Shown here in pieces: positions 1-64,000 of a DNA stretch of 64,000 nucleotides. The stretch covers positions 1,981,501-2,045,500 of the forward strand of contig NZ_PDCM01000001.1 in assembly GCF_008634025.1 (NCBI RefSeq). Reading direction: 5' to 3'. The notes below the pieces were generated by a model that saw only the letters and a program-made list of their open reading frames with translations, was not told the origin of the DNA and did not search any database. This DNA comes from Streptomyces albofaciens JCM 4342 (GTDB lineage: Bacteria > Actinomycetota > Actinomycetes > Streptomycetales > Streptomycetaceae). The translations under genes were made by a program, and so were the position numbers. Numbering within the stretch: the stretch's first letter is position 1; the number at the start of each line of letters is the position of its first letter.

Positions 1-316
1 ACTCGGGGCGGCCGAGCAGCGAGCGGTAGCGCTGCACCGCGCCTCGGGAGCGCGGCGAGTGGGCCCAGGCCTGCCAGCGGCGGTTGGCCTCGCGCAGGTC
101 GGCGCGCGAGGCGCCGAGCGTGCGCAGCGCGTCCTCGACCAGGCCGGGCTGGTGGTCGGCCATCCGGCGCAGCAGGACGAGCTGGAAGGCGAGGGGGCCG
201 TCGGAGGGCGCGCCCGGGCCGTCGCCGGGCCTGCCGGATGCGTCGCCGGGTCCGCCGGAGCCGCCGCCGGGTCCGCCGGAAGATCCGTTGTCAGTGGTGG
301 GGTCCATGATGGACAT
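1..316 (-). CDS. Hypothetical protein, partial (3' end beyond window)
   Basis: An open minus-strand frame starts at ATG 316 (second in-frame ATG at 307) and runs off the left edge without a stop, giving about 105 residues. The first 40 residues are Gly/Pro/Ser/Asp-rich and probably disordered. They are followed by a helical stretch ([20 protein letters not shown], then an LREANRRW segment) rich in Arg, Leu and Ala. I do not recognise a family. It lies 61 bp downstream of the Trm112-like gene on the same strand and could be the last visible member of that cluster. No good ribosome binding site separates the two possible starts. Confidence 0.55.
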
Positions 317-377
317 GGTCGCGGATCCGGCGGATCCGGGCGTGCGGACGGGGCTTCTCAGGACTCGTCACGGCTCG

Positions 378-611
378 TCACGGCTCGTCGGACGGCCGCT
401 CGTCCGGGGGCAGGCGGCGCAGGATGGCTTGGTGTTCGGTTTCGGTGACCTGTTCACCGGAGGAGGGGAGGAGCTGGGGGATGGTGCCGATGATCGGGTA
501 ACGGCGGCGCAGACGGGGGTTGTAGAGCACGTCCTCCGGCAGGAGCAGGGACAGCGGCCCCTTGTCGATCGGACAGACGAGGATCTTCAGCAGCGGGTCG
601 TCGGGCTTCAC
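378..611 (-). CDS. Trm112 family (UPF0434-type) small protein
   Basis: A 77-residue protein starting at GTG 611. The start is supported by a GTGA overlap with the stop of the preceding transporter gene. The sequence LLKILVCPIDKGPL at residues 7-20, then YNPRLRRRYPIIGTIPQLLP at 30-49, is the Trm112/YcaR pattern. Family members are small zinc-ribbon-like partners that activate methyltransferases, or orphan proteins near cell-wall genes. Only one Cys (13) is visible, so a full zinc site is absent; from memory this is usual for actinobacterial members. Two methyltransferase genes lie in the same cluster, making a partner role plausible but unproven. Confidence 0.8.
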   Translation of the reverse strand: MKPDDPLLKILVCPIDKGPLSLLLPEDVLYNPRLRRRYPIIGTIPQLLPSSGEQVTETEHQAILRRLPPDERPSDEP

Positions 612-1588
612 GGGTCGGCTCCTTGGGCGGGGGCGGCGGGCTCCGGCTCCGGCGCTCGTTCCGGGCCCGGTGCCGAGGCGTCGGTGTCCTGGCGGGGCAG
701 GGTGAGCAGGACGAGTACGGCCATCGCGGTGCCGCCCAGGCGCAGCGCGAGGCGCAGGGGGTCGGCGGGCAGCGGCTCGCCGAAGGCGACCGTGCCGCAG
801 GCGGCGGTGAAGACACAGGTGACGGTGGTGCACACGGGGACGATCAAGGAGGCACGGCAGCGCTGGAGCGCGGTCTGCGACAGCACCAGGCCGACCGCGC
901 CGGTGAAGAGCAGCAGATAGGGATACGGGGAGGTGAACAGGGCGCGGACGGTGCCCGCCGGGTCGCGCGCGTCCAGCAGTCCGGAGACGCCTTTGACGGC
1001 GAGCGAGCTGACGCCGTAGAGCAGGCCGACGGCCACGCCGTAGGGGACGCCCGAGGACGGCTGCCGGTGGCGGCGCTTGGCGCGCCGCTCGGCGGACCCG
1101 TACAGCCACAGCCCCGCGGCCAGCGACGGCAGCGCGATGGCCAGCAGGGTGCCGGCGGGGGCGGTGCGGGTGACCGTGCTCGCACCGTTGCCCTGGAGGG
1201 ATGCGACGACCATGCCGAGCGCGAGCAGGATGGCCAGGATGCCGCGCCGCTCCCGGCCGCTGGTGCGCTCGCCGAGGAAGACGGAGGACAGGAGGAGCAG
1301 CAGGACCAGCCCGGAGACGAAGATGCCCTGCGCGGCGGCGATGGGGAGGGTGCGGTAGACCGCGAGCTGGGCGGCGAAGCCGGCGGCGAGGGCCAGCGAG
1401 CCGCCGAGCCACAGTGGACTGCTCAGCAGGTGGCGGACCAGCCGGGCGGGCTGCCGGGTGCTGAGCGCGGGCAGCCCGGACAGGGCGCGCTTCTCCAGCA
1501 CGAAGCCGGTGCTGTACAGGACGTTGGCGAGCAGCGCGGACGCCACGCCCCACCACAGCACCGCCCTACTCCCTTCTCCGGCGGGCAT
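608..1588 (-). CDS. DMT-superfamily (EamA-like) membrane transporter
   Basis: A 326-residue integral membrane protein with nine or ten hydrophobic segments (first at about residues 10-28, last at about 280-300) and a polar Pro/Glu-rich C-terminus. The layout of two repeats of short helices, with FVLEKRAL near the N-terminus and motifs such as QGIFVSGLVLLLLLSSVFLGE ending repeat one, fits the drug/metabolite transporter superfamily (EamA or NIPA-like). Substrate cannot be read from sequence. ATG 1588 lies inside the 3' end of the upstream methyltransferase gene (23-bp overlap) and its stop overlaps the Trm112-like start, so it is translationally coupled. In this cluster it may flip or export a lipid-linked or small precursor; that is inference. 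Confidence 0.82.
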   Translation of the reverse strand: MPAGEGSRAVLWWGVASALLANVLYSTGFVLEKRALSGLPALSTRQPARLVRHLLSSPLWLGGSLALAAGFAAQLAVYRTLPIAAAQGIFVSGLVLLLLLSSVFLGERTSGRERRGILAILLALGMVVASLQGNGASTVTRTAPAGTLLAIALPSLAAGLWLYGSAERRAKRRHRQPSSGVPYGVAVGLLYGVSSLAVKGVSGLLDARDPAGTVRALFTSPYPYLLLFTGAVGLVLSQTALQRCRASLIVPVCTTVTCVFTAACGTVAFGEPLPADPLRLALRLGGTAMAVLVLLTLPRQDTDASAPGPERAPEPEPAAPAQGADP

Positions 1589-2342
1589 GGACGAGCAGGA
1601 TGGAGGCCAGTGACGGCAGGTGGCAGGCGGCGCGGTCCAGGGGCCGCAGCGGACGCGGCACGTCGTGGTACGGCGCGCCCGCGATCCGTACGGCCTCGAA
1701 GCCGCACGCCGTCAGGAAGCCGCGCAGCGCGCGGGCGGTGTAGAGGCGCAGATGGCCGACGACCTGGGTGCCGGGCCGGCCGTGGATGCCTCGCATGCTC
1801 ACCTCCGAGAAGACGGGCTGGATCCCCGCGAGCAGCAGCCCGCGGTTGTACCAGGCGGCGAGATTGGGGGTGGAGAGCATCAGGTGACCGCCGGGGCGCA
1901 GCACCCGCCGCAGTTCGTCCAGGGCCGCGTCGGGGTCGACGAGATGCTCGATGACCTCGCTGAAGAGCACGGCGTCGGCGGCGCCGTCCGCGAACGGCAG
2001 TCCGCCGTCGCCCAGTTCACCGCGTACGGCGTACGGGATCCGGGCCGCCGCGCGGCGCAGCGCGTCCTGCGACCAGTCGACGCCGACGACGCGGTGGCCG
2101 GGCAGCACGGCGGACGCGGTGGCGGCGGCACTCCCGTCGCCGCAGCCGATGTCCAGGACGGTGGCCGGCGGCGCGCCGGGGCGTACCGGCCCCAGGGCGC
2201 GGGCCAGCATCAGCGCCTGGCGCCGGGCGCGCTCGGTACCGGACGCGACGGGCACGGCGGGGTCCTCGTAGAACTCCCGCAGCGCGTCCGGTCGGGCCGG
2301 TGCGGTGCGGTCCTCCGGGGCGACGGCCGGCCGCCGGGTCAC
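1566..2342 (-). CDS. Class I SAM-dependent methyltransferase
   Basis: A 258-residue protein beginning at GTG 2342, chosen because it makes a GTGA overlap with the stop of the condensation-domain gene. SAM-binding motif I is VLDIGCGDG at residues 62-70. An acidic motif II region follows (VVGVDWS, about 86-92), then FADGAADAVLFSEVIEHLVDPDAALDE, typical of methyltransferase-11/UbiE-like folds, and LRPGGHLMLSTPN. The C-terminus matches the second half of glycan or lipid methyltransferases, with YTARALRGFLTACGFE. The acceptor is unknown. It is the distal of two methyltransferases in this envelope-type cluster, and the Trm112-like protein encoded just downstream could be a partner. Confidence 0.88.
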   Translation of the reverse strand: MTRRPAVAPEDRTAPARPDALREFYEDPAVPVASGTERARRQALMLARALGPVRPGAPPATVLDIGCGDGSAAATASAVLPGHRVVGVDWSQDALRRAAARIPYAVRGELGDGGLPFADGAADAVLFSEVIEHLVDPDAALDELRRVLRPGGHLMLSTPNLAAWYNRGLLLAGIQPVFSEVSMRGIHGRPGTQVVGHLRLYTARALRGFLTACGFEAVRIAGAPYHDVPRPLRPLDRAACHLPSLASILLVHARRRRE

Positions 2343-3805
2343 GGCGCGCCTCCCCCGGCCTCCGGCGACCACGACGTGGCTGCCAGCGACCGGGCGAAGA
2401 GGGCGCCCAGGCGGGCACCGGCCGCGTCGTCCAGCAGGGCGTGCGACCAGCGCAGCGCGAGCTGGATGCGCCCGCCGACGGAGACGGTGGTGACGGTCAG
2501 CCCGCGCGGCATCCGGGCCGGGGCCGAGAACCACACGGCGGTGGGCCGCCCCGCGTCGCCGAAGTCGAGGGGGTAGGGGATGCGGCCGATGTTGGAGAGC
2601 AGCGTGGTGGAGGCCAGGGGCGCGGCGGCCGTGCGCAGCGCCCGCGTCAGCGCCCCGCGCAGCCCGACCGGCAGCACCGGAGCGGTCAACAGGGATGCTC
2701 CGAGGCCGAGTTGCGAGCCCGGGGCGGATTTCAGGGAGCGGGTGCGGGCGGCGGTGCGCCGCAGCAGCCGGGCGACCGCCGCCGGGTCGGGCGGCTCGGC
2801 CGTGAGCAGCCCGGCGTCCTGCCGCTCCTCCGGCCCGAAGCCGACCGAGACCAGCCGGGTGCCGTTGCCGATGGGCATGTCCGTGCCGCGCGGGCGGTCG
2901 TCCACCGGCATGGTGACCACGACCGGCGCGCTCGGCCGCCCGTGCAGGCGGTTCCAGCGGGCCACCATCAGGCAGGTGGCGACCAGCAGCTGGTCGTTGA
3001 CGGTGTAGGCGGCGACGCCGTCGGTTCGGGGCGGGCGGGCCGGGACGGGCAGTTCGGTGATCAGCATGCCGTTGCCGGTGGCGTGCCGGGCGCCGCCGCC
3101 CCGGCCGCCCGCACGGGGCCCGCGGTCGCCGGCGATCCGTACGGGCCGGGTGGGCCGGTGGCCGCCGAGCGGTGGCGATGTGTCCTGCGGCCCGTCGGCC
3201 GCGGCGGTCCCGGCCGCGCGTACGGGGGCCGGCGCCGGGGAGTTGTCGGCGCCGCCGTAGAGCTGGGCGGCGGTGGCCAGTACGCGCAGGCAGGCCGGGC
3301 CGTCCAGGGCGGTGTGGTTGATGGTGATGAGCAGAACGGTTCCCCCACCGCCGTCGCCACCGCCGCCGCCCTCCTCCGCCTCCTGCTCGATGACCTCCAG
3401 CCGTACCGGCGGCGACGCGTCCAGCGGCGGCAGGTCGGTCAACGCCCGCCCCCTGGCCAGGTCGAGCGCGTCCGGCCCGGGCGGCGGGAAGACGACCGGG
3501 TCCCCGTCCGGCACGCCGGTCAGCTCCCACTCGTACCGCCGCCGCCACCACCGGTGCGGGGCCTGGCGCATCAGGATGCGGGGGTGCCGGCACAGCGCTT
3601 CGCGGAACGCGGCCCGCAGCCGGCCGGGATCCGGCTTCCCGGGCAGGTGCACCTCGATGTGCACGGTTTCCGGTTCGTCGGCCGTGAGGCAGTGCCGGGT
3701 GATCTCGTCCACCACCGGGAACGGGACGCGCCGTACGGGCCGGTCCGCCGCCCCGGAGGGCCCGTTCCCGGCCGGTTCCCGCCGGGCCGGCTGGAGTGCG
3801 GTCAT
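2339..3805 (-). CDS. Condensation-domain acyltransferase-like protein
   Basis: A 488-residue protein. ATG 3805 overlaps the stop of the AftD-like gene (ATGA). The motif NHTALDG at residues 163-169 is the HxxxDG active site of the condensation/CoA-dependent acyltransferase superfamily (NRPS C domains, PapA, wax-ester synthases), with His164 as presumed base. The C-terminal half has TLLSNIGRIPYPLDFG and an IQLALRWSHALLDDAAG segment, as in the second lobe of these enzymes. No adenylation or carrier domain is fused or nearby. A poly-Gly/Glu insert (about 140-156) and a Pro/Arg/Gly-rich loop (about 186-245) interrupt the first lobe. In this cluster it plausibly acylates a glycan or lipid; the substrate is not evident. 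Confidence 0.8.
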   Translation of the reverse strand: MTALQPARREPAGNGPSGAADRPVRRVPFPVVDEITRHCLTADEPETVHIEVHLPGKPDPGRLRAAFREALCRHPRILMRQAPHRWWRRRYEWELTGVPDGDPVVFPPPGPDALDLARGRALTDLPPLDASPPVRLEVIEQEAEEGGGGGDGGGGTVLLITINHTALDGPACLRVLATAAQLYGGADNSPAPAPVRAAGTAAADGPQDTSPPLGGHRPTRPVRIAGDRGPRAGGRGGGARHATGNGMLITELPVPARPPRTDGVAAYTVNDQLLVATCLMVARWNRLHGRPSAPVVVTMPVDDRPRGTDMPIGNGTRLVSVGFGPEERQDAGLLTAEPPDPAAVARLLRRTAARTRSLKSAPGSQLGLGASLLTAPVLPVGLRGALTRALRTAAAPLASTTLLSNIGRIPYPLDFGDAGRPTAVWFSAPARMPRGLTVTTVSVGGRIQLALRWSHALLDDAAGARLGALFARSLAATSWSPEAGGGAP

Positions 3806-6800
3806 CGGGTGGGTCCCTCCCCGGTTCGGTCCGAAGGATCTGACGGGTCCGGTGGCGTGGCGTCCGGGCGTGCGGTATCCGGTGGTGTGGCGTCCGGGCG
3901 TGCGGTATCCGGTGGTGTGGCGTCCGGGCGTGCGGTATCCGGTGGTGTGGCGTCCGGGCGTGCGGTATCCGGTGGTGTGGCGTCCGGGCGTGCGGTATCC
4001 GGTGGTGTGGCGTCCGGGCGTGCGGCGTCCGGCCGCGCGGCGTCCGGCGGTGCCCCGTCCGGTGGCGCGGCATCCGGCCGCGCGGCATCCGGTGGCGCGG
4101 TACGCCGCCGTCGGCGCGGCAACGGCGGCAGGGGCGGCCTCCGCTTCCGCACGCCCGCTCCTCCCCCTCGGGCCCCTATTTCCGGCTCCGGCCCCGGCGA
4201 CTCCGCGCCCGAGCCCGCCGGTGCCGTAGCCGGCGCCGGTTCCTCCTCCGGCCCCGGCCCGGCCCCCGCATGCGCCCCGCGCCGCGCCTTCCCGGCCGGC
4301 ACCGTCACCACCGCCGCCGCCAGCCCCAGCAGGGCCAGCGCCTGAGCAGTCGCGCTGAACGGACCGTCACCGGCGGCGGGGGACCCGCCCGCGCCGAGGG
4401 CCGCCGTGATCCCGGCTCCGAGCATCGCCAAAAGCGCGAGCGGTACGAGCAGCCCGTGCCGGAACCGGGCCACCAGGGCCAGCAGCGGAACGATCACCGC
4501 GTACGGCCCGGCGGCGAGGGCCACGACCACCGTGAGGGCGACGGCCCCCAGCACCCAGGACGGCGCGGGCGGCGCCTGCGGCTCCGGCGGGGTGCGCCGT
4601 GTCCGGCGTACCAGGGCCGAGCCGATGAGCAGCGCGATGCCGAGCGCGCCACCGAACAGCCCCAGGTCGTACGCGGTGGACGGTGCGTACGTCAGCCGCA
4701 CCATGCCGCTCTCGCCCGCCGGGATCAGGAACCCCTGCTGCCACCCGTCGAGGCGCACGGGGGACAGTTCGCGCCCGTTGAGCGTCGCGCGCCAGCCGGC
4801 GTTGGCGTTCTCGTACGTCTGGAGGTACGCGGCCCCGCCCGTGCCCACCTGGACCGTGCGGCGGTCGCCCGCCCAGTCGCGCGCGGTCACGCTCCGCCGC
4901 TCGGTGGCGGGCGCGGGGGCGCTGCCCCGGCTGAGGGTGACGTCCGTCAGCGCCAGCGGGCCCTGGTCGCCGGCCTCCACCCGGTGCTGTCCGGACGGCA
5001 GGTCCAGCCGCCCGTCGCGTGCCTCGCCCGCGCACAGTTCGACCTTGACCGGTCGGCGTTCGGTCAGATCACGTACGTAACCGGAAGCCTTGGTGGCGTG
5101 CAGCGTGCCGTCCACGGCGAGCGGCGGGCCCTGTCCGCAGGCGAGCGAGAACCGGTCGCCCGCGGAGGGCGGCGGCGTCCGCAGGTCGTCCAGGGCGGGG
5201 ACGTGGACCTCGCTCAGGCCGACGGGCAGTTGCAGGGCCTCGCCCACCACCGGGTTGTGGAGGGTGAGCTCCTTGACCTTGCTGATGGTGATGTCGAGGC
5301 GGTCGGTGGTGATGGGGTCGAAGCGGGCCCAGCCGTTCTCGTCCACCCCGGCGGTCGCCGCGCCGTCGGGCGAGTTGACGAGGATCTCCTCGGGCCGGGT
5401 GGAGACGCCGCCCGCCGCGGCCAGCACGATCCGGTCGATGCTGCGCTTGCCGGACCAGCGCAGGTGCAGGGTCGCTTTGTCGCCCGCGATCCAGGCGGTG
5501 GTCAGATCGCCGTCCACCAGGTTGCGGGGGCTCACCTGGGGGCCGGAGCCGAAGGCCGTGGAGTCGGCGGTGACGGTGATCCGGTTCCGCTTCCCGGGCG
5601 CCGCCCGGTCCAGCAGCTGGTCGAGTTCCGGCCCGGGTACGGCCACCGCCCGGCCGGAGACCCGGTACGCCCCGTCCGTACCGGTACGGAACTGCCGGTG
5701 CAGCCCCACCTCGGCGGAGACCGGCGACAGGCCGCCGGGGTCGCTGCCGCGGTGCAGCGAGTACGTCGCGGCCGGTGAGGTGGACTTCTCGGCGTCCGCC
5801 GGGAGCCGCAGCAGCCGGGTGACCTGCACGCCCGGGATCGACACCTCGGAGAAGCCCGCGCCGGACACTCCGGCGCGCGGTGTCTGCGCCGCGGTGATGG
5901 TGATCTTCAGCCACTTCGCGGTGCCGCGCGGGGCCCAGATCCGCTGCCTTTGGCCGTTGGTCAGCAGCGGGGTGGCCACACTGCCCCGGTCGGTCTGGAC
6001 GCGTACGGAGGTCGGCGCCGCGCGCATCCCGTCGCCGGGCAGCGGCGTCAGCGAGATCGTGGACGGTATGTACGTGGGCCGGGTGAAGCCGACGCGCAGC
6101 CACTGGCCCACCGGATCGCCCGCGCTGCCTTCCGCCCAGCCGGTTTTCGGATCGCCGTCGAAGGCGTGCACCGGATCGTACTGCGGCAGGTGGAAGAGCC
6201 AGTTGCCGCTGCTGGAGGCGGTGACGGAGGCGGCGCCGCGCAGCACCCCGGTGGTCTGGTGCGCGATGCCCTCGGTCGGCAGGATCTGCCGGGGTTCGCG
6301 CCCGGGGTCCTGGAGGCTGTCCGGGTGATTTCGCTCGCCGGGCGTATATGTGTAGGACGTGTTGGAGTTGACCAGGCCGAACCGGGTGTCGGCACGGCGC
6401 AGCCCGTCGCCGGTCAGCTGGAGCGGCGGGGTGCCGACGCCCGGGTGGTTGTCGCCGGTCAGCACGGCCGGGCGGTGCCGCAGCGCGGGGTCGGCGGACA
6501 GCGGGAGCAGCGCCTCCGGCCCCCCGCTGACCTGCGCCGTGTCGGCGACCGGCAGCGCGGTGACCGGGCCGGGCCGCGGGGTGTCCACCGGTTCGTAGAT
6601 CTCCACGGCGCGCTGGCGCGGGTACAGGCCCTGGATCTGCACCGGCGTGCCGGGGGCGATCTTCCCGTCCGTGGTCAGCGGCCCGAACGCGGCCACCTTC
6701 CGGTAACCGGACGCCTCCAGGGTGCGTTTGACGGTCTGCGTCGGCACGTAGCCGATCTGGTCGGGGTCCAGGTCATTGCGTACCACCACGTCGTACAGCC

Positions 6801-8409
6801 CCGCCCGGCCCAGGAAGTCGCGCAGCCCCGGCACCTCCGAGCCGGACATCAGGGCCTGTTCGACGGCGTCCATGGCGCGCCGCACGCCCGGCGTGCCGAA
6901 CGGCACGAAGTCCCGCTGCGCCCAGCGGGATTCCGCCAGCACGTCCAGGGGGTGGTCGATGGGGGAGCCCCAGGTGTAGATGCCGTGCGCGGTGGCGGGG
7001 ACGACGAGGGCGCGGTTGTCGGGGGTGTGCTTCTTGAGCCAGTCGGCGGTGCGTTCCCAGGCAGACGGCAGCTTCTTGAAGGCGCCCGGTTGGAGGACGG
7101 TGCCGTTGAGGTACGGGAGGGCCAGGGCAGGGAGCGTCGACAACGCGAGGACCAGGGGCACGTACCGCCGTCCCGGTACGCGCCGGGTGCCGCGCCGCTC
7201 GGCGGCCACGCCGAGGATGTGGGCGAGGCCGAAGGCCAGGGCCAGGGCCAGGCCGGGCTGGAACTTGTAGATGTTGCGGAACGGCCGCAGCCAGCCGTCC
7301 AGCCAGTCCTGCCACAGCCCGTGGAACGGACCGCCCAGCGAACCGGCGTACCCGGCCAGGCAGATACCGGCCACCACCAGCACGGTCAGCAGCAGCCAGC
7401 GCCGCTCCGGCACGTCCCGGCGGGCCAGTCCGGCCAGGCCCAGCGCGGCGGCCAGCGCCGTCCCGAGGACCGCGCCGGCCCCGGCCACCAGGGTCCAGCC
7501 GGCGGGCAGCCACGGTTCGCCGAAGTTCAGGTAGCCGACCCAGTTGCCGGCGCCGCGCAGCAGTTCGGTCGCCGACATGGTGCCGGTCGTGGTGGTCGCC
7601 TGCTCGATGTACGGCATGAAGTTCTCGCCGTACACGCCGAGCAGCAGCAGCGGCACCGACCACCACGCGGTCGCCAGGATGACGCCGGGAACCCACCACA
7701 CCAGCAGTGACCTGCGCCGGGGCCCGGTGCGCGAGAGCACGTACAGCAGGACGGGCAGCAGCGAGGCCAGTGTCGAGGCCGCGTTGACGCCGCCCATGAA
7801 CGGGATGAGCAGCGCGGAGCGGGTGGCGGCCAGGCGGGCCGGGGCGCGGTGGTCGGTGAGCGGCAGCAGCACCCACGGCAGCAGCGCGCCGGGCAGGGCG
7901 GCGGCGGACGTGGAGCCGATGAGCATGGTGAAGACCGGCCACAGCGCGTACGCGGCGGCGGCGAGCAGCCGGGTGGGCGGGGACCCGACGCGCAGCCGCT
8001 CGGCCAGCCGCAGCGCGCCCCAGAAGGCGGTGGTGACGATCAGCGACATCCACAGCCGCTCGGCGATCCACACCGGCAGGTGCACCAGGTCGGCGAGGGC
8101 GTAGTAGGGGAGGGACGGGAAGGCGTAGCCGACGTACTGGTCCGTGATGCCGCCGAAGCCCGCCCGGTCGTGCCACAGCTGTCCCAGGTCGCCCAGGAAC
8201 TTCCAGGGGTCGGTGGTCACGCCCAGTTTGGTCTCGAAGGTCATCTTCCCGAAGGAGGGCACCAGGAAGAGCACGAAGGCCAGGGCCCAGAACGCCGGCA
8301 GCCAGCGCCGGGACCGGGGCCGCTCGGGCGGTGGCGCGCCCGGCGCGGCCGCCGGGGTGCCCCCGGCGTCCGGTGAACCCGGTGAGCTGGACACGAGCGT
8401 CTGGGTCAT
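3802..8409 (-). CDS. AftD-like GT-C glycosyltransferase (DUF3367 family) with C-terminal tandem-repeat tail
   Basis: A 1535-residue protein; ATG 8409 overlaps the upstream methyltransferase stop (ATGA). After a Pro-rich cytosolic start (1-34) comes a polytopic GT-C module of about ten membrane segments to about residue 440. It contains FETKLGVTTDPWKF at 58-71 and a YVGYAFP segment in the first outer loop, typical of DUF3367/AftD arabinosyltransferases. A long extracytoplasmic region follows with discoidin/F5-8C-like carbohydrate-binding modules (for example NLVDGDLTTAWIAGD) and a terminal beta domain, then three or more membrane helices (about 1250-1390). The last 100 residues are a Pro/Asp/Ala repeat. 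AftD is known from arabinan assembly in mycobacteria, but streptomycetes lack arabinogalactan, so donor and acceptor here are open. Confidence 0.9.
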   Translation of the reverse strand: MTQTLVSSSPGSPDAGGTPAAAPGAPPPERPRSRRWLPAFWALAFVLFLVPSFGKMTFETKLGVTTDPWKFLGDLGQLWHDRAGFGGITDQYVGYAFPSLPYYALADLVHLPVWIAERLWMSLIVTTAFWGALRLAERLRVGSPPTRLLAAAAYALWPVFTMLIGSTSAAALPGALLPWVLLPLTDHRAPARLAATRSALLIPFMGGVNAASTLASLLPVLLYVLSRTGPRRRSLLVWWVPGVILATAWWSVPLLLLGVYGENFMPYIEQATTTTGTMSATELLRGAGNWVGYLNFGEPWLPAGWTLVAGAGAVLGTALAAALGLAGLARRDVPERRWLLLTVLVVAGICLAGYAGSLGGPFHGLWQDWLDGWLRPFRNIYKFQPGLALALAFGLAHILGVAAERRGTRRVPGRRYVPLVLALSTLPALALPYLNGTVLQPGAFKKLPSAWERTADWLKKHTPDNRALVVPATAHGIYTWGSPIDHPLDVLAESRWAQRDFVPFGTPGVRRAMDAVEQALMSGSEVPGLRDFLGRAGLYDVVVRNDLDPDQIGYVPTQTVKRTLEASGYRKVAAFGPLTTDGKIAPGTPVQIQGLYPRQRAVEIYEPVDTPRPGPVTALPVADTAQVSGGPEALLPLSADPALRHRPAVLTGDNHPGVGTPPLQLTGDGLRRADTRFGLVNSNTSYTYTPGERNHPDSLQDPGREPRQILPTEGIAHQTTGVLRGAASVTASSSGNWLFHLPQYDPVHAFDGDPKTGWAEGSAGDPVGQWLRVGFTRPTYIPSTISLTPLPGDGMRAAPTSVRVQTDRGSVATPLLTNGQRQRIWAPRGTAKWLKITITAAQTPRAGVSGAGFSEVSIPGVQVTRLLRLPADAEKSTSPAATYSLHRGSDPGGLSPVSAEVGLHRQFRTGTDGAYRVSGRAVAVPGPELDQLLDRAAPGKRNRITVTADSTAFGSGPQVSPRNLVDGDLTTAWIAGDKATLHLRWSGKRSIDRIVLAAAGGVSTRPEEILVNSPDGAATAGVDENGWARFDPITTDRLDITISKVKELTLHNPVVGEALQLPVGLSEVHVPALDDLRTPPPSAGDRFSLACGQGPPLAVDGTLHATKASGYVRDLTERRPVKVELCAGEARDGRLDLPSGQHRVEAGDQGPLALTDVTLSRGSAPAPATERRSVTARDWAGDRRTVQVGTGGAAYLQTYENANAGWRATLNGRELSPVRLDGWQQGFLIPAGESGMVRLTYAPSTAYDLGLFGGALGIALLIGSALVRRTRRTPPEPQAPPAPSWVLGAVALTVVVALAAGPYAVIVPLLALVARFRHGLLVPLALLAMLGAGITAALGAGGSPAAGDGPFSATAQALALLGLAAAVVTVPAGKARRGAHAGAGPGPEEEPAPATAPAGSGAESPGPEPEIGARGGGAGVRKRRPPLPPLPRRRRRTAPPDAARPDAAPPDGAPPDAARPDAARPDATPPDTARPDATPPDTARPDATPPDTARPDATPPDTARPDATPPDTARPDATPPDPSDPSDRTGEGPTR
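3851..4030. repeat. 30-bp tandem repeat, six copies, inside the AftD-like gene
   Basis: Six consecutive 30-bp units lie at 3851, 3881, 3911, 3941, 3971 and 4001. The four central copies are identical, the first differs by one base and the last diverges at its end. A degenerate 15-bp half-period continues to about 4104. On the coding (minus) strand each unit encodes ten residues of the type PDATPPDTAR, so copy-number change keeps frame and only alters the length of the disordered cytosolic tail. Confidence 0.95.
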
Positions 8410-9131
8410 GGCAACCGCCGCAGGATGAGGAGGAGGTTCCAGGTGGCCACTTCACGGACGACCGGCAGGCGCGGGATCGTTTCGGCGAAGAACGGCGCGT
8501 ACCGGGAGCGGGCCGTCACGATCCGTACGTCGTCGCGGGAGCGGAGGTGCCGCAGGGTCGGGCCGATGTGCAGGGCGAAGAGGTTCTCGCCCAGGGTGTG
8601 CTTCGCGGTCCGGCCGGTGCGCCACCGATAGAGCGTGCGGGCCCGCCCGGCGCCCAGGTAATGCCAGGGCGCGGTCTCGTGTCCACCCCACGGGGAGAGC
8701 CAGTTGGTGAACGAGAGGTAGATCAGGCCACCCGGCCTGGTGACCCGCACCAGCTCGCTCAGGAAGGTCCGCGGATCCGCCACGTGCTCCAGGACGTTGG
8801 ACGCGAAGCACACATCGGCGGCGCCGTCGGCCAGCGGGAGGAGATAGCCGTCGGCGAGCACGGCGCCCGGCGGCGTCCGGCCGCGGGCGGTCAGCTCGCG
8901 CGGGTCGGGCTCGAAGAGGTAGCCGAGCGCGCCGCGCCGCCGGAACTCCTCGGTGAAGTGCCCGCTGCCGCCGCCGATGTCCGCGACGACGCGCCCCTTC
9001 AGCGGCTCGTACCGTTCGATCTGGTCGGCGGCGTCGCGCGCGAGCAGGCCGTAGCAGTGCTCGGGATCGTGCTGTTCGCGCAGGAAGGCGCGGAAGAGGG
9101 TGAGTGATCTGCGCAGGGAAGGGTCCCGCAC
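8406..9131 (-). CDS. Class I SAM-dependent methyltransferase
   Basis: A 241-residue protein starting at GTG 9131, seven bases after the glycosyltransferase stop. Motif I is VVADIGGGSGHF (about 48-59), followed by a ELTARG/GAVLADGYLLPLADGAADVCFASNVLEHVADP stretch with the methyltransferase-11 signature and the R-V-T-R-P-G-G-L motif. A YLSFTNWLSPWGGHETAPWH segment resembles sugar or lipid-linked glycan methyltransferases that recognise a polar acceptor. The stop overlaps the AftD-like start, indicating coupled translation. The gene is almost always expected beside such a GT4/AftD pair in this kind of cluster; the exact acceptor is unknown. Confidence 0.88.
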   Translation of the reverse strand: MRDPSLRRSLTLFRAFLREQHDPEHCYGLLARDAADQIERYEPLKGRVVADIGGGSGHFTEEFRRRGALGYLFEPDPRELTARGRTPPGAVLADGYLLPLADGAADVCFASNVLEHVADPRTFLSELVRVTRPGGLIYLSFTNWLSPWGGHETAPWHYLGAGRARTLYRWRTGRTAKHTLGENLFALHIGPTLRHLRSRDDVRIVTARSRYAPFFAETIPRLPVVREVATWNLLLILRRLP

Positions 9132-9138
9132 CTCAGCA

Positions 9139-10362
9139 TCACCGCCCGGCGGGGAGGTCGAGGTGGGCCCGGTCGTACGACTCGGCCGCCACCGCGCGGA
9201 AGCTGCGCACCGTGGCGCTCCAGCGGAACCGGGCGGCCCGGCGCGCGGCGGCGGCGCCCAGGGCGTGCCGGCGCGGGCCGCTGAGCGCCAGCGTGCACCA
9301 GTGCGCGGCGAAGGAGCTCTCGCCGCGGGCCAGCAGCCCGGTCGTCCCGTCGTCCACCGAGTCGCGCAGGCCGGGGATGTCGAAGCCGACGGTCGGGGTG
9401 TGCCGGGCGGCGGCCTCCATGACCACCAGGCCCCAGCCCTCGACCAGCGACGGGTGCAGCAACAGCCAGGCGCGGCACAGCAGTTCGTGCTTGTCCTGCT
9501 CGCTGATCCGGCCGGTGAAGTGCACGCCGGGCCCGGCCGTCGCCTCCAGCCGGGTGCGCTCCGGCCCGTCCCCGACGATCACCAGCCGGCCGCCGGTGAC
9601 CGGCCGCACCCGCTCCCACAGGCGCAGCAGCAGATCGACGCGCTTGTACTCGACCAGCCGCCCCATGGCCAGGAACAGCGGCTCGGGCGACTCGGGGAGC
9701 AGCGGCCCCGGCTCGGCCACGCCGTTGTGCACCAGCCGGATACGGTCCCGCGCCACGCCGAGCCCGCGCAGCGCGGCGGCGGTCGAGCCGGACACCGCGA
9801 CCATGAGGTTGCCGCGGTGGGCGCCGGCCAGCGCCCAGTGCTCCAGGCGGCGGCCGAGCCGGGCGGCGGGCGCCGGGTAGCGCAGGCCCCACAGGTCCGT
9901 GTGGACGTGGTTGACCAGGCACAGCGTCGGGCCGCGGTGCCAGAGGGGGGCCAGGTACGGCATGCCGTTGCAGACCTCGACCAGCAGGTCGCAGGGGCCG
10001 ACGCGGCGGGCGAGCCGGCGGCGGACGCGCAGGTAGTGCCCGGCGTCGCCGCCCGCGGAGACCACCCGGTAGCCGTGCTCGGCCACCGGGCCGCCGCACA
10101 GCAGGGTGACCTCGTGGCCGTGCGCGGTCAGGCCCTCGGCGATGCGGTCCACGAGCAGTTCGGAGCCGCCGGCGGCGGGGTTGCCGAGGTCGCGGCGGGC
10201 GAGGAAGACGATGCGCCGGGGGAGTACGGGGGGCTGGTGTGCTGATCGGGCGGGTGGTGCCTCGGCAGCGGGGGATGCCGGTGGTACGGGCGGTACGGGG
10301 TGTCCTGGTGCGGGATGTGCGAGCGGTGCGGCGGACGAGGACGGTCGTACGTGCTGGGGCAT
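9139..10362 (-). CDS. Glycosyltransferase family 4 protein
   Basis: A 407-residue GT-B glycosyltransferase. Residues 1-48 are Pro/Ala-rich and low complexity, so the annotated ATG may be upstream of the true start. The N-terminal Rossmann domain begins RIVFLARRDLGNPAAGGSELLV (about 50-71). The C-terminal nucleotide-sugar domain contains FLAMGRLVEYKRVDLLL, IVGDGPER and the EX7E motif (Glu308 and Glu316 in LVEGWGLVVMEAA). It is cytosolic, using an NDP-sugar donor. It heads the tightly packed part of the cluster, upstream of a methyltransferase and the AftD-like protein, consistent with assembly of a lipid-linked oligosaccharide; the sugar is not predictable. Confidence 0.88.
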   Translation of the reverse strand: MPQHVRPSSSAAPLAHPAPGHPVPPVPPASPAAEAPPARSAHQPPVLPRRIVFLARRDLGNPAAGGSELLVDRIAEGLTAHGHEVTLLCGGPVAEHGYRVVSAGGDAGHYLRVRRRLARRVGPCDLLVEVCNGMPYLAPLWHRGPTLCLVNHVHTDLWGLRYPAPAARLGRRLEHWALAGAHRGNLMVAVSGSTAAALRGLGVARDRIRLVHNGVAEPGPLLPESPEPLFLAMGRLVEYKRVDLLLRLWERVRPVTGGRLVIVGDGPERTRLEATAGPGVHFTGRISEQDKHELLCRAWLLLHPSLVEGWGLVVMEAAARHTPTVGFDIPGLRDSVDDGTTGLLARGESSFAAHWCTLALSGPRRHALGAAAARRAARFRWSATVRSFRAVAAESYDRAHLDLPAGR

Positions 10363-10578
10363 GTGCGCTCCAACTCGTCTCAGGGTGCGGTACCAATGGT
10401 GTGGGGGGACGTACTGCGTACTGAGCCGTGCGGGCCTGCCGGCCGGGGAACAGCGTCGTGTCGTGGGGACATCGGTGGGTGAGCTGGATAGTTTTCGCCG
10501 CCCTGTTCGATGCGGCTACTCACCGGCGTGACAATTTCCGCTCCTCTTCGAGCTGACGCCTCATCACTTCGCGCAGGA

Positions 10579-11526
10579 TCAGCTGAACCGCCGCCTCCCG
10601 CGCACCACGAGCACCACGCCGAAGAGCGTCAATCCGCCGCCCGCCACCGCCGCCACGACCGGCGCCGTCTCGCCGACCCGCGCCAGCTTGGTGCTGTCCG
10701 CGTCCGCCAGCGCCACCTGTGCCCGCTGGGTCGCGGGGGTGAACTCCAGACCGTCGGCGCGCAGCAGGGTCACCGCGTCGGTCCGCGCGCCGGGGGCCCG
10801 CAGTGTCTTGTGCGGGGAGATGGACGCGTTGATGATGCGGCCGGTACGCCGGTCGACGACCAGCTCGATACGGCTGTTCGCGTACCACTCCTCGGCCTGG
10901 ACCTGGCCCTGCGCGGGCCGCCCCACCAGCCGCCCCGGCACCTGCCGGCTGCCCGTCCTGGTGGGCTCGACGGTCCCGGTGAAGCGGTAGCCCTCGTACC
11001 CCTGCACCCGGCTGGTGCCCGCGAAGCGGAGCGGGACCGCGGCGCCCAGCGTGTTGTCCCACCAGCGGTACGTCCGGCGCTGCACGTCGAAGGGGAACTT
11101 CAGGTACGCCTCCCCCTCGAAGCGGGTCGGCGCCTCCTCGCAGCAGTGCACCGGGGCGTTGGTGCGCCGGTCGGTCACCCAGCGCTCCACCGTCCACTGG
11201 AACGCCCTGCGCGGGTCCTTCAGCGCCAGCGTCACCGGCGTGTCCACGGTCGTGGACACGTCCCACACGGCCCGCCCGCTGCGCTCGCTCTCCGCCACAT
11301 CGCCCAGCACGTGCCGGGTGATGGTGATCTTCTGTTTGCTCCTGGTGCGCAGCGATTCGGCGTCGAAGTAGCTGCCGGTGCCGGTGAAGACGGTGGTCGT
11401 GTCGACGTCCACCGGGGTGCGCTGGGCGCGCGGTGCCACGTACCAGGCGAGCATCGGCGCGAGCACCAGGAGGAAGACGCCGAGTCCCAGCAGGACCAGG
11501 GAAAAGGGCGAGGCGGTCTTACGCAT
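10579..11526 (-). CDS. DUF3068 (PorA-family-like) membrane-anchored protein
   Basis: A 315-residue protein with one N-terminal membrane segment (about 7-31, LVLLGLGVFLLVLAPMLAWYV), a long exported beta-rich domain and a second membrane helix at about 288-308, then a short RRRRFS tail. This two-helix layout with motifs such as TTTVFTGTGSYFD, WDVSTTVDTP and GYEGYRFTGTV is the DUF3068 pattern, which databases sometimes label porin PorA family. The function is not established; porin activity in a Gram-positive without mycomembrane is doubtful. It is separated by 216 bp from the glycosyltransferase gene on the same strand, and is probably the first gene of, or partner to, the envelope cluster. Confidence 0.85.
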   Translation of the reverse strand: MRKTASPFSLVLLGLGVFLLVLAPMLAWYVAPRAQRTPVDVDTTTVFTGTGSYFDAESLRTRSKQKITITRHVLGDVAESERSGRAVWDVSTTVDTPVTLALKDPRRAFQWTVERWVTDRRTNAPVHCCEEAPTRFEGEAYLKFPFDVQRRTYRWWDNTLGAAVPLRFAGTSRVQGYEGYRFTGTVEPTRTGSRQVPGRLVGRPAQGQVQAEEWYANSRIELVVDRRTGRIINASISPHKTLRAPGARTDAVTLLRADGLEFTPATQRAQVALADADSTKLARVGETAPVVAAVAGGGLTLFGVVLVVRGRRRFS

Positions 11527-11727
11527 ACGAGCACTCCTGAGGGCGGCGGGGGCAGTGCGCGTGCGGCGGGGCGGTGGTCCGGGTGAACGGGCGGGAACCG
11601 TAGGCGACCGCTTGACACGCCGTCAATGCCCCCACACACTCGGCAGGCACCGCGGCCGTCCGCGGACGGGCCGGACCGGTGCGCCGCGCCACCTCGACGT
11701 ACCTGCCACGAAGGGGCCCGCCGCGCC

Positions 11728-11871
11728 ATGCACAGACTGCTCGCCGCCGTACTGACCTCGCTGGCCGCCGCCGCTCTCGCCGTGGGCGCCGCCCTCGGCA
11801 TCGTCGCCGCCCTCGACACCACGCCGGAGCAGCCGAACGTGCCCCTGGTGAGCTTCGGCCGGACGCCGTAG
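11728..11871 (+). CDS. Small secreted DUF2613-like protein
   Basis: A 47-residue protein starting at ATG 11728, with a single hydrophobic segment (residues 4-29, Ala/Leu/Val/Gly-rich with the LAVGAALGIVAAL pattern) and an 18-residue polar tail ending VSFGRTP. This is the shape of DUF2613, a tiny actinobacterial exported protein. From memory, the mycobacterial member Rv0236A lies beside aftD, matching the position here next to the AftD-like cluster. It starts divergently from DUF3068 and ends 14 bp before the PucR gene, so may be co-transcribed with it. Family assignment is moderate because short sequences carry little signal. Confidence 0.6.
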   Translation: MHRLLAAVLTSLAAAALAVGAALGIVAALDTTPEQPNVPLVSFGRTP

Positions 11872-11885
11872 GGGAGGACGCAGGC

Positions 11886-13121
11886 GTGGTGGAGACCGTC
11901 CGCTCGGCGTGGCGCGACGTACCCCCGGCGCAGGTACGGGAGTTCGCCGCCCGCGTCCTCGACGAGGTCCCGGCGCTCGCCCAGCGGATTCTGGCCGAGA
12001 TCCGCCGTGAATACCCGCAACTGCCGCTCGCCGTGGACGAGTACGGCGAGCCGCGCGCCCTGACCGGCATCCGCCAGTCGCTGGAGCACTTCGTCCGGCA
12101 CATGTCCGCCGGCCTGGACCTGCCGCACGTCCACCCGCGCATCTTCCAGGAGTTCGGCCGCGGCGCGGGCATCCAGGGGCGCAGCCTGGACGCCCTCCAG
12201 GCGATCTACCGGCTGGGCGTACGGCTGGCCTGGCGGCGGCTGGCCGAGATCGGCCAGCAGGTGGCGATCCCGGCCCCCGCCATGTACGAACTGGCCGAAT
12301 CCGGCTTCGAGTACCTGGACGGGCTGGTGGCCGAATCCGTACGCGGCTTCGCCGAGGCGGCGGCCCGCCAGGCGGGCGAACGGCTGCGGCACCAACGGCG
12401 GCTCATGGAGCAGCTGTTCGCCACCGGGGCCCGCGCGCACACGGCGCCCGCGCTCACCGACCGCGCCGCCCGGATCGGCTGGGCGCTGCCCGAACGGGTC
12501 GCGGTGGCCGTACTGCTGCGCCCGGCCCGCGAGTCCGTCGCCCCCGCCGTCGGTGCGGACGTCCTCCTGGACATGGAGTGTGAGCGGCCCCGCATGGTCG
12601 TACCGGAACCGGACGCCGCCGGACGCCGGGAACTGCTCCAGCGCGCTACGGCCGGATGGTCGGGCGCGCTCGGCCCGGCCGTACCTCTGGCCGACGCGGC
12701 CAAGTCCCTGCGCTGGGCGAGCGCCGCCGTCGAACTGATGGAACGCGGCCTGCTGCCCGCCGGACAGCTGCTGCACTGCACCGAGCACACCGAGGCGCTG
12801 GTCCTGCTGCCGCCGGAAGAACTGATCGAGGACCTGACCCGGCGGCGGCTGGAACCCCTGGCGCACTGCGGCCCGACTCACGGGCGCCGGCTGGCCGAGA
12901 CCCTGCTCGCCTGGCTGGAGACGCGCGGCGGCGCGCCAGAGGTGGCCGCCCGGCTCGGCGTCCACCCGCAGACCGTGCGCTACCGGCTGCGTCAGATACG
13001 GGAATTGTGGGGCGACGAGGTGGACGACCCGGACCGCCGCTTCGAACTGGAACTGGTGCTGCGGGCCCGGCGGCTGCGCGGCGAACTCAGCGTGCCGGGC
13101 CGCTCTTCCTGCCCTCGATGA
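11886..13121 (+). CDS. PucR/CdaR-type helix-turn-helix transcriptional regulator
   Basis: A 411-residue regulator. GTG 11886 (or GTG 11889) follows a GGGGAGG ribosome binding site with about 8 bp spacing. The N-terminal half (about 1-170) is helical, like the RsbT-regulator/PucR N-domain. A GGDEF-like CdaR middle follows, and the C-terminus holds the HTH_30 motif GGAPEVAARLGVHPQTVRYRLRQIRELWG. There is no Cys cluster or PAS signature, so the effector is unknown. It lies 14 bp downstream of the DUF2613-like gene and its 3' end overlaps the convergent GntR-TetR gene by 35 bp. The target is not visible; autoregulation or control of the neighbouring envelope genes is possible. Confidence 0.88.
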   Translation: MVETVRSAWRDVPPAQVREFAARVLDEVPALAQRILAEIRREYPQLPLAVDEYGEPRALTGIRQSLEHFVRHMSAGLDLPHVHPRIFQEFGRGAGIQGRSLDALQAIYRLGVRLAWRRLAEIGQQVAIPAPAMYELAESGFEYLDGLVAESVRGFAEAAARQAGERLRHQRRLMEQLFATGARAHTAPALTDRAARIGWALPERVAVAVLLRPARESVAPAVGADVLLDMECERPRMVVPEPDAAGRRELLQRATAGWSGALGPAVPLADAAKSLRWASAAVELMERGLLPAGQLLHCTEHTEALVLLPPEELIEDLTRRRLEPLAHCGPTHGRRLAETLLAWLETRGGAPEVAARLGVHPQTVRYRLRQIRELWGDEVDDPDRRFELELVLRARRLRGELSVPGRSSCPR

Positions 13122-14103
13122 ACATCTCGTAGCCGTCCAGCAGCCGGGCCATACCGAACTCGAACAGCTCGTCGAGCCGCAGCATCTCCGCGTCGTCCAT
13201 GTCGTTGATCCCCTCGTACATGGGGAACGAACCGGACCTGATGATCCGCTCGTACTCCGGCCCCAGCGACTCCATCCACTGCTCCACGTCCATGCCGGTC
13301 CGCTGCTCGGCCTCCAGGTCCTCCTCCAGGGCGACCGCCGTGCCGCGTACGTGGTTGACCAGCGTCAGGGCCAGCCGGAGCTTGGCCAGCGGGTCGAGCC
13401 GCGTCACCGCGGCCATGGTCCACTCGATGACGACCATCGCGTGCGGCATCGGCTGCGGGCGGATGAGCGACAGATACTGGGCCACCCACGGATGCCGCTG
13501 GTACAGCTTCCACTGGAGACGGGCCCCGGCCTCCATCCGCGCGCGCCAGTGCCGGGGCGCCGGTTCGGGCAGTTCGATCTCCGCGAAGGTGGCGTCGGCC
13601 ATCAGCAGGACCAGCTCGTCCTTGTTCGCCACATGGCGGTAGAGCGCCATCGAGGACACGCCGAACTCGGCCGCGATACGGCGCATCGACAGCGCGCGCA
13701 GCCCCTCGGCGTCGGCGATCCGGATGCCGGCCCGGATGATGCGGGCGCGGTTCAGGCCGGGGGGCTGGGCGGCGGGTCGGCCCTGAGCGGCCGGGGGGTT
13801 CCGGCGGCCGCCGCCGGAGCCGGGGACGGCGCGTGTCCGGGGCGCGGGCCCGCCGTCCGTGCGTACTCCGGTCGCGGCGACCACCGTCCCCACGCCCGGC
13901 ACGGCCCGTACCAGCCCCTCCTGACGCAGCGTCGTCAGCACCTTGGTGGCGGTCGCCATCGCCACGCCCCACTCCTGGGTGATCCGCCGCGTCGAGGGCA
14001 CGCGGTCGCCCTCGGCCAGCTCCCCACGGTCGATCCGGCGCCGGATCTCCGCGACGATCCGGCGGTACGGGGGCGGGGGCGAAGGGGAGGTCGGACGGTC
14101 CAT
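13087..14103 (-). CDS. GntR-TetR fusion transcriptional repressor
   Basis: A 338-residue protein from ATG 14103 with two DNA-binding domains. A GntR winged helix lies at about residues 12-75 (YRRIVAEIRRRIDRGELAEGDRVPSTR, then WGVAMATATKVLTTL). After a Pro/Gly/Arg linker comes a TetR helix-turn-helix at about 117-165 (RIADAEGLRALSMRRIAAEFGVSSMALYRHVANKDEL). The C-terminal domain resembles the tetracycline-repressor C-domain (TetR_C_1). This architecture recurs in Streptomyces next to efflux pumps. It is divergent from the MFS gene across an intergenic region with paired palindromes, so repression of both genes relieved by a drug-like ligand is the likely model. An upstream in-frame ATG at 14187 would add 28 unlikely residues. 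Confidence 0.9.
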   Translation of the reverse strand: MDRPTSPSPPPPYRRIVAEIRRRIDRGELAEGDRVPSTRRITQEWGVAMATATKVLTTLRQEGLVRAVPGVGTVVAATGVRTDGGPAPRTRAVPGSGGGRRNPPAAQGRPAAQPPGLNRARIIRAGIRIADAEGLRALSMRRIAAEFGVSSMALYRHVANKDELVLLMADATFAEIELPEPAPRHWRARMEAGARLQWKLYQRHPWVAQYLSLIRPQPMPHAMVVIEWTMAAVTRLDPLAKLRLALTLVNHVRGTAVALEEDLEAEQRTGMDVEQWMESLGPEYERIIRSGSFPMYEGINDMDDAEMLRLDELFEFGMARLLDGYEMFIEGRKSGPAR

Positions 14104-14118
14104 GGCGGCATCCTCCGT

Positions 14119-14191
14119 ACTAGTGCACCAGGGGTCTGTGCGGACAACGGTACCGCCCTGACGCGGAGGTGCACCTCCCAAGTGCACTAGT
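14119..14191. promoter_or_regulatory. Paired palindromic operators between GntR-TetR gene and MFS gene
   Basis: ACTAGTGCAC at 14119-14128 and its exact reverse complement GTGCACTAGT at 14182-14191 flank a perfect 14-bp palindrome GGAGGTGCACCTCC at 14165-14178. All three share the core GTGCAC. The position between divergent genes fits operators for the GntR-TetR repressor. Confidence 0.7.
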
Positions 14192-14226
14192 GTGATGCAT
14201 GTCTACCGCCCAACTGCGCCATGGGG

Positions 14227-14256
14227 TTGGCGGTGTAAGCGCGCACTGCCTACCTT
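14227..14256 (+). promoter_or_regulatory. Candidate promoter of the MFS gene (leaderless)
   Basis: TTGGCG (14227-14232) and TACCTT (14251-14256) are separated by 18 bp. The -10 box ends seven bases before ATG 14264, so transcription would start at or next to the start codon. No Shine-Dalgarno sequence precedes that ATG, which agrees with a leaderless message. This is a pattern match only. Confidence 0.45.
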
Positions 14257-14263
14257 TTCCGTC

Positions 14264-15886
14264 ATGGCGTTTACTCCGTACACACCACCGTCCCGTGCCG
14301 GGCGGCGCGAGTGGACCGCGCTCGTGGTGCTCGTGCTGCCCTGCCTGCTCGTCTCGATGGACGTCTCGGTCCTCTACTTCGCCGTGCCGTTCCTCACCGA
14401 GGAACTGGCGCCCAGCGGTCTGCAGCAACTGTGGATCCTCGACGTCTACGGCTTCGTGCTCGCCGGACTCCTGATCACGATGGGCGCGCTCGGCGACCGC
14501 ATCGGCCGCCGCAAACTCCTGCTCTGCGGCGCCGTCCTCTTCGGCATCGCCTCGGTACTTGCCGCGTACGCGCAGAGCGCCGGCATGCTCATCGCCGCCC
14601 GAGCGGTGCTCGGCATCGGCGGCGCCACCCTCATGCCGTCCACGCTCGCCCTGGTGCGCAACCTCTTCCACGACGCCAAGCAGCGGGGCCGGGCCATCGC
14701 GATCTGGTCCGGCGCCATGATGGGCGGCGTCGCGGTCGGCCCGGTGCTCGGCGGCCTGCTGCTGGAGCACTTCTGGTGGGGATCGGTGATCCTGATCAAC
14801 ACACCGGCGATGGTGCTGCTGCTCGTGGCCGGACCGCTGCTCCTGCCGGAGTTCAAGAATCCGGCGGCGGGCCGCTTCGACCTGGCGGGCGCGCTGCTCT
14901 CGCTGACCGCGATGCTGCCGATCGTCTACGGCGTCAAGGAACTGGCCCGGAACGGGTTCTCGGCACTGTCCGTAGTGGCCCTGGCGGCCGGGCTGGTGGC
15001 CGCCGCCGCTTTCGTGTACCGGCAGCGCACCGCCCGGCACCCCATGCTGGACCTGGAACTCCTCCGGCACCGCGGCTATTCGGTCTCCGTCCTGATGAAC
15101 GTGCTGTCGATGTTCGCGTTGGTGGGCAGCGCGGTCTTCGTCACCCAGTACCTCCAGACCGTACGGGGCGCGAGCCCGCTGGAGGCGGCGCTGTGGAACA
15201 TGGTGCCGACCCTCGCGGTGGGCGGCATGGCCCCGGCCGCCGCGGCACTCGCGCAGCGCATGGACCGGGCGTTCGTCATCGCCGGCGGATTCCTGGCAGC
15301 CGCCGGGGGGTTCTTGTGGGTGTCCTGGACAGAGGTGGACACACCCCTGTGGTTTGTGCTGCTGGGGGCCAGCATCTACGGGGCGGGCATGGTGATGGTG
15401 ATGTCGCTCGGCACCGAACTGGCCCTGGGCGTCGCACCGCCGCAGCGCGCGGGCTCGGCCTCCGCCCTCCTGGAATCCGGCTCGGAACTGGGCGGCGCGC
15501 TGGGGCTGGCGCTGCTGGGCACCCTCGGCAATACCGTCTACCGAGGCGAAATCGACGGAGCCGTGCCGGACGGACTGCCCGCGGGCGCGGCGGACACCGT
15601 ACGGGAAACCCTGGCCGGAGCGGCGGCAGTCGCGGGGGAACTGCCGGGCCGGGCAGGGGAGATGCTGCTGTCGGCGGCCCGCGCGGCGTTTGTCCACGGG
15701 CTGCACGCGGCGTTGGTCGGTGCGGCGTGCGTGATGGTGCTGGGGGCGCTGCTGGCGGTGGTGCTGCTCAAGGGCGTACGGATACAGGCGGCGACGGGAA
15801 AGGACGGGGCGGAGCAGGGCACGGCGGACGTCCCGGAGGGGGCGGTCTCGTCGGCCGCCGAGACCGCCCCGGTCACCCGAAGCTGA
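14264..15886 (+). CDS. MFS drug transporter, DHA2-type (14 TM)
   Basis: A 540-residue polytopic protein. ATG 14264 (MAFTPYTPPSR) is chosen over upstream ATGs because it fits a leaderless promoter and starts just before the first helix. The segment LVVLVLPCLLVSMDVSVLYFAVP is helix 1 with the DHA2 antiporter motif, GALGDRIGRRKLLL is MFS motif A between helices 2 and 3, and ARAVLGIGGATLMPSTLALVRNLF contains motif C-like glycines. Length and about fourteen helices match SmvA/QacA-like exporters. It faces the GntR-TetR repressor across shared operators and is therefore probably inducible. Its 3' end overlaps the convergent gene by 14 bp. Substrates are probably hydrophobic cations or other drugs. 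Confidence 0.88.
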   Translation: MAFTPYTPPSRAGRREWTALVVLVLPCLLVSMDVSVLYFAVPFLTEELAPSGLQQLWILDVYGFVLAGLLITMGALGDRIGRRKLLLCGAVLFGIASVLAAYAQSAGMLIAARAVLGIGGATLMPSTLALVRNLFHDAKQRGRAIAIWSGAMMGGVAVGPVLGGLLLEHFWWGSVILINTPAMVLLLVAGPLLLPEFKNPAAGRFDLAGALLSLTAMLPIVYGVKELARNGFSALSVVALAAGLVAAAAFVYRQRTARHPMLDLELLRHRGYSVSVLMNVLSMFALVGSAVFVTQYLQTVRGASPLEAALWNMVPTLAVGGMAPAAAALAQRMDRAFVIAGGFLAAAGGFLWVSWTEVDTPLWFVLLGASIYGAGMVMVMSLGTELALGVAPPQRAGSASALLESGSELGGALGLALLGTLGNTVYRGEIDGAVPDGLPAGAADTVRETLAGAAAVAGELPGRAGEMLLSAARAAFVHGLHAALVGAACVMVLGALLAVVLLKGVRIQAATGKDGAEQGTADVPEGAVSSAAETAPVTRS

Positions 15887-16676
15887 CCCGCTCCAGCCAG
15901 AAGTCCAGCAGCCGCCGGTCACCGGATATCCCGATGCCGGGGCGGTCGGCGGGCAGCCTGCGGTAGACGACCAGCAGCAGGTCGGTCAGCGGGCCGCGCA
16001 CCGTCACGGCGGCCTCCTCCCGCGGAGCGTGGCGCCAGGTGACCGCCTCGCCGGTCAGGTCCACCAGCCAGTCGGTGGTCGTCTCCGGTGCCGTGCCGGT
16101 GGCCCGGAAGCGCAGCGTCCGGCCGGGGCCCAGCAGCTCGCGCATCTCCGGGCGGCGGGTCAACATCTCCGGCTGCGAGCCCAGCTCCAGCCACTCGGCG
16201 AAGCAGTCGGCGGCGACCCGCTCGTCGAGGGTGAACTCCGCGCCGCAGGCCAGGAAGGCGTCGGCGCGGTGGATCACCGTCTCGCCGGCCATCCGGCGGG
16301 CGTAGAAGGCGGCGGCCGGGGCCAGCCGGGGGAGCGGGACCCAGCCCTCCGCGCCGGGTCCCGCGGCCCGCAGCGTCTCCGCCAGCAGGGCGGCCCCCTC
16401 GCCCAGCCAGCCGTCGAGCAGCGCCGGGTCCTCGTCCGCATACGGCGACAGGTCGCGGAAGCGGGCGTCGGGCGGGGGCCCGGCCGCGCCCGTGCGCACC
16501 ACCTCCTCGGCCCAGCGGTGCGCGCCGCCCAGATGCCGCAGCAGCTGACCGAGGTTCCAGCCGGGACAGGAGGGCACCGGGGTCCTGAGGTGGTGCGCCT
16601 TCCTGACGAGGGAGCGCAACAGCTCGGTCTGCGCGACGATTTGGGTGCAGTGGCGGTCGTACGTCGAGGCGTTCAT
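15873..16676 (-). CDS. Maleylpyruvate isomerase-family mycothiol-dependent protein
   Basis: A 267-residue protein from ATG 16676. The N-terminal half is a DinB-like four-helix metalloenzyme fold, with CPGWNLGQLLRHLGGAHRWAEEVV (about 38-61) and the helix GETVIHRADAFLA (about 130-142). The conserved His residues (48, 52 and about 135) are the expected metal ligands. The C-terminal part (about 180-260) has the MDMPI_C signature with RFRATG, WRHAPREEAAVTVRGPLTDLLLVVYRRLP. Family members use mycothiol, the actinobacterial thiol, as cofactor or co-substrate. The precise reaction is unknown. It overlaps the MFS gene tail-to-tail and lies 40 bp upstream of the mycothiol-nitroreductase-like gene on the same strand. 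Confidence 0.87.
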   Translation of the reverse strand: MNASTYDRHCTQIVAQTELLRSLVRKAHHLRTPVPSCPGWNLGQLLRHLGGAHRWAEEVVRTGAAGPPPDARFRDLSPYADEDPALLDGWLGEGAALLAETLRAAGPGAEGWVPLPRLAPAAAFYARRMAGETVIHRADAFLACGAEFTLDERVAADCFAEWLELGSQPEMLTRRPEMRELLGPGRTLRFRATGTAPETTTDWLVDLTGEAVTWRHAPREEAAVTVRGPLTDLLLVVYRRLPADRPGIGISGDRRLLDFWLERVSFG

Positions 16677-16716
16677 GCCGCCACGGTAGGTCCCGCCACC
16701 GACAACCGGCTCCGGG

Positions 16717-17355
16717 TCAGCTGAAGTCCAGGTCCCCGGTGCGGGTCCGCTTCAGCTCGAAGAACTTGTCGTAACCGGCGAGCAGGCGGGCGCCGTCGAA
16801 GATCCGCGCCGCTTCCTCGCCGCGCGGGATCGCCGTCAGCACCGGGCCGAAGAAGGCGACGCCGTCGATGTGGATGGTGGGCGTGCCGACCTCCTCGCCG
16901 ACCGGGTCCATGCCTTCGTGGTGGCTCTTGCGCAGCGCGTCGTCGTATTCCGTGCTGTCCGCGGCACCGGCCAGCTCATCGGGCAGCCCCGCCTCGGCGA
17001 GCGCCTCCTTGATGACGGCCTCGTAATCGTCGCGCCCTTCGTTGTGCAGACGCGTGCCGAGCGCGGTGTAAAGGTCGCGCAGTACGGGCTCGCCGTGCGC
17101 CTGGGCGGCGGCGATGCAGACCCGTACCGGACCCCAGCCCTTGGCGAGCAGTTCCCGGTACTGCTCGGGCAGGTCCTCGCGGCCCTCGTTGAGGACGGAC
17201 AGGCTCATCACGCGGAAGCGCAGGTCCAGGTCGCGGTGGCGCTCCACCTCCAGGATCCAGCGGGAGGTGATCCAGGCGAACGGGCAGAGGGGGTCGAAGT
17301 AGAAGTCGACCGTGTGACGGGTGGCGTTCGGGGAAGTCGCATCTTGGACAGTCAT
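16717..17355 (-). CDS. DsbA-family mycothiol-dependent nitroreductase homologue (Rv2466c-like)
   Basis: A 212-residue thioredoxin-fold protein from ATG 17355. Long blocks match what I recall of Mycobacterium tuberculosis Rv2466c: [20 protein letters not shown] (17-36), [39 protein letters not shown] and FFELKRTRT near the C-terminus. The active site reads CPFA (Cys24), so only the first Cys of the CPWC pair seen in mycobacteria is present. A one-Cys mechanism with mycothiol is therefore likely. It is cytosolic and may serve nitro-reduction or disulfide stress defence. It follows the mycothiol-isomerase-like gene region and precedes a MarR gene on the same strand. Confidence 0.88.
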
Positions 17356-17480
17356 GGCGCCACGATAGTTCGATCCGGAACTTTCGGCCGGGCGGAATAC
17401 GCCATGCCGCCCCGGCCGGGCCGAAACCAACCGGCGGAAGCCTCCGGTCCGCGCCCCCGGTGCGGCCCCGGCCGGCAGGC

Positions 17481-17912
17481 CTATTCCGGGGTGATGCCCA
17501 GCATCCGCTGGAGCAGCTCCTTGAGCAGCGCGCGCTCCGCGACGGACAGCTCGCCGAGCGGTTCGCGCGCGAAGTCCAGGGAGTCGCGCAGCTGCTGGGC
17601 CGTCACGCGGCCCGCCTCGGTGGCGGCGGCCAGCTTGACCCGGCGGTCGGCCGGGTCCGGGCGGCGCTCGACCAGGCCCCGGGACTCCAGGCGGTCCACG
17701 ATGCCGGTCACGTTCGACGGCTCGCACTTCAGGCTCGCCGCTATCCGCCGCATCGGCATCGGCTCGTGGGCCAGCAGGCGCAGGACCCGCGCCTGGGCGC
17801 CGGTGAGGTGGTGCTGGGCCGCCGCGTGCTCGTACTCCTCGTGATAGCGGGCCACGACGGTGCCGATCAGCTCGACGACCTCGACGGTCAGGGGGTCTGC
17901 GCGAGGAGTCAT
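17481..17912 (-). CDS. MarR family transcriptional regulator
   Basis: A 143-residue winged-helix regulator from ATG 17912. The DNA-binding region is at about 45-100 ([45 protein letters not shown]), with the classic MarR wing DPADRRVK. The single Cys (62) lies in the recognition helix region rather than the N-terminus, so it is not the OhrR type. It is divergent from the reductase gene at 18000, with an 87-bp intergenic region containing CCTGAAA repeats that may be its operator. By analogy the reductase is its target, induced by electrophiles or phenolics; that is inference. Confidence 0.9.
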
Positions 17913-17933
17913 GACACCAGGATACCGAATTGC

Positions 17934-17980
17934 TTGACAACCTGAAATATATAGGAGCATGGTTGTTTCAGGACCTGAAG
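17934..17980 (+). promoter_or_regulatory. Putative MarR operator and promoter upstream of the reductase
   Basis: A TTGACA hexamer lies at 17934-17939 and TATATA at 17948-17953; the spacing is too short for both to belong to one promoter. CCTGAAA (17941-17947) and TTTCAGG (17966-17972) form an inverted repeat with 18 bp between the arms. A third copy, CCTGAAG, lies at 17974-17980. The region is unusually AT-rich for this genome and lies between divergent MarR and reductase genes. Confidence 0.5.
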
Positions 17981-17999
17981 CATTTAGGAGGAGCAGCCC

Positions 18000-19022
18000 A
18001 TGTCCGCACTGCCCACGTCCGGCCGCGAATGGCACCTGGTCGCCCGCCCGCACGGCTGGCCGAAGCCGGAGGACTTCGCGCTGCGCGAGGCCGCGGTCAC
18101 CGAGCCCGGCGAAGGTCAACTCCTCGTCCGCAACCTGTACTTCTCCGTCGATCCGTACATGCGCGGCCGTATGAACGACGTGAAGTCCTACACCCCGCCC
18201 TTCCAGCTCGACCAGCCGATGGAAGGCGGCGCGGTCGGCGAGGTCATCGCGTCGAACGCCGAGGGCTTCGCGGTCGGCGACCACGTCCTGCACTTCAAGG
18301 GCTGGCGCGAGTACGCCGTCGTGGACGCCGGGAAGACCGCCAAGGTGGACGGCTCCCTGGCCCCCCTCTCCGCCTACCTGGGCGTGCTCGGCATGCCGGG
18401 CCTGACGGCCTACGCGGGCCTGCTGGAGGTCGCCTCCTTCAAGGAGGGCGACACCGTCTTCGTGTCCGGCGCGGCCGGCGCGGTGGGCAGCGAGGTCGGC
18501 CAGATCGCCAAGCTCAAGGGCGCCGCGCGCGTCATCGGCAGCGCCGGCTCCGACGACAAGGTCGAGCTGCTCACGAAGGAGTACGGCTTCGACGCCGCCT
18601 TCAACTACAAGTCGGACGAGTCCGTCAAGGACCAGCTCCGCAAGGCGGCCCCGGACGGCATCGACGTCTACTTCGACAACGTCGGCGGCGACCACCTGGA
18701 GGCCGCCATCGACTCGCTGAACACCCACGGCCGCGTCGCCGTCTGCGGCATGATCTCGCAGTACAACGCCACCGAGCCGACCCCCGCGCCGCGCAACCTC
18801 GCGCTGGTGATCGGCAAGCGGCTGCGCATCCAGGGCATGCTCGTCGCCGACCACAGCCACCTCCAGGAGCAGTTCGTGCAGGAGGTCTCGGCCTGGGTGC
18901 GCTCGGGCGAGCTGAAGTACCGCGAGACCAAGGTCCGCGGCGTCGAGAACGGCGTCGAGGCGTTCCTCGGCCTGCTGCGCGGCGACAACACCGGCAAGAT
19001 GATCGTCGACCTCACGGACTGA
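18000..19022 (+). CDS. NADP-dependent oxidoreductase, MDR family (curA-like)
   Basis: A 340-residue cytosolic zinc-free medium-chain dehydrogenase/reductase. ATG 18000 follows an AGGAGGAG ribosome binding site. The N-terminal GroES-like fold has FSVDPYMRGRM (about 47-57), the hallmark of the leukotriene B4 dehydrogenase/CurA group. The nucleotide-binding motif is FVSGAAGAVGSEVGQIAKL at about 156-174, followed by GGDHLEAAIDSLNTHGRVAVCGMISQYN. These enzymes reduce activated double bonds of enones using NADPH. It lies divergent from a MarR regulator with a shared operator-like region, suggesting detoxification on demand. A hairpin and short repeats follow the stop. Confidence 0.9.
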   Translation: MSALPTSGREWHLVARPHGWPKPEDFALREAAVTEPGEGQLLVRNLYFSVDPYMRGRMNDVKSYTPPFQLDQPMEGGAVGEVIASNAEGFAVGDHVLHFKGWREYAVVDAGKTAKVDGSLAPLSAYLGVLGMPGLTAYAGLLEVASFKEGDTVFVSGAAGAVGSEVGQIAKLKGAARVIGSAGSDDKVELLTKEYGFDAAFNYKSDESVKDQLRKAAPDGIDVYFDNVGGDHLEAAIDSLNTHGRVAVCGMISQYNATEPTPAPRNLALVIGKRLRIQGMLVADHSHLQEQFVQEVSAWVRSGELKYRETKVRGVENGVEAFLGLLRGDNTGKMIVDLTD

Positions 19023-19040
19023 CCCGCCCGCGGGGCCGGT

Positions 19041-19111
19041 CCGCTCGCGCGGAGCGGCCCGGTCTCACGGATCGGCCCGGTCTCACGGATCGGCCCGGTC
19101 TCACGGACTGA
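19041..19111. repeat. Hairpin and 18-bp direct repeats after the reductase gene
   Basis: CCGCTC (19041-19046) pairs with GAGCGG (19052-19057), a weak terminator-like hairpin. It is followed by two exact 18-bp copies of CCCGGTCTCACGGATCGG (19058-19075 and 19076-19093) and a partial third copy from 19094. No coding role is seen. Confidence 0.7.
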
Positions 19112-19205
19112 TCCGGGCAGCCGCCCGGCCCGGCCGGGCCACTAGGCTCACACCAAGCCGTCGCGATCGTGGGCGCGAGTCGCGGCGAACCACAGGAGGA
19201 TCCTC

Positions 19206-19634
19206 ATGTCCATCCAGCCCGTAGACGTCGTCTACACCGCCGTCGCCACCGCCGAGAACGGCCGGGACGGCCGCGTCGCCAGCGACGACGGCAAGCTGGA
19301 CGTCGTCGTCAACCCGCCCAAGGAGCAGGGTGGCAGCGGCGCCGGCACCAACCCCGAGCAGCTCTTCGCGGCCGGCTACAGCGCCTGCTTCCAGGGCGCG
19401 CTGAGCGTCGTCGCCCGCCAGGAGAAGGCGGATGTCTCCGGCTCCCGGGTGACCGCCAAGGTCGGCATCGGCAAGACCCCGTCCGGCGGCTTCGGCCTCA
19501 CCGTCGAGATCGCCGCCTCCATCCCGAACGTGGACGCGGCCACCGCCAAGGACCTGGTCGAAAAGGCCCACCAGGTCTGCCCGTACTCGAACGCCACCCG
19601 CGGCAACATCGACGTCAAGCTGACCGTCGCCTGA
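19206..19634 (+). CDS. ohr: Organic hydroperoxide resistance protein (Ohr/OsmC family)
   Basis: A 142-residue thiol peroxidase with an AGGAGG-like ribosome binding site just upstream. The redox-active pair is Cys61 (in AAGYSACFQGAL) and Cys125 (in HQVCPYSNATRGN). NPEQLFAAGYS supplies the conserved Glu51 near Cys61, and Arg23 is probably the second catalytic-site residue. The first-Cys context SACF and the VCPYS motif separate Ohr from OsmC. It reduces organic and fatty-acid hydroperoxides, typically recycled by lipoylated proteins. No OhrR with an N-terminal sensing Cys is adjacent; the MarR gene at 17481-17912 does not have that feature, so regulation is not evident. Confidence 0.93.
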   Translation: MSIQPVDVVYTAVATAENGRDGRVASDDGKLDVVVNPPKEQGGSGAGTNPEQLFAAGYSACFQGALSVVARQEKADVSGSRVTAKVGIGKTPSGGFGLTVEIAASIPNVDAATAKDLVEKAHQVCPYSNATRGNIDVKLTVA

Positions 19635-19753
19635 CGCGGCATGCCGCATCGTGGGCCGCATCCCTGCGTGGGGGGTGCGGCCCTCGGCCGTACGGGGCCG
19701 GAATCCCGCCCGTCACCACCACCCCTTGTGACGCAGGCCACTGTTGCCACGTC

Positions 19754-19805
19754 TTGACGCCACTGCCGTGTAATCGATTACGTATGCCCACACGAAATCG
19801 ATTAC
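19754..19805 (+). promoter_or_regulatory. LacI-type operators and promoter of the rbs operon
   Basis: GTAATCGATTAC at 19770-19781 is a perfect 12-bp palindrome. GAAATCGATTAC at 19794-19805 is a near copy, 24 bp away centre to centre. Both have the central CG typical of LacI-family sites. A TTGACG hexamer at 19754-19759 places the first palindrome over the expected -10 position, so repressor binding would block initiation. The lacI gene itself is the first gene downstream, implying autorepression. Confidence 0.75.
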
Positions 19806-19878
19806 ACACCGGCGTGCGATCGAGACGCCCGGAGCTTTTGGTGTCCTCGACCGGTTCCAGGGAAGGGCAAGGGCGCCC

Positions 19879-20934
19879 ATGGCGAAGATCAAGGACGTGG
19901 CCGAGCGGGCCGGGGTGTCCGTGGCCACCGTCTCCCGCGTGCTCAACGGGCGCAGTCCGGTCGCCGAGACCCGCGAGCGGGTGCTCGCCGCCGTCGAGGA
20001 GCTGGGCTACCGGCCCAACAACGTCGCCCGCGCCCTGCGCACCGCCCGCACCGGCACGCTCGGCCTGGTCATCAGCGACCTGACCAACCCGTTCTTCACC
20101 GAACTCGCCGACGCCGTCGAGGACGCGGCCCGCGGCCTCGGTTACAGCCTGGTCATCGGCAACGCCGCCGAACGCCCCGGCCAGCAGGACGACTACATCC
20201 GTACGCTGCTGGACCGCCGTATCGACGGCCTGCTGGTCAGCTCGGCCGGCACCGGCTCCGCGATGCTGGGCGAGGTCGTCGCCTCCGGCACCCCGCTGGT
20301 GCTGCTCGACCGGATCGTGCCCGGCATCGACGCGCCGTGCGTACGCGCCGACGGCAGCGCCGCGCTCACCGCCCTCGCCGCGCACCTCGCGGCCCTCGGC
20401 CGGCGGCGCCCCGCGATCATCGTCGCCCCGGCCGGCACACCGACCGGCGACGAACGGCTGGAACTCTTCCGTACGGCGCTGGCCGCGCACGGCATAGCGC
20501 TCCCCGACGAGCGGGTCGGCTCCACGCCCGACCTCCAGCACACCGGCGGCCGCCAGGTGACGCGCGGCTTCCTGGACCTGCCCGAGCCGCCCGACGCCGT
20601 ACTGGCCACCGACAACCTGATGGCGCTCGGCGCGATGGACGAGATCCGCGCGCGCGGGCTGCGGGTGCCCGACGACATGGCGCTCGTCGTCTACGACGAC
20701 GTGCCCTGGTTCGCGCACATCGACCCGCCGCTCACCGCCATCGCCCAGCCCACCCGCGAACTGGGCCGGGCCGCCGTGCGCACCCTGCTGGAGCGGATCG
20801 AGGGGCGCCCGGCCGATTCCGTACTGCTGCCGGCCCGGCTCGTCATCCGCCGCTCCTGCGGGGAGCCGGCCGCCGGCCAGGGGGAGGACACGGCCCAGCA
20901 GGACCACACCCGACAGGAGAGGGGCAGCGCATGA
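19879..20934 (+). CDS. LacI family repressor of the ribose-type operon
   Basis: A 351-residue repressor from ATG 19879. The N-terminal helix-turn-helix and hinge are IKDVAERAGVSVATVSRVLNGR (4-25) and YRPNNVARALRTARTG (about 44-59). The C-terminal domain is the periplasmic-binding-protein fold, with LGLVISDLTNPFF and the ligand-pocket motifs typical of RbsR-like members. Its stop overlaps the rbsA start (ATGA), so the repressor is the first cistron of its own operon. Two AATCGATT-centred operators lie 75-110 bp upstream. The likely inducer is ribose or ribose phosphate, judged only by the downstream genes. Confidence 0.92.
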   Translation: MAKIKDVAERAGVSVATVSRVLNGRSPVAETRERVLAAVEELGYRPNNVARALRTARTGTLGLVISDLTNPFFTELADAVEDAARGLGYSLVIGNAAERPGQQDDYIRTLLDRRIDGLLVSSAGTGSAMLGEVVASGTPLVLLDRIVPGIDAPCVRADGSAALTALAAHLAALGRRRPAIIVAPAGTPTGDERLELFRTALAAHGIALPDERVGSTPDLQHTGGRQVTRGFLDLPEPPDAVLATDNLMALGAMDEIRARGLRVPDDMALVVYDDVPWFAHIDPPLTAIAQPTRELGRAAVRTLLERIEGRPADSVLLPARLVIRRSCGEPAAGQGEDTAQQDHTRQERGSA

Positions 20935-22589
20935 CCGACGTCAACGACGACGCTCGGGACGACGCACCGGCCGGCCGCGAACTGCTGCGCGTCGAGGGGG
21001 TGACGAAGTCCTTCCCCGGCGTACGGGCGCTGGACGGTGTGGACCTGAGCCTGCGCGCGGGCGAGGTGCACGTCCTGCTCGGCGAGAACGGCGCGGGCAA
21101 GAGCACCTTGATCAAGATGCTCTCCGGCGCCCACCGGCCGGACGAGGGCCGCATCCTCGTGGCGGGCGGCCCGGCGGACGACCCCGCCGGCACCGCGGCT
21201 CCCGGCGGCTCCCGCGACGGCCTCCACGAGGTGCGGATCCGCTCCGCGCAGGACGCCGAACGGCTCGGCATCGCCACCATCCACCAGGAGTTCAACCTCG
21301 TCCCCGGCCTGACCGTCGCGGAGAACATCTTCCTCGGCAGGCAGCCGCGCACCGCGCTCCGCCTCATCGACAGAAAGACGATGCGGGCGCGCGCCGCCGA
21401 ACTGCTTCGCCGGGTCCGCCTCGACGTCTCCCCGGACACCCCGGTCGCCGAACTGGGCATCGCCCGCCTCCAGATGGTCGAGATCGCCAAGGCGCTGAGC
21501 CTGCGCGCCCGTGTCCTGATCATGGACGAGCCGACCGCCGTACTGACCTCCGAGGAGGTCGGGACGCTGTTCGCGATCGTGCGGGAGCTGCGCGACGCCG
21601 GGGTGGGGATCATCTTCATCACCCACCACCTGGAGGAGATCGGCGCCCTCGGCGACCGCGTCACCGTCCTGCGCGACGGCCGCTCGGTGGCCGAGGTCCC
21701 GGCCGGTACGGACGAGGACGAGCTGATCCGGCTGATGGTGGGCCGCGACATCGCCGAGCAGTACCCACGGCAGCGCCCGGACGCCCCCGGCGCGCCGCTG
21801 CTGCGCGTACGCGGCCTGACCCGGCACGGCCCCAACGGCACCCCGGTCTTCGAGGGCGTCGGCTTCGAGGTGCGGGCCGGTGAGGTCGTCGGCCTCGCGG
21901 GGCTGGTGGGCGCGGGCCGGACCGAGGTCGCGCGGGCGGTGTTCGGCGTGGACCGCTACGACGCCGGGACCGTCGAGGTCGACGGGCGGGTACTGGCCCC
22001 CGGCGACGTACGGGCCGCGATGCGCGCCGGACTCGGCCTGGTCCCCGAGGACCGCAAGGGCCAGGGCCTCGTGCTGGACGCGTCCCTCCAGGACAACCTG
22101 ACGCTGGCCCGGCTGGACCGGGACACCCGCGGCGGGCTGGTGGACCGGCGCGGCCAGCGGCGCGCGGCGGCCGAGGTGGCCGGGCGGCTGAAGGTACGGA
22201 TGAGCGGGCTCGGGCAGCACGCCCGCACCCTCTCCGGCGGCAACCAGCAGAAGATCGTCATCGGCAAGTGGCTGCTGGCCGACACCCGGCTGCTGATCCT
22301 CGACGAGCCGACGCGCGGCATCGACGTCGGCGCGAAGGTCGAGATCTACCAGCTGGTCAACGAGCTGACGGCGGCCGGCCACGCGGTGCTGATGATCTCC
22401 AGCGACCTGCCCGAGGTGCTCGGCATGAGCGACCGGGTGCTGGTCATGGCGCAGGGACGGCTCGCCGGTGAGCTGTCCGCCGACGAGGCGACGCAGGACG
22501 CGGTGATGGAACTGGCCGTACGGCCCGCCGGCGCGTCCGGTCCGCGACACACGAACGAGAGCGCGATGGAGGGCTCCGATGTCCGCTGA
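20931..22589 (+). CDS. rbsA: Ribose-type ABC transporter ATP-binding protein
   Basis: A 552-residue double ABC ATPase. Domain one has Walker A GENGAGKST (51-59) and LIMDEPTAV as Walker B. Domain two has the degenerate GLVGAGRTE loop typical of RbsA-family second halves, plus the signature LSGGNQQK and LILDEPTRG. It is about 50 residues longer than usual, owing to a Gly/Ala/Asp-rich insertion after residue 78 and an acidic N-terminus. ATG 20931 overlaps the lacI stop. It energises uptake through the permease encoded next and acts at the cytoplasmic face of the membrane. Confidence 0.94.
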   Translation: MTDVNDDARDDAPAGRELLRVEGVTKSFPGVRALDGVDLSLRAGEVHVLLGENGAGKSTLIKMLSGAHRPDEGRILVAGGPADDPAGTAAPGGSRDGLHEVRIRSAQDAERLGIATIHQEFNLVPGLTVAENIFLGRQPRTALRLIDRKTMRARAAELLRRVRLDVSPDTPVAELGIARLQMVEIAKALSLRARVLIMDEPTAVLTSEEVGTLFAIVRELRDAGVGIIFITHHLEEIGALGDRVTVLRDGRSVAEVPAGTDEDELIRLMVGRDIAEQYPRQRPDAPGAPLLRVRGLTRHGPNGTPVFEGVGFEVRAGEVVGLAGLVGAGRTEVARAVFGVDRYDAGTVEVDGRVLAPGDVRAAMRAGLGLVPEDRKGQGLVLDASLQDNLTLARLDRDTRGGLVDRRGQRRAAAEVAGRLKVRMSGLGQHARTLSGGNQQKIVIGKWLLADTRLLILDEPTRGIDVGAKVEIYQLVNELTAAGHAVLMISSDLPEVLGMSDRVLVMAQGRLAGELSADEATQDAVMELAVRPAGASGPRHTNESAMEGSDVR

Positions 22590-23586
22590 TGTGAAGACGG
22601 GAGCGGGCGCCGAGGCGGTCGGCACCGCCCCGCCCGGTGCCGGGTTCGGCCCCTGGTTCACCCGGGCCGTCCTGAAGAACGGCCCGCTGGGCGGCCTGAT
22701 CGCCCTCGTCGTGGTGATGGCGGCGCTGTCCGGGGACTTCCTGAACGGGCAGAACCTCCTCAACGTCGGCGTCCAGGCCTCGGTCACCGCCGTGCTCGCC
22801 TTCGGCGTCACCTTCGTGATCGTCTCCGCGGGCATCGACCTGTCGGTCGGCTCGGTCGCGGCGCTCAGCGCGACCGTCGTCGCCTGGGCCGCGACCGACG
22901 CGGGCCTGCCGGTGTGGACCGCCGTCCTGCTGGGCCTGGCGGTCGGCGCGGCCGCGGGCCTGGTCTCCGGCGCGCTGGTCGCGTACGGGAAGCTGCCCGC
23001 CTTCATCGCCACCCTCGCGATGCTCTCCGTCGGCCGCGGCCTCGCCCTGGTCATCACCGGCGGCTCGCCGATCGCCTTCCCCGCCTCGGTCAGCAGGCTG
23101 GGGGACACGCTGGGCGGCTGGCTGCCGGTCCCGGTGCTGGTCATGATCGCGATGGGGCTCATAGCGGCCCTGGTCCTCAACCGTACGTACGCGGGCCGCG
23201 CGATGTTCGCGATCGGCGGCAACGAGGAGGCGGCCCGGCTCTCCGGCATCGACGTCAGGCGCCGCAAGCTGGTGATCTACGCGCTGTCCGGGGTGTTCGC
23301 GGCGGTCGCCGGCATCGTCCTGGCGGCCCGGCTGACCTCCGCCCAGCCGCAGGCCGCCGTCGGCTACGAACTCGACGCCATCGCCGCCGTCGTCATCGGC
23401 GGCGCCAGCCTCTCCGGCGGCTCCGGCAAGGCGTCCGGCACGCTCATCGGCGCCCTGATCCTCGCGGTGCTGCGCAACGGCCTCAACCTGCTGAGCGTCT
23501 CGGCGTTCTGGCAGCAGGTGGCCACCGGCCTGGTCATCGCCCTGGCGGTGCTCCTGGACACGCTGCGGCGCCGGAGCGGGCGATGA
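22579..23586 (+). CDS. rbsC: Ribose-type ABC transporter permease
   Basis: A 335-residue membrane protein with about ten helices and the BPD_transp_2 signature. Typical blocks are LLNVGVQASVTAVLAFGVTFVIVSAGIDLSVGS, VAYGKLPAFIATLAMLSVGRGLAL and the coupling-helix region AIGGNEEAARLSGIDVRRRK. ATG 22579 lies inside the end of rbsA (11-bp overlap) and its stop overlaps rbsB (ATGA). A single permease gene suggests a homodimeric channel, as in the ribose system. Confidence 0.94.
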   Translation: MSADVKTGAGAEAVGTAPPGAGFGPWFTRAVLKNGPLGGLIALVVVMAALSGDFLNGQNLLNVGVQASVTAVLAFGVTFVIVSAGIDLSVGSVAALSATVVAWAATDAGLPVWTAVLLGLAVGAAAGLVSGALVAYGKLPAFIATLAMLSVGRGLALVITGGSPIAFPASVSRLGDTLGGWLPVPVLVMIAMGLIAALVLNRTYAGRAMFAIGGNEEAARLSGIDVRRRKLVIYALSGVFAAVAGIVLAARLTSAQPQAAVGYELDAIAAVVIGGASLSGGSGKASGTLIGALILAVLRNGLNLLSVSAFWQQVATGLVIALAVLLDTLRRRSGR

Positions 23587-24605
23587 GGGGGCGTACGGGC
23601 ACGGGCTTCCGCACGGGCAGGGGAGCGGGGCGGCCCGGCGGGCGTACGGGTACGGGCCCGGCCGGCGGGCGTACGGGTACCGGGCTGATCGGCAGGCGTA
23701 CGGGCCTGCTCGGCGCGGCAGCCCTGGCCGCCACCCTCGCCCTGTCCGGCTGCGACCGGGGCGGGAACACCGACCTCGGGCTGGCCCTGTCCACCCTCAA
23801 CAACCCGTTCTTCGTCGGCATCAAGGAAGGCGCGCAGGCCGAGGCGGACCGGCGCGGCCTGCACATCAACATCACCGACGCGCAGAACGACCCCATGCAG
23901 CAGATCAACCAGATGGAGACGTTCACCAGCCAGGACGTCAAGGCGGCGATCATCAACCCGGTGGACTCCGACGCCGCCGTGCCGGCCGTCGGCGTCGCCA
24001 ACCGGGCCAAGGTGCCGGTGATCTCCATCGACCGCGGTGTCAACGGCGGCGACGTGGGCTCGACCATCGCCTCCGACAACGTCGCGGGCGGCCGTCTCGC
24101 CGCGAAGACGCTCGCCGAATCCCTCGGCGGCAAGGGCAAGGTGGCCTTCCTGGAGGGCCAGCCCGGCACCTCGGCCGCCCGCGAGCGCGGGCAGGGCTTC
24201 GAGGAGGGCATCAAGCGCTACCCGGGCATCCAGGTGGTCGCGCGGCAGCCCGCCGACTTCGACCGGACCAAGGGTATGGACGTGATGTCCAATATGCTCC
24301 AAGCGCACCGGGACATCGGCGGCGTCTTCGCGGCCAACGACGAGATGGCCCTCGGCGCCGCGAAGTCGCTGGGCGCCAGGGCGGGCGGGGACGTGAAGAT
24401 CGTGGCGTTCGACGGCACTCCGGACGGCGTCGCCGCCGTCCGCGGCGGGACGCTGACCGCCACGGTCGCCCAGCAGCCCAGGCTGCTCGGGAAGCAGGCC
24501 GTGGACCAGGCGCTCAGGGCGGCGCGCGGCGAGCGGCCGCCGAAACAGGTGAAAGTGCCGGTCGTGCTGGTGACCAGCAAGAACGCGGCGGAATTCGATG
24601 GGTGA
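23583..24605 (+). CDS. rbsB: Sugar-binding lipoprotein, ribose type
   Basis: A 340-residue substrate-binding lipoprotein. The lipobox LALSGC puts the lipidated residue at Cys57. The mature part is a type I periplasmic-binding fold with LALSTLNNPFFVGIKEGAQAEA, QNDPMQQINQMETF, NPVDSDA and FDGTPDGVAAV, all typical of RbsB. The signal sequence is preceded by an unusually long Arg/Gly/Thr-rich stretch encoded by 27-bp repeats, so a downstream start may be used; GTG or TTG codons near the hydrophobic core should be considered. The start overlaps the rbsC stop. Confidence 0.92.
   Translation: MRGRTGTGFRTGRGAGRPGGRTGTGPAGGRTGTGLIGRRTGLLGAAALAATLALSGCDRGGNTDLGLALSTLNNPFFVGIKEGAQAEADRRGLHINITDAQNDPMQQINQMETFTSQDVKAAIINPVDSDAAVPAVGVANRAKVPVISIDRGVNGGDVGSTIASDNVAGGRLAAKTLAESLGGKGKVAFLEGQPGTSAARERGQGFEEGIKRYPGIQVVARQPADFDRTKGMDVMSNMLQAHRDIGGVFAANDEMALGAAKSLGARAGGDVKIVAFDGTPDGVAAVRGGTLTATVAQQPRLLGKQAVDQALRAARGERPPKQVKVPVVLVTSKNAAEFDG
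23637..23711. repeat. 27-bp tandem repeat in the 5' end of rbsB
   Basis: Units begin at 23637, 23664 and 23691 (the last one partial). Each contains GGCGTACGGGTAC or a close variant and encodes nine residues of the form GGRTGTGPA. The unit length keeps reading frame. It lengthens the n-region of the lipoprotein signal peptide. Confidence 0.85.
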
Positions 24606-25512
24606 GAAGCAGATGTACGACGTACTGGTAGTGGGCTCGGCCAATGCGGACCTGACGGTCCGGGTGGCGCGGCGGCCCGGCGCGGGCGAGACCGTGCACG
24701 GCTCCGACCTGGTCGAGTCGGCGGGCGGCAAGGGCGCCAACCAGGCCGCTGCCGCCGCCCGGCTGGGCGGCCGGGTCGGGCTGCTGGCCCGGGTCGGCGA
24801 CGACGCGTACGGCGAGCTGCTGCTGGACGCGCAGCGCGCGGCGGGCACGGACGTCTCGCAGGTGATCGCCGCGCCCGGCACCCGTACCGGCACCGCCATG
24901 ATCATCGTGGGCCCGGACGGCGACAACAGCATCGTCGTCTCCCCGGGCGCCAACGCGGCGCTCACGCCCGCGGACGTGGCCGCCGCCCGTGAGGTCATCG
25001 CGGGGTCCGCCGCCGTCTCCCTCCAGTTCGAAGTCCCCATGGAGACGGTACGGGCCACCGCGGCCACCGCCGTGGAGACCGGCACCCGGGTCGTCCTCAA
25101 CCCGTCACCGACCCCGGACCGCCTCGATCCCGAACTCCTCGCCGCCGCCGACCCCCTCGTCGTCAACGAGCACGAGGCGCAGCAGCTCGCGGGCCGCGCC
25201 GAAGGCGGGCCGGAGGACTGGGCCCGCGCACTGCGCGACCAGGGCGCCCGCTCGGTCGTCGTCACCCTCGGCGGCGACGGCGCACTGGTCGTGGACGGCG
25301 GGGGCAGGAGCGAGCGGGTCCCGGGCGTGAAGGTCGAGCCGGTCGACACCACGGGCGCCGGCGACGCCTTCACCGGCGCCCTCGCCGTCCGGCTGGCCCG
25401 CGGCGACTCCCTCCCGGACGCGGCCCGCTTCGCCGTACGGGTGGGCGCCGCGGCCGTCACCAAGGCGGGCGCCCAGCCGTCCTACCCGACGCTGGAGGAA
25501 CTGCCTTCCTGA
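24598..25512 (+). CDS. rbsK: Ribokinase (PfkB family)
   Basis: A 304-residue sugar kinase. The substrate motif is AGGKGANQA (42-50). The second PfkB signature is DTTGAGDAFTGAL with catalytic Asp256. VVGSANADLTVRV begins the fold. It phosphorylates ribose at O5 using ATP. ATG 24598 overlaps the rbsB stop; ATG 24613 (MYDVLVV) is an alternative that starts closer to the first strand. No rbsD (ribose mutarotase) gene is seen in the operon, which ends at a hairpin. Confidence 0.92.
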   Translation: MGEKQMYDVLVVGSANADLTVRVARRPGAGETVHGSDLVESAGGKGANQAAAAARLGGRVGLLARVGDDAYGELLLDAQRAAGTDVSQVIAAPGTRTGTAMIIVGPDGDNSIVVSPGANAALTPADVAAAREVIAGSAAVSLQFEVPMETVRATAATAVETGTRVVLNPSPTPDRLDPELLAAADPLVVNEHEAQQLAGRAEGGPEDWARALRDQGARSVVVTLGGDGALVVDGGGRSERVPGVKVEPVDTTGAGDAFTGALAVRLARGDSLPDAARFAVRVGAAAVTKAGAQPSYPTLEELPS

Positions 25513-25518
25513 ACGGGG

Positions 25519-25548
25519 GCGGGGGCGCCGTACGCGCGTCGCCCCCGC
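25519..25548. terminator. Hairpin between rbsK and the convergent amidase gene
   Basis: GCGGGGGCG (25519-25527) pairs with CGCCCCCGC (25540-25548) around a 12-nt loop, immediately after rbsK and touching the stop codon of the convergent gene. It probably serves both directions. Confidence 0.55.
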
Positions 25549-26333
25549 TACCCGGTGATCCGCCCGCCGGATGTCCCGGCCGGTGCCGAGTCCTCCGGGA
25601 GCGGCCCGGCCGACACGCCCACCTCCGCGAGCGCCAGGCCGGTTTCGCCGGTCACCCGCGCGAGGCCGGAACCGTCCGCCGCCCATATGCCGCTGTGTCC
25701 GCAGCCGACGCCCCCGCTCCGCGGCCCGGTGCCGTTGGCGAGCAGGACGTCGAATCCGTGGGCGCGCGCCAGGGCGGCGTACTCGTCCGTGCGCTCCACC
25801 GAGTCGTGGAACGAACTGGCCAGATACACCTGGCAGCCGTCGGCGGCGGCCCGCTCGGCCACCTCGGGGAAGGCGTTGTCGTAGCAGGTGGCGAGGGCGA
25901 AGCGCAGGCCGCGGAAGGTGAAGCGGCCGCCCGGCGCGGGCCCGGCGGTGAACAGCTCGTTCTCCGGGCCGTACAGGTGGTGCTTCGCGTAACGGCTCAG
26001 CAGGCCGCCGTCCGGCCCGTACACGAACGTCGCGATCGTCATCCCGTCCGCCGTGCCCGACGGGCCGCGCCCCGGGCCGTTGACCACCGCGGCGACGCCC
26101 GCCGCGCGGCAGGCGTCCCGGACGGGGGCGAGCCGCGGGTCGTCCGGCGCGAGGACGCACCGCTCCGGGTCGGCGGCTATCGCGTCCAGCTCATAGCCCG
26201 TCAGGCCCAGTTCGGGGAAGACGACCAACTCGGCGCCGCGGCCCGCGGCCTCGGCGATCAGCCCGGCCGTCCGGGCCGCGTTGGCGTCGATGTCCGACAC
26301 GGCGGACGGGAATTGTGCTGCTGCGGCGATCAT
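25548..26333 (-). CDS. Carbon-nitrogen hydrolase (nitrilase superfamily)
   Basis: A 261-residue amidase-like enzyme from ATG 26333. The catalytic triad is visible: Glu41 (VFPELGLTGYELD), Lys117 (SRYAKHHLYGPE) and Cys150 (FALATCYDNAFPE). The length and single domain are usual for small C-N hydrolases that cleave amides or carbamoyl groups. The exact substrate is unclear. ATG overlaps the stop of the upstream secreted C15-like gene (ATGA), so both are translated from one message. The pairing of a cytosolic amidase with a pyroglutamyl-peptidase-like protein might point to use of peptide-derived amides; that is inference. Confidence 0.9.
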   Translation of the reverse strand: MIAAAAQFPSAVSDIDANAARTAGLIAEAAGRGAELVVFPELGLTGYELDAIAADPERCVLAPDDPRLAPVRDACRAAGVAAVVNGPGRGPSGTADGMTIATFVYGPDGGLLSRYAKHHLYGPENELFTAGPAPGGRFTFRGLRFALATCYDNAFPEVAERAAADGCQVYLASSFHDSVERTDEYAALARAHGFDVLLANGTGPRSGGVGCGHSGIWAADGSGLARVTGETGLALAEVGVSAGPLPEDSAPAGTSGGRITG

Positions 26334-27658
26334 TTCTCCATGATGCCCGGTGCCACTGACAACGCGGCCGTGAGGATGTTCCGCACCTGCCCGGTGATGG
26401 TGGTCCGGTTCCGTACGAAGTCGGGATCGGTGACCTCGCCGGTCTTCGGGTCGGTGTTCCCGGCGCCGAACTGGAGCACCGGCGTGTGCAGGTGGCCGCC
26501 CGGCACCTTCAGCTTCAGCGCGTCCCGCAGCAGCGTCGCCCGGTAGCCGATCTCGTTGGACAGGTAGTCACCGCCCCCGCCCGCGCGGGCCGTCGAGCCC
26601 GGCGTCGGCCCGTCCGGCCGCTCGACGGGCGACGAGCCGCCCGCCGGGATCTCGGTCACCGCGGTGTTGTCCCGCACCGGGAACGGCCCGGTGGAGGCCG
26701 AGGTGAGCCGCGCGTACGGCAGGGTCGTGGTGGTCCACTGGGGCTGCGGCCGGACGGTCGGCACGCCCTTCGGCACGGGCACCGTCTCCGTGCGCGACTC
26801 CCGCGCGTTGTCCGGGTAGCCGCCCCGCCAGGCGCCGTTGGTCCGTTCCAGGTCGAACCGTCCCGGCCGGCCCTGGCTGATGGTGGTGAACAGGTCCACC
26901 CGCTCGGGCCCGCGCCGGAAGTACGGCAGGAGCGTGCGTTCCACGGTGCCGGCCGCGAAGTCCGCCCACCGTACGGGGAAGACGGCGGTCTCGACGCGCG
27001 CGAGCCGCCCCGAGGACGTCCGGACGGTCGTGCCGTCCAGGGCGAGCGCCGCGGCCCCGGACGGGTTGCTGCGCCGGGCGTCCGCGTCCAGCTGGAAGGG
27101 GTCGAAGCCGGTCACCACGACACGCAGCACCCGGTGCTTCCCGTGCCCGCCGCCGGGCAGACCGATCGAATCCTGCCCGCGGGAGCCGCGCTCCAGCGCC
27201 CCCATCAGCGTCTCCCGCTGGTTCGCGGTCAGCCGGAAGTCCGGCTGCCACTCCCGCAGCGCCTTGGTCATCCCCAGCCGCGCCCAGTACAGCGGCCGGT
27301 CGTCGTCCCGGCTCAGGTCGCCCCCCTGCGGCCCGCGCCCCTGGACGCGGTCCACGGCGCGCCGCCACAGGCCGCGCCCCGCCTCCGTGACGTACCGTTT
27401 CGCCGCCCCGTAGGAGTCCACTCGCGCGAGTCCGCCGGCGAACGTCCCTGCCACCCCGGCGAACCCGCTGCGCCGCAGGATCTCCTGCGGCACGCGCTGC
27501 GAGAGCCGCTGCTCCTCGACGGTGGGCGCGGCCGCCGTCTGCCGGGCGGTCGCGGTGGCGGGGGAGGCCGCCGTCGCGGACGGGGCGGTGAGGGCGAGCG
27601 GGGCCGCGGTCAGCAACGCGGCGCCGATCACGCCCATCCTGGTGCGTATGTGTCTCAT
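26330..27658 (-). CDS. Secreted pyroglutamyl-peptidase (C15)-like protein
   Basis: A 442-residue protein with a Sec-type signal peptide (about 1-31, ending in TAPSATAAS). A 140-residue helical N-domain of unknown role precedes a peptidase C15-like fold. VVVTGFDPFQLD (181-192) and SNPSG (197-201) match the family N-terminal signature. By alignment in mind, Glu271 (FDLERTNG) and His391 (GHLHTP) sit at the catalytic Glu and His positions. The nucleophile position in GGGGDYLSNEIGY is Ser367, not Cys. It may be inactive, a serine variant, or a binding protein. C15 enzymes are usually cytosolic and about 215 residues, so export and size are both unusual. Confidence 0.75.
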   Translation of the reverse strand: MRHIRTRMGVIGAALLTAAPLALTAPSATAASPATATARQTAAAPTVEEQRLSQRVPQEILRRSGFAGVAGTFAGGLARVDSYGAAKRYVTEAGRGLWRRAVDRVQGRGPQGGDLSRDDDRPLYWARLGMTKALREWQPDFRLTANQRETLMGALERGSRGQDSIGLPGGGHGKHRVLRVVVTGFDPFQLDADARRSNPSGAAALALDGTTVRTSSGRLARVETAVFPVRWADFAAGTVERTLLPYFRRGPERVDLFTTISQGRPGRFDLERTNGAWRGGYPDNARESRTETVPVPKGVPTVRPQPQWTTTTLPYARLTSASTGPFPVRDNTAVTEIPAGGSSPVERPDGPTPGSTARAGGGGDYLSNEIGYRATLLRDALKLKVPGGHLHTPVLQFGAGNTDPKTGEVTDPDFVRNRTTITGQVRNILTAALSVAPGIMEK

Positions 27659-27685
27659 GGGGTGAGTAAAGCGGCGGTGCGCTGA

Positions 27686-28354
27686 TCACGGAAGGGGTTG
27701 ATCCGCGGCGCGGCCCTCACCTCCCGGGGCCGGCGGATCCGCCGCGTCCCCCCTCAGCAGCGCCAGGAAGTCCCCGAACGCCGCCGCCATGTCCACCCCC
27801 TCCGGCTCCAGCAGCCACTGGAGCTGGAGCCCGTCCATCACGGCGGCCAGCAGCGGCGCCGCCCGCTCCGGCGTCAGCCCGCCCGGCAGCCGCTCGCCGT
27901 ACTCCGTGCGCAGCACCTCGGCCAGCGTCTCCCGCAGCCGCCGGAACCGCCGCTCGAAGAAGTCGCGGGCCGGGTGGCCCTCGGTGACGCTGTCCCCGGC
28001 CAGGACCGTGTACGTCTGGACGAGGCCGGGGCGCCCGGCGTTGTACTCGACCAGCGCGGCCAGCGTGTCCGTGCGCCAGGCGCCGGTGGCCGCCGCGGCG
28101 GCCGTGTCCCAGCGGTCGCGCGCCTCCAGGACGCCGACCAGCAGCAGCTCCTTGCTGGGGAAGTGGTGCAGCAGGCCCTGCTGGGTCAGTCCGGCGCGCT
28201 CGGCCACGGCGGCGAGTGACGTGCCGCGGTAGCCCCGCTCGGCGATCAGTTCCATGGCGGCCTGGAGGATCGCCTCACGCCGCTCCTCGCGCTGCGCCTC
28301 ACGCCCCCCGCCGCTCCGGCGGCCGGGCGGCCGGGCCTGGTCTCGTGCAGTCAC
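27686..28354 (-). CDS. TetR family transcriptional regulator
   Basis: A 222-residue repressor starting at GTG 28354. The helix-turn-helix is ILQAAMELIAERGYRGTSLAAVAERAGLTQQGLLHHFPSKELLLVGVLEARD (about 29-80). The C-terminal domain resembles BetI-like/TetR_C_6 folds that bind small ligands. The N-terminus is Arg-rich. It is divergent from the GH3 beta-glucosidase gene across 148 bp and is the obvious candidate regulator of it. It is followed 27 bp later by the secreted C15-like gene on the same strand. Confidence 0.9.
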   Translation of the reverse strand: MTARDQARPPGRRSGGGREAQREERREAILQAAMELIAERGYRGTSLAAVAERAGLTQQGLLHHFPSKELLLVGVLEARDRWDTAAAAATGAWRTDTLAALVEYNAGRPGLVQTYTVLAGDSVTEGHPARDFFERRFRRLRETLAEVLRTEYGERLPGGLTPERAAPLLAAVMDGLQLQWLLEPEGVDMAAAFGDFLALLRGDAADPPAPGGEGRAADQPLP

Positions 28355-28502
28355 CGGCCGAGCGTAACCCCGCCGCCCGCCCGTCCAGCGGATAACCAGA
28401 AGATAACGATACCTACCGCCTGCCAGGTGAAGCGGTCACAATCAGGCCGGGATTCGCATCCGTACGTCCACGACTCCGTACGTCCACGTCAGGGAGGGCC
28501 GT

Positions 28503-31004
28503 ATGACCGACCACCGAAGCGCCTACGCCACGGCAGTCGCCCCGGCCGTCGAGGACGCCCTCGGCAAGCTGGACCTGGACACCAAGGTCCGGCTGCTGGC
28601 CGGGCAGGACGTCTGGACGCTGCCCGCCGTCCCCGGGATCGGGCTGCGGTCCCTGGTCATGTCGGACGGGCCGATCGGCGTACGGGGTCCGCGGTGGAGC
28701 GCGGAGGACCCGTCCGTCGCGCTTCCCAGTCCCACCGCGCTGGCCGCCACCTGGGACGCGGACCTGGCCCGCCGCGCCGGCCGGCTGCTCGCCCAGGAGG
28801 CGCGCCGCAAAGGCGTGCACGTCCTCCTGGCGCCCACCGTCAACCTGCACCGCTCCCCGCTCGGCGGCCGGCACTTCGAGTGCTTCTCCGAGGACCCGTA
28901 CCTGACCGGCGTCATCGGCGCGGGCTATGTCGCCGGTGTCCAGGACGGCGGGGTGGGCACGACCGTCAAGCACTTCGTGGGCAACGACGCCGAGACCGAG
29001 CGCTTCACCGTCGACAACCGGATCGCCCCGCGCCCGCTGCGCGAGCTGTACCTGGCACCCTTCGAGCACATCGTCGAAACCGCCCGACCCTGGGGCGTCA
29101 TGACGGCCTACAACCGGGTCAACGGCGTGACGATGACCGAACACCGGGAACTGGTCGACGGCGTCCTGCGCGGCGAGTGGAACTTCGACGGGGTCAACGT
29201 CTCGGACTGGACGGCGGCCCGCGACACGACACGGGCGCTGCGCGGCGGCCTCGACCTCGCGATGCCGGGGCCGCGCACGGTCTTCGGGCCACCGCTCGCG
29301 GACGCCGTCCGCGCGGGCCGGGTCACGGAGGCCGAGGTGGACGCCGCGGTCCGCCGCGTACTGCTGCTCGCCGCCCGCACGGGCTGCCTGGAGAGCGTCC
29401 CGGCCGCCGTCCCCCCGGGCGACGTGCCGGAGGACATCGACGGCCGCGCCCTGGCCCGCGAGATCGCCCGCCGGTCTCTCGTCCTCGTACGCAACGAGCC
29501 GGTCGGAGGCGGGCCCGCCCTGCCCCTCGACACCCGGGCCCTCCGCAAGATCGCCGTCATCGGTGCCGCCGCCGAGGACGCGCGGGTGTGCGGCGGGGGC
29601 TCCGCCACCGTCTTCCCCGAACGGATCGTCTCCCCGCTGGACGGCCTGCGCGCCGCCCTGCCCGCCGGGACCGAGGCCGTCCACGCGGTCGGCGCCGACC
29701 CGCGCACGAGAGTCCCGCACGCCCGCGCGGGCTTCGATCTGCGCGCCCGCTACTACGACGCCGACGGCGCGCTGCTCGCCGAACAACCGCAGTCCGACGG
29801 CAAGGTGCAAGCCATGGGCCGCCTCCCGGACGGCGTCGCGCCGCGCGCCCTGCACAGCGTGGAACTGACAGGCAGCTTCACCCCGCAGGCGTCCGGCACC
29901 CACACCTTCGCCGTCTCCGGCACCGGAGAGCTGCGCCTGACCGTCGGCGGCCGGGTGCTGTTCGACGCCGTCTGCTCCCCGGGCACGGGCGACCCGTTCG
30001 AGGCGCTCCTGAACCCGGCCGAACACCGTGTGGAGGCGGAGCTGACGGCCGGGCAGACCCTGGACGTGGCGCTGCGCTGCGTCCCGCGCGGCATCGGGCC
30101 CGGCGCGGACATGCCCGTACTGACCTTCGCGCTCGGCCACGCGGAGCCGCGGCCCGACCCGGACGCCGAACTGGACGAGGCGGTGCGGACCGCCGCGGAC
30201 GCGGACGCCGCGATCGTGGTCGTGGCCACCACCGAGGAGACCGAGTCCGAGGGCTTCGACCGCACCGGTCTGGCCCTGCCGGGCCGCCAGGACGAACTGG
30301 TCTCACGGGTGGCCGCGGCCAACCCGTACACCATCGTGGTCGTCAACTCCGGCTCACCGGTGGAACTCCCGTGGCGCGACGCGGTGCCCGCGGTCCTGCT
30401 CGGCTGGTTCCCGGGCCAGGAGGCGGGGGCCGCGCTGGCCGACGTCCTGCTGGGCACGCACGAGCCGGGCGGCCGGCTGCCCACCACCTGGCCCGCCCGC
30501 CTGGCGGACGCACCGGTCACCCAGGTCACCCCGGTGGACGGCGAAGTCCACTACGACGAAGGCGTCTTCATCGGCTACCGCGCCTGGCAGCGCCGCGAAC
30601 GCGAGGAGGCGGGACCGGCACCGGCGTACCCCTTCGGACACGGACTGGGCTACACCGACTGGAGCTACGAGTCCCTGGAGGCGACTCCGGCGCGTGCCCG
30701 CGTCCGGGTGCGCAACACCGGCTCGCGCCCCGGGCGCGAGGTCGTACAGATCTACCTCGCGCCCCTGACCAGGGTGGCGGGCCGCCTGCCGGTGGAGCGC
30801 CCGGACCGCTGGCTGGCCGGTTTCGCGACGGTGGAGGCCGCCCCGGGCGAGACGGCCGAGGCCGAGATCGCGCTGCCCCGCCGCGCCTACGAGATCTGGG
30901 ACGAGCGGTCCGGCACCCGCCGCTTCATCGACGGCACCTACGCGATCGAAGCGGCCCGCAGCGTCACCGACCGACGGCTGACGGCACGGGTGACGGTGGC
31001 GTGA
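28503..31004 (+). CDS. Beta-glucosidase, glycoside hydrolase family 3 with PA14 insert
   Basis: An 833-residue enzyme from ATG 28503 with GGGAGG upstream and no signal peptide, so cytosolic. The GH3 N-domain carries KHFVGNDAE (156-164) and the nucleophile Asp235 in NVSDWTAA. The (alpha/beta)6 domain starts near 345. A PA14-like beta domain is inserted at about 408-545 (FDLRARYYDADGAL, then TFAVSGTGELRLTVGG), as in broad-specificity beta-glucosidases. The acid/base Glu is in TEETESEGFDR (about 577-587). A fibronectin-III-like domain closes the protein (about 700-833). It should hydrolyse imported oligosaccharides or plant glycosides, under control of the divergent TetR gene. Confidence 0.93.
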   Translation: MTDHRSAYATAVAPAVEDALGKLDLDTKVRLLAGQDVWTLPAVPGIGLRSLVMSDGPIGVRGPRWSAEDPSVALPSPTALAATWDADLARRAGRLLAQEARRKGVHVLLAPTVNLHRSPLGGRHFECFSEDPYLTGVIGAGYVAGVQDGGVGTTVKHFVGNDAETERFTVDNRIAPRPLRELYLAPFEHIVETARPWGVMTAYNRVNGVTMTEHRELVDGVLRGEWNFDGVNVSDWTAARDTTRALRGGLDLAMPGPRTVFGPPLADAVRAGRVTEAEVDAAVRRVLLLAARTGCLESVPAAVPPGDVPEDIDGRALAREIARRSLVLVRNEPVGGGPALPLDTRALRKIAVIGAAAEDARVCGGGSATVFPERIVSPLDGLRAALPAGTEAVHAVGADPRTRVPHARAGFDLRARYYDADGALLAEQPQSDGKVQAMGRLPDGVAPRALHSVELTGSFTPQASGTHTFAVSGTGELRLTVGGRVLFDAVCSPGTGDPFEALLNPAEHRVEAELTAGQTLDVALRCVPRGIGPGADMPVLTFALGHAEPRPDPDAELDEAVRTAADADAAIVVVATTEETESEGFDRTGLALPGRQDELVSRVAAANPYTIVVVNSGSPVELPWRDAVPAVLLGWFPGQEAGAALADVLLGTHEPGGRLPTTWPARLADAPVTQVTPVDGEVHYDEGVFIGYRAWQRREREEAGPAPAYPFGHGLGYTDWSYESLEATPARARVRVRNTGSRPGREVVQIYLAPLTRVAGRLPVERPDRWLAGFATVEAAPGETAEAEIALPRRAYEIWDERSGTRRFIDGTYAIEAARSVTDRRLTARVTVA

Positions 31005-31033
31005 GGGCTTACGGGGCGGCGGGCGCTGTGCGC

Positions 31034-31075
31034 GGCGGTGAGGCGCCGCGAGCCGCCCCGCCGTGCCTCACCGCC
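31034..31075. terminator. Hairpin between GH3 gene and convergent DUF4097 gene
   Basis: GGCGGTGAGGC (31034-31044) pairs perfectly with GCCTCACCGCC (31065-31075) around a 20-nt loop. It lies between convergent stops and reaches into the last codons of the minus-strand gene. Confidence 0.5.
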
Positions 31076-31853
31076 CCGCCACCACTTCCACATCGCCCCC
31101 GTCGCTGTGCACCTTGATCTTGTGCGGTGCGGCGCTGTCGGTGCCGCCGGTGACCCGGCGGGTGCCGCCGTCCGTGGTGGCGTCGACCGCGTAGCGGCCC
31201 TGGGGGAGGCGGACGGAGACGTCGCCGCCACTGGAGTCGGCGGTCACGCGGTCGGGGACGGCGGTGAAGCGGGCGTCGATGGCGCCGCCGTCGGTGTGCG
31301 CGGTGACCTGTCCGCCCTTGGCGTCGCTGATGTTGATGTCGCCGCCGCTGGTCTCGGCGCTGAGGGCGCCCGCGGTCTGCCGCAGGCCGATGTTCCCGCC
31401 GCCGGTCCTGGTGCCGACGGTGCCCGTGATGCCCGTGACGTCGATGTTGCCGCCGTCGGTGCGCAGGGTGACGGCCACCGACGGCGGCACCCGCACCTCG
31501 TAGTCGACGTTGCAGCGGCCCGCCGACCGCCCGCAGTCGTCCGCGGTGAGCTTGAGGGCGCCGTCCTTGAGGGAGTGCTGGGTGTCGGGCTTCTTCTTGC
31601 CGTACTCGATCCGTTCCGTGACCTCGACCCGGCCGTCGGCGGTGTCGTCGGCGACGACCTTGATGTCGCCGCCCGGCGTCGCCACGTCCAGCTTCGTGGC
31701 CTTCCCGTCCACCGTGTAGGTCTGCTCGCTCTCGGTGACCTTTTCGGTCAGCTCACAGCCGGTGGCGACGACGGCCAGTGTGACGAGGGCGGCGGCGGCC
31801 AGGGCGGTGCGGGTGGTGCGGTGCCCGGGTCTGGCGGGGCGGCGTGCGGTCAT
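31068..31853 (-). CDS. DUF4097 beta-repeat lipoprotein
   Basis: A 261-residue lipoprotein. ATG 31853 is preferred to ATG 31862, because the GAGAGG ribosome binding site directly abuts the latter but is nine bases from the former. The lipobox VVATGC follows a 20-residue hydrophobic segment. The mature region is a right-handed beta-helix type repeat with recurring TDGGNIDVT, TGGGNIGLR, TSGGDINIS and TDGGAIDAR units spaced by about 20 residues, the DUF4097 (adhesin-like) pattern. It is expected to be outside the membrane. The function is unknown; in other bacteria DUF4097 genes are often linked to envelope-stress regulators, which are not seen beside this one. Confidence 0.9.
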   Translation of the reverse strand: MTARRPARPGHRTTRTALAAAALVTLAVVATGCELTEKVTESEQTYTVDGKATKLDVATPGGDIKVVADDTADGRVEVTERIEYGKKKPDTQHSLKDGALKLTADDCGRSAGRCNVDYEVRVPPSVAVTLRTDGGNIDVTGITGTVGTRTGGGNIGLRQTAGALSAETSGGDINISDAKGGQVTAHTDGGAIDARFTAVPDRVTADSSGGDVSVRLPQGRYAVDATTDGGTRRVTGGTDSAAPHKIKVHSDGGDVEVVAGR

Positions 31854-31990
31854 GCCGGTCATCCTCTCGCGGCCCGCGCCCCGTACGTATCCCCAGCAGG
31901 AACGATCTGCCGGCCGCCTCCCCTAAGGGGCGCCCGGTGACCGGTGCGGGGCGCCGTGTCCGCTTGCGCGGTTCCGTCCCGTCCAGTCCG

Positions 31991-32887
31991 CTACGACCCC
32001 TTACGGGTGATCTCTCGGAACGCCATCTCGGCCAGCTCCCGCTGGCCCTCCCGGCCGGGGTGGAACCAGTCCCAGGCGCTCAACTCGGCGCCGGTGAAGC
32101 GGAAGTCGAAGACCGAGCGGTCGAAGCGGCACAGCGCGTCCTTCGCGCAGACCGATTCCAGGGCCTTGTTGTACGCCCGCACCCGGTCCCGCACGCTCTG
32201 CCGCCGGGTGTCCGCCGCCTTCGACAGGTCGTCCGGGTCGCGCAGCATCGACCCGCAGATGCCCAGTTTCCATATCTGCTTGCCGAGCTGGTTCTGCCGC
32301 CCCTGCGACCACAGCCGCATCAGGTCGGGGACGGCGGCGACGTACACCTGCGTCTTGGGCAGGGCCCGCCGCAGCTTGCGCAGCGATGCCTCGAAATCGG
32401 CGCGGAAGGCGGCCTCGGAGGTCATGGCGCCGACCTCGGCGCGGCAGGCGTCGTTCGCGCCCACCAGGACGGTGACCAGCTCGGGCCGCTTGCGTACGGC
32501 CTGGTCGACCTGGCCCGGCAGGTCGCGGATCAGCGCACCGGTCCTCGCGAAGTTCCAGCTGTGCGTGGCGGGGTCCTTGACCAGCCGCCGGGCGACGCTG
32601 TTCACCTGCGGGTCCGTGCCGGTGGCCCAGGAGACGGCGGGGCAGTCGGACAGGACCGAGCAGGCGTCGAACCCGACGGTGATGGAGTCGCCGAGCGCGG
32701 CCACGGAGGCCGGGTCGGTGCGCCACGCCGGGGAGGGCTCGGGGGAGGGGCGGGAGGCCGTGCGGGCGCTGCCGTCGCCGGGGTCGCCGCACCCGGTCAG
32801 GAAGACGAAGAGCGCGGTCGCCGTGACGGCGGCGACCGCGGCGGTACGGGCCCTGATTGGCCGAAAGGGCCGACTGCCCCGTGTCAT
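31991..32887 (-). CDS. SGNH/GDSL-family lipoprotein hydrolase
   Basis: A 298-residue exported esterase-like protein. ATG 32887 follows a GGAGGGGG ribosome binding site; longer in-frame starts would add a hydrophilic leader. The signal peptide ends in the lipobox FLTGC, with Cys33 lipidated. The GDS motif with nucleophile Ser68 lies in ALGDSITVGFDAC, block III is VGANDAC, and the catalytic Asp/His pair is in SAWDWFHPGREGQ. Several Cys pairs (about 76/82 and others) suggest extracytoplasmic disulfides. It probably hydrolyses acyl esters of lipids or cell-wall polymers. Confidence 0.9.
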   Translation of the reverse strand: MTRGSRPFRPIRARTAAVAAVTATALFVFLTGCGDPGDGSARTASRPSPEPSPAWRTDPASVAALGDSITVGFDACSVLSDCPAVSWATGTDPQVNSVARRLVKDPATHSWNFARTGALIRDLPGQVDQAVRKRPELVTVLVGANDACRAEVGAMTSEAAFRADFEASLRKLRRALPKTQVYVAAVPDLMRLWSQGRQNQLGKQIWKLGICGSMLRDPDDLSKAADTRRQSVRDRVRAYNKALESVCAKDALCRFDRSVFDFRFTGAELSAWDWFHPGREGQRELAEMAFREITRKGS

Positions 32888-33214
32888 CCCCTGTCCCCCT
32901 CCGGCGTGCGAGTGATATCTGTTCCGGTACCGACGGTACGTCACCCCTCGACGGCTGCTTGCGCGGTAGCTTGTGCCGAGACCCGTAGGGTCCTCGCCCG
33001 ACGGCACCGGCACGGTCGGCACGCACGCATTACATCACGTCATTTACTGTCCCTTTTGCGGCAAATTGGGGCTAATGGTGTTTACTGTAGGTAACCTCGG
33101 ATGCTGGTGCCGACGTGATCACTGGGGCAGAATGCTTGCAGCTGTCCCGGCCGCGACCGGAACGGGCACGAGGCCGCTGGGGAAGGCGAACCTCGAACCG
33201 TATCGGAGGTCCCG
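32888..33214. other. Divergent intergenic region upstream of DUF3145
   Basis: A 327-bp gap between divergent genes. An AT-rich core (33030-33100) holds two copies of TTTACTGT (33043-33050 and 33081-33088) and a TTGGGG/TAGGTA pair (33066-33071 and 33088-33093, 16-bp spacer) that could be a promoter reading towards DUF3145. I see no convincing gene here. Confidence 0.4.
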
Positions 33215-33709
33215 GTGACGACACGTGGAGTTCTGTACGTCCACTCCGCGCCGCGCGCGCTGTGCCCGCACGTCGAGTGGGCCGTCGCGGGCGTGCTCGG
33301 TGTGCGCGTCAACCTCGACTGGATCCGCCAGCCGGCGTCCCCCGGCACCTGGAGAGCCGAGTTCTCCTGGCAGGGCGAGGCCGGCACGGCCTCCAAGCTC
33401 GCCTCCGCGCTGCGCGGCTGGCACCTGCTGCGCTTCGAGGTGACCGCCGAGCCCTGCGCCACCGCCGAGGGCGAGCGCTACAGCGCCACACCCGAACTGG
33501 GCATCTTCCACGCCGTGACCGGCATCCACGGCGACATCCTCATCCCGGAGGACCGGCTGCGCGCCGCGCTGGCCCGCTCGGCGGGCGGTGAGACGGAGCT
33601 GGCGGCCGAGGTCGCCAAGCTGCTCGGCAAGCCCTGGGACGACGAGCTGGAGCCCTTCCGGTACGCGGGCGAGGGCGCCCCGGTCCGCTGGCTGCACCAG
33701 GTCGTCTGA
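33215..33709 (+). CDS. DUF3145 domain-containing protein
   Basis: A 164-residue cytosolic protein starting at GTG 33215, five bases after a GGAGG site. The sequence TTRGVLYVHSAPRALCPHVEWAVAGVLG and YSATPELGIFHAVTGIHGDILIPEDRLR is the conserved DUF3145 pattern, highly preserved in actinobacteria. No function is known. It lies between an SGNH lipoprotein and a reductase gene, near the fatty-acid synthesis cluster; from memory this neighbourhood is stable in Streptomyces, which suggests a housekeeping role. Confidence 0.93.
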   Translation: MTTRGVLYVHSAPRALCPHVEWAVAGVLGVRVNLDWIRQPASPGTWRAEFSWQGEAGTASKLASALRGWHLLRFEVTAEPCATAEGERYSATPELGIFHAVTGIHGDILIPEDRLRAALARSAGGETELAAEVAKLLGKPWDDELEPFRYAGEGAPVRWLHQVV

Positions 33710-33726
33710 GGCCGGCCGCGTCGCGC

Positions 33727-33757
33727 TTGCCCTGGAGCGAACTCCAAGCCGTAGCGT
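33727..33757 (+). promoter_or_regulatory. MerR-type promoter of the reductase gene (19-bp spacer, leaderless)
   Basis: TTGCCC (33727-33732) and TAGCGT (33752-33757) are 19 bp apart, with the inverted repeat CTGGAGcgaACTCCAAG between them. The same arrangement, with an identical TAGCGT, precedes the MerR gene at 41566. The -10 box ends seven bases before ATG 33765, implying a leaderless message. Confidence 0.7.
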
Positions 33758-33764
33758 GCGGGGC

Positions 33765-34640
33765 ATGCCTGACAAGACCTCAGTGGCGGTGCTCGGCACC
33801 GGAATCATGGGCTCGGCGATGGCCCGCAACCTCGCCGCCGCGGGCCTGGCCGTCCGCGCGTGGAACCGCACCCGCGCCAAGGCCGAACCGCTGGCCGCCG
33901 ACGGCGTACGGGTCGTGGACACCCCGGCCGAGGCGGTGGACGGCGCGGACGCCGTCCTGACCGTCCTGCTGGACGGACCCGCCGCCCTGGACGCGATGCG
34001 GCGGAGCACCCCCGCGCTGCGCGCCGGAACCCTCTGGCTCCAGATGAGCACCGTCGGCGTCGACGGATTCGCCCCGCTCGCCGCCTTCGCCCGCGAACAC
34101 GGCCTGGACCTGGTCGACGCGCCGGTGCTCGGCACGAAGGAACCCGCGGAGAAGGGCCTGCTGACCGTTCTCGCGGCCGGGCCGCAGGAAGTACGGGAAC
34201 GGGCCGGACGGGTCCTCGACATCGTCGGACAGCGCACCCTGTGGCTCGGCGAGGACGCGGCGGCGGGCACGGCCAGCCGCCTCAAGCTGGCCGTCAACAG
34301 CTGGGTGCTCACCGTCATCAACGGCACGGGCGAGGCGCTCGCCCTCGCCCAGGGCCTCGGCGTGGACCCGCGCGCCCTCCTGGACGCGGTCGCGGGCGGG
34401 CCGCTCGACCTGCCGTACCTCAGGATGAAGTCGGAGCTGATCCTCTCCGGCGACTATCCGGCCAGCTTCACGGTGTCCGCCGGGCACAAGGACGCCCGGC
34501 TGATCACGGAGGCGGCCGAGCAGGCCGGCGTACGGATGGATCTCGCGGTGGCCGCAGCGGAGCGCTTCCGGCGGGCGGAGGAGCAGGGGCACGGCGACGA
34601 GGACGGCGCGGCGGCGTACTTCGCGAGCTTCGACGGCTGA
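33765..34640 (+). CDS. NAD(P)-dependent beta-hydroxyacid dehydrogenase-family reductase
   Basis: A 291-residue enzyme from ATG 33765. The Rossmann motif VAVLGTGIMGSAMARNLAAAG (7-27) and WNRTRAKAE indicate NADP(H) preference. The usual catalytic-lysine region is LKLAVNSW, in which Lys occupies the position seen in 3-hydroxyisobutyrate dehydrogenases and glyoxylate reductases. DLVDAPVLGTKEPAEKG is the substrate loop. The reaction is reduction of an aldehyde/keto acid or oxidation of a hydroxy acid; imine-reductase relatives exist, so the substrate is open. Its promoter has a MerR-type operator shared with the MerR gene 7.7 kb away, suggesting induction by a reactive small molecule. Confidence 0.88.
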   Translation: MPDKTSVAVLGTGIMGSAMARNLAAAGLAVRAWNRTRAKAEPLAADGVRVVDTPAEAVDGADAVLTVLLDGPAALDAMRRSTPALRAGTLWLQMSTVGVDGFAPLAAFAREHGLDLVDAPVLGTKEPAEKGLLTVLAAGPQEVRERAGRVLDIVGQRTLWLGEDAAAGTASRLKLAVNSWVLTVINGTGEALALAQGLGVDPRALLDAVAGGPLDLPYLRMKSELILSGDYPASFTVSAGHKDARLITEAAEQAGVRMDLAVAAAERFRRAEEQGHGDEDGAAAYFASFDG

Positions 34641-34666
34641 GACCGACCGGCGCCGGGCATGCGGAA

Positions 34667-34691
34667 GGGCCGCGCCGAAACGGCGCGGCCC
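34667..34691. terminator. Bidirectional terminator between reductase gene and fabF
   Basis: GGGCCGCGCCG (34667-34677) and CGGCGCGGCCC (34681-34691) form a perfect 11-bp stem with a three-base AAA loop, between convergent stops. Confidence 0.8.
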
Positions 34692-34719
34692 CTGTGCCGC
34701 CCGGGCCGGTCCGGGTCCG

Positions 34720-35985
34720 TCAGACGGTCCGGAAGGCCAGCACCACGTTGTGACCGCCGAAGCCGAACGAGTCGTTCAGCGCCGCGATGGTGCCCTCGGC
34801 GGGCAGCTCGCGCTTGACGTCCCGGACGATGTCCGCGTCCGCCTCGGGGTCGAGGTTCTCGATGTTGATCGTCGGCGGTGCCACCCGGTGGTACAGCGCC
34901 AGGATCGAGGCGACGGTCTCCACGCCGCCCGCGCCGCCCAGGAGGTGGCCGGTCATCGACTTGGTGGCGGAGATCGCCATGTGGTCGGCCTCGGTGCCGA
35001 AGACCTTGCGCAGCGCCTTCAGCTCGGCCAGGTCGCCCAGCGGCGTCGAGGTCGCGTGCGCGTTGACGTGCACGATCTCGGCGGGCTTGAGGTCGGTGTT
35101 GGAGAGCAGGTTCTGCAGGGCGTGCGCGATGCCGTTGCCGGACGGCTCGGGCTGCACGATGTCGTGGCTGTCGGCGGAGATGCCCTGGCCGACGGCCTCG
35201 GCGTAGATCCGCGCGCCGCGCTTGGCGGCGTGGTCGGCCGACTCCAGGACGATCACGCCGGAGCCCTCGCCGAGCACGAAGCCGTTGCGGTCCGCGTCGT
35301 AGGGGCGGGAGGCGCCCTGCGGATTGTCGTTGTCCTTCGACATCGCCATCATGTTGCCGAACGCGGCGATCGGCAGCGGGTGGATGGCGGCTTCCGTACC
35401 GCCCGCGACGACGACGTCGGCGCGGCCCGTACGGATCATCTCGATGGCGTAGCCGATGGCCTCGGCGCCGGAGGCGCAGGCGCTGACCGGGGTGTGCACA
35501 CCGGCGCGCGCGTTGACCTCCAGGCCGACGTTGGCCGACGGGCTGTTCGGCATCAGCATCGGCACGGTGTGCGGGGAGACGCGGCGCGAGCCCTTCTCCC
35601 GCAGGATGTCGTACTGGTTCAGCAGGGTGGTCACGCCGCCGATGCCGGAGGCGATGACCGCGCCGAGCCGGTCCGGGTCCACGGCGCCGTCCTCGCCGGC
35701 CTTGGCCTCGAAGCCGGCGTCCGCCCACGCCTCGCGGGCCGCGATCAGCGCGAGCTGCGCCGAACGGTCCTGCTTGCGGGCCTGCGCCCGGGGGATGATC
35801 TCACCGGGGTCGACGGCCGCCGAGGCGGCGATGCGGACGGGGAGGTCGGCTGCCCAGTCCTGGGTGAGGGCGCTGACGCCGGACCGGCCGGCCAGCATCC
35901 CCTCCCAGGTCGAGGCACTGTCGCCACCCAGCGGTGTGGTTGCGCCGATACCGGTGACGACCACGGTGCGATTGGTCGCGTTCAC
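34720..35985 (-). CDS. fabF: Beta-ketoacyl-ACP synthase II
   Basis: A 421-residue condensing enzyme of type II fatty-acid synthesis, elongating acyl-ACP with malonyl-ACP in the cytosol. GTG 35985 gives the usual start VNATNRTVVVTGIGATTPLG. The catalytic triad is Cys170 (VSACASGAEA), His310 (NAHATSTPLGD) and His347 (KSMTGHLLGGAGG), and GFGGHN is near the end. It is the last gene of the fabD-fabH-acpP-fabF cluster and is followed by a strong hairpin. The Cys-His-His arrangement and length distinguish it from FabH. A long upstream ATG (36033) is in frame but would place the start before the fold. Confidence 0.96.
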   Translation of the reverse strand: MNATNRTVVVTGIGATTPLGGDSASTWEGMLAGRSGVSALTQDWAADLPVRIAASAAVDPGEIIPRAQARKQDRSAQLALIAAREAWADAGFEAKAGEDGAVDPDRLGAVIASGIGGVTTLLNQYDILREKGSRRVSPHTVPMLMPNSPSANVGLEVNARAGVHTPVSACASGAEAIGYAIEMIRTGRADVVVAGGTEAAIHPLPIAAFGNMMAMSKDNDNPQGASRPYDADRNGFVLGEGSGVIVLESADHAAKRGARIYAEAVGQGISADSHDIVQPEPSGNGIAHALQNLLSNTDLKPAEIVHVNAHATSTPLGDLAELKALRKVFGTEADHMAISATKSMTGHLLGGAGGVETVASILALYHRVAPPTINIENLDPEADADIVRDVKRELPAEGTIAALNDSFGFGGHNVVLAFRTV

Positions 35986-36063
35986 GGAAATTCCTACTCC
36001 ACAGGTTGAGGGGTTGAGGATCGACGGCGCCACCGCGGGGTGGCGACATGCGCCGGAGCTGGA

Positions 36064-36312
36064 TCAGCTCTGGTGCTTGAGGATGTAGTCGGTCGCGTCG
36101 CCGACCGTCTTGAGGTTCTTGACGTCGTCGTCGGGGATCTTCACGTCGAAGCGCTCCTCGGCGGCGACGACGACCTCGACCATGGACAGCGAGTCGACGT
36201 CCAGGTCATCGGTGAAGGACTTGTCCAGCTTGACGTCCTCGGCGGGGATCCCGGCGATCTCGTTCACGATCTCGGCGAGACCCTGGACGATCTCTTCCTG
36301 GGTGGCGGCCAT
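36064..36312 (-). CDS. acpP: Acyl carrier protein of fatty acid synthesis
   Basis: An 82-residue acidic protein carrying the growing acyl chain on 4'-phosphopantetheine. The modification site is Ser41 in DLDVDSLSMVEVV. Four-helix ACP features are clear (AEIVNEIAGIPAEDV, EERFDVKIPDDD). It lies between fabH and fabF with no other ACP nearby, matching the primary-metabolism AcpP of streptomycetes rather than a polyketide ACP. Confidence 0.97.
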   Translation of the reverse strand: MAATQEEIVQGLAEIVNEIAGIPAEDVKLDKSFTDDLDVDSLSMVEVVVAAEERFDVKIPDDDVKNLKTVGDATDYILKHQS

Positions 36313-36430
36313 GATGGCGCTCCTTCGGTGATGTGTCGGGGAACTGGAAGGTCCGCAGTTCCGGGTTGTGGTTCAAGCTCCGTACAGCCGCCGGGACGCG
36401 TTCGAGCGGATGGCGCTGCGCAGATCTTGC

Positions 36431-37477
36431 CTAGGGGAGGGTAACGACCGTCGCGGCGTACACGAGACCCGCCCCGAAGCCGATGACCAGCGCGGTGTCC
36501 CCGCTCTTGGCCTGTCCGGTCGCCAGCAGCCGCTCCATGGCGAGCGGAATCGAGGCGGCCGAGGTGTTGCCGGTGGTCTCCACGTCACGGGCGACCGTGA
36601 CATTCTCCGGCAGTTTGAGGGTCTTCACCATCGAGTCGATGATCCGCATGTTGGCCTGGTGCGGGATGAAGACGTCCAGGTCGTCCGGGCTGACCCCGGC
36701 CGCGTCCAGCGCCTGCTGGGCGACCTTGGCCATCTCGAACACCGCCCACCGGAAGACCGCCTGGCCCTCCTGGGTGATCGCGGGGTAGCGGATCTCGTCC
36801 AGCGCCACCCGGGCCTCGGGGCCGTCGCCGCCGGGCACCGGGGTGCGGCGGTAGATGTCCCAGCCGAACGTCTGCTTGATCGTGTCGGCCTTGTCGCCCT
36901 CCGAGCCCCACACGGTCGGGCCGATCGCCGGCTCCTTGCCGGGGCCGACGACCACGGCGCCCGCGCCGTCGCCGAAGAGGAACGCGGTCGCCCGGTCCTC
37001 CAGGTCGGTCAGGTCCGACAGCCGCTCGACGCCGATGACGAGCACGTACTCGGCGCTGCCGTCGGTGACCATGCCCTTGGCGAGGGTCAGGCCGTAACCG
37101 AATCCGGCGCAGCCCGCGGAGATGTCGAACGCGGCGGGCTTGCCCGCGCCGATCTTGTGCGCGATCTCGGTCGCGATCGCCGGGGTCTGCTTGAAGTGCG
37201 AGACGGTCGAGACGATCACCGCGCCGATCTGCTCGGGCGTGACACCGGCGTCCGCGATGGCCTTGCCGGCCGCCTCCACGGACATCGCCGACACGGTCTC
37301 CTCCGGGCCGGCCCAGTGCCGGGTGGCGATGCCGGAGCGCGAGCGGATCCACTCGTCGGAGGAGTCGATGTGCTTGAGGATCTCCTCGTTCGGCACCACA
37401 CGGGTCGGGCGGTAGCCGCCGACGCCCATGATGCGCGCGTACGCGGCGCCCTTGGCGGGCTTGATCTTCGAGGTCAT
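36431..37477 (-). CDS. fabH: Beta-ketoacyl-ACP synthase III
   Basis: A 348-residue initiating condensing enzyme that joins acyl-CoA starters to malonyl-ACP. The triad is Cys123 (ISAGCAGFGYGL), His273 (IPHQANMRI) and Asn304 (TTGNTSAASIP). In streptomycetes this enzyme accepts branched starters, giving iso and anteiso fatty acids. A hydrophilic N-terminal extension of about ten residues (MTSKIKPAKGA) precedes the fold. It sits 13 bp downstream of fabD on the same strand and 118 bp upstream of acpP, so acpP may have its own promoter. Confidence 0.96.
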   Translation of the reverse strand: MTSKIKPAKGAAYARIMGVGGYRPTRVVPNEEILKHIDSSDEWIRSRSGIATRHWAGPEETVSAMSVEAAGKAIADAGVTPEQIGAVIVSTVSHFKQTPAIATEIAHKIGAGKPAAFDISAGCAGFGYGLTLAKGMVTDGSAEYVLVIGVERLSDLTDLEDRATAFLFGDGAGAVVVGPGKEPAIGPTVWGSEGDKADTIKQTFGWDIYRRTPVPGGDGPEARVALDEIRYPAITQEGQAVFRWAVFEMAKVAQQALDAAGVSPDDLDVFIPHQANMRIIDSMVKTLKLPENVTVARDVETTGNTSAASIPLAMERLLATGQAKSGDTALVIGFGAGLVYAATVVTLP

Positions 37478-37490
37478 GCTCTCGGGGCTC

Positions 37491-38438
37491 CTATTCGGCC
37501 GGGGCAGAGTGCTCGGCGATCAGCGTGCGGGCCGCGTCGAGGTCGTCCGGGGTCTTCAGGGCGAGCGTCTGGATGCCGGGCAGGGCGCGCTTGGCGATGC
37601 CGACGAGGGTGCCGCCGGGGCTCGCCTCGATGATGCCGGTGACGCCCAGCTCCTTGAACGTCTCCATGCACAGGTCCCAGCGCACCGGGTTGGCCACCTG
37701 GCCCACCAGGCGCCGCACCACGTCCTGGCCGTCGGTGACGACGCGGCCGTCCTTGTTGGACACGTACCGGGTGTGCGGGTCGGCGGGCGTGAGCTGCCCG
37801 ACCGCTTCCTCCAGCGCCGTCACGGCCGGGGCCATGTGGACGGTGTGGAACGCTCCGGCCACCTTCAACGGTACGACCCGTCGGGTGCCCTCGGGCTTGT
37901 CCTCGGCCAGCGCGGCCAGCTGCCCGGCGGTGCCGGCGGCCACGATCTGGCCCGCGCCGTTCACGTTCGCGGGGGTCAGGCCCAGCTTCTCCAGGTGCGG
38001 CAGGACCACGTCCTGCTCGCCGCCGAGGAGCGCGGCCATGCCGGTCTCGGTGACGGCGGCGGCCTCGGCCATGGCCAGGCCGCGCTTCCGTACGAGCGCC
38101 AGCGCCTCGTCCTCGGACAGCACGCCGGTCAGGGCGGCCGCGGCCAGCTCGCCGACGCTGTGTCCGGCGGCGGCGCCGACCTGCCGGGAGAAGTCCTCCG
38201 CGGTCGCGAACAGCTGCCGCGAGGAGACCAGGGAAGCCGCCACCAGCAGCGGCTGCGCCACCGCGGTGTCGCGGATCTCGTCCGCGTCGGCCTTCGTGCC
38301 GTAGTGGACCAGGTCCAGGTCGATGGCGGCCGACCACGCGCGAAGCCGGTCCTCGACTCCGGGGAGGTCGAGCCAGGGGGTCAGGAAGCCGGGCGTCTGA
38401 GCGCCTTGGCCGGGAGCGACGAGTACGAGCACCCTCAC
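37491..38438 (-). CDS. fabD: Malonyl-CoA:ACP transacylase
   Basis: A 315-residue enzyme that loads malonate onto AcpP. GTG 38438 (VRVLVLVAPGQGAQ) follows an AGAGAG ribosome binding site; GTG 38432 is an alternative. The nucleophile elbow is GHSVG with Ser94, the catalytic His is 198 in GAFHTVHM, and QGAQ supplies the oxyanion Gln. It is the first gene of the fatty-acid cluster, 83 bp downstream of fasR. Streptomycete FabD also supplies malonyl groups to type II polyketide synthases, so it links primary and secondary metabolism. Confidence 0.96.
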   Translation of the reverse strand: MRVLVLVAPGQGAQTPGFLTPWLDLPGVEDRLRAWSAAIDLDLVHYGTKADADEIRDTAVAQPLLVAASLVSSRQLFATAEDFSRQVGAAAGHSVGELAAAALTGVLSEDEALALVRKRGLAMAEAAAVTETGMAALLGGEQDVVLPHLEKLGLTPANVNGAGQIVAAGTAGQLAALAEDKPEGTRRVVPLKVAGAFHTVHMAPAVTALEEAVGQLTPADPHTRYVSNKDGRVVTDGQDVVRRLVGQVANPVRWDLCMETFKELGVTGIIEASPGGTLVGIAKRALPGIQTLALKTPDDLDAARTLIAEHSAPAE

Positions 38439-38521
38439 ACTCTCTCTTGTGGGAGGTCCCGCCCGCCCGTGGGGACAGGGACGAAGAACCATCAGGGGAA
38501 TTGTTGGTGTTCTACAAAAGT
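38439..38521 (-). promoter_or_regulatory. fasR-fabD intergenic region, probable fab promoter and activator site
   Basis: An 83-bp gap after fasR, unusually AT-rich at 38495-38521 (ACTTTTGTAGAACACCAACA read on the minus strand). In S. coelicolor, FasR activates the fab genes from this location, so the AT-rich stretch is the likely activator and promoter site. No exact box is claimed. Confidence 0.45.
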
Positions 38522-39712
38522 CTAGAGTTGGCTGTCACCGTCGGCCAGACGCCCCAGGATCAGCGCGATGCGCAGCGTGAAGGCGGAGCGCACGTCGGAA
38601 GGTGACCACCCGGTGACGTCCGTCACACGTCGCAGCCGGTAGCGCACGGTGTTGGGGTGCACGAAGAGCATCCGCGCCGCGCCCTCCAGACTGCTGGCTT
38701 GTTCCAGATACACGCTCAGCGTCTCCAGGAGAGCCGAGCCTGCTTCCTCCAGCGGTCTGTAGATCTCCTCCACCAGCTGCTCACGCGCCGCCGGGTCGGA
38801 CGCCATCGCCCGCTCCGGGAGCAGATCGTCGGACAATACGGGACGGGGGGCATCCGGCCAAGCGGCACATGCCTTCAGTCCGGCCGCCGCGGCCTGCGCG
38901 GAGCGGGTCGCCGCCAGCAGGTCGGAAACCACCGGACCGGCCACCACCGGGCCCGCCGCGAACGGTCCGATCAGGGCTTTCGCCGCCTTGAGCGGGTCGT
39001 CCGAGCCGCCCGCGATGACCACCAGACGGCTGCCCAGCACGCCCGTGAGCACCTGGAGCTTGGCGTGGCGGGCCGCGCGGCGGATGGCTTCCACCGTCAG
39101 CTCGCTGTCCCCGTCGGGAGCCGTACCCAGCACAACGCACACATGTTCGGGGCTGTTCCAGCCGAGCGCGGCGGCCCGCGACACCGCGCCCTCGTCCGCC
39201 TCCCCGGAGAGCACCGCGTTGACCACCAGCGACTCCAGGCGCGCGTCCCAGGCGCCGCGCGCCTCGGCGGCCTGCGCGTACACCTGGGCGGTGGCGAAGG
39301 CGATCTCGCGCGCGTAGACCAGCAGCGCCTCGCGCAGCACGCCCTCGTCACCGGGGGCCGCCACGTCGTCGATCGCGGCCTCCATGACCTCGATGGTCGT
39401 GCGGACCATCTCCACGGTCTGGCGCAGCGTGATCGCCCGGGTCAGCTCGCGCGGCGCCGTACCGAACACGTCGGTGCTGATGGCCTGCGGCGTCTCCGGG
39501 TGCCGGAACCACTCGGTGAAGGCCGCGATGCCCGCCTGGGCCACCAGCCCGATCCACGAGCGGTTCTCCGGCGGCATGGCGCGGTACCACGGCAGCTGCG
39601 CGTCCATGCGCGCGATGGCGTTGGCGGCCAGCTTGCCGGACGACTTCTCCAGCCGGCGGAGCGTCGCGGTGTGCGGATGCGGGTGCGCGTCGCGCGATGC
39701 GGGTTCAGACAC
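38522..39712 (-). CDS. fasR: Fatty acid synthesis activator, PucR family
   Basis: A 396-residue regulator. The C-terminal helix-turn-helix is SSLEGAARMLFVHPNTVRYRLRRVTDVTGW (about 338-367), which is PucR HTH_30. The central region (about 160-260) is the CdaR GGDEF-like domain. The N-terminal region is helical and probably senses a lipid or acyl intermediate. Its position immediately upstream of fabD, same strand, is the known location of FasR, an activator of fabD-fabH-acpP-fabF in Streptomyces. It controls chain synthesis rather than degradation; the ligand is not settled here. Confidence 0.92.
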   Translation of the reverse strand: MSEPASRDAHPHPHTATLRRLEKSSGKLAANAIARMDAQLPWYRAMPPENRSWIGLVAQAGIAAFTEWFRHPETPQAISTDVFGTAPRELTRAITLRQTVEMVRTTIEVMEAAIDDVAAPGDEGVLREALLVYAREIAFATAQVYAQAAEARGAWDARLESLVVNAVLSGEADEGAVSRAAALGWNSPEHVCVVLGTAPDGDSELTVEAIRRAARHAKLQVLTGVLGSRLVVIAGGSDDPLKAAKALIGPFAAGPVVAGPVVSDLLAATRSAQAAAAGLKACAAWPDAPRPVLSDDLLPERAMASDPAAREQLVEEIYRPLEEAGSALLETLSVYLEQASSLEGAARMLFVHPNTVRYRLRRVTDVTGWSPSDVRSAFTLRIALILGRLADGDSQL

Positions 39713-39784
39713 GGGGACAAGCCTGCCTTATCGGGGCGGTGTGACGGCGCGGTGGGCCGAGGGGGCGGGGACTACGGTGGTCGG

Positions 39785-40459
39785 GTGATCCACGTACACA
39801 GGGGCGACGAACGGTATCCGGGCGGCGACGCGGCCGCCGGGATCGAGACGCGGCACGCCTTCTCCTTCGGCCCGCACTACGACCCGGACAACCTGCGCTT
39901 CGGCGCGCTCATCGCCTGCAACGAGGAACGGCTGGCGCCGGGCGCGGGGTTCGACGAGCACCCGCACCGCGACACCGAGATCGTCACCTGGGTCGTCGAG
40001 GGCGAGCTGACCCACCGCGACTCGACCACCGGCCACGAGACCGTGGTGCGCCCCGGCGACGTGCAGCGCCTCAGCGCGGCGGACGGCGTGCGGCACGAGG
40101 AGCGCAACGACGGCGCCGCGCCGCTGGTCTTCGTGCAGATGTGGCTCGCACCGGCCGGGTTCGGCGGCGATCCGGAGTACGAGGTGGTGCGCGGCATCGC
40201 CGACGGGACGCCGTACGCGGTGCCCGGGGCCGCCGCGATGCTGCACGTGCGGCGGCTGGCCGACGGCGCGCGGTCCGCCGTACCGGACGCGCCGCGGGTG
40301 TACGTCCACGTCGTGCGCGGCGCGGTCCGGCTGGACGGCCGGCGCCTGGCGGCCGGGGACGCGGCGCGGATCACCGACGCCGCGGACCTGGAGCTGGCCG
40401 CCGAGGGCGACGCCGAGTGCCTCCTGTGGGAGATGCCGGGCGAACCGTCGTACGGCTGA
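39785..40459 (+). CDS. Pirin family protein
   Basis: A 224-residue bicupin starting at GTG 39785. HAFSFGPHYDPDNLRFGALIACNEERLAPGAGFDEHPHRDTEIVTWVVEGELTHRDS covers the first cupin, with metal ligands in the HPHRD motif (about 60-64), further ligands in LTHRDS (about 78-80) and EIVTWV. The second cupin is degenerate. Pirins bind iron or quench quercetin-type flavonoids; a regulatory role is also proposed. It is divergent from fasR with a short intergenic region and is convergent with the serine hydrolase gene. No sign of partner genes. Confidence 0.9.
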   Translation: MIHVHRGDERYPGGDAAAGIETRHAFSFGPHYDPDNLRFGALIACNEERLAPGAGFDEHPHRDTEIVTWVVEGELTHRDSTTGHETVVRPGDVQRLSAADGVRHEERNDGAAPLVFVQMWLAPAGFGGDPEYEVVRGIADGTPYAVPGAAAMLHVRRLADGARSAVPDAPRVYVHVVRGAVRLDGRRLAAGDAARITDAADLELAAEGDAECLLWEMPGEPSYG

Positions 40460-40524
40460 GAGCCTGGATACGGGCCTCGGCCCCGGGGGAACCGCCTCCG
40501 GGGCCATCGCGCCGCCGCCCGCGT

Positions 40525-41343
40525 TCAGCGCAGCTCGGCGAGGACCGCGTCGGTCAGCGGCGGCCACGCCTCGATCGCCCAGGGGCCGAAGGCCCGGTCG
40601 GCCAGTGCCACACAGGCCGCGCCCGCGTCCGGGTCCACCCACAGGAACGTGCCCGACTGGCCGAAGTGCCCGAACGTGCGCGGCGAGGAGGCGGCGCCCG
40701 TCCAGTGCGGCGACTTCCCGTCGCGGATCTCGAAGCCCAGGCCCCAGTCGTTCGGGTTCTGCATGCCGTAGCCGGGCAGCACGCCGCGTACGCCGGGGAA
40801 GACCACCGACGTCGCCTCGGCGAGCGTCTGCGGCGCCAGCAGGCGCGGCGCGAGCAGCTCGGCGCCGAACCGGGCCATGTCCGCGACGGTCGAGACGCCG
40901 TCCTTGGCGGGCGAGCCCGGCAGGTCGGTGGCGGTCATGCCGAGCGGTTCGAGGACCGCCTCGCGCAGGTACTGCGGGAAGGGGATGTCGGTGGCCTTGG
41001 CGATGTGGTCGCCGAGCGCCTCGAATCCCGCGTTCGAGTACAGGCGGCGCTCGCCCGGCGCGGCCTGTACGCGGTCCTCGTCGAAGGCCAGCCCCGAGGT
41101 GTGCGCGAGCAGATGGCGCACGGTCGAGCCCGGGGGACCGGCCGGCTCGTCCAGCTCGACCGCGCCCTCCTCGACGGCCAGCAGCGCGGCGTACGCGGCG
41201 AGCGGCTTGGTGACCGAGGCCAGCGGGAAGCGGTGTTCCTGCGGGCCGTGACTGCCGGCCACCGTCCCGTCGGTCCGTACGACGGCGGCGGCCGCGGTCG
41301 GCACCGGCCAGTTCTCGATCATCCGAAGGCTCTGCAAGGGCAT
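40525..41343 (-). CDS. Serine hydrolase, beta-lactamase class C family
   Basis: A 272-residue cytosolic enzyme from ATG 41343. The class C/DD-peptidase-like motifs are SVTK (Ser43, Lys46), YSN (Tyr102-Asn104) and an HFGQSGT region in place of the KTG motif. LLAHTSGLAF and LEPLGMTATDLPG are typical of the EstB/beta-lactamase-like group. No signal peptide is visible, so it is probably an intracellular esterase or amidase rather than a secreted beta-lactamase. The gene faces pirin tail-to-tail and lies divergent from the MerR gene, whose operator begins 120 bp away. Confidence 0.87.
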   Translation of the reverse strand: MPLQSLRMIENWPVPTAAAAVVRTDGTVAGSHGPQEHRFPLASVTKPLAAYAALLAVEEGAVELDEPAGPPGSTVRHLLAHTSGLAFDEDRVQAAPGERRLYSNAGFEALGDHIAKATDIPFPQYLREAVLEPLGMTATDLPGSPAKDGVSTVADMARFGAELLAPRLLAPQTLAEATSVVFPGVRGVLPGYGMQNPNDWGLGFEIRDGKSPHWTGAASSPRTFGHFGQSGTFLWVDPDAGAACVALADRAFGPWAIEAWPPLTDAVLAELR

Positions 41344-41462
41344 GGCCCCGAGCCTAACGCCCCCGGTGGCGCGGCCGGGACGGGCCGGGTGCGGGACGGA
41401 CGGCCCCCGGGGCCCGCGCACGCGGGGCCGCCGCTCTCCTCAAGACCGGGTCAAGACTTCGC

Positions 41463-41493
41463 TTGCTTGGAGTGCACTCCAAGTCTCTAGCGT
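41463..41493 (+). promoter_or_regulatory. MerR-type autoregulated promoter
   Basis: TTGCTT (41463-41468) and TAGCGT (41488-41493) are separated by 19 bp, the long spacer typical of MerR-controlled promoters. The spacer holds the perfect 18-bp palindrome CTTGGAGTGCACTCCAAG at 41466-41483. A near copy precedes the reductase gene at 33765. The next gene is a MerR regulator, so autoregulation is expected. Confidence 0.8.
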
Positions 41494-41565
41494 TGAGGAC
41501 GTCGTGAGAGATCCGGGAGCAGACGGCCCGGTACCGGGACATCCGGCGACTACGGGAGGCACGGC

Positions 41566-42039
41566 ATGACGGTGACGGCGACGGACGGGACGGCCGCGGT
41601 GCAGGAACCGGCGCGGCCGAACCGCTGCAAGGGCCCGGTGCCGCACCCGCGGCCCACCGGCCGCGACCAGTACACGATCAGCGAGGTCGCCGAGCACACC
41701 GGACTGAGCGCCCACACCCTGCGCTGGTACGAACGGATCGGGCTGATGCCGCACGTGGACCGTACGCACACGGGCCAGCGCCGCTTCAGCAATCGCGACC
41801 TGGACTGGCTGGACCTGGTGACGAAACTGCGGCTGACCGGCATGCCGGTGGCGGACATGGTCCGCTACGCCGAGCTGGTGCGCGAGGGCGAGCACACCTT
41901 CGCCGAGCGGGAGGCGCTGCTGACCGCGCACCGCGAGGACGTACGGGACCGGATCGCCGAGCTGCAGAGCACCCTCCTGGTCCTGGACTACAAGATCGAT
42001 GCTTACGCGGACGCCCGACGGGTGTCAGAAGGAGTCTGA
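41566..42039 (+). CDS. MerR family transcriptional regulator
   Basis: A 157-residue regulator; ATG 41566 follows GGGAGG. After a 33-residue Pro/Arg-rich leader comes the winged helix: YTISEVAEHTGLSAHTLRWYERIGLMPHVDRTHTGQRRFSNRDLDWLDLVTKLRLTGMPVADM (about 36-98). A coiled coil follows (REDVRDRIAELQSTLLVLDYKIDAYAD). There are few Cys residues, so it is not the metal-binding or SoxR type; the group near aldo/keto reductases responds to small organic molecules. The downstream reductase gene is seven bases away in the same operon. Its own promoter has the 19-bp spacer and palindrome. Confidence 0.92.
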   Translation: MTVTATDGTAAVQEPARPNRCKGPVPHPRPTGRDQYTISEVAEHTGLSAHTLRWYERIGLMPHVDRTHTGQRRFSNRDLDWLDLVTKLRLTGMPVADMVRYAELVREGEHTFAEREALLTAHREDVRDRIAELQSTLLVLDYKIDAYADARRVSEGV

Positions 42040-42046
42040 GGTCGGT

Positions 42047-43075
42047 ATGACCACGGAGAAGATGGAGACCGTCCGGCTGGGCACGGCCGGCCCGCTGGTC
42101 GGGGTCCAGGGCCTCGGCTGCATGGGCATGAGCTACGCCTACGGCCCGACGGAGGACGAGGGCGAGGCGCGGGCGACGCTGGAGCGGGCGCTCGAACTGG
42201 GCGTCACGCTCTTCGACACCGCCGACATGTACGGCATGGGGCACAACGAGGAGTTCATCGGGCCGTTCGTCCGGGCGCACCGGGACGAGGTCGTGCTGGC
42301 GACGAAGTTCGCCATCGCCGTGGACCCGGACGACCCGATGAACCCCGCCAAGCGGAGCATCCGCAACGACCGGCCGTACATCCGCCAGGCCGTCGAGGCC
42401 AGCCTGCGCCGCCTCGGCGTGGACGAGATCGACCTGTACTACATGCACCGCCGCGACCCGGCCGTCCCCATCGAGGACACGGTCGGCGCGATGGCCGAGC
42501 TGGTGGCCGAGGGCAAGGTCAAGCACCTGGGCCTGAGCGAGGTCACCGGCAGCGAACTGCGCGCGGCCCAGGGCGTGCACCCGATCGCGGCCGTGCAGTC
42601 GGAGTGGTCGCTGTTCAGCCGGGACGTGGAGGACGGCGTGGTGCCGGCCGCGCGGGAGCTGGGCATCGGTTTCGTGCCGTACTCGCCGCTCGGCCGCGGC
42701 TTCCTGACCGGCGCGTTCGTCAGCGCCGACCAGGAGCTGGGCAAGGACGACTTCCGCCGTCAGCAGCCCCGCTTCACGGGCGACAACGCGAAGGCCAACG
42801 CGGCCCTGCTGGAGCCGGTGCGCGAGGTGGCCGCCGCGCACGGGGCCTCGCTCGGGCAGATCGCGCTGGCCTGGGTGCAGCAGCAGGCGCAGGTGCACGG
42901 TCTGGCCGTGGTGCCGATCCCGGGCACCCGCAAGCGCAGCCGTGTCGAGGAGAACGCCGCCGCCACGCGCGTCGTGCTCAGCGAGGAGGAGCTGGCCCGG
43001 CTGGAGCCGGTCGCGAGCAAGGTCGCGGGCGACCGGTACGCGGACATGCGGTTCACCTCGGCGGGCCGGGAGTAA
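42047..43075 (+). CDS. Aldo/keto reductase
   Basis: A 342-residue NADPH-dependent TIM-barrel reductase. Catalytic residues are Asp57, Tyr62 (DTADMYGMG), Lys87 (LATKF) and His134 (LYYMHRRDP). QGLGCMGMSYAYG is the start of the barrel, and IPGTRKRSRVEENAAA is the coenzyme 2'-phosphate site. It belongs to the AKR13-like group acting on aldehydes. ATG 42047 lies seven bases after the merR stop, so it is coexpressed with its probable regulator. A strong hairpin follows the gene. Confidence 0.93.
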   Translation: MTTEKMETVRLGTAGPLVGVQGLGCMGMSYAYGPTEDEGEARATLERALELGVTLFDTADMYGMGHNEEFIGPFVRAHRDEVVLATKFAIAVDPDDPMNPAKRSIRNDRPYIRQAVEASLRRLGVDEIDLYYMHRRDPAVPIEDTVGAMAELVAEGKVKHLGLSEVTGSELRAAQGVHPIAAVQSEWSLFSRDVEDGVVPAARELGIGFVPYSPLGRGFLTGAFVSADQELGKDDFRRQQPRFTGDNAKANAALLEPVREVAAAHGASLGQIALAWVQQQAQVHGLAVVPIPGTRKRSRVEENAAATRVVLSEEELARLEPVASKVAGDRYADMRFTSAGRE

Positions 43076-43086
43076 GGGGAAGCGAG

Positions 43087-43126
43087 CGGCGGGTGGTGCC
43101 GTCCCCTGTGGCGGCACCACCCGCCG
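43087..43126 (+). terminator. Intrinsic terminator after the aldo/keto reductase gene
   Basis: CGGCGGGTGGTGCCG (43087-43101) and CGGCACCACCCGCCG (43112-43126) form a perfect 15-bp stem with a 10-nt loop, followed by the T-containing tract GTCCTTTCC. It starts 12 bases after the reductase stop. Confidence 0.88.
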
Positions 43127-43204
43127 GTCCTTTCCCGGCCCCTCTCCGGCCCTTTGCCGCTTTCCTCCCGCCTGCCTGGGCCGGCACCAGCCCTCCCGCC
43201 CGCC

Positions 43205-44443
43205 TCAGGCCAGCCCCAGCGCGAACACCGCGAACGCCGCCGCCAAGGTCCCCGCGATCGCCCGCCGGACCGCCGTGACCCCCGTCCACGGCGCCTCGAA
43301 ACGGCGGGTCACCCGGCCGATGAGCACCAGCGCGACGGCGAAGACGGGCAGCCAGGCGACGCGGGCGAGAATCCAGCCCACCGTGTCCGGCGCCGTGGTG
43401 AGACCGGGCACGGCACCGGCGAAGGACGCGGGCACGGCCGCCGAGAACATCGCCGTCTGGTGCCAGCACAGCACCGTCATCGCACAGAGGTTGACGACGA
43501 CCACCGGCGCCCAGAGGGCCGGGCGGCGCAGCAGCCGGGCGATGCGGTCGCGCAGCAGGACCGCCGCGCCGGACTGGGCCGCGGCCAGCGCGAGGACCAG
43601 CAGGGACGGCGGGTGGGAGTTCGTACGGTCCTGGCCCGGGACGCCGACCATGCTCGTCGGGTAGTGGAAGAAGACCAGCAGCGCCGCGAACAGCGCGGTC
43701 CCGCCGAGCAGCAGCGTCCACGCGGCACGCCGCCCGAGCCGCTGCTCGCCCCAGGACACGCCCAGTTGGTAGGCGAACATCCAGCCGGGCAGCAGATTGA
43801 GCACGCTCAGCCAGGACGGCATGGCGTCGGCGTACGGCCCGTACCGCAGGAAGTCGACCACGGCGACGGCGCCCAGCAGCGGCGCCGCGGCCCACGCGCC
43901 CATGCGGCGGGCCGCGCGGACGCAGTACGGGGTGAGCGCGGTGATGCCCGCGTAGACCCCGACGAACCACAGCGGCTGGATGACCAGCGTCGCCCCCGTA
44001 CGGAGCGTGGGCTCGGGCACGCCGCACGCGGACAGGACGCAGACCAGCGCCGCCCAGACGGCGGTCACGCCGAGGACGGGGCGGCCCAGCCGGGCCAGGC
44101 GCGCCCGCAGCCAGTGCCCCGTCGACTCACCCCGCCCGGCCGCGCGGTGGAAGGACAGCACCGACGCGTACCCGCCGACCAGGAAGAAGATGCCGAGCAT
44201 CTGGAGCACCCAACTGGCGGGCGCCAGGGCGGCGAAGCCGGACAGCGGGCTGGCGTTGTGCAGCGCGCCGTCGGCGTCGAGCGTGAAACCGCCGAGCAGC
44301 CAGTGACCGGTCGGTACGGCGAGCAGCGCGAGCGCGCGCAGACCGTCGATCGCGCGGTCGCGGTCGGCGGGCGTACGGCCCTCTATGGCGCGGACGGCCT
44401 TGCGGACGGGGGCCAGCAGCGGGGTCGGGAGCGGGGTGGCCAT
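43205..44443 (-). CDS. Acyltransferase-3 family membrane protein
   Basis: A 412-residue polytopic protein with about ten membrane segments. RDRAIDGLRALALLAVPTGHWLLGGF (about 28-53) is the conserved start of the acyltransferase-3 fold, although the usual His/Arg of the family is only partly visible. GIFFLVGGYASVLSF continues it. These proteins O-acylate sugars or lipids at the membrane. A soluble C-terminal enzyme domain is absent, and the substrate is unknown. It is 66 bp downstream of the alpha/beta hydrolase gene on the same strand. Confidence 0.8.
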   Translation of the reverse strand: MATPLPTPLLAPVRKAVRAIEGRTPADRDRAIDGLRALALLAVPTGHWLLGGFTLDADGALHNASPLSGFAALAPASWVLQMLGIFFLVGGYASVLSFHRAAGRGESTGHWLRARLARLGRPVLGVTAVWAALVCVLSACGVPEPTLRTGATLVIQPLWFVGVYAGITALTPYCVRAARRMGAWAAAPLLGAVAVVDFLRYGPYADAMPSWLSVLNLLPGWMFAYQLGVSWGEQRLGRRAAWTLLLGGTALFAALLVFFHYPTSMVGVPGQDRTNSHPPSLLVLALAAAQSGAAVLLRDRIARLLRRPALWAPVVVVNLCAMTVLCWHQTAMFSAAVPASFAGAVPGLTTAPDTVGWILARVAWLPVFAVALVLIGRVTRRFEAPWTGVTAVRRAIAGTLAAAFAVFALGLA

Positions 44444-44508
44444 GGGGACCTCTCTTCGAGGTGGTCGGAAGGGCGGGAGGACTGGGCGGGCGGAAGCGCC
44501 GGCGCCCG

Positions 44509-45675
44509 TCAGCGCACCTGGTCGTAGCGGCCGAGCGCGATGTCGGCGAAGTTGCGCAGCGAGTCCGTGCCGGGCGCGAGGTAGCCGGTGTGTCCCTCGG
44601 CCGTCCGCGCCGGCACCCGGCGCGCGCCGAACTCCGGGTCGGTCGGGTCCGTACCGTGGCCCAGGCCCAGGAATTCGACGTGCGGCAGGTTGCCGATCCA
44701 GTCGGAGGCGTCACGGGCGGCCCACACCCGGGCGGTGGTGCGCAGCGCCGCCGCGCTGTCCGCCCGCATGCCGGGGGAGCCGAAGACGATCAGGTCGGAG
44801 ATCCGCCCCGGCTCCAGGTGCGGTACGGCCAGGGCGCAGACGAGCGATCCGTAGCTGTGGCACAGCAGGGCGGGGGCCGGTACGCCGACCGCGGCCAGCC
44901 CGTCCAGGAAGCGGGCCAGGCGCGGGGCCCCGGCTTCCGCGAGCCGGCCGGTCGCGGCGTCCGGGCCGAGGCCGAGCGGGGTGGTGTAGCCGGTCCAGGC
45001 GATCGCGGCGGTACGGACGCCGGGCGCTTCGGCGGCCATCCGGGCCCGCAGCGACCTGGCCATGCCGGACGGCGTGCCGTACGGGTCGCGCGCCCGGTCG
45101 GCCGAGGACAGGTCGATGTCCGAGCCCGGCACGAACACGGACGTGCGCTGTGCCGTCGCCAGGTCCCCGAACACCTCGGCCACCTGGCCCCGGCCGCGCG
45201 GGTCGAAGGCGAGGATCCGGCGGCCGGGGCGGAGCAGTTCGGCGTAGCGGTCGGCCAGCCGGCGCGCTTCCTGGTGGTCCTGGACCGTTCCGGCGGGGTC
45301 GGTGGCGCGGGCGGTCTGGCGCTCGCGCTCGGCCTTCAGGGCGAGGGCGTTGGCGTGGTAGCGCAGGGCGAGCGGCGCGCCGTCGAGGTTGCCCACGGTC
45401 AGCGGGTGACGGGCCGCCAGCTCCCGCTGCCCGGCCTCGCTCAGCGTACGGAAGAAGCGGGCGACCTCGGCCGGGGTCGCGGTCGCCGGGTCGGGCAGCC
45501 GCTTGCCGACGGAGTGGTCCGCGCGCCAGGCCGCGGCGCCGGGCGCGGGCCCGGTGACGGCCTCCTGCGTCGAGCCCACCGCCCAGCCGCCGGTACCGCC
45601 GACGACCGCCGCCGCCAGCGCGACCGCTACGAGCGTGCGCCTACCGCGATGCGTGGACCGGCGCGGCTTGGACAT
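44509..45675 (-). CDS. DUF1023-type alpha/beta hydrolase (exported)
   Basis: A 388-residue protein with an N-terminal signal-anchor (about 14-34, LVAVALAAAVVGGTGGWAVG). The fold carries RILAFDPRGRGQVAEVFGDLATAQRTSVFVPG and the nucleophile elbow LLCHSYGSLV, the DUF1023 (alpha/beta hydrolase) pattern, with a GLGHGTDP region near the C-terminus. It is expected outside the membrane. The substrate is unknown. A paralogue lies at 49556-50776 with the same domain order and similar blocks, on the other side of the two-component system. Confidence 0.87.
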   Translation of the reverse strand: MSKPRRSTHRGRRTLVAVALAAAVVGGTGGWAVGSTQEAVTGPAPGAAAWRADHSVGKRLPDPATATPAEVARFFRTLSEAGQRELAARHPLTVGNLDGAPLALRYHANALALKAERERQTARATDPAGTVQDHQEARRLADRYAELLRPGRRILAFDPRGRGQVAEVFGDLATAQRTSVFVPGSDIDLSSADRARDPYGTPSGMARSLRARMAAEAPGVRTAAIAWTGYTTPLGLGPDAATGRLAEAGAPRLARFLDGLAAVGVPAPALLCHSYGSLVCALAVPHLEPGRISDLIVFGSPGMRADSAAALRTTARVWAARDASDWIGNLPHVEFLGLGHGTDPTDPEFGARRVPARTAEGHTGYLAPGTDSLRNFADIALGRYDQVR

Positions 45676-46135
45676 GGTGGGGTCTCCCTCTTCCGTTGAC
45701 GTGGCGGAGGGAAACGTAGGAAGCGGACGGGTGACGGCACGTCACACCGCGGAGCCAACTGCCCGCTGATACCGGGGTAGGGGGTCGGCGCCGCGCTCGT
45801 CCTCCAGCACGACCGGCCACCCGGAGGCGCCGTACGGGGGCTTTCCCCACCTTCACCCGCGCTGAGCAGGGTGGCGGTGGCGGGTGCGGGGGCGGGCGGG
45901 GTGAGGTGCTGGCAGCGGAGGGCGGGGGGCCGGTATGGGGTGGGGAGGTGAGACGTCGGTACGGGGTGGGGCGTCGGAGGCCGGTACGGGGTGGGCGTCG
46001 GACGTCGCTACGGGAGTGTGGCGGGGCGGGTACGGGAGCGGATGAGACGTCGGTCCGAAGTACGGGGCGGGGCACGCGAAAGGGCGGGAGCGCGTCGGCC
46101 GCCCGCGCTCCCGCCCGCCTCCTGGTCTCCGCCGC
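45676..46135. other. Gene-poor gap between hydrolase and response regulator
   Basis: A 460-bp interval. Nothing convincing is coded. It contains short GGTACGGGGTGGGG-like iterations (about 45930-46020) and, at its right end, the terminator of the response-regulator gene. Confidence 0.4.
46082..46116 (-). terminator. Intrinsic terminator after the two-component system
   Basis: GGGCGGGAGCGCG (46082-46094) and CGCGCTCCCGCCC (46104-46116) pair perfectly over 13 bp with a nine-nt loop, 20 bp past the response-regulator stop on its coding strand. Confidence 0.8.
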
Positions 46136-46816
46136 TCAGTTGGTTCCCGGCGACACCAGCCCCGACTCGTACGCGAAGATCACCGCCTGGGCGCGGTCCC
46201 GCAGCCCCAGCTTGGCCAGCACCCGGCCGATATGGGTCTTCACGGTCTGCTCGGCGAGCACCAGGGACTCGGCGATCTCCTGGTTGGACAGACCGCGGGC
46301 GATCAGCTCCAGCACCTCCGTCTCGCGCGGCGTCAGCCCGTTGAGCCGCAGCGCGGTGCGGTCCTTGCGGGGCGTGGGCCGCTGCCGGGCGAAGTCGGCG
46401 ATCAGCCGCCGCGTCACGGACGGCGCGAGCAGCGCCTCGCCCGCCGCCACCACCCGCACCGCCGAGATCAGGTCGGCCGGCGGCGCGTCCTTGAGCAGGA
46501 ACCCGGACGCCCCGGCGCGCAGCGCCTCGTACACGTAGTCGTCCACGTCGAACGTGGTGAGCATCAGCACCTTCGGCCGGTGCACCACACCGGCCGGCGG
46601 ATCCAGCAGCTGCCGGGCCGCCTCCAGCCCGTCCATCTCCGGCATCCGGACGTCCATCAGCACCACGTCCGGGTGCGTGCGGCGGCTCAGTTCGACGCCC
46701 TGCACACCGTCCGGCGCGTCGCCGACGACGTCGATGTCGCTCTGCGCGGCGAGCAGCGCGGCGAAGCCTGCGCGCACCATGGCCTGGTCGTCGACGATGA
46801 TCACCCGAGTGGTCAT
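46136..46816 (-). CDS. NarL/LuxR-family response regulator
   Basis: A 226-residue regulator from ATG 46816. The receiver domain has acidic Asp9-Asp10, phosphoacceptor Asp55 (VVLMDVRMPEMDG) and Lys in GFLLKDAPP (about 103-105). The C-terminal LuxR helix-turn-helix is GLTPRETEVLELIARGLSNQEIAESLVLAEQTVKTHIGRVLAKLGLRDRAQAV (about 160-212). The ATG overlaps the stop of the histidine kinase gene, so they form a cognate pair. A terminator follows. Targets are not visible; the flanking hydrolase genes are candidates. Confidence 0.95.
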   Translation of the reverse strand: MTTRVIIVDDQAMVRAGFAALLAAQSDIDVVGDAPDGVQGVELSRRTHPDVVLMDVRMPEMDGLEAARQLLDPPAGVVHRPKVLMLTTFDVDDYVYEALRAGASGFLLKDAPPADLISAVRVVAAGEALLAPSVTRRLIADFARQRPTPRKDRTALRLNGLTPRETEVLELIARGLSNQEIAESLVLAEQTVKTHIGRVLAKLGLRDRAQAVIFAYESGLVSPGTN

Positions 46817-48156
46817 GCGGGGTTGTGGTCCTTTGCTGTTATGGGGAGCTGGGCGGCGACGCGGAAGCCGCCGTCGGGCAGGGGCCCGGTGTCCAGGGTG
46901 CCGTCCACCAGGCGTACGCGCTCGCGCATTCCGACCAGGCCGTGGCCGGTGCCGGAGGTCTCCAGCGGCTCGGCGGGGAGCGGCGGGGCGCCGTTGACGA
47001 CCAGGACGGTCAGCAGACCGCCCTCCTCGTCGAGCCTGACCGACACACGGGTGTGCGCCCCCGGCGCGTGCCGTACGACGTTGGCCAGCGCCTCCTGCAC
47101 GATGCGGTACGCCGACAGGTCGACCGCGGACGCCAGGGACACCGGCCCGTCGGGCAGCGTCAGCTCGACCGGCACCCCGGCCCGCACCGTCCCCTCGACC
47201 AGCTTCGGCACCTGCGCGAGGCCGGGCTGCGGCGCCTTCTCCGGGCCGCCGTGCCGCTCCGTCTCCTCGCTGCGCAGCACGCCCAGCAGCCGCCGCATCT
47301 CGGCCAGCGACTCCCGCGCGGTGGCCGCGATCGTGCTGAACTCCTCCTGGGCGGCTTCCGGGATGCCGCTGATGCGGTACGGCGCGCTGTCCGCCTGCAC
47401 CGTGATCACCGACATGTGGTGGGCGACGACGTCGTGCAGCTCACGGGCGATACGGGTGCGCTCCTCCAGCAGCGTGCGCATGGCGCGCTCGGCCTCGCTG
47501 ATGTTCTCCTGCTCGATCAGCTTGCGCTGCGCGGCCCCGCGCTCCCGGAGCGCGGCGCCCACCAGCAGCACGACGCCGGAGAGGGTGAACATCAGCACCC
47601 AGGTGCCGTCGCCGTGGTTCGGCCGGATCACCTCGAAGAAGACGCTCACCGCGCCGGTCGCGCCCCAGACGGCCATCAGCGTGCGGCGCCGCTCGCGCAG
47701 CGAGAGCGCCAGCATCAGGACCAGGTAGCCGACGATGACCGTGGGGGGCCAGGGCCAGGCGCGGTCGCCGGTGCCCGGCGCGAAGCCCAGCACGATGCCG
47801 CCGACGACATCCGCCGTGAAGATCACCCACCAGGCCTGGAGCGGCCGGGTCACCGCCAGCAGCAGTGGCACCGTCTGGGCGATGGCCAACGTGCCGGCCG
47901 GGCCGCCGCTGAGCCCGTAGTCGTTCATGAGCACGTTCACGGTCGAGGGCAGCAGCGAGACCATGAAGGTGAAGACGATCACGTACGGCAGCAGGCGCAG
48001 CCAGCGGTTCTGCACCTGTCCGAAGATCGGGGCGCCGGGGCCGGTCGGCGTACCGAGGTCTTCGGCCAGGGTGCGCAGTGCCTGCCGTCCGGTCCGCACG
48101 AGGCGGGCCCGGACGCGGCGCAGGTCGTCCGCGGGGCGCGGTGGTGTCGTCTTCAT
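46813..48156 (-). CDS. NarL-type sensor histidine kinase
   Basis: A 447-residue membrane kinase; ATG 48156 is preferred to 48198, which adds 14 residues. Five or six transmembrane segments (about 52-205) form the sensor without a large extracellular domain. The HisKA_3 phosphoacceptor is His241 in IARELHDVVAHHMSVI. The HATPase_c domain has LSAYRIVQEALANVVRHA (N box), and GHGLVGMRERV is the G box. It phosphorylates the overlapping response regulator. The intramembrane sensor design resembles cell-envelope stress kinases such as LiaS/DesK types. Confidence 0.92.
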   Translation of the reverse strand: MKTTPPRPADDLRRVRARLVRTGRQALRTLAEDLGTPTGPGAPIFGQVQNRWLRLLPYVIVFTFMVSLLPSTVNVLMNDYGLSGGPAGTLAIAQTVPLLLAVTRPLQAWWVIFTADVVGGIVLGFAPGTGDRAWPWPPTVIVGYLVLMLALSLRERRRTLMAVWGATGAVSVFFEVIRPNHGDGTWVLMFTLSGVVLLVGAALRERGAAQRKLIEQENISEAERAMRTLLEERTRIARELHDVVAHHMSVITVQADSAPYRISGIPEAAQEEFSTIAATARESLAEMRRLLGVLRSEETERHGGPEKAPQPGLAQVPKLVEGTVRAGVPVELTLPDGPVSLASAVDLSAYRIVQEALANVVRHAPGAHTRVSVRLDEEGGLLTVLVVNGAPPLPAEPLETSGTGHGLVGMRERVRLVDGTLDTGPLPDGGFRVAAQLPITAKDHNPA

Positions 48157-48426
48157 GGCCTGGTCAGCGTAAGCGGCGGCCGGGCGCCGGGGCGTCATAC
48201 CCCGGGGTGGCCTTGGGCGTCATACCTCGGTACGGGGAGGCTTGGTGTCGTGTCCCGGTACGGAAAGGCGGGGGCGTCCTACCCCGGTAGGGACAGCGAG
48301 GCGCCTACCCCGGTACGGGAACGACGCACGCGACCGGCTGCCACGTGCGGCTGCTGCCCCCGCCGACTGCCTCCCTCTCGGCTCCCTCCTCGGCTGCCTC
48401 TCGGCTACAGCTCCGCTGCCTCTCGG

Positions 48427-49323
48427 CTACAGCTCCGCCAGCAGCTCGGCCTTCTTCGACGTGAACTCGGCGTCCGTCAGCAGCCCCGCCGTGTGCAGCT
48501 CGCCCAGCTGCCGTATCCGGTCCGCGATGTCGGCCGGATCGCGCCGGGCGTCGTCGCGGGGGCGCACCGGCCGCCGCGGCGCCGCGTCCCCCTCGGGAGC
48601 GGCGGCCCGTACGGCCTGGAGCACCGCGGCGGCGAACGGCAGCGACTCGTGCACCGGCCCGTACCCGAGCCCGAACACCACCGAGGCCGGGTCCTGGTCC
48701 GCCTCGCCGGGCCGCCGGTCCTCCGCGCCCCGCTCCACCAGCCGCAGGTACCCGTTGCCCGACAGCACCCCGGCGCCGCCCTCCGGCGAGCGCCACTCCA
48801 CCCCGGCCAGTTCGCCGACCGGGAAACTCTGGTCGCCGCACTTCCACTTGGCCGACGAGGCACCCGTCCAGAACCAGCGGAACGCGACCGCGCTGCCGTC
48901 GAAGGACGCCTTGCCGTCGTACGCCTTGAAGGTCAGCGGTGGTGCCGGCGCGGTCACCAGGTGTTCCCCAGCGGGCCGTGCGGCGTCGGGTCCGAGCGCG
49001 CCGCGCAGCTCGTCCCGGTAGTACTCGGCCAGGACCTCGCGCTCGGCGGGCAGCACCAGACGGTAGGGGTCGAGATCTTCCTTGAGCTGGCCGGCCGCGG
49101 CCTCCATCAGCGGGTCGGCACCCGGCCGGGGCACCGCGCGCAGCACGACCGTGCCGCGCCTGCCCGGCGCCAGCTCGACGGACCTCAGCGCCTCGTACGG
49201 GACGCGCCGCTCGCCGAGCGCCTGGAAGAGCTTCGGCCTGCGGATCCCCCGTTCGAAGCGGATGAGCACGGAGTCCGTGTCGAACTCCCAGACGGCGTGA
49301 AAACCGGCCAGCACATCACCCAT
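48427..49323 (-). CDS. DUF4429-SHOCT domain protein
   Basis: A 298-residue soluble protein. ATG 49323 (MGDVLAGFHAVWEFDTDSV) is preferred; ATG 49332 adds three residues. Two DUF4429 repeats (PH-like beta folds) cover about 1-100 and about 120-235, with FDGSAVAFRWFW and FPVGELAGVEWRSPEGG. The last 35 residues are a SHOCT oligomerisation motif (DIADRIRQLGELHTAGLLTDAEFTSKKAELLAEL). Function is unknown. It lies between the two-component system and the second alpha/beta hydrolase, on the same strand as both. Confidence 0.88.
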   Translation of the reverse strand: MGDVLAGFHAVWEFDTDSVLIRFERGIRRPKLFQALGERRVPYEALRSVELAPGRRGTVVLRAVPRPGADPLMEAAAGQLKEDLDPYRLVLPAEREVLAEYYRDELRGALGPDAARPAGEHLVTAPAPPLTFKAYDGKASFDGSAVAFRWFWTGASSAKWKCGDQSFPVGELAGVEWRSPEGGAGVLSGNGYLRLVERGAEDRRPGEADQDPASVVFGLGYGPVHESLPFAAAVLQAVRAAAPEGDAAPRRPVRPRDDARRDPADIADRIRQLGELHTAGLLTDAEFTSKKAELLAEL

Positions 49324-49470
49324 GCGGCTCATCGTAAGCGGCGGTCGCCCGCCCGTCCCCCTTCCGGACATCATGCGCTACGCGCGTCAAGCCGCTTTTG
49401 CCCCATGCCGCCCGCGAGCCCGGCGCGTCCGGAACGGGCGCCCCGCGGCTCCGGTATCCGGCACCGGGGT

Positions 49471-49550
49471 CCGGTTCGGTTCCGGGGGCCGGTTCGATTC
49501 CGGGGTCCGGTTCGGTTCCGGCGTCCGGTCCGGTCCCGGGTCCGGTCCGG
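49471..49550. repeat. 18-bp imperfect tandem repeats before the DUF4429 gene
   Basis: Units of about 18 bp with consensus CCGGTTCGGTTCCGGGGT begin at 49471, 49489, 49507 and 49525, the last one decayed. They lie between the start of the DUF4429 gene and the stop of the second hydrolase. No coding role is seen. Confidence 0.8.
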
Positions 49551-49555
49551 CTCGC

Positions 49556-50776
49556 TCACGCAAGGTCGGCCGAGCAGTCCCGGTCCTGCGGGGCGCAGTC
49601 CACCGAGGAGACCGCGCCCACCCCGATCATCGCGAAGTTGCGCAGGCTCTGCGTGCCGGGCTCGAAGTACCCGGCGTGTCCCTCGGCGCCGCGGGCCGAC
49701 AGCACCCGCGAGCCGAAGGCCGGGGTGACCGGGTCGGCGCCGTGGCCGAGCCCGCCGACCTCCAGGTACGGCACGTCCTGGATCCAGTCGTCGGCGTCCC
49801 GCATGGCCCAGACCCGGGCGTGCGTACCGAGTCCGGCGACGGTCTCCGACCGCATGCCGGGGCTGCCCGCCACCGCGATGTCGGTGACGGAGGACGGCAG
49901 CCGGTTGGCCGCGACGCCGCACACCACGGAGCCGTAGCTGTGGCACATCAGCGATACGGAGGCGCTCTTCGGCAGCGCCCGGACCAGCGAGTTCAGGCGT
50001 AGCGCGCCCTGCGCGGCGAGCTGCCCGGTGGCGGCGTCGACACCGAGCCCGGCGGGCGCGGTGTAGTCGGCCCAGGCGATCACGGCCGTACGGGCGTCGG
50101 CGCGGGCGGCACGCTCCGCGTCGTAGAGCGATCTGGCCATGCCGGCGGGCGCGCTCGTAGCGCGCGCCGTGCGCTCGAAGGTGGCCAGATTGGTGTCCAC
50201 ACCGGGCACCACCACCGAGACGCGGCGGGCGTGCCCCAGGTCACCGAAGACCTCGGCGGCCCGGCCGCCGCCGGCCGGGTCGAAGGCGAGAATCTGGCGG
50301 CCCGCGGTGCCCATCGACTCGAAACGGTGCATCAGCCGGCTCGCCTCCTGGCGGCCCACCGGCGTCAGCCGCCGGTCGTGCACCCGTTTCCGCGCCACCT
50401 CGCCCGCCTGCCGCAACGCCTTCTTGTTGGCCTCGTAGCGCAGATCGACGGGGGCGCCGCCCATGTTGCCCACCACCAGCGGGTAGCGGTCGGCGAGCGC
50501 GGCCCGGTCGGCGCCGCTGAGCGACCGGAAGAAGGCGGCGAGCGTGCCGGGCGCGGAACGGGTGTCCGGCAGCCGGTGCCCCCGGAAGGAGGCGTGGTCC
50601 CAGGCGGCCCGCGCGGTGGCCAGGGGGTTGGCGTCGTCCTTGTTGCCTCTGACGGCCGTCCAGCCGGTCATCGCGAGCATGACGAACACCACCACCAGGG
50701 CGAGTGCCGCACGCCAGGCGGTGGACTGAAGGAAACCGAAGGAGGGGGCACCGAGCCCCGAGAACGAAGAAGTCAC
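49556..50776 (-). CDS. DUF1023-type alpha/beta hydrolase (exported), paralogue
   Basis: A 406-residue protein starting at GTG 50776. A transmembrane signal-anchor (about 21-42, AALALVVVFVMLAMTGWTAV) precedes the hydrolase domain: LAAFFRSLSGADRAALADRYPLVVGNMGGAPVDLRYEANKKAL, QILAFDPAGGGRAAEVFGDLGHARRVSVVVPG and nucleophile elbow LMCHSYGSVV. AEGHAGYFEPGTQSLRNFAMI at the C-terminus matches the paralogue at 44509-45675 closely. Outside the membrane; substrate unknown. Possible extra Cys near the C-terminus (VDCAPQDRDCSADLA) suggest a disulfide. Confidence 0.87.
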   Translation of the reverse strand: MTSSFSGLGAPSFGFLQSTAWRAALALVVVFVMLAMTGWTAVRGNKDDANPLATARAAWDHASFRGHRLPDTRSAPGTLAAFFRSLSGADRAALADRYPLVVGNMGGAPVDLRYEANKKALRQAGEVARKRVHDRRLTPVGRQEASRLMHRFESMGTAGRQILAFDPAGGGRAAEVFGDLGHARRVSVVVPGVDTNLATFERTARATSAPAGMARSLYDAERAARADARTAVIAWADYTAPAGLGVDAATGQLAAQGALRLNSLVRALPKSASVSLMCHSYGSVVCGVAANRLPSSVTDIAVAGSPGMRSETVAGLGTHARVWAMRDADDWIQDVPYLEVGGLGHGADPVTPAFGSRVLSARGAEGHAGYFEPGTQSLRNFAMIGVGAVSSVDCAPQDRDCSADLA

Positions 50777-51127
50777 CGCGGGCCACCCTAGGAGACGGGG
50801 CGGGGCGCCCGCTCAGTGCGTGAGTGATATCACGTTTCGGCCTGGGCATTTGGCTTCACAACGGACACGTCGTGGGGTGTTCCGACGCTCAGACGTGCAG
50901 AAACGTTCTCAGGCAGGGACTCGGGCGGGGGCTCAAGCAGGGACTCGGGCGGGGCTCGGGCGGTGGCTCAGGAGGGGGTCAGGCCGGGACTCGGGCGAGG
51001 GTGTGGAGATTGCGGGTACGGGGGCCGGGGGAGCGGCGGCCGGGGGTACGGCCGGGCCGCCGCGGCCAGTCGATTCACCGGCCGCTGTCACTCGCCGGGC
51101 CGCGTCACCCGCCCGAAGCCAGGCTCC
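50777..51127. other. Gene-poor gap upstream of the hydrolase paralogue
   Basis: A 351-bp interval between minus-strand genes. It contains direct copies of CAGGGACTCGGGCGGGG at 50914-50930 and 50938-50954 and related GGGACTCGGGCG segments to about 51000. A short AT-rich stretch (50820-50870) may hold the hydrolase promoter. No gene is supported. Confidence 0.4.
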
Positions 51128-51925
51128 TCACCGGCCGCGCCACTCGCCGCTCACGGCCGGGACGATCTGCGCGAGGTACTCCTCGGTGATCTCGCGGATC
51201 GACTCCACGCTCACGTCCTCGCCCTCGCCCCACACCTTCCCGGCGACGCGCATCACGCCGCTGAACGCCGCGACGACCACCCGCGGGCGCGGGTCCGTCG
51301 CGACGTCCACGCCCTCGCGCCGGGCGATGAGGCGGGCGATCTGCTCCTCCAGGATCGCGTAGCGGCGCCAGTGGGCGGAGACCAGCGCGGGCGTCGACTC
51401 GATCATCTGGTAGGTGCGCATGTGCAGTTCCAGCGGGATCACCGACTGGATCGCGCCGCCGATGTCGTCCCACGAGGACATCACGGCGTTGTGCAGCGCC
51501 TCCAGGGGCGCCTCGCCCTCCGGCCGCCGCTCCAGTTCCTCGGCGAAGCGCGCCTCCACCATCTCGTGGACGGCGAAGACGACCTCCTCCTTGCTCGCGA
51601 AGTAGCGGAAGAACGTGCGCTGCGAGACGTCGACGGCCTCGGCGATCTCGTCGATCGTCGTCTCTTCGTAGCCGTGCGCCGTGAACAGTTCGAGGGCGGA
51701 GCGGATCAGCGCGTCACGGGTGCGCTGCTTCTTGCGCTCGCGCAGGCCGCCGGCGGGGGCGGTGCCGGGCGATGCCGGGCGGGCGGAGGCAGGGCGGGCG
51801 GAGGCCGGGGCGCCGCTCGCGGAAAGGGCCGCTTCCCCGTCGTCCGGATCAGGGGTGCCGACGGCGTCCGGATCAGGGGCACCGGCGGGTTCAGGTCGTG
51901 TCACCTGCGGCGTGGAGGGGGTCAT
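51128..51925 (-). CDS. TetR family transcriptional regulator
   Basis: A 265-residue repressor from ATG 51925. The first 60 residues are a Pro/Ala/Asp-rich low-complexity leader. The helix-turn-helix is RDALIRSALELFTAHGYEETTIDEIAEAVDVSQRTFFRYFASKEEVVFAV (about 69-118), close to drug-efflux regulators. It is divergent from the MFS gene at 52040, and inverted repeats of TGTCA type lie between them. The pair is a classic local repressor-pump arrangement. Confidence 0.92.
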   Translation of the reverse strand: MTPSTPQVTRPEPAGAPDPDAVGTPDPDDGEAALSASGAPASARPASARPASPGTAPAGGLRERKKQRTRDALIRSALELFTAHGYEETTIDEIAEAVDVSQRTFFRYFASKEEVVFAVHEMVEARFAEELERRPEGEAPLEALHNAVMSSWDDIGGAIQSVIPLELHMRTYQMIESTPALVSAHWRRYAILEEQIARLIARREGVDVATDPRPRVVVAAFSGVMRVAGKVWGEGEDVSVESIREITEEYLAQIVPAVSGEWRGR

Positions 51926-51977
51926 CCGGCGCCGCCTTTCTCGTTGTTGCCGCTGCTCAGAATACCTGTGAGCTAGA

Positions 51978-52033
51978 TGACAGTTACCGACTCATGAATT
52001 GCTTTGTCAACTGTCAGTGGCTGACATTAGCCT
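51978..52033. promoter_or_regulatory. TetR operator and promoter of the MFS gene
   Basis: TGACAGTT (51978-51985) and AACTGTCA (52009-52016) are inverted arms. A second, tight inverted repeat TGTCAG-TGG-CTGACA lies at 52012-52026. TTGTCA (52004-52009) and TAGCCT (52028-52033), 18 bp apart, are plausible promoter hexamers overlapped by these sites. The -10 box is six bases before ATG 52040, suggesting a leaderless message. Confidence 0.65.
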
Positions 52034-52039
52034 CGAAGG

Positions 52040-53644
52040 ATGAGCTCACAGACCCCGGTTGCCCACGCCGCGCCGGACCTTCCCGTACCGGAGCCTCGGA
52101 AGGGACTCCGGGGCCATCCGTGGCTGACCCTGTTCTCCGTCGCGATCGGCGTGATGATGGTGGCCCTCGACGGCACCATCGTCGCCATCGCCAACCCGGC
52201 CATCCAGGCGGACCTCAAGGCGTCCCTCGCCGACGTCCAGTGGATCACCAACGGCTATCTGCTGGCCCTCGCCGTCTCGCTGATCACGGCCGGCAAGCTC
52301 GGTGACCGCTTCGGCCACCGCCAGACCTTTCTCATAGGCGTGGTGGGCTTCGCGCTCGCCTCCGGAGCCATCGGCCTGTCCAGCGAGGTCTCGCTGGTCA
52401 TCACCTTCCGCGTGCTTCAGGGGATCTTCGGCGCGCTGCTGATGCCCGCCGCCCTCGGACTGCTGCGGGCCTCCTTCCCGGCCGAGAAGCTCAACATGGC
52501 CATCGGCATCTGGGGCATGGTCATCGGCGCCTCCACCGCCGGCGGCCCGATCGTCGGCGGCCTGCTCGTGGAGCACGTCAACTGGCAGTCGGTGTTCTTC
52601 ATCAACGTGCCGGTCGGTGTGCTCGCCCTCGTCCTGGGCCTGGTCATCCTCAAGGACCACCGCGCCCAGAACGCCCCGCGCTCCTTCGACATCCCCGGCA
52701 TCGTGCTGCTCTCCGGTGCCATGTTCTGCCTCATCTGGGCCCTGATCAAGGCCGGTGAGTGGGGCTGGGGCGACGCGAAGACGCTGGGCTTCCTCGCCGC
52801 CGCGGTCGTGGTCTTCGCCGCCTTCGCGGTCCTGGAGACCAAGGTCCGCGAGCCGCTGATCCCGCTGCGGATGTTCCGTTCCGTGCCGCTGACGGCCGGT
52901 ACGGTCCTGATGGTGCTGATGGCCTTCGCCTTCATGGGCGGCCTGTTCTTCGTCACCTTCTACCTGCAGAACGTGCACGGTCTGAGCCCGGTCGACAGCG
53001 GTCTGCACCTGCTGCCGCTCACCGCGATGATGATCGTCGGCTCGCCGGCCGCGGGCGCGCTGATCACCAAGTTCGGCCCGCGCATCCCGCTCGTCGGCGG
53101 CATGGTGTTCACCGCTGTCGCCATGTTCGGCATGACGACCCTGTCCACCGACACGGGCACGCTGACCATGTCGCTGTGGTTCGCGCTGCTCGGCCTGGGC
53201 CTGGCGCCGGTCATGGTCGGCGCCACCGAGGTCATCGTCGGCAACGCGCCGCTGGAGCTCTCCGGTGTGGCAGGCGGCCTCCAGCAGGCCGCCATGCAGG
53301 TCGGCGGCAGCCTCGGCACGGCCGTGCTCGGCGCCGTGATGTCCAGCAAGGTCAGCTCGGACTTCGCGGGCAACTGGACCAAGGCGGGTCTGCCGGGTGC
53401 TCCGGACCCGGCGCTGAAGGCCGCCGCCGAGGTCGGCGCGGTGCCGCCGCAGGTGGCCCAGGCCCCGGGCATGACGCCGCAGATCGTCGACCGGATCGGC
53501 ACCGCGGTGCACGACACGTTCGTGTCCGGCATGGGCCTGGCCTTCACCGTCGCCTGCGCCGTGTCGGTCGTCGCGGCCGTCGTCGCGCTGTTCACCAAGC
53601 GCGGCGCGAACGCGGAGGCGGGCGCGGGCGTCGGACACATCTGA
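52040..53644 (+). CDS. MFS drug transporter, DHA2 (EmrB/QacA) type
   Basis: A 534-residue, 14-helix exporter from ATG 52040. Helix 1 carries VMMVALDGTIVAIANPAIQ, the DHA2 motif D1. GKLGDRFGHRQTF is MFS motif A, and RVLQGIFGALLMPAALGLLRASF contains motif C-like features. A cytosolic loop and helices to the Ala/Gly-rich C-terminus complete it. It is regulated by the divergent TetR gene. No Shine-Dalgarno sequence lies before the ATG, agreeing with leaderless initiation. Probable substrates are antibiotics or hydrophobic toxic compounds. Confidence 0.93.
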   Translation: MSSQTPVAHAAPDLPVPEPRKGLRGHPWLTLFSVAIGVMMVALDGTIVAIANPAIQADLKASLADVQWITNGYLLALAVSLITAGKLGDRFGHRQTFLIGVVGFALASGAIGLSSEVSLVITFRVLQGIFGALLMPAALGLLRASFPAEKLNMAIGIWGMVIGASTAGGPIVGGLLVEHVNWQSVFFINVPVGVLALVLGLVILKDHRAQNAPRSFDIPGIVLLSGAMFCLIWALIKAGEWGWGDAKTLGFLAAAVVVFAAFAVLETKVREPLIPLRMFRSVPLTAGTVLMVLMAFAFMGGLFFVTFYLQNVHGLSPVDSGLHLLPLTAMMIVGSPAAGALITKFGPRIPLVGGMVFTAVAMFGMTTLSTDTGTLTMSLWFALLGLGLAPVMVGATEVIVGNAPLELSGVAGGLQQAAMQVGGSLGTAVLGAVMSSKVSSDFAGNWTKAGLPGAPDPALKAAAEVGAVPPQVAQAPGMTPQIVDRIGTAVHDTFVSGMGLAFTVACAVSVVAAVVALFTKRGANAEAGAGVGHI

Positions 53645-53718
53645 CCGTCCGCCGTCCACCGTCGGCTCCATCCACCGTCCACCGTCCGCCATTCGCCGGA
53701 CAACCGGGTCGCGTTGAC

Positions 53719-53757
53719 GCGCGGCCGGCCGGGGCTCCCCGCCCGGGCCGGCCGCGC
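53719..53757 (+). terminator. Intrinsic terminator after the MFS gene
   Basis: GCGCGGCCGGCC (53719-53730) pairs with GGCCGGCCGCGC (53746-53757) over 12 bp, followed by the T-rich tract GTTTCGTTTCT. The surrounding 53645-54036 gap also holds short CCACCGTCCGCC iterations just after the MFS stop but no gene. Confidence 0.8.
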
Positions 53758-54036
53758 GTTTCGTTTCTCCACAGGCGCGCGGTCGCTCGTACGGGGCTGA
53801 GGTTGTCCGTACCCCTACGTACGCCGACCAGGCCGTACGCTCATGAAGCGCGTCAACCGGCGTCCGCGCGGAGCCCGTTGAACGCCGCGACGGCAGCGCA
53901 TCGCCTGTCCGGGTGGACCGATCGGTGCCTGCCTGGCGCCCGCCGCCGCGCCCCGCCAAGCTCGGATCACCGACCCCGCGGCGGACAACCGCCCGCCGCG
54001 GCAGACCACTTCGTACTCCACGGGGGAGTGATCCAC

Positions 54037-54441
54037 ATGCGTACGGTCCGCACCGGCATCCTGATCGCGGGAGCCGCCGCACTGGCCGCCGCCCTCCTCG
54101 GCGTCCCGTCCGCGCACGGCACGCCGCAGGCACGGCCACGGGCCCATGCGGGCCCGGCTGCCGGGGACTGCGCCGCCGGCCAGTTCTGCCTCTGGCCGGG
54201 CCGCGGCTTCAGCGGCGAGCGGCAGGTCCACGAACTGGCCGACACCGACATCGAAAGCTGCGTCACGCTCCCCGCCGGGGCCCGCGCCGCCTCCTTCGCC
54301 AACCGCACCGGGCGGCCGGTGACCACGTACCAGAGCGCCGAGTGCCAGGAGACCGGGGAGTTCGACACCTACCCGGGCGGCGGCAGCTGGGTGCCCGAAT
54401 CCCCCTACCAGGTGCGGGCGTTCAAAATCTGGGAGCACTGA
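54037..54441 (+). CDS. Secreted peptidase inhibitor-like protein (I36 type)
   Basis: A 134-residue protein from ATG 54037, nine bases after a GGGGGAG ribosome binding site. The Sec signal peptide spans about 1-28 (ILIAGAAALAAALLGVPSAHG). The mature part has DCAAGQFCLWPGRGFSGERQV and spaced Cys residues (45, 51, 75 and 102), the pattern of small crystallin-like peptidase inhibitors of family I36, where WP and FSG motifs recur. It probably folds with two disulfides outside the cell. The target protease is unknown. It lies alone between two terminators. Confidence 0.85.
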   Translation: MRTVRTGILIAGAAALAAALLGVPSAHGTPQARPRAHAGPAAGDCAAGQFCLWPGRGFSGERQVHELADTDIESCVTLPAGARAASFANRTGRPVTTYQSAECQETGEFDTYPGGGSWVPESPYQVRAFKIWEH

Positions 54442-54510
54442 GCGGGGGAGTGGGGGCGGCGACGCGGGGTACCCGGGTGGCGAGCCCGGACCACACGACC
54501 CTCGGGAGGG

Positions 54511-54840
54511 ATGATGGCGGGCCTCGGACAGCACAGCCGTACGCGATGGCGTACCCACCCGCGCAAGACCCCCCGCTCACGGGGCCGGACGGGGCCTCGG
54601 AGCGGGCCGGACCGCGCGACGCTGGGCGTGATCGGACTCATCTGCGCGGTCGCCGGATTCTTCGTCCTGAGCATCGTTCTGGGACCGGTGGCCGTGCTCC
54701 TCGGATGGCTCGCGACGGGCCGCCGGTGGAGTGCCGGGAGCCAGGCGCTGCCGGCGCTGGTGGCTGTGGTCCTCGGTGCGATCGACACGGTGCTGGCGGT
54801 CATCCGGATCGCCGGCGTGATGGCCGGCTCCCCGGTCTGA
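54511..54840 (+). CDS. DUF4190-like small membrane protein
   Basis: A 109-residue reading with two membrane helices (about 37-68 and 80-105) typical of DUF4190: RATLGVIGLICAVAGFFVLSIVLGPVAVLLGW. The first 35 residues are Arg-rich and unlike family N-termini. In another frame the same bases read AQPYAMAYPPAQDPPLT, a much more typical DUF4190 leader, so the N-terminus may contain a frameshift pair or the sequence an error. GGGAGGG is only one base from ATG 54511, a poor spacing. The start is therefore uncertain while the membrane part is well supported. Confidence 0.6.
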   Translation: MMAGLGQHSRTRWRTHPRKTPRSRGRTGPRSGPDRATLGVIGLICAVAGFFVLSIVLGPVAVLLGWLATGRRWSAGSQALPALVAVVLGAIDTVLAVIRIAGVMAGSPV

Positions 54841-54925
54841 CCGACCGGCCCGAGCGGTAGCCGTACGCGATCACCCGCCCGTCACCGGGCTCCCCGGCGG
54901 CGGACGGGAACACCGGAAGAGCGAA

Positions 54926-54969
54926 GCGCGGCGCCCCCGGCCGGAGAGATCCGGCCGGGGGCGCCGCGC
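54926..54969. terminator. Strong bidirectional terminator before aceE 3' end
   Basis: GCGCGGCGCCCCCGGCCGG (54926-54944) and CCGGCCGGGGGCGCCGCGC (54951-54969) form a perfect 19-bp stem with a six-base AGAGAT loop, between convergent genes. Confidence 0.9.
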
Positions 54970-55005
54970 GGTGGCCGTACGAGCCGCTGTCGGTACGGGG
55001 ACGCC

Positions 55006-57738
55006 TTATGCGTCGCCACCCGCCTCGCCGGCCTCGGCGGCCGCGACGTCCAGCAGCTGGTAGCGGTCGATCGCCTGCTTCAGCAGCGAACGGTCGACCT
55101 TGCCCTCCTTGGCCAGCTCGGTGAGCACGCCCAGCACGATCGACTGCGCGTCGATGTGGAAGTAGCGACGGGCCGCGCCCCGCGTGTCCGCGAAGCCGAA
55201 GCCGTCGGCGCCCAGCGACTGGTAGGTGCCCGGCACCCAGCGCGCGATCTGGTCCGGAACCGCCCGCATCCAGTCGGAGACGGCCACCTTCGGGCCCTCG
55301 GCGTCGGCCAGCTTCCGCGTCACGTACGGGACGCGCTGCTCCTCCTCCGGGTGGAGCAGGTTGTGCTCCTCGGCCTCCACCGCGTCGCGGCGCAGCTCGT
55401 TCCAGGAGGTCGCCGACCAGACGTCCGCCCTGACGTTCCACTCGTCGGCGAGGATCTGCTGCGCCTCCAGCGCCCACGGCACCGCCACACCGGAAGCGAG
55501 GATCTGGGCCGCGTGCTCGCCCTTCTCGCCCTGCTTGAAGCGGTACAGGCCCTTGAGGATGCCCTCGGCGTCCACGTCCGCCGGCTCGGCCGGGTGCTGG
55601 ATCGGCTCGTTGTAGACGGTGAGGTAGTAGAAGACGTCCTCGCTGTTCTCGCCGTACATCCGGCGCAGACCGTCCTTGACGATGTGCGCGATCTCGTACC
55701 CGTACGCCGGGTCGTAGGCGACACACGCCGGGTTGGTCGAGGCGAGCAGCTGGGAGTGGCCGTCCGCGTGCTGGAGGCCCTCACCGGTCAGGGTCGTACG
55801 GCCGGCGGTCGCACCGAGCACGAAGCCGCGTGCGAGCTGGTCGGCCATCTGCCAGAACTGGTCACCGGTGCGCTGGAACCCGAACATCGAGTAGAAGACG
55901 TAGACCGGGATCAGCGGCTCGCCGTGCGTGGCGTAGGCGGAGCCCGCCGCGATCAGCGAGGCGGTGCAGCCGGCCTCGGTGATGCCGTCGTGCAGCATCT
56001 GGCCGGTCGGCGACTCCTTGTAGGCCAGCAGCAGTTCGCGGTCGACCGACTCGTAGATCTGGCCCAGCGGGTTGTAGATCTTCGCGGACGGGAAGAACGC
56101 GTCCATGCCGAAGGTGCGGTACTCGTCGGGCGCGATCGGCACGAAGCGCTTGCCGATCTCCTTGTCCCGCATGAGGTCCTTCAGGACCCGCACGAACGCC
56201 ATGGTCGTGGCGATCTTCTGCTGGCCGGAGCCCTTCTTCGCGCCCGCGTACGCCTTGTCGTCCGGCAGCGCCAGCGGCTTGGCCCGCACGACGCGGGTCG
56301 GCACGTAACCGCCCAGCGACTTGCGGCGGTCGTGCATGTACTGGATCTCTTCGGAGTCGCGGCCCGGGTGGTAGTACGGCGGCAGGCCGTCCTCCAGGTC
56401 CTTGTCCGGGATCGGCAGGTGCAGCCGGTCGCGGAACATCTTCAGGTCGTCGACCGTCAGCTTCTTCATCTGGTGGGTCGCGTTGCGGCCCTCGAAGTTC
56501 GGGCCGAGCGTCCAGCCCTTGACGGTCTGCGCCAGGATCACCGTCGGCTGGCCCTTGTGGGCCTTGGCCGCCGCGTACGCCGCGTAGATCTTCTTGTGGT
56601 CGTGACCGCCGCGGCCCAGGTGCTGGATCTGGTGGTCGGTCATGTTCTCGACCATCGCGCGCAGGCGGTGGTCGTCGCCGAAGAAGTGCTCGCGGATGTA
56701 GGCGCCGGTCTCCGTCGCGTACGTCTGGAACTGGCCGTCCGGGGTCGTGTTCAGCTTGTTGACCAGGATGCCGTCGCGGTCCTGGGCCAGCAGCGGGTCC
56801 CAGCTGCGGTCCCACACCAGCTTGATCACGTTCCAGCCGGCGCCGCGGAACTGCGACTCCAGCTCCTGCATGATCTTGCCGTTGCCGCGGACCGGGCCGT
56901 CCAGGCGCTGGAGGTTGCAGTTGACCACGAAGGTCAGGTTGTCCAGGCCCTCGCGTGCGGCGATGGACAGCTGGCCGAGCGACTCCGGCTCGTCCATCTC
57001 GCCGTCGCCCAGGTAGGCCCACACGTGCGAGTCGGAGGTGTCGGCGATGCCGCGCGCCTCCATGTAGCGGTTCATCCGGGCCTGGTAGATCGCGCCGAGC
57101 GGGCCGAGGCCCATCGAGACGGTCGGGAACTCCCAGAAGTCCGGCATCAGCCGCGGGTGCGGGTAGCTGGACAGGCCGTTGGGGAACTTGGACTTCTCCT
57201 GGCGGAAGGCGTCCAGCTGGGCCTCGTTCAGGCGGTCCAGGAGGTAGGCGCGGGCGTACACGCCGGGCGAGGCGTGGCCCTGGAAGAAGATCTGGTCGCC
57301 GCCCTTGCCGTCGTCCTTGCCCCGGAAGAAGTGGTTGAAGCCCACGTCGTAGAGGGAGGCGGAGGACGCGAAGGTGGCGATGTGGCCGCCGACGCCGATA
57401 CCGGGGCGCTGCGCACGGGAAACCATGACCGCGGCGTTCCACCGGGTGGCGTTCAGGATCTTGCGCTCGATCTCCTCGTTGCCGGGGAAGAACGGCTCGT
57501 CCTTGGTCGCGATGGTGTTGACGTAATCCGTGCTGCGCATCTCGGGCACGGCCACGCGCTTCTCGCGGGCACGCTCGATCAGGCGGAGCATGAGGTAGCG
57601 GGCACGTTCCCGGCCTCGCTCATCGACGGCTGCGTCGAGCGAGTCGAGCCATTCCTGGGTCTCTTCGGGATCGAAGTCCGGGACCTGGCTGGGAAGGCCG
57701 CCAATGATGATCGGGTTGCGATCGGATCCGGAAGCCAC
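55006..57738 (-). CDS. aceE: Pyruvate dehydrogenase E1 component
   Basis: A 910-residue homodimeric E1 that decarboxylates pyruvate with thiamine diphosphate and passes the acetyl group to lipoylated E2. GTG 57738 ([19 protein letters not shown]) follows GAAGGA and is the known streptomycete start; upstream in-frame codons add a non-homologous leader. The ThDP motif is [34 protein letters not shown] (about 230-263). [13 protein letters not shown] and [12 protein letters not shown] are active-site loops, and the transketolase-like central domain is evident. It is a stand-alone gene with its own terminator and a long 5' region shared with the DUF3052 gene. Confidence 0.96.
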
Positions 57739-58208
57739 GCTGTTCCTTCGCTGTTCGGTATTGCTCTGCTTGGTGTCGCGCCGTCTTCCATCGTGTACCG
57801 GCTCGCCGGGATACGTCATCTCTACCGGTGGGTAACCACTCCCTAAGAGACGGGCGCTGAAAGGCCGGTTTTTCAGGTCGGCCAAATCGCAACCATACGC
57901 CCACGCCGAAACCGGCTGCCGTACGGTCGTGCGAACCCCGAAGAGAGGTCCGCCCGCGAGGCGGTGCCCCCCAAAGGGCGCAGTCCCCTCTCAAAACTAC
58001 ATAAAGAACACGAAACTGTGTGGGGTGAATCACTTCCCGTCGCGTGCGCGGGGTCGCAGTTGCGGCGAGACGGCGGTAAACGTCACCGTTTCGGCGGTCT
58101 CGGCCGCCGGGTACTTGCGCGATCCGCCCGGCCCGTGTGGACTACGCCCAATGCCTCGCGCGTGCGTGGGGTGCAAGCCATTTACCGAAACATGACAGGA
58201 GGCAATCC
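57739..58208. other. Divergent control region of aceE and DUF3052
   Basis: A 470-bp gap. CTGAAA (57857-57862) and TTTCAG (57871-57876) form an inverted repeat with an eight-base spacer, 120-140 bp upstream of aceE. An AT-rich segment (57995-58025, CAAAACTACATAAAGAACAC) is the most promoter-like part. No gene or RNA is supported here, but its length suggests regulation. Confidence 0.4.
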
Positions 58209-58649
58209 GTGAGCGCGACCGCGGACCACGCGGAGGAGCGGACCAACCCGGCCGTCAGGCTGGGGTTCGAGCCCGGACAGGTGGTCCAGGAGATCGGCTA
58301 CGACGACGACGTCGAGCAGGAGCTCCGCGAAGCCATTGAGGCCGTGATCGGCCAGGAGATCGTTGACGAGGACTACGACGACGTCGCCGACGTCGTCGTG
58401 CTGTGGTTCCGCGATGACGACGGCGACCTCACGGACGCGCTGGTGGATGCCATCGGTCTGATCGACGAGGGCGGCGAGATCTGGCTGATGACGCCCAAGA
58501 CCGGCCGGGACGGGTACGTCGAGCCGAGCGACATCAACGAAGCCGCACAGACCGCGGGCCTGACCCAGACCAGGAGCATCAACGCAGGCAAGGACTGGAG
58601 CGGCAGCCGCCTGGTCACCCCCAAGGGCGCCAAGTCCGGCAAGCGCTGA
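58209..58649 (+). CDS. DUF3052 domain-containing protein
   Basis: A 146-residue very acidic cytosolic protein. GTG 58209 follows AGGAGG at the usual spacing; an upstream in-frame ATG would add an unrelated leader. The sequence NPAVRLGFEPGQVVQEIGYDDDVEQELREAIEAVIGQEIVDEDYDDVADVVVLWFRDDDGDL and SPEC-like SGSRLVTPKG match DUF3052, a conserved actinobacterial protein of unknown function. It is divergent from aceE and upstream of the AhpE-type peroxiredoxin gene, an order I recall from S. coelicolor. Confidence 0.92.
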   Translation: MSATADHAEERTNPAVRLGFEPGQVVQEIGYDDDVEQELREAIEAVIGQEIVDEDYDDVADVVVLWFRDDDGDLTDALVDAIGLIDEGGEIWLMTPKTGRDGYVEPSDINEAAQTAGLTQTRSINAGKDWSGSRLVTPKGAKSGKR

Positions 58650-58854
58650 GCCGCGCCCCCACGATCCGTACCCAGCCCTCCGCCGGGTGATCCGGTGGGG
58701 GGCTCGGTGTGTGAGCGCCGGCGCGTAGGGTTGGCCGCAACCTGTTGGAATCCGCCGGAGCGGCCGTCGGCGGCGGTGCCCGTTCATACGCCGGGATCGG
58801 CGTCCGGGCACGGCGGCGCGCCCGCTCACGGCGTCTGCGAAGGGAACGGTCCCC

Positions 58855-59313
58855 ATGGCGATCGAGGTCGGCACGAAGGCTCCGGATTTCGAGCTGAAGA
58901 ACCAGCACGGCGAGCTGGTCAAGCTCTCCGACTTCCGCGGCGAGAAGGCCGTCGTCCTCCTCTTCTACCCGTTCGCCTTCACCGGTGTGTGCACCGGTGA
59001 GCTGTGCGCCCTGCGCGACGAGCTGCCGAAGTTCGTCAACGACGATGTTCAGCTGCTGGCCGTCTCCAACGACTCGCCCTTCTCGCTGCGCGTCTTCGCC
59101 GAGCAGGAGGGTCTGGAGTACCCGCTGCTGTCGGACTTCTGGCCGCACGGCGAGGCGTCGCGGGCGTACGGCGTCTTCGACGAGGAGAAGGGCTGCGCGG
59201 TGCGCGGGACCTTCATCATCGACAAGGAGGGCGTGGTGCGCTGGACGGTCGTCAACGGCCTGCCCGACGCCCGTGACCTCAACGACTACCTCAAGGCGCT
59301 CGACGCCCTCTGA
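58855..59313 (+). CDS. AhpE-type peroxiredoxin
   Basis: A 152-residue thiol peroxidase from ATG 58855. The peroxidatic site is PFAFTGVCTGELC with Cys46, followed by Cys51, in the PxxxTxxC motif. RGTFIIDKEGVVRWTVVN and YPLLSDFWPHG are family features. In mycobacteria AhpE is recycled by mycothiol and mycoredoxin. It should reduce organic peroxides and peroxynitrite in the cytosol. It stands between DUF3052 and the TerD genes, all on the plus strand but with separate promoters implied by 205- and 179-bp gaps. Confidence 0.94.
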   Translation: MAIEVGTKAPDFELKNQHGELVKLSDFRGEKAVVLLFYPFAFTGVCTGELCALRDELPKFVNDDVQLLAVSNDSPFSLRVFAEQEGLEYPLLSDFWPHGEASRAYGVFDEEKGCAVRGTFIIDKEGVVRWTVVNGLPDARDLNDYLKALDAL

Positions 59314-59492
59314 TCAGGGCGCGCGCCGGCCGGTCCGCGGGGCCGCGGCCGGTCCGGACCGCGACATCGCGACGCTGTCCGGGCCGGAACCTGTAATCGG
59401 TGGGAACTGGTCACTAGGATCAAAACGTTGATCCGATGCCATGCACGATGGGGGCGCAAAGCATTCGTACCCCTCGAACCCAAGGAGGACTC

Positions 59493-60068
59493 GTGGGAGT
59501 CAGCCTCAGCAAGGGCGGCAACGTCTCGCTGACGAAGGAAGCCCCCAATCTGACCGCGGTCGTCGTCGGTCTGGGCTGGGACGCCCGTACCACCACCGGT
59601 ACGGACTTCGACCTGGACGCCAGCGCTCTGCTGACGAACGACCAGGGCAAGGTCGCCAACGACCAGAACTTCGTGTTCTTCAACAACCTGAAGAGCCCGG
59701 ACGGCTCGGTCGAGCACACCGGCGACAACATCACCGGTGAGGGTGAGGGCGACGACGAGCAGATCAAGGTGAACCTGGCCGCGGTGCCGGCCGATGTCGC
59801 CAAGATCGTGTTCCCGGTGTCCATCTACGACGCCGAGAACCGCCAGCAGAGCTTCGGCCAGGTCCGCAACGCCTTCATCCGCGTCGTGAACCAGGCCGAC
59901 GGCAACGAGCTCGCGCGCTACGACCTGAGCGAGGACGCCTCGACCGAGACCGCCATGGTCTTCGGCGAGCTGTACCGCAACGGCGCGGAGTGGAAGTTCC
60001 GTGCCATCGGTCAGGGCTACGCCTCGGGCCTGCGCGGCATCGCGCAGGACTTCGGCGTCAACGTCTGA
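59493..60068 (+). CDS. terD: TerD-family stress protein
   Basis: A 191-residue protein starting at GTG 59493, with AGGAGG seven bases upstream. The calcium-binding TerD fold is clear: [31 protein letters not shown] (2-32), [37 protein letters not shown] with acidic calcium ligands, and [35 protein letters not shown]. It is cytosolic and peripheral, linked to tellurite and oxidative stress and to chemical-stress signalling. A paralogue follows at 60325. A strong hairpin separates them. Confidence 0.95.
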
Positions 60069-60084
60069 CCGGAGTCACCTTCCG

Positions 60085-60130
60085 CGCCCGGCGCCGTACA
60101 CCCCTGTCCCGGGGCGTACGGCGCCGGGCG
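60085..60130 (+). terminator. Intrinsic terminator after the first terD
   Basis: The stem 60085-60099 (CGCCCGGCGCCGTAC) pairs with 60116-60130 (GTACGGCGCCGGGCG) over 15 bp with a 16-nt loop. The rest of the 60069-60324 gap has many CGTACG motifs but no gene. Confidence 0.85.
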
Positions 60131-60324
60131 TGCTTGAAGCCCGTACGCGCTCCGTACGGGACGCGGACCCCGGACAGCGGCGTGCGCGCACCGCGCACGG
60201 TCCAGACGTGCGCCGTAAGGGCGTCGTATCCGGGTCCGTGTCCGCCTCGTACGGACGGCGTACGGACCTGTAGAAAGCCGTGGGTCACCGCGGTACCACC
60301 GTCACCGGGGAGGATGCGAACACC

Positions 60325-60900
60325 ATGGGCGTCACGCTCGCAAAGGGAGGCAACGTCTCCCTCTCCAAGGCAGCGCCGAATCTCACGCAGGTCATGGTCG
60401 GCCTGGGCTGGGACGCGCGCTCGACCACGGGAGCGCCGTTCGACCTGGACGCCAGCGCACTGCTGTGCAGGTCGGGGCGGGTGCTCGGGGACGAGTACTT
60501 CGTCTTCTACAACAACCTCAAGAGCCCGGACGGCTCGGTCGAACACACCGGCGACAATCTCACCGGTGAGGGCGAGGGGGACGACGAGTCGATTCTCGTC
60601 GACCTGAGCAAGGTCCCCGCCGAGGTCGACAAGATCGTATTTCCGGTCTCGATCCACGAGGCGGATCTGCGCGGCCAGAGCTTCGGCCAGGTCAGCAACG
60701 CTTTCATCCGGGTCGTCAATCAGGCGGACGGCAGCGAGCTGGCGCGTTACGACCTCAGCGAGGACGCTTCCAGCGAAACGGCGATGATCTTCGGCGAGGT
60801 CTACCGGTACAGCGGTGAATGGAAGTTCCGCGCGGTGGGCCAGGGGTACGCGTCGGGGTTGCGCGGCATCGCTCTAGACTTCGGGGTCAACGTTTCGTAA
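60325..60900 (+). CDS. terD: TerD-family stress protein, paralogue
   Basis: A 191-residue paralogue of the preceding TerD, starting at ATG 60325. It has the same framework: [71 protein letters not shown] and [21 protein letters not shown]. Differences concentrate in residues 36-60 (a [12 protein letters not shown] segment with one Cys) and the helix after about 110. Tandem TerD copies probably arose by duplication. It ends 55 bp before the TerC-like gene. Confidence 0.95.
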
Positions 60901-60955
60901 AGGCGCCGCGCGCCCAGCGCGGGGGACCCCACACAGCGAGGGATTGGGTTAGGCA

Positions 60956-62125
60956 GTGCTCCTGAGAACCTTTGGCTGGTCGTTCGCCATCACGGCGGCG
61001 GGCCTGGCCTTGGCCGGCGTCCTCTGGGGGTGGCAGGGGCTAGCGATCGTCGGCATCCTGTCGATCCTGGAGATCTCGCTCTCGTTCGACAACGCGGTCA
61101 TCAACGCCGGCATTCTGCGCAAGATGAACGCCTTCTGGCAGAAGATCTTCCTGACCGTCGGCATTCTGATCGCCGTCTTCGGCATGCGCCTGGTCTTCCC
61201 GGTGGTCATCGTCGCGATCACCGCGAAGATGGGGCCGATCGAGGCCGTCAACCTGGCGATCAACGACAAGCCGCAGTACGAGCACCTGGTCACGGCGGCC
61301 CACCCGGCCATCGCGGCCTTCGGCGGCATGTTCCTGCTGATGATCTTCCTCGACTTCATCTTCGAGGAGCGCGAGCACAAGTGGCTGGGCTGGCTGGAGC
61401 GGCCGCTCGCCAAAATGGGCAAGCTGGACATGCTGTCCGTCATCATCGCGCTGGTCGTCCTGCTGGTCTCGGCCATGACGGTGGCCACCGACGTCGCGCA
61501 CGGCGGCGGTGACAAGAGCGCGACGGTACTGCTCTCCGGCGTCGCCGGCCTGCTCACGTATCTGGTCGTGGGCGGCATCTCCGGCTACTTCGAGGACAAG
61601 CTGGAGGAGGCCGAGGACGACGAGGACGACGACGCCCCGGCGGCGAAGGCGCCCGTGCCGTCCGGCGCCGCCGGCTCGAACGGCGCGGCCTCGAAGAGCT
61701 CGGTCTCGGGCGTGGGGCTGGCCGGCAAGGCCGCGTTCTTCATGTTCCTCTACCTGGAGGTCATCGACGCGTCGTTCTCCTTCGACGGCGTCATCGGCGC
61801 CTTCGCCGTCACCAACGACATCTTCGAGATGGCGCTGGGTCTCGGCATCGGCGCGATGTACATCCGTTCTCTGACGGTCTTCCTGGTCCGCAAGGGAACC
61901 CTGGACGACTACGTCTACCTGGAGCACGGCGCGCACTACGCCATCGGCGCGCTGGCGGTCATCCTGCTCGCCTCGATCAAGTACGAGATCCCCGAGGTCG
62001 TCACCGGCCTGGTCGGAGTCGGCCTGATCGTGCTGTCGTTCTGGTCGTCCGTGCGCAAGAACCGGCTGGAAGGCAAGACCGGGCAGGACTCCCGGGCAGA
62101 GCCGGAAGTCACCTCCGGAGTGTGA
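60956..62125 (+). CDS. TerC-like DUF475 integral membrane protein
   Basis: A 389-residue polytopic protein from GTG 60956. Motifs SILEISLSFDNAVINAGIL (about 36-54) and EVIDASFSFDGVIGAFAVTNDIFE (about 268-291) are the repeated acidic signatures of the TerC/DUF475 superfamily. Nine or so membrane segments surround a central acidic loop (EEAEDDEDDDAPAAKA, about 215-230). These proteins are associated with manganese or metal-ion export and with TerD-dependent stress tolerance. The cluster context supports a ter role. The 3' end is followed by a perfect 18-bp stem hairpin. Confidence 0.93.
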   Translation: MLLRTFGWSFAITAAGLALAGVLWGWQGLAIVGILSILEISLSFDNAVINAGILRKMNAFWQKIFLTVGILIAVFGMRLVFPVVIVAITAKMGPIEAVNLAINDKPQYEHLVTAAHPAIAAFGGMFLLMIFLDFIFEEREHKWLGWLERPLAKMGKLDMLSVIIALVVLLVSAMTVATDVAHGGGDKSATVLLSGVAGLLTYLVVGGISGYFEDKLEEAEDDEDDDAPAAKAPVPSGAAGSNGAASKSSVSGVGLAGKAAFFMFLYLEVIDASFSFDGVIGAFAVTNDIFEMALGLGIGAMYIRSLTVFLVRKGTLDDYVYLEHGAHYAIGALAVILLASIKYEIPEVVTGLVGVGLIVLSFWSSVRKNRLEGKTGQDSRAEPEVTSGV

Positions 62126-62152
62126 CGAGGGGCTGATTGAGGAACGCTCTCT

Positions 62153-62192
62153 GCGGGGCGGCCATGGAGTGCTCACTCCATGGCCGCCCCGC
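62153..62192 (+). terminator. Long perfect hairpin after the TerC-like gene
   Basis: GCGGGGCGGCCATGGAGT (62153-62170) pairs with its exact reverse complement at 62175-62192, an 18-bp stem with a GCTC loop, 28 bp past the TerC-like stop. No T tract follows, so it may act as an mRNA stabiliser or Rho-linked stop as much as an intrinsic terminator. Confidence 0.8.
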
Positions 62193-62301
62193 GGCCGTAC
62201 CGGGCCACGGGGCGGCCGGGCACGGCGGAAGCAGGCAGCAAGTCGGGCCGTGGGCCATCGGGGCGGGCGGCCTTCGAGTCGGATCGATGGGGTGGGGCAA
62301 G

Positions 62302-63039
62302 GTGTCGTTCTTCGACAGTTGGCGGCGGGGCGGGGCGCCGAAGTTCGAAGCCGGTGGCGCGTCGTACGTGGTCGAGTTGACCAAGCGCAACCCGATGGTC
62401 TCGTTGACGAAGCAGGGCGCGGCCTCCGGGCACCTGCGGGTCAATCTGTCGTGGCAGATGCGCACGACCGACATCGGCATGCGCGGCTCGCAGCGCGGCG
62501 GCAGCCTGCTGCGCAACCCCGGCAAGATGTTCAAGCCGGAGGTGGTGCAGGCGCAGGGGCCGGCGGTGGTCAAGATCGACCTGGACCTGGCCTGCCTGTA
62601 CGAGCTCAAGGACGGCACCAAGGGCGTGGTGCAGCCGCTGGGGAACTTCCTCGGTGACATCAACGCCGCGCCGTATGTGAAGCTCAGCGGCGACGACCGG
62701 TTCGGCTCGCCCTCCGGCGAAACGCTCTACATCAACCTCGACCACCGCGACGAGATCAAGCGCCTGCTGATCTTCGTCTACATCTACGACGGCACCCCGG
62801 CGTTCGACCGCACCCACGCCGTCGTGACGCTCTACCCGAGCAACGGCCCCCGGGTGGAGATCAGCCTCGACGAACGGGCCCCCCAGGCCCGCTCCTGCGC
62901 CATCTTCATGCTGGAGAACAACAAGGGCGACTTGACCGTCCGCCGCGAGGTCAAATACGTCTACGGCTTCCAGTCCGAACTGGACCGCCTGTACGGCTGG
63001 GGCCTCCAGTGGGGGCGGGGGTACAAGTCGAAGGTCTGA
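62302..63039 (+). CDS. TerD-like (TerA-type) tellurium resistance protein
   Basis: A 245-residue protein. GTG 62302 (VSFFDSWRRGG) is preferred because family members begin MSFFD; ATG 62287 adds five residues. ELTKRNPMVSLTKQGAASGHLRVNLSWQMRT opens the TerD-like fold, and ACLYELKDGTKGVVQPLGNFLGDINAAPYVKLSGDDR contains the calcium-site motif. YGFQSELDRLYGWGLQWGRGYKSK ends it. It belongs to the actinobacterial TerA/TerD relatives found beside TerD and TerC genes. Role: chemical-stress tolerance through membrane-associated complexes; details unknown. A hairpin precedes the gene. Confidence 0.93.
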   Translation: MSFFDSWRRGGAPKFEAGGASYVVELTKRNPMVSLTKQGAASGHLRVNLSWQMRTTDIGMRGSQRGGSLLRNPGKMFKPEVVQAQGPAVVKIDLDLACLYELKDGTKGVVQPLGNFLGDINAAPYVKLSGDDRFGSPSGETLYINLDHRDEIKRLLIFVYIYDGTPAFDRTHAVVTLYPSNGPRVEISLDERAPQARSCAIFMLENNKGDLTVRREVKYVYGFQSELDRLYGWGLQWGRGYKSKV

Positions 63040-63455
63040 GGGACCGGTCCGGGGCGGCGGTGCGGGGGAAACGTCACGGCCGGGTGTTCTGACGGGGCTG
63101 GCGGGGGCTGGTGGGGGCTGGCGGGGTGCCTGCCCCTGGGGTGAGGCTCGGGCTGTTCCGGGTGGGGCATGGACTGCCGGTGGCGGGGCGCCGGGGATAC
63201 GTCATGGCTGAGGGCCATTGACGTGGTTCGGCGGGGAGCCCTGCCCCTGGGGCGGCGGCCGGGCTGTCCCGTCTGGGGTAGCGATCCGGACGCCTGCGTA
63301 CCGGCTGGTGTTTGCGTACCGGCTGGTGTTTGCGCGCGTGCCCGTGCGCGTGCGGGCACTCGGGGCGAGGCGTGCGCGCCGTTGGTCCGCGGGGTGCCGG
63401 GCTGCCCGCCTGCCGTGGGCGCGGCCCTTTGCGGCGGCGGGCTGCCGGTCGCCGG
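63040..63455. other. Gene-poor gap before the right-edge gene
   Basis: A 416-bp interval. It contains GGGGCTGGCGG iterations (about 63090-63125) and the two tandem 18-bp copies of GCGTACCGGCTGGTGTTT at 63296-63313 and 63314-63331. The reading frame of the minus-strand gene ends at 63456. No gene is supported in the gap. Confidence 0.4.
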
Positions 63456-64000
63456 TCAGCGGTGCTGGAACTGCGGCCCTTGTGGCGGCAGGACGAAATT
63501 CGGGTCCGGGACCGGGCCCGGGGGCTGCTGGGGATAGCCATAGGCCGGCGGGGCCGGGACGGCCGGGCCCATCGGCCCCGCCGGATACGGCTGGTGCTGA
63601 GGCTGCTGCGGAGGTTGCGGATAGCCGTACGCGGGCTGCGACTGCGGCTGCTGCGGCATCGGGCCGGGATACCCGTACGCGGGCTGGGCAGGCGGCTGTG
63701 CCGGGGGCGGCGGGAAATTCTGGGTGCTCGGCGGGTAGCCGTAGCCACCACCGGTGGGCTGCGGCTGGGGCGGGAACGCGGCAGCCGGTGCCCCGGCGGG
63801 TGGTGCCGTGGCCGGCGGAGCGCTCGTCGGCGGGGCGGCGGGCGGGGGCAGGGGGAAGGAGTCCGGCTCCGCCTGGGCGGCCGGTGCGGCGGTGGGGGCC
63901 GGGGCCGGAACTGGAGGCGATGCCGTCTGCGACGGGTCCGGGTCAGGGAGGTGCTGGGTGGCGGCCTCGGGGTTCGACACGGCCGAGGGGGCATCCGCCT
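63456..64000 (-). CDS. Proline-rich C-terminal region, partial gene at window edge
   Basis: At least 181 residues, open to the right edge. GTG 63980 could start a 174-residue protein, but the same frame stays open upstream, so this may be only the C-terminus of a longer protein. Composition is Pro, Ala, Gln, Tyr and Gly rich with repeated PAYGYP units and the ending DPNFVLPPQGPQFQHR. No membrane segment is seen. Beside ter genes it could be the linker and tail of a TerD-type fusion, by memory of similar Streptomyces proteins; that is a weak inference. Confidence 0.6.
   Translation of the reverse strand, partial: ADAPSAVSNPEAATQHLPDPDPSQTASPPVPAPAPTAAPAAQAEPDSFPLPPPAAPPTSAPPATAPPAGAPAAAFPPQPQPTGGGYGYPPSTQNFPPPPAQPPAQPAYGYPGPMPQQPQSQPAYGYPQPPQQPQHQPYPAGPMGPAVPAPPAYGYPQQPPGPVPDPNFVLPPQGPQFQHR

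Follow-up and report, generated by a model that had tools for sequence, protein, structure and literature searches.

A 64,000-nucleotide stretch of the Streptomyces albofaciens JCM 4342 genome (here referred to as the window) carries what we favor, with moderate confidence in the combined reading, as the streptomycete form of an actinobacterial envelope locus, aftD-tmaT-lmcA/pgfA-mmpA-GT-mtrP, whose product would be an envelope glycolipid or lipoglycan, acylated and methylated and distinct from both mycolates and arabinogalactan. At the sequence level, the gene families, four gene counterparts, shared presence, and a fixed gene order are established. The Corynebacterineae core of four counterpart genes is already known and has been studied, which the initial annotation missed in calling the locus uncharacterized. 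MtrP, LmcA/PgfA, and MmpA took their names from functions in mycolate and LAM biology. The occurrence of the same module in actinobacteria without full-length Pks13 or Emb, together with the modified Streptomyces version, suggests that its core chemistry is broader than mycolate transport. Streptomyces may allow viable single deletions and a direct search for the product, and an arabinose-phospholipid pathway in Streptomyces, if true, would be unexpected.

Gene content and layout

Open reading frames and profile searches place seven tightly packed genes at positions 378-10362 of the minus strand, flanked by a DUF3068 gene and a small divergent gene.

378..611, minus strand: Trm112-like protein, 77 aa; PF03966, 36.3 bits against a cutoff of 22 (longer frame scanned)
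608..1588, minus strand: DMT-type (NIPA/EamA-like) transporter, 326 aa; PF05653 (Mg_trans_NIPA), 32.9 bits against a cutoff of 26.2
1566..2342, minus strand: class I SAM methyltransferase 2 (MT2), GTG start, 258 aa; PF13489/PF08241 in frame 1566-4088
2339..3805, minus strand: predicted free-standing condensation-fold acyltransferase (COND), HxxxD(G), 488 aa; weak TIGR02946 match, motif, and predicted fold
3802..8409, minus strand: AftD-like GT-C membrane glycosyltransferase, 1535 aa; PF11847, 720.9 bits (cutoff, 26), and PF00754 (F5/8-type C domain), 34.5 bits
8406..9131, minus strand: class I SAM methyltransferase 1 (MT1), counterpart of MtrP; 43% identity over 245 aa to the MtrP-position protein of reference locus L079
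9139..10362, minus strand: GT4 glycosyltransferase, counterpart of the cg3166-type putative glycosyltransferase; PF13692/PF00534
10579..11526, minus strand: DUF3068/PorA domain protein, LmcA/PgfA family; PF11271, 263.8 bits, and NF053601 (PgfA), 328.9 bits against a cutoff of 160
11728..11871, plus strand: small divergent protein, about 47 aa, with a single hydrophobic segment; conserved in fetched loci (listed open reading frame starts at 11626)

Neighboring genes overlap by 4 bp (Trm112-like with DMT transporter, MT2 with COND, COND with AftD-like, and AftD-like with MT1) or by 23 bp (MT2 with DMT transporter), the GT4 and MT1 genes are 7 bp apart, and the DUF3068 gene lies 216 bp upstream of the GT4 gene; the placement of the genes in the initial annotation was borne out throughout. 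The MT2 start was picked from the 4-bp overlap, and one profile scan used a copy 13 residues too short.

Several family assignments could be sharpened. The transporter, annotated as EamA, does belong to a DMT-type family, but its EamA match falls under the cutoff and Mg_trans_NIPA fits better; we propose that it acts as an exporter or flippase. The Trm112-like protein is a possible partner of a methyltransferase. For COND, annotated as a condensation-domain protein, the HxxxD motif, an acyltransferase-type fold predicted with modest model confidence, and a weak match to TIGR02946 (WS/DGAT) agree with that name, whereas Pfam searches gave no match at an E value of ≤0.01. Its likeness to PapA/WS-DGAT acyltransferases lies in the predicted fold and the His-Asp motif, and it falls far short of the family cutoff (21 versus 309.95 bits). 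The DUF3068 domain is now named PorA in Pfam, and NCBIfam names the window protein PgfA; it partially matches the LmcA crystal structure 7n3v (E value, 2.4e-05), and we propose that it is an anchored lipid-binding protein.

Conservation of the locus

Among the 150 Streptomyces genomes surveyed, 60 encode AftD. COND was found in 59 of these 60 and otherwise as a single weak match, and MT1 was found at an E value of ≤1e-30 in 58 of the 150, every one AftD positive; in the two AftD-positive genomes that miss MT1, the loci are cut by contig ends. The initial annotation had left co-conservation of the gene order to a survey. The order proved identical in 19 of 20 fetched Streptomyces loci and in 66 of 67 full-flank loci of named species, and it is also constant in Embleya; S. 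rimosus and S. canus are among the species with the set. The two exceptions (L071 and L184, the latter from S. sclerotialus) miss the transporter alone, which is thus present in 19 of the 20 fetched loci, and the Trm112-like gene is present in all 20. Because the set and its order are kept in many species, chance or artifact is rejected, and these comparisons support the view that the locus genes behave as one conserved unit. The MT2 GxGxG motif is kept in 21 of 21 sequences, save for one G-to-A change in L069, and the GT4 motif EGWGLxVxEA in 20 of 21 rows, the remaining row (L064) being a wrong gene call.

Pairwise-identity correlations among PgfA, MT1, AftD, COND, MT2, and the DMT transporter range from 0.74 to 0.93, values that ignore species descent; those for GT4 are spoiled by the wrong call in L064, and we give none of these correlations weight. 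AftD occurs on 4 of 72,556 plasmid records, megabase “plasmids” of Embleya and Nonomuraea among them, so that nothing points to a genuine plasmid cassette. Among the matches listed in a search of titles and abstract openings, mainly of open-access literature, none reported this locus in streptomycetes, although aftD of S. rimosus is briefly mentioned in one paper.

Correspondence to the Corynebacterineae locus

Our reference locus, L079, comes from a genome that encodes both Emb and full-length Pks13 and holds AftD, PgfA, MmpA (656 bits), GT4, and an MtrP-type gene within one 16-kb stretch. Identities to the window proteins are 33% over 1,311 aa for AftD, confirming the likeness that had been annotated, 43% over 245 aa for MT1 and MtrP, 34% over 320 aa for GT4, and 26% over 184 aa for PgfA. 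The L079 MtrP-type protein scores 179 bits with MT1, 35 with MT2, and 29 with another methyltransferase, and the GT4 and MT1 counterparts were identified within the few proteins compared. In C. glutamicum, the reported row comprises cg3160 (secreted protein), cg3161 (AftD), cg3163 (TmaT), cg3164/cg3165 (membrane proteins), cg3166 (putative glycosyltransferase), and cg3168 (MtrP) (PMC7775120). Published members of the locus include Rv0226c and Rv0227c in M. tuberculosis and the range NCgl2759-2765/cg3160-cg3168 in Corynebacterium, where NCgl2760 and NCgl2761 are reported to be co-transcribed; published work treats the exact role of MtrP as unknown.

Common to the streptomycete and Corynebacterium/Mycobacterium loci are AftD, LmcA/PgfA, GT4, the MtrP-type methyltransferase, and a small secreted/membrane protein, the small proteins being alike in position only. 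The streptomycete locus differs in being without TmaT and MmpA and in carrying COND, a second methyltransferase, the DMT transporter, and the Trm112-like protein. Profile searches found no TmaT-type membrane acyltransferase (Acyl_transf_3) among the window genes; acyltransferase-3 proteins are found in L085 and L086, and relatives of the L079 one in L087, L088, Nonomuraea, and Nocardia. MmpA (NF053599) exceeds its cutoff in 11 of 48 genomes (families f3, 5/5; f7, 1/1; f5, 3/3; f20, 2/3) and in 0 of 13 Streptomyces genomes; one report describes it as without a homologue outside corynebacteria and mycobacteria (PMC8698533). We rejected the window AftD as an MmpA, given no pairwise match at an E value of ≤0.01 and no NF053599 match in the genome. 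The whole mycobacterial-type set (MmpA, GT4, MT1, AftD, a TmaT-type protein, and PgfA) is together in three of four f5/f7 loci, and Emb and full-length Pks13 are absent from all four of these genomes, so the module does not go hand in hand with mycolates.

The correspondence is less clear for PgfA. The window protein scores twice the PgfA-model cutoff, in keeping with LmcA/PgfA (MSMEG_0317 and NCgl2760), yet shares 26% identity over 184 aa with the L079 protein. A second PgfA is encoded elsewhere in the S. albofaciens genome: phmmer gives L079 PgfA 41 bits with this second copy versus 43 with the locus copy, BLAST slightly favors the second copy, and f7 PgfA is closer to the second copy (121 versus 107 bits). 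Judged by these scores, the locus PgfA is not a clear orthologue of mycobacterial PgfA, which is reported to interact with MmpL3, the mycolate lipid transporter.

AftD and the arabinose donor

The AftD-like protein aligns over residues 32-1365 with solved AftD (6wbx; E value, 1.8e-127), so that both the GT-C domain and the carbohydrate-binding part of this mycobacterial arabinofuranosyltransferase (6w98/6wbx) are covered; it differs in its 33% identity to L079 AftD and in a host without an Emb-made arabinan acceptor. Emb (PF04602) was found in 5 of 24 genomes, each of them from f3, and in 0 of 13 Streptomyces, and because of this absence we rejected arabinogalactan proper for the sampled Streptomyces. 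Pks13 exceeded its cutoff in 7 of 24 genomes, in five f3 genomes by one match over positions 1-1679 and in S. albofaciens (G000) and G023 only by summing modules in giant open frames; no full-length match was found in the 13 sampled Streptomyces.

The initial annotation considered AftD odd in a genus without arabinogalactan. The Emb result agrees with its premise, but the argument is weakened because the S. albofaciens genome encodes proteins passing the models for DPPR synthase (G000:C2:3554273-3555154), DprE1, and DprE2, the enzymes of decaprenylphosphoryl-arabinose synthesis; with all three encoded, this arabinose donor may exist in S. albofaciens. DPPR synthase is over the cutoff in 32 of 60 AftD-positive and 24 of 90 AftD-negative Streptomyces. 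At the JM1 site, L079 reads Asp-Thr-Lys-Leu-Asp, whereas streptomycete copies read Asp/Glu-Thr-Lys-Leu-Gly in 61 of 62 cases and end in Ala in one (G450). A link between the JM1 residue, Asp or Glu, and DPPR synthase (26/43 versus 6/17 genomes; P = 0.09) was not demonstrated.

Proposed function and alternatives

Because the few tested Streptomyces are without key mycolic-acid and arabinan enzymes, the set probably makes a different product, that is, it probably builds and exports a surface glycolipid or glycan other than the mycobacterial/corynebacterial one. On the cytoplasmic side, GT4 would place the first sugar on a lipid; MT2, with the Trm112-like protein, and the MtrP-like MT1 would methylate the glycolipid; and COND would acylate it, doing by another route the job of TmaT in mycolate makers. 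The DMT protein would carry the glycolipid, or a donor, over the membrane, where DUF3068/PgfA would carry the lipid at the outer surface. There the AftD-like enzyme, its F5/8-type domain holding the acceptor, would add sugars from a polyprenyl-phosphate sugar donor.

That the set is complete for one glycan, as annotated, is an inference, and a single locus does not have to yield a single product, since the C. glutamicum counterparts are divided between two pathways, one for LM/LAM and one for trehalose mycolates. Loss of NCgl2760 there is reported to affect LM/LAM while sparing trehalose corynomycolates, and loss of tmaT, mmpA, or mtrP, the trehalose mycolate genes, to leave LM/LAM maturation unaffected. 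By analogy, PgfA and AftD might serve a lipoglycan while the methyltransferases, acyltransferase, and transporter make a separate glycolipid, the shared locus coordinating envelope growth. The 216-bp gap between the PgfA and GT4 genes is in line with such a division, but the close packing of the window genes (five overlaps and a single gap of 7 bp), similar junctions in fetched loci (where start picking favored 4-bp overlaps), and the joint presence or absence of three tested genes in 150 genomes speak against it, and we regard it as unlikely. A secondary-metabolite cluster, in which COND, the two methyltransferases, GT4, and the transporter act together to decorate a small molecule and export it and AftD and DUF3068 are reused, is very improbable: although most listed fold matches of COND are NRPS condensation-type domains, with which it aligns well, its sequence is weakly similar to SgcC5 (4znm; E value, 0.008), and AftD is confined to 60 of 150 Streptomyces, the genes of the set in the window include no NRPS, PKS, or carrier-protein match, their order is constant in many Streptomyces and Embleya, and four of them correspond to envelope genes.

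The AftD-like protein could itself be a membrane and glycan-binding scaffold with no working transferase, as proposed for the AftD-related MmpA; an anchor role has been suggested for Rv0226c/MmpA, which resembles the AftD N terminus (PMC8698533). Asp at JM1 is named in print as essential in GT-CA enzymes, the window protein has Glu in its place, and 28 of 60 AftD-positive Streptomyces are without DPPR synthase above the cutoff. We nevertheless consider a scaffold quite doubtful, as all 62 streptomycete copies have a carboxylate at JM1 (D or E before TK; Asp in 43 and Glu in 19), and at least 95% of 43 aligned AftD-family rows retain K61, N209, E269, R336, and R378. An extension of our favored envelope-glycolipid reading, possible but somewhat unlikely, is that the acylated and methylated Streptomyces glycolipid is decorated outside with arabinofuranose from decaprenylphosphoryl-arabinose and that the mycobacterial trehalose-mycolate/LAM set represents an older actinobacterial module for export and glycosylation, one that existed independently of mycolates.

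The small divergent protein had been likened to DUF2613, for which a Pfam profile search gave no match at an E value of ≤0.1, and comparison with the small proteins encoded next to AftD in other families gave a best E value of 0.05, which does not show homology. The description as a small conserved divergent gene stands: all 20 fetched Streptomyces loci have it, the protein ending in P-[ED]-QPN-[VT]-PL, and from the alignment its start is probably at 11728 rather than 11626.

Conservation of the gene set in Streptomyces

Seven minus-strand genes, running from the Trm112-like gene through those for a DMT transporter, a class I SAM methyltransferase (MT2), a condensation-fold acyltransferase (COND), an AftD-like protein and an MtrP-like class I methyltransferase (MT1) to a GT4 gene, are tightly packed within the first 11.9 kb of the window, with junction overlaps of 4, 23, 4, 4 and 4 bp and a single 7-bp gap. 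Neighboring features are as follows:

DUF3068 gene: 216 bp upstream of the seven-gene run
Small gene: divergent from the run
Left-edge gene: 2-316, cut by the window end; its complete form in the genome (L127) encodes 222 aa

The left-edge gene was excluded from the set because domain and family model searches gave no family match and it was seen at no more than 13 of the 20 loci fetched.

The AftD model matched in 60 of 150 Streptomyces genomes and COND also in 60, 59 of them AftD-positive; the AftD-positive genome without a COND match (G443) is an 82% complete draft, and the COND match without AftD (G451) is weak (2.5e-5). MT1 (E <= 1e-30) was found in 58/150 genomes, every one AftD-positive, and in the two AftD-positive genomes without it (G426 and G464) AftD lies at a contig end. 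These tallies were taken as one 150-genome sample, judged from the genome handles among the matches listed and from the tallies themselves.

The initial annotation had proposed the gene set and suggested surveying its order; it was right, and the case is stronger than it could show. Among 20 loci fetched from 18 of the sampled Streptomyces genomes (two genomes contributing two copies each), the nine genes occur in identical order at 19, the sole exception (L071) lacking the transporter. A scan of named species genomes with the COND alignment gave 332 relatives; the best 80 of 332, each bearing a Streptomyces title, were retained, and full flanks were available for 67 of these. The set is complete and in order at 66/67 full-flank loci: 65 as scored by gene ends, plus L141, added after inspection, where transporter and Trm112 share a single open frame and keep their normal order. 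The only exception, L184 (S. sclerotialus), lacks the transporter. The same gene set was found in Embleya. Two genomes, G442 (L065, L066) and G492 (L063, L064), each carry two complete, clearly different copies, with AftD 63% identical and one copy closer to a contig end. Elsewhere in the window, 13087-14187 encodes a single predicted protein matching GntR-type and TetR-type regulator domains and adjoins a divergent MFS transporter gene.

Relationship to a Corynebacterineae envelope locus

The NCBIfam model names the DUF3068 protein PgfA, which PMC8972800 and PMC9678360 place in the LmcA family. We compared the window with a reference locus of mycobacterial type (L079, from family f3), whose host carries Emb and full-length Pks13, markers of the arabinan and mycolate pathways:

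L079 gene order: AftD, MFS transporter, phosphotriesterase-like, CoA ligase, acyltransferase, PgfA, MmpA, GT4, MtrP-type methyltransferase

The acyltransferase, at the TmaT position, has a weak SucT match and is probably TmaT. Window proteins share 33% (AftD), 43% (MT1), 34% (GT4) and 26% (PgfA) identity with their L079 counterparts, and L079 MtrP matches MT1 (179 bits) far above MT2 (35 bits). The Corynebacterium glutamicum row, as listed in PMC7775120, comprises cg3160 (secreted protein), cg3161 (AftD), cg3163 (TmaT), cg3164 and cg3165 (membrane proteins), cg3166 (putative glycosyltransferase) and cg3168 (MtrP). According to PMC8698533, acetylated trehalose corynomycolate and its transport depend on TmaT, MtrP and MmpA, LM/LAM depends on NCgl2760, and MmpA resembles the N-terminal part of AftD. 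The earlier suggestion of an undescribed locus is thus reduced to a variant of a known locus type. We lean, at somewhat better than even confidence, toward the window locus being the streptomycete form of this envelope locus, acting in the assembly and export of an envelope glycolipid or lipoglycan; its product and mechanism we infer.

A second PgfA copy bears on this reading:

G000:C1:2597523-2598425 (L103 9509-10504): second PgfA/DUF3068 gene of the window's genome, near DNA polymerase I and HrpB-type helicase genes

The family occurs in 114/150 Streptomyces versus 60/150 for AftD. L079 PgfA is about as similar to this second copy as to the locus copy, so our confidence in the envelope-locus reading is slightly lower; PgfA of family f7 is closer to the second copy.

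A JM1 carboxylate is present in 62/62 streptomycete AftD copies (Asp 43, Glu 19; Glu in the window), the choice between two AftD aspartates as the JM1 residue being judged by conservation. GT-CA enzymes have a catalytically essential JM1 aspartate (PMC12041299). Proline-rich PDATPPDTARPDA-type repeats lie at the C terminus of the AftD-like protein (from 3802 upwards). In S. rimosus, aftD reportedly ranks with the genes that recombine most often in the species (PMC6437091). This would be in keeping with a surface structure that varies, but proves nothing.

The module outside mycolic-acid bacteria

Four loci (L085-L088) were sampled from families f5 and f7, of the same class as Streptomyces. In three (L085, L086, L087) a single stretch contains the genes for MmpA, GT4, MT1, AftD, PgfA and a TmaT-type acyltransferase; at L088, PgfA was not found within the fetched stretch. 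Nocardia farcinica has all six module genes and Nonomuraea gerenzanensis all except MT1, of which none was detected. Nonomuraea is not known to have mycolates. The MmpA model passed its cut-off in 11/48 genomes (f3 5/5, f5 3/3, f7 1/1, f20 2/3) and in 0/13 Streptomyces. Among 24 genomes, Emb was found in 5, all f3, and Pks13 passed in 7: five f3 genomes by a whole-model single match, and G000 and G023 only when modules within giant open frames are added together. Neither model passed in the four f5/f7 genomes, so the module occurs where neither Emb nor full-length Pks13 was found. This contradicts PMC8698533, where MmpA is described as lacking homologues beyond corynebacteria and mycobacteria.

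A possible arabinose donor

In the window's genome, models for decaprenylphosphoryl-arabinose enzymes passed: DPPR synthase 403 bits (cut-off 207), DprE1 660 (500) and DprE2 377 (250).

G000:C2, L121 7467-11998: GtrA-type, DPPR synthase, DprE1 and DprE2 genes in one stretch, possibly a decaprenylphosphoryl-arabinose pathway

DPPR synthase passed in 56/150 Streptomyces, 32/60 with AftD and 24/90 without (odds ratio 3.1, p = 0.0011, uncorrected for descent), in 0/4 f5/f7 genomes and in 31/43 additional AftD-positive genomes from the phylum (9 being f3), a count leaving out G122 and G303, whose AftD matches are sub-cut-off only. Since the models pass here yet DPPR synthase is patchy across AftD-positive genomes, an arabinose donor is possible in this genome, judging from its genes, but can hardly serve the AftD family as a whole. 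The AftD-negative genome G193 carries DPPR synthase, PAP2 phosphatase and DprE1 genes (L124). In other classes or families, L095 and L088 each hold two AftD-family genes within one 20-kb stretch, in tandem in L095, which suggests expansion of the AftD family outside Streptomyces.
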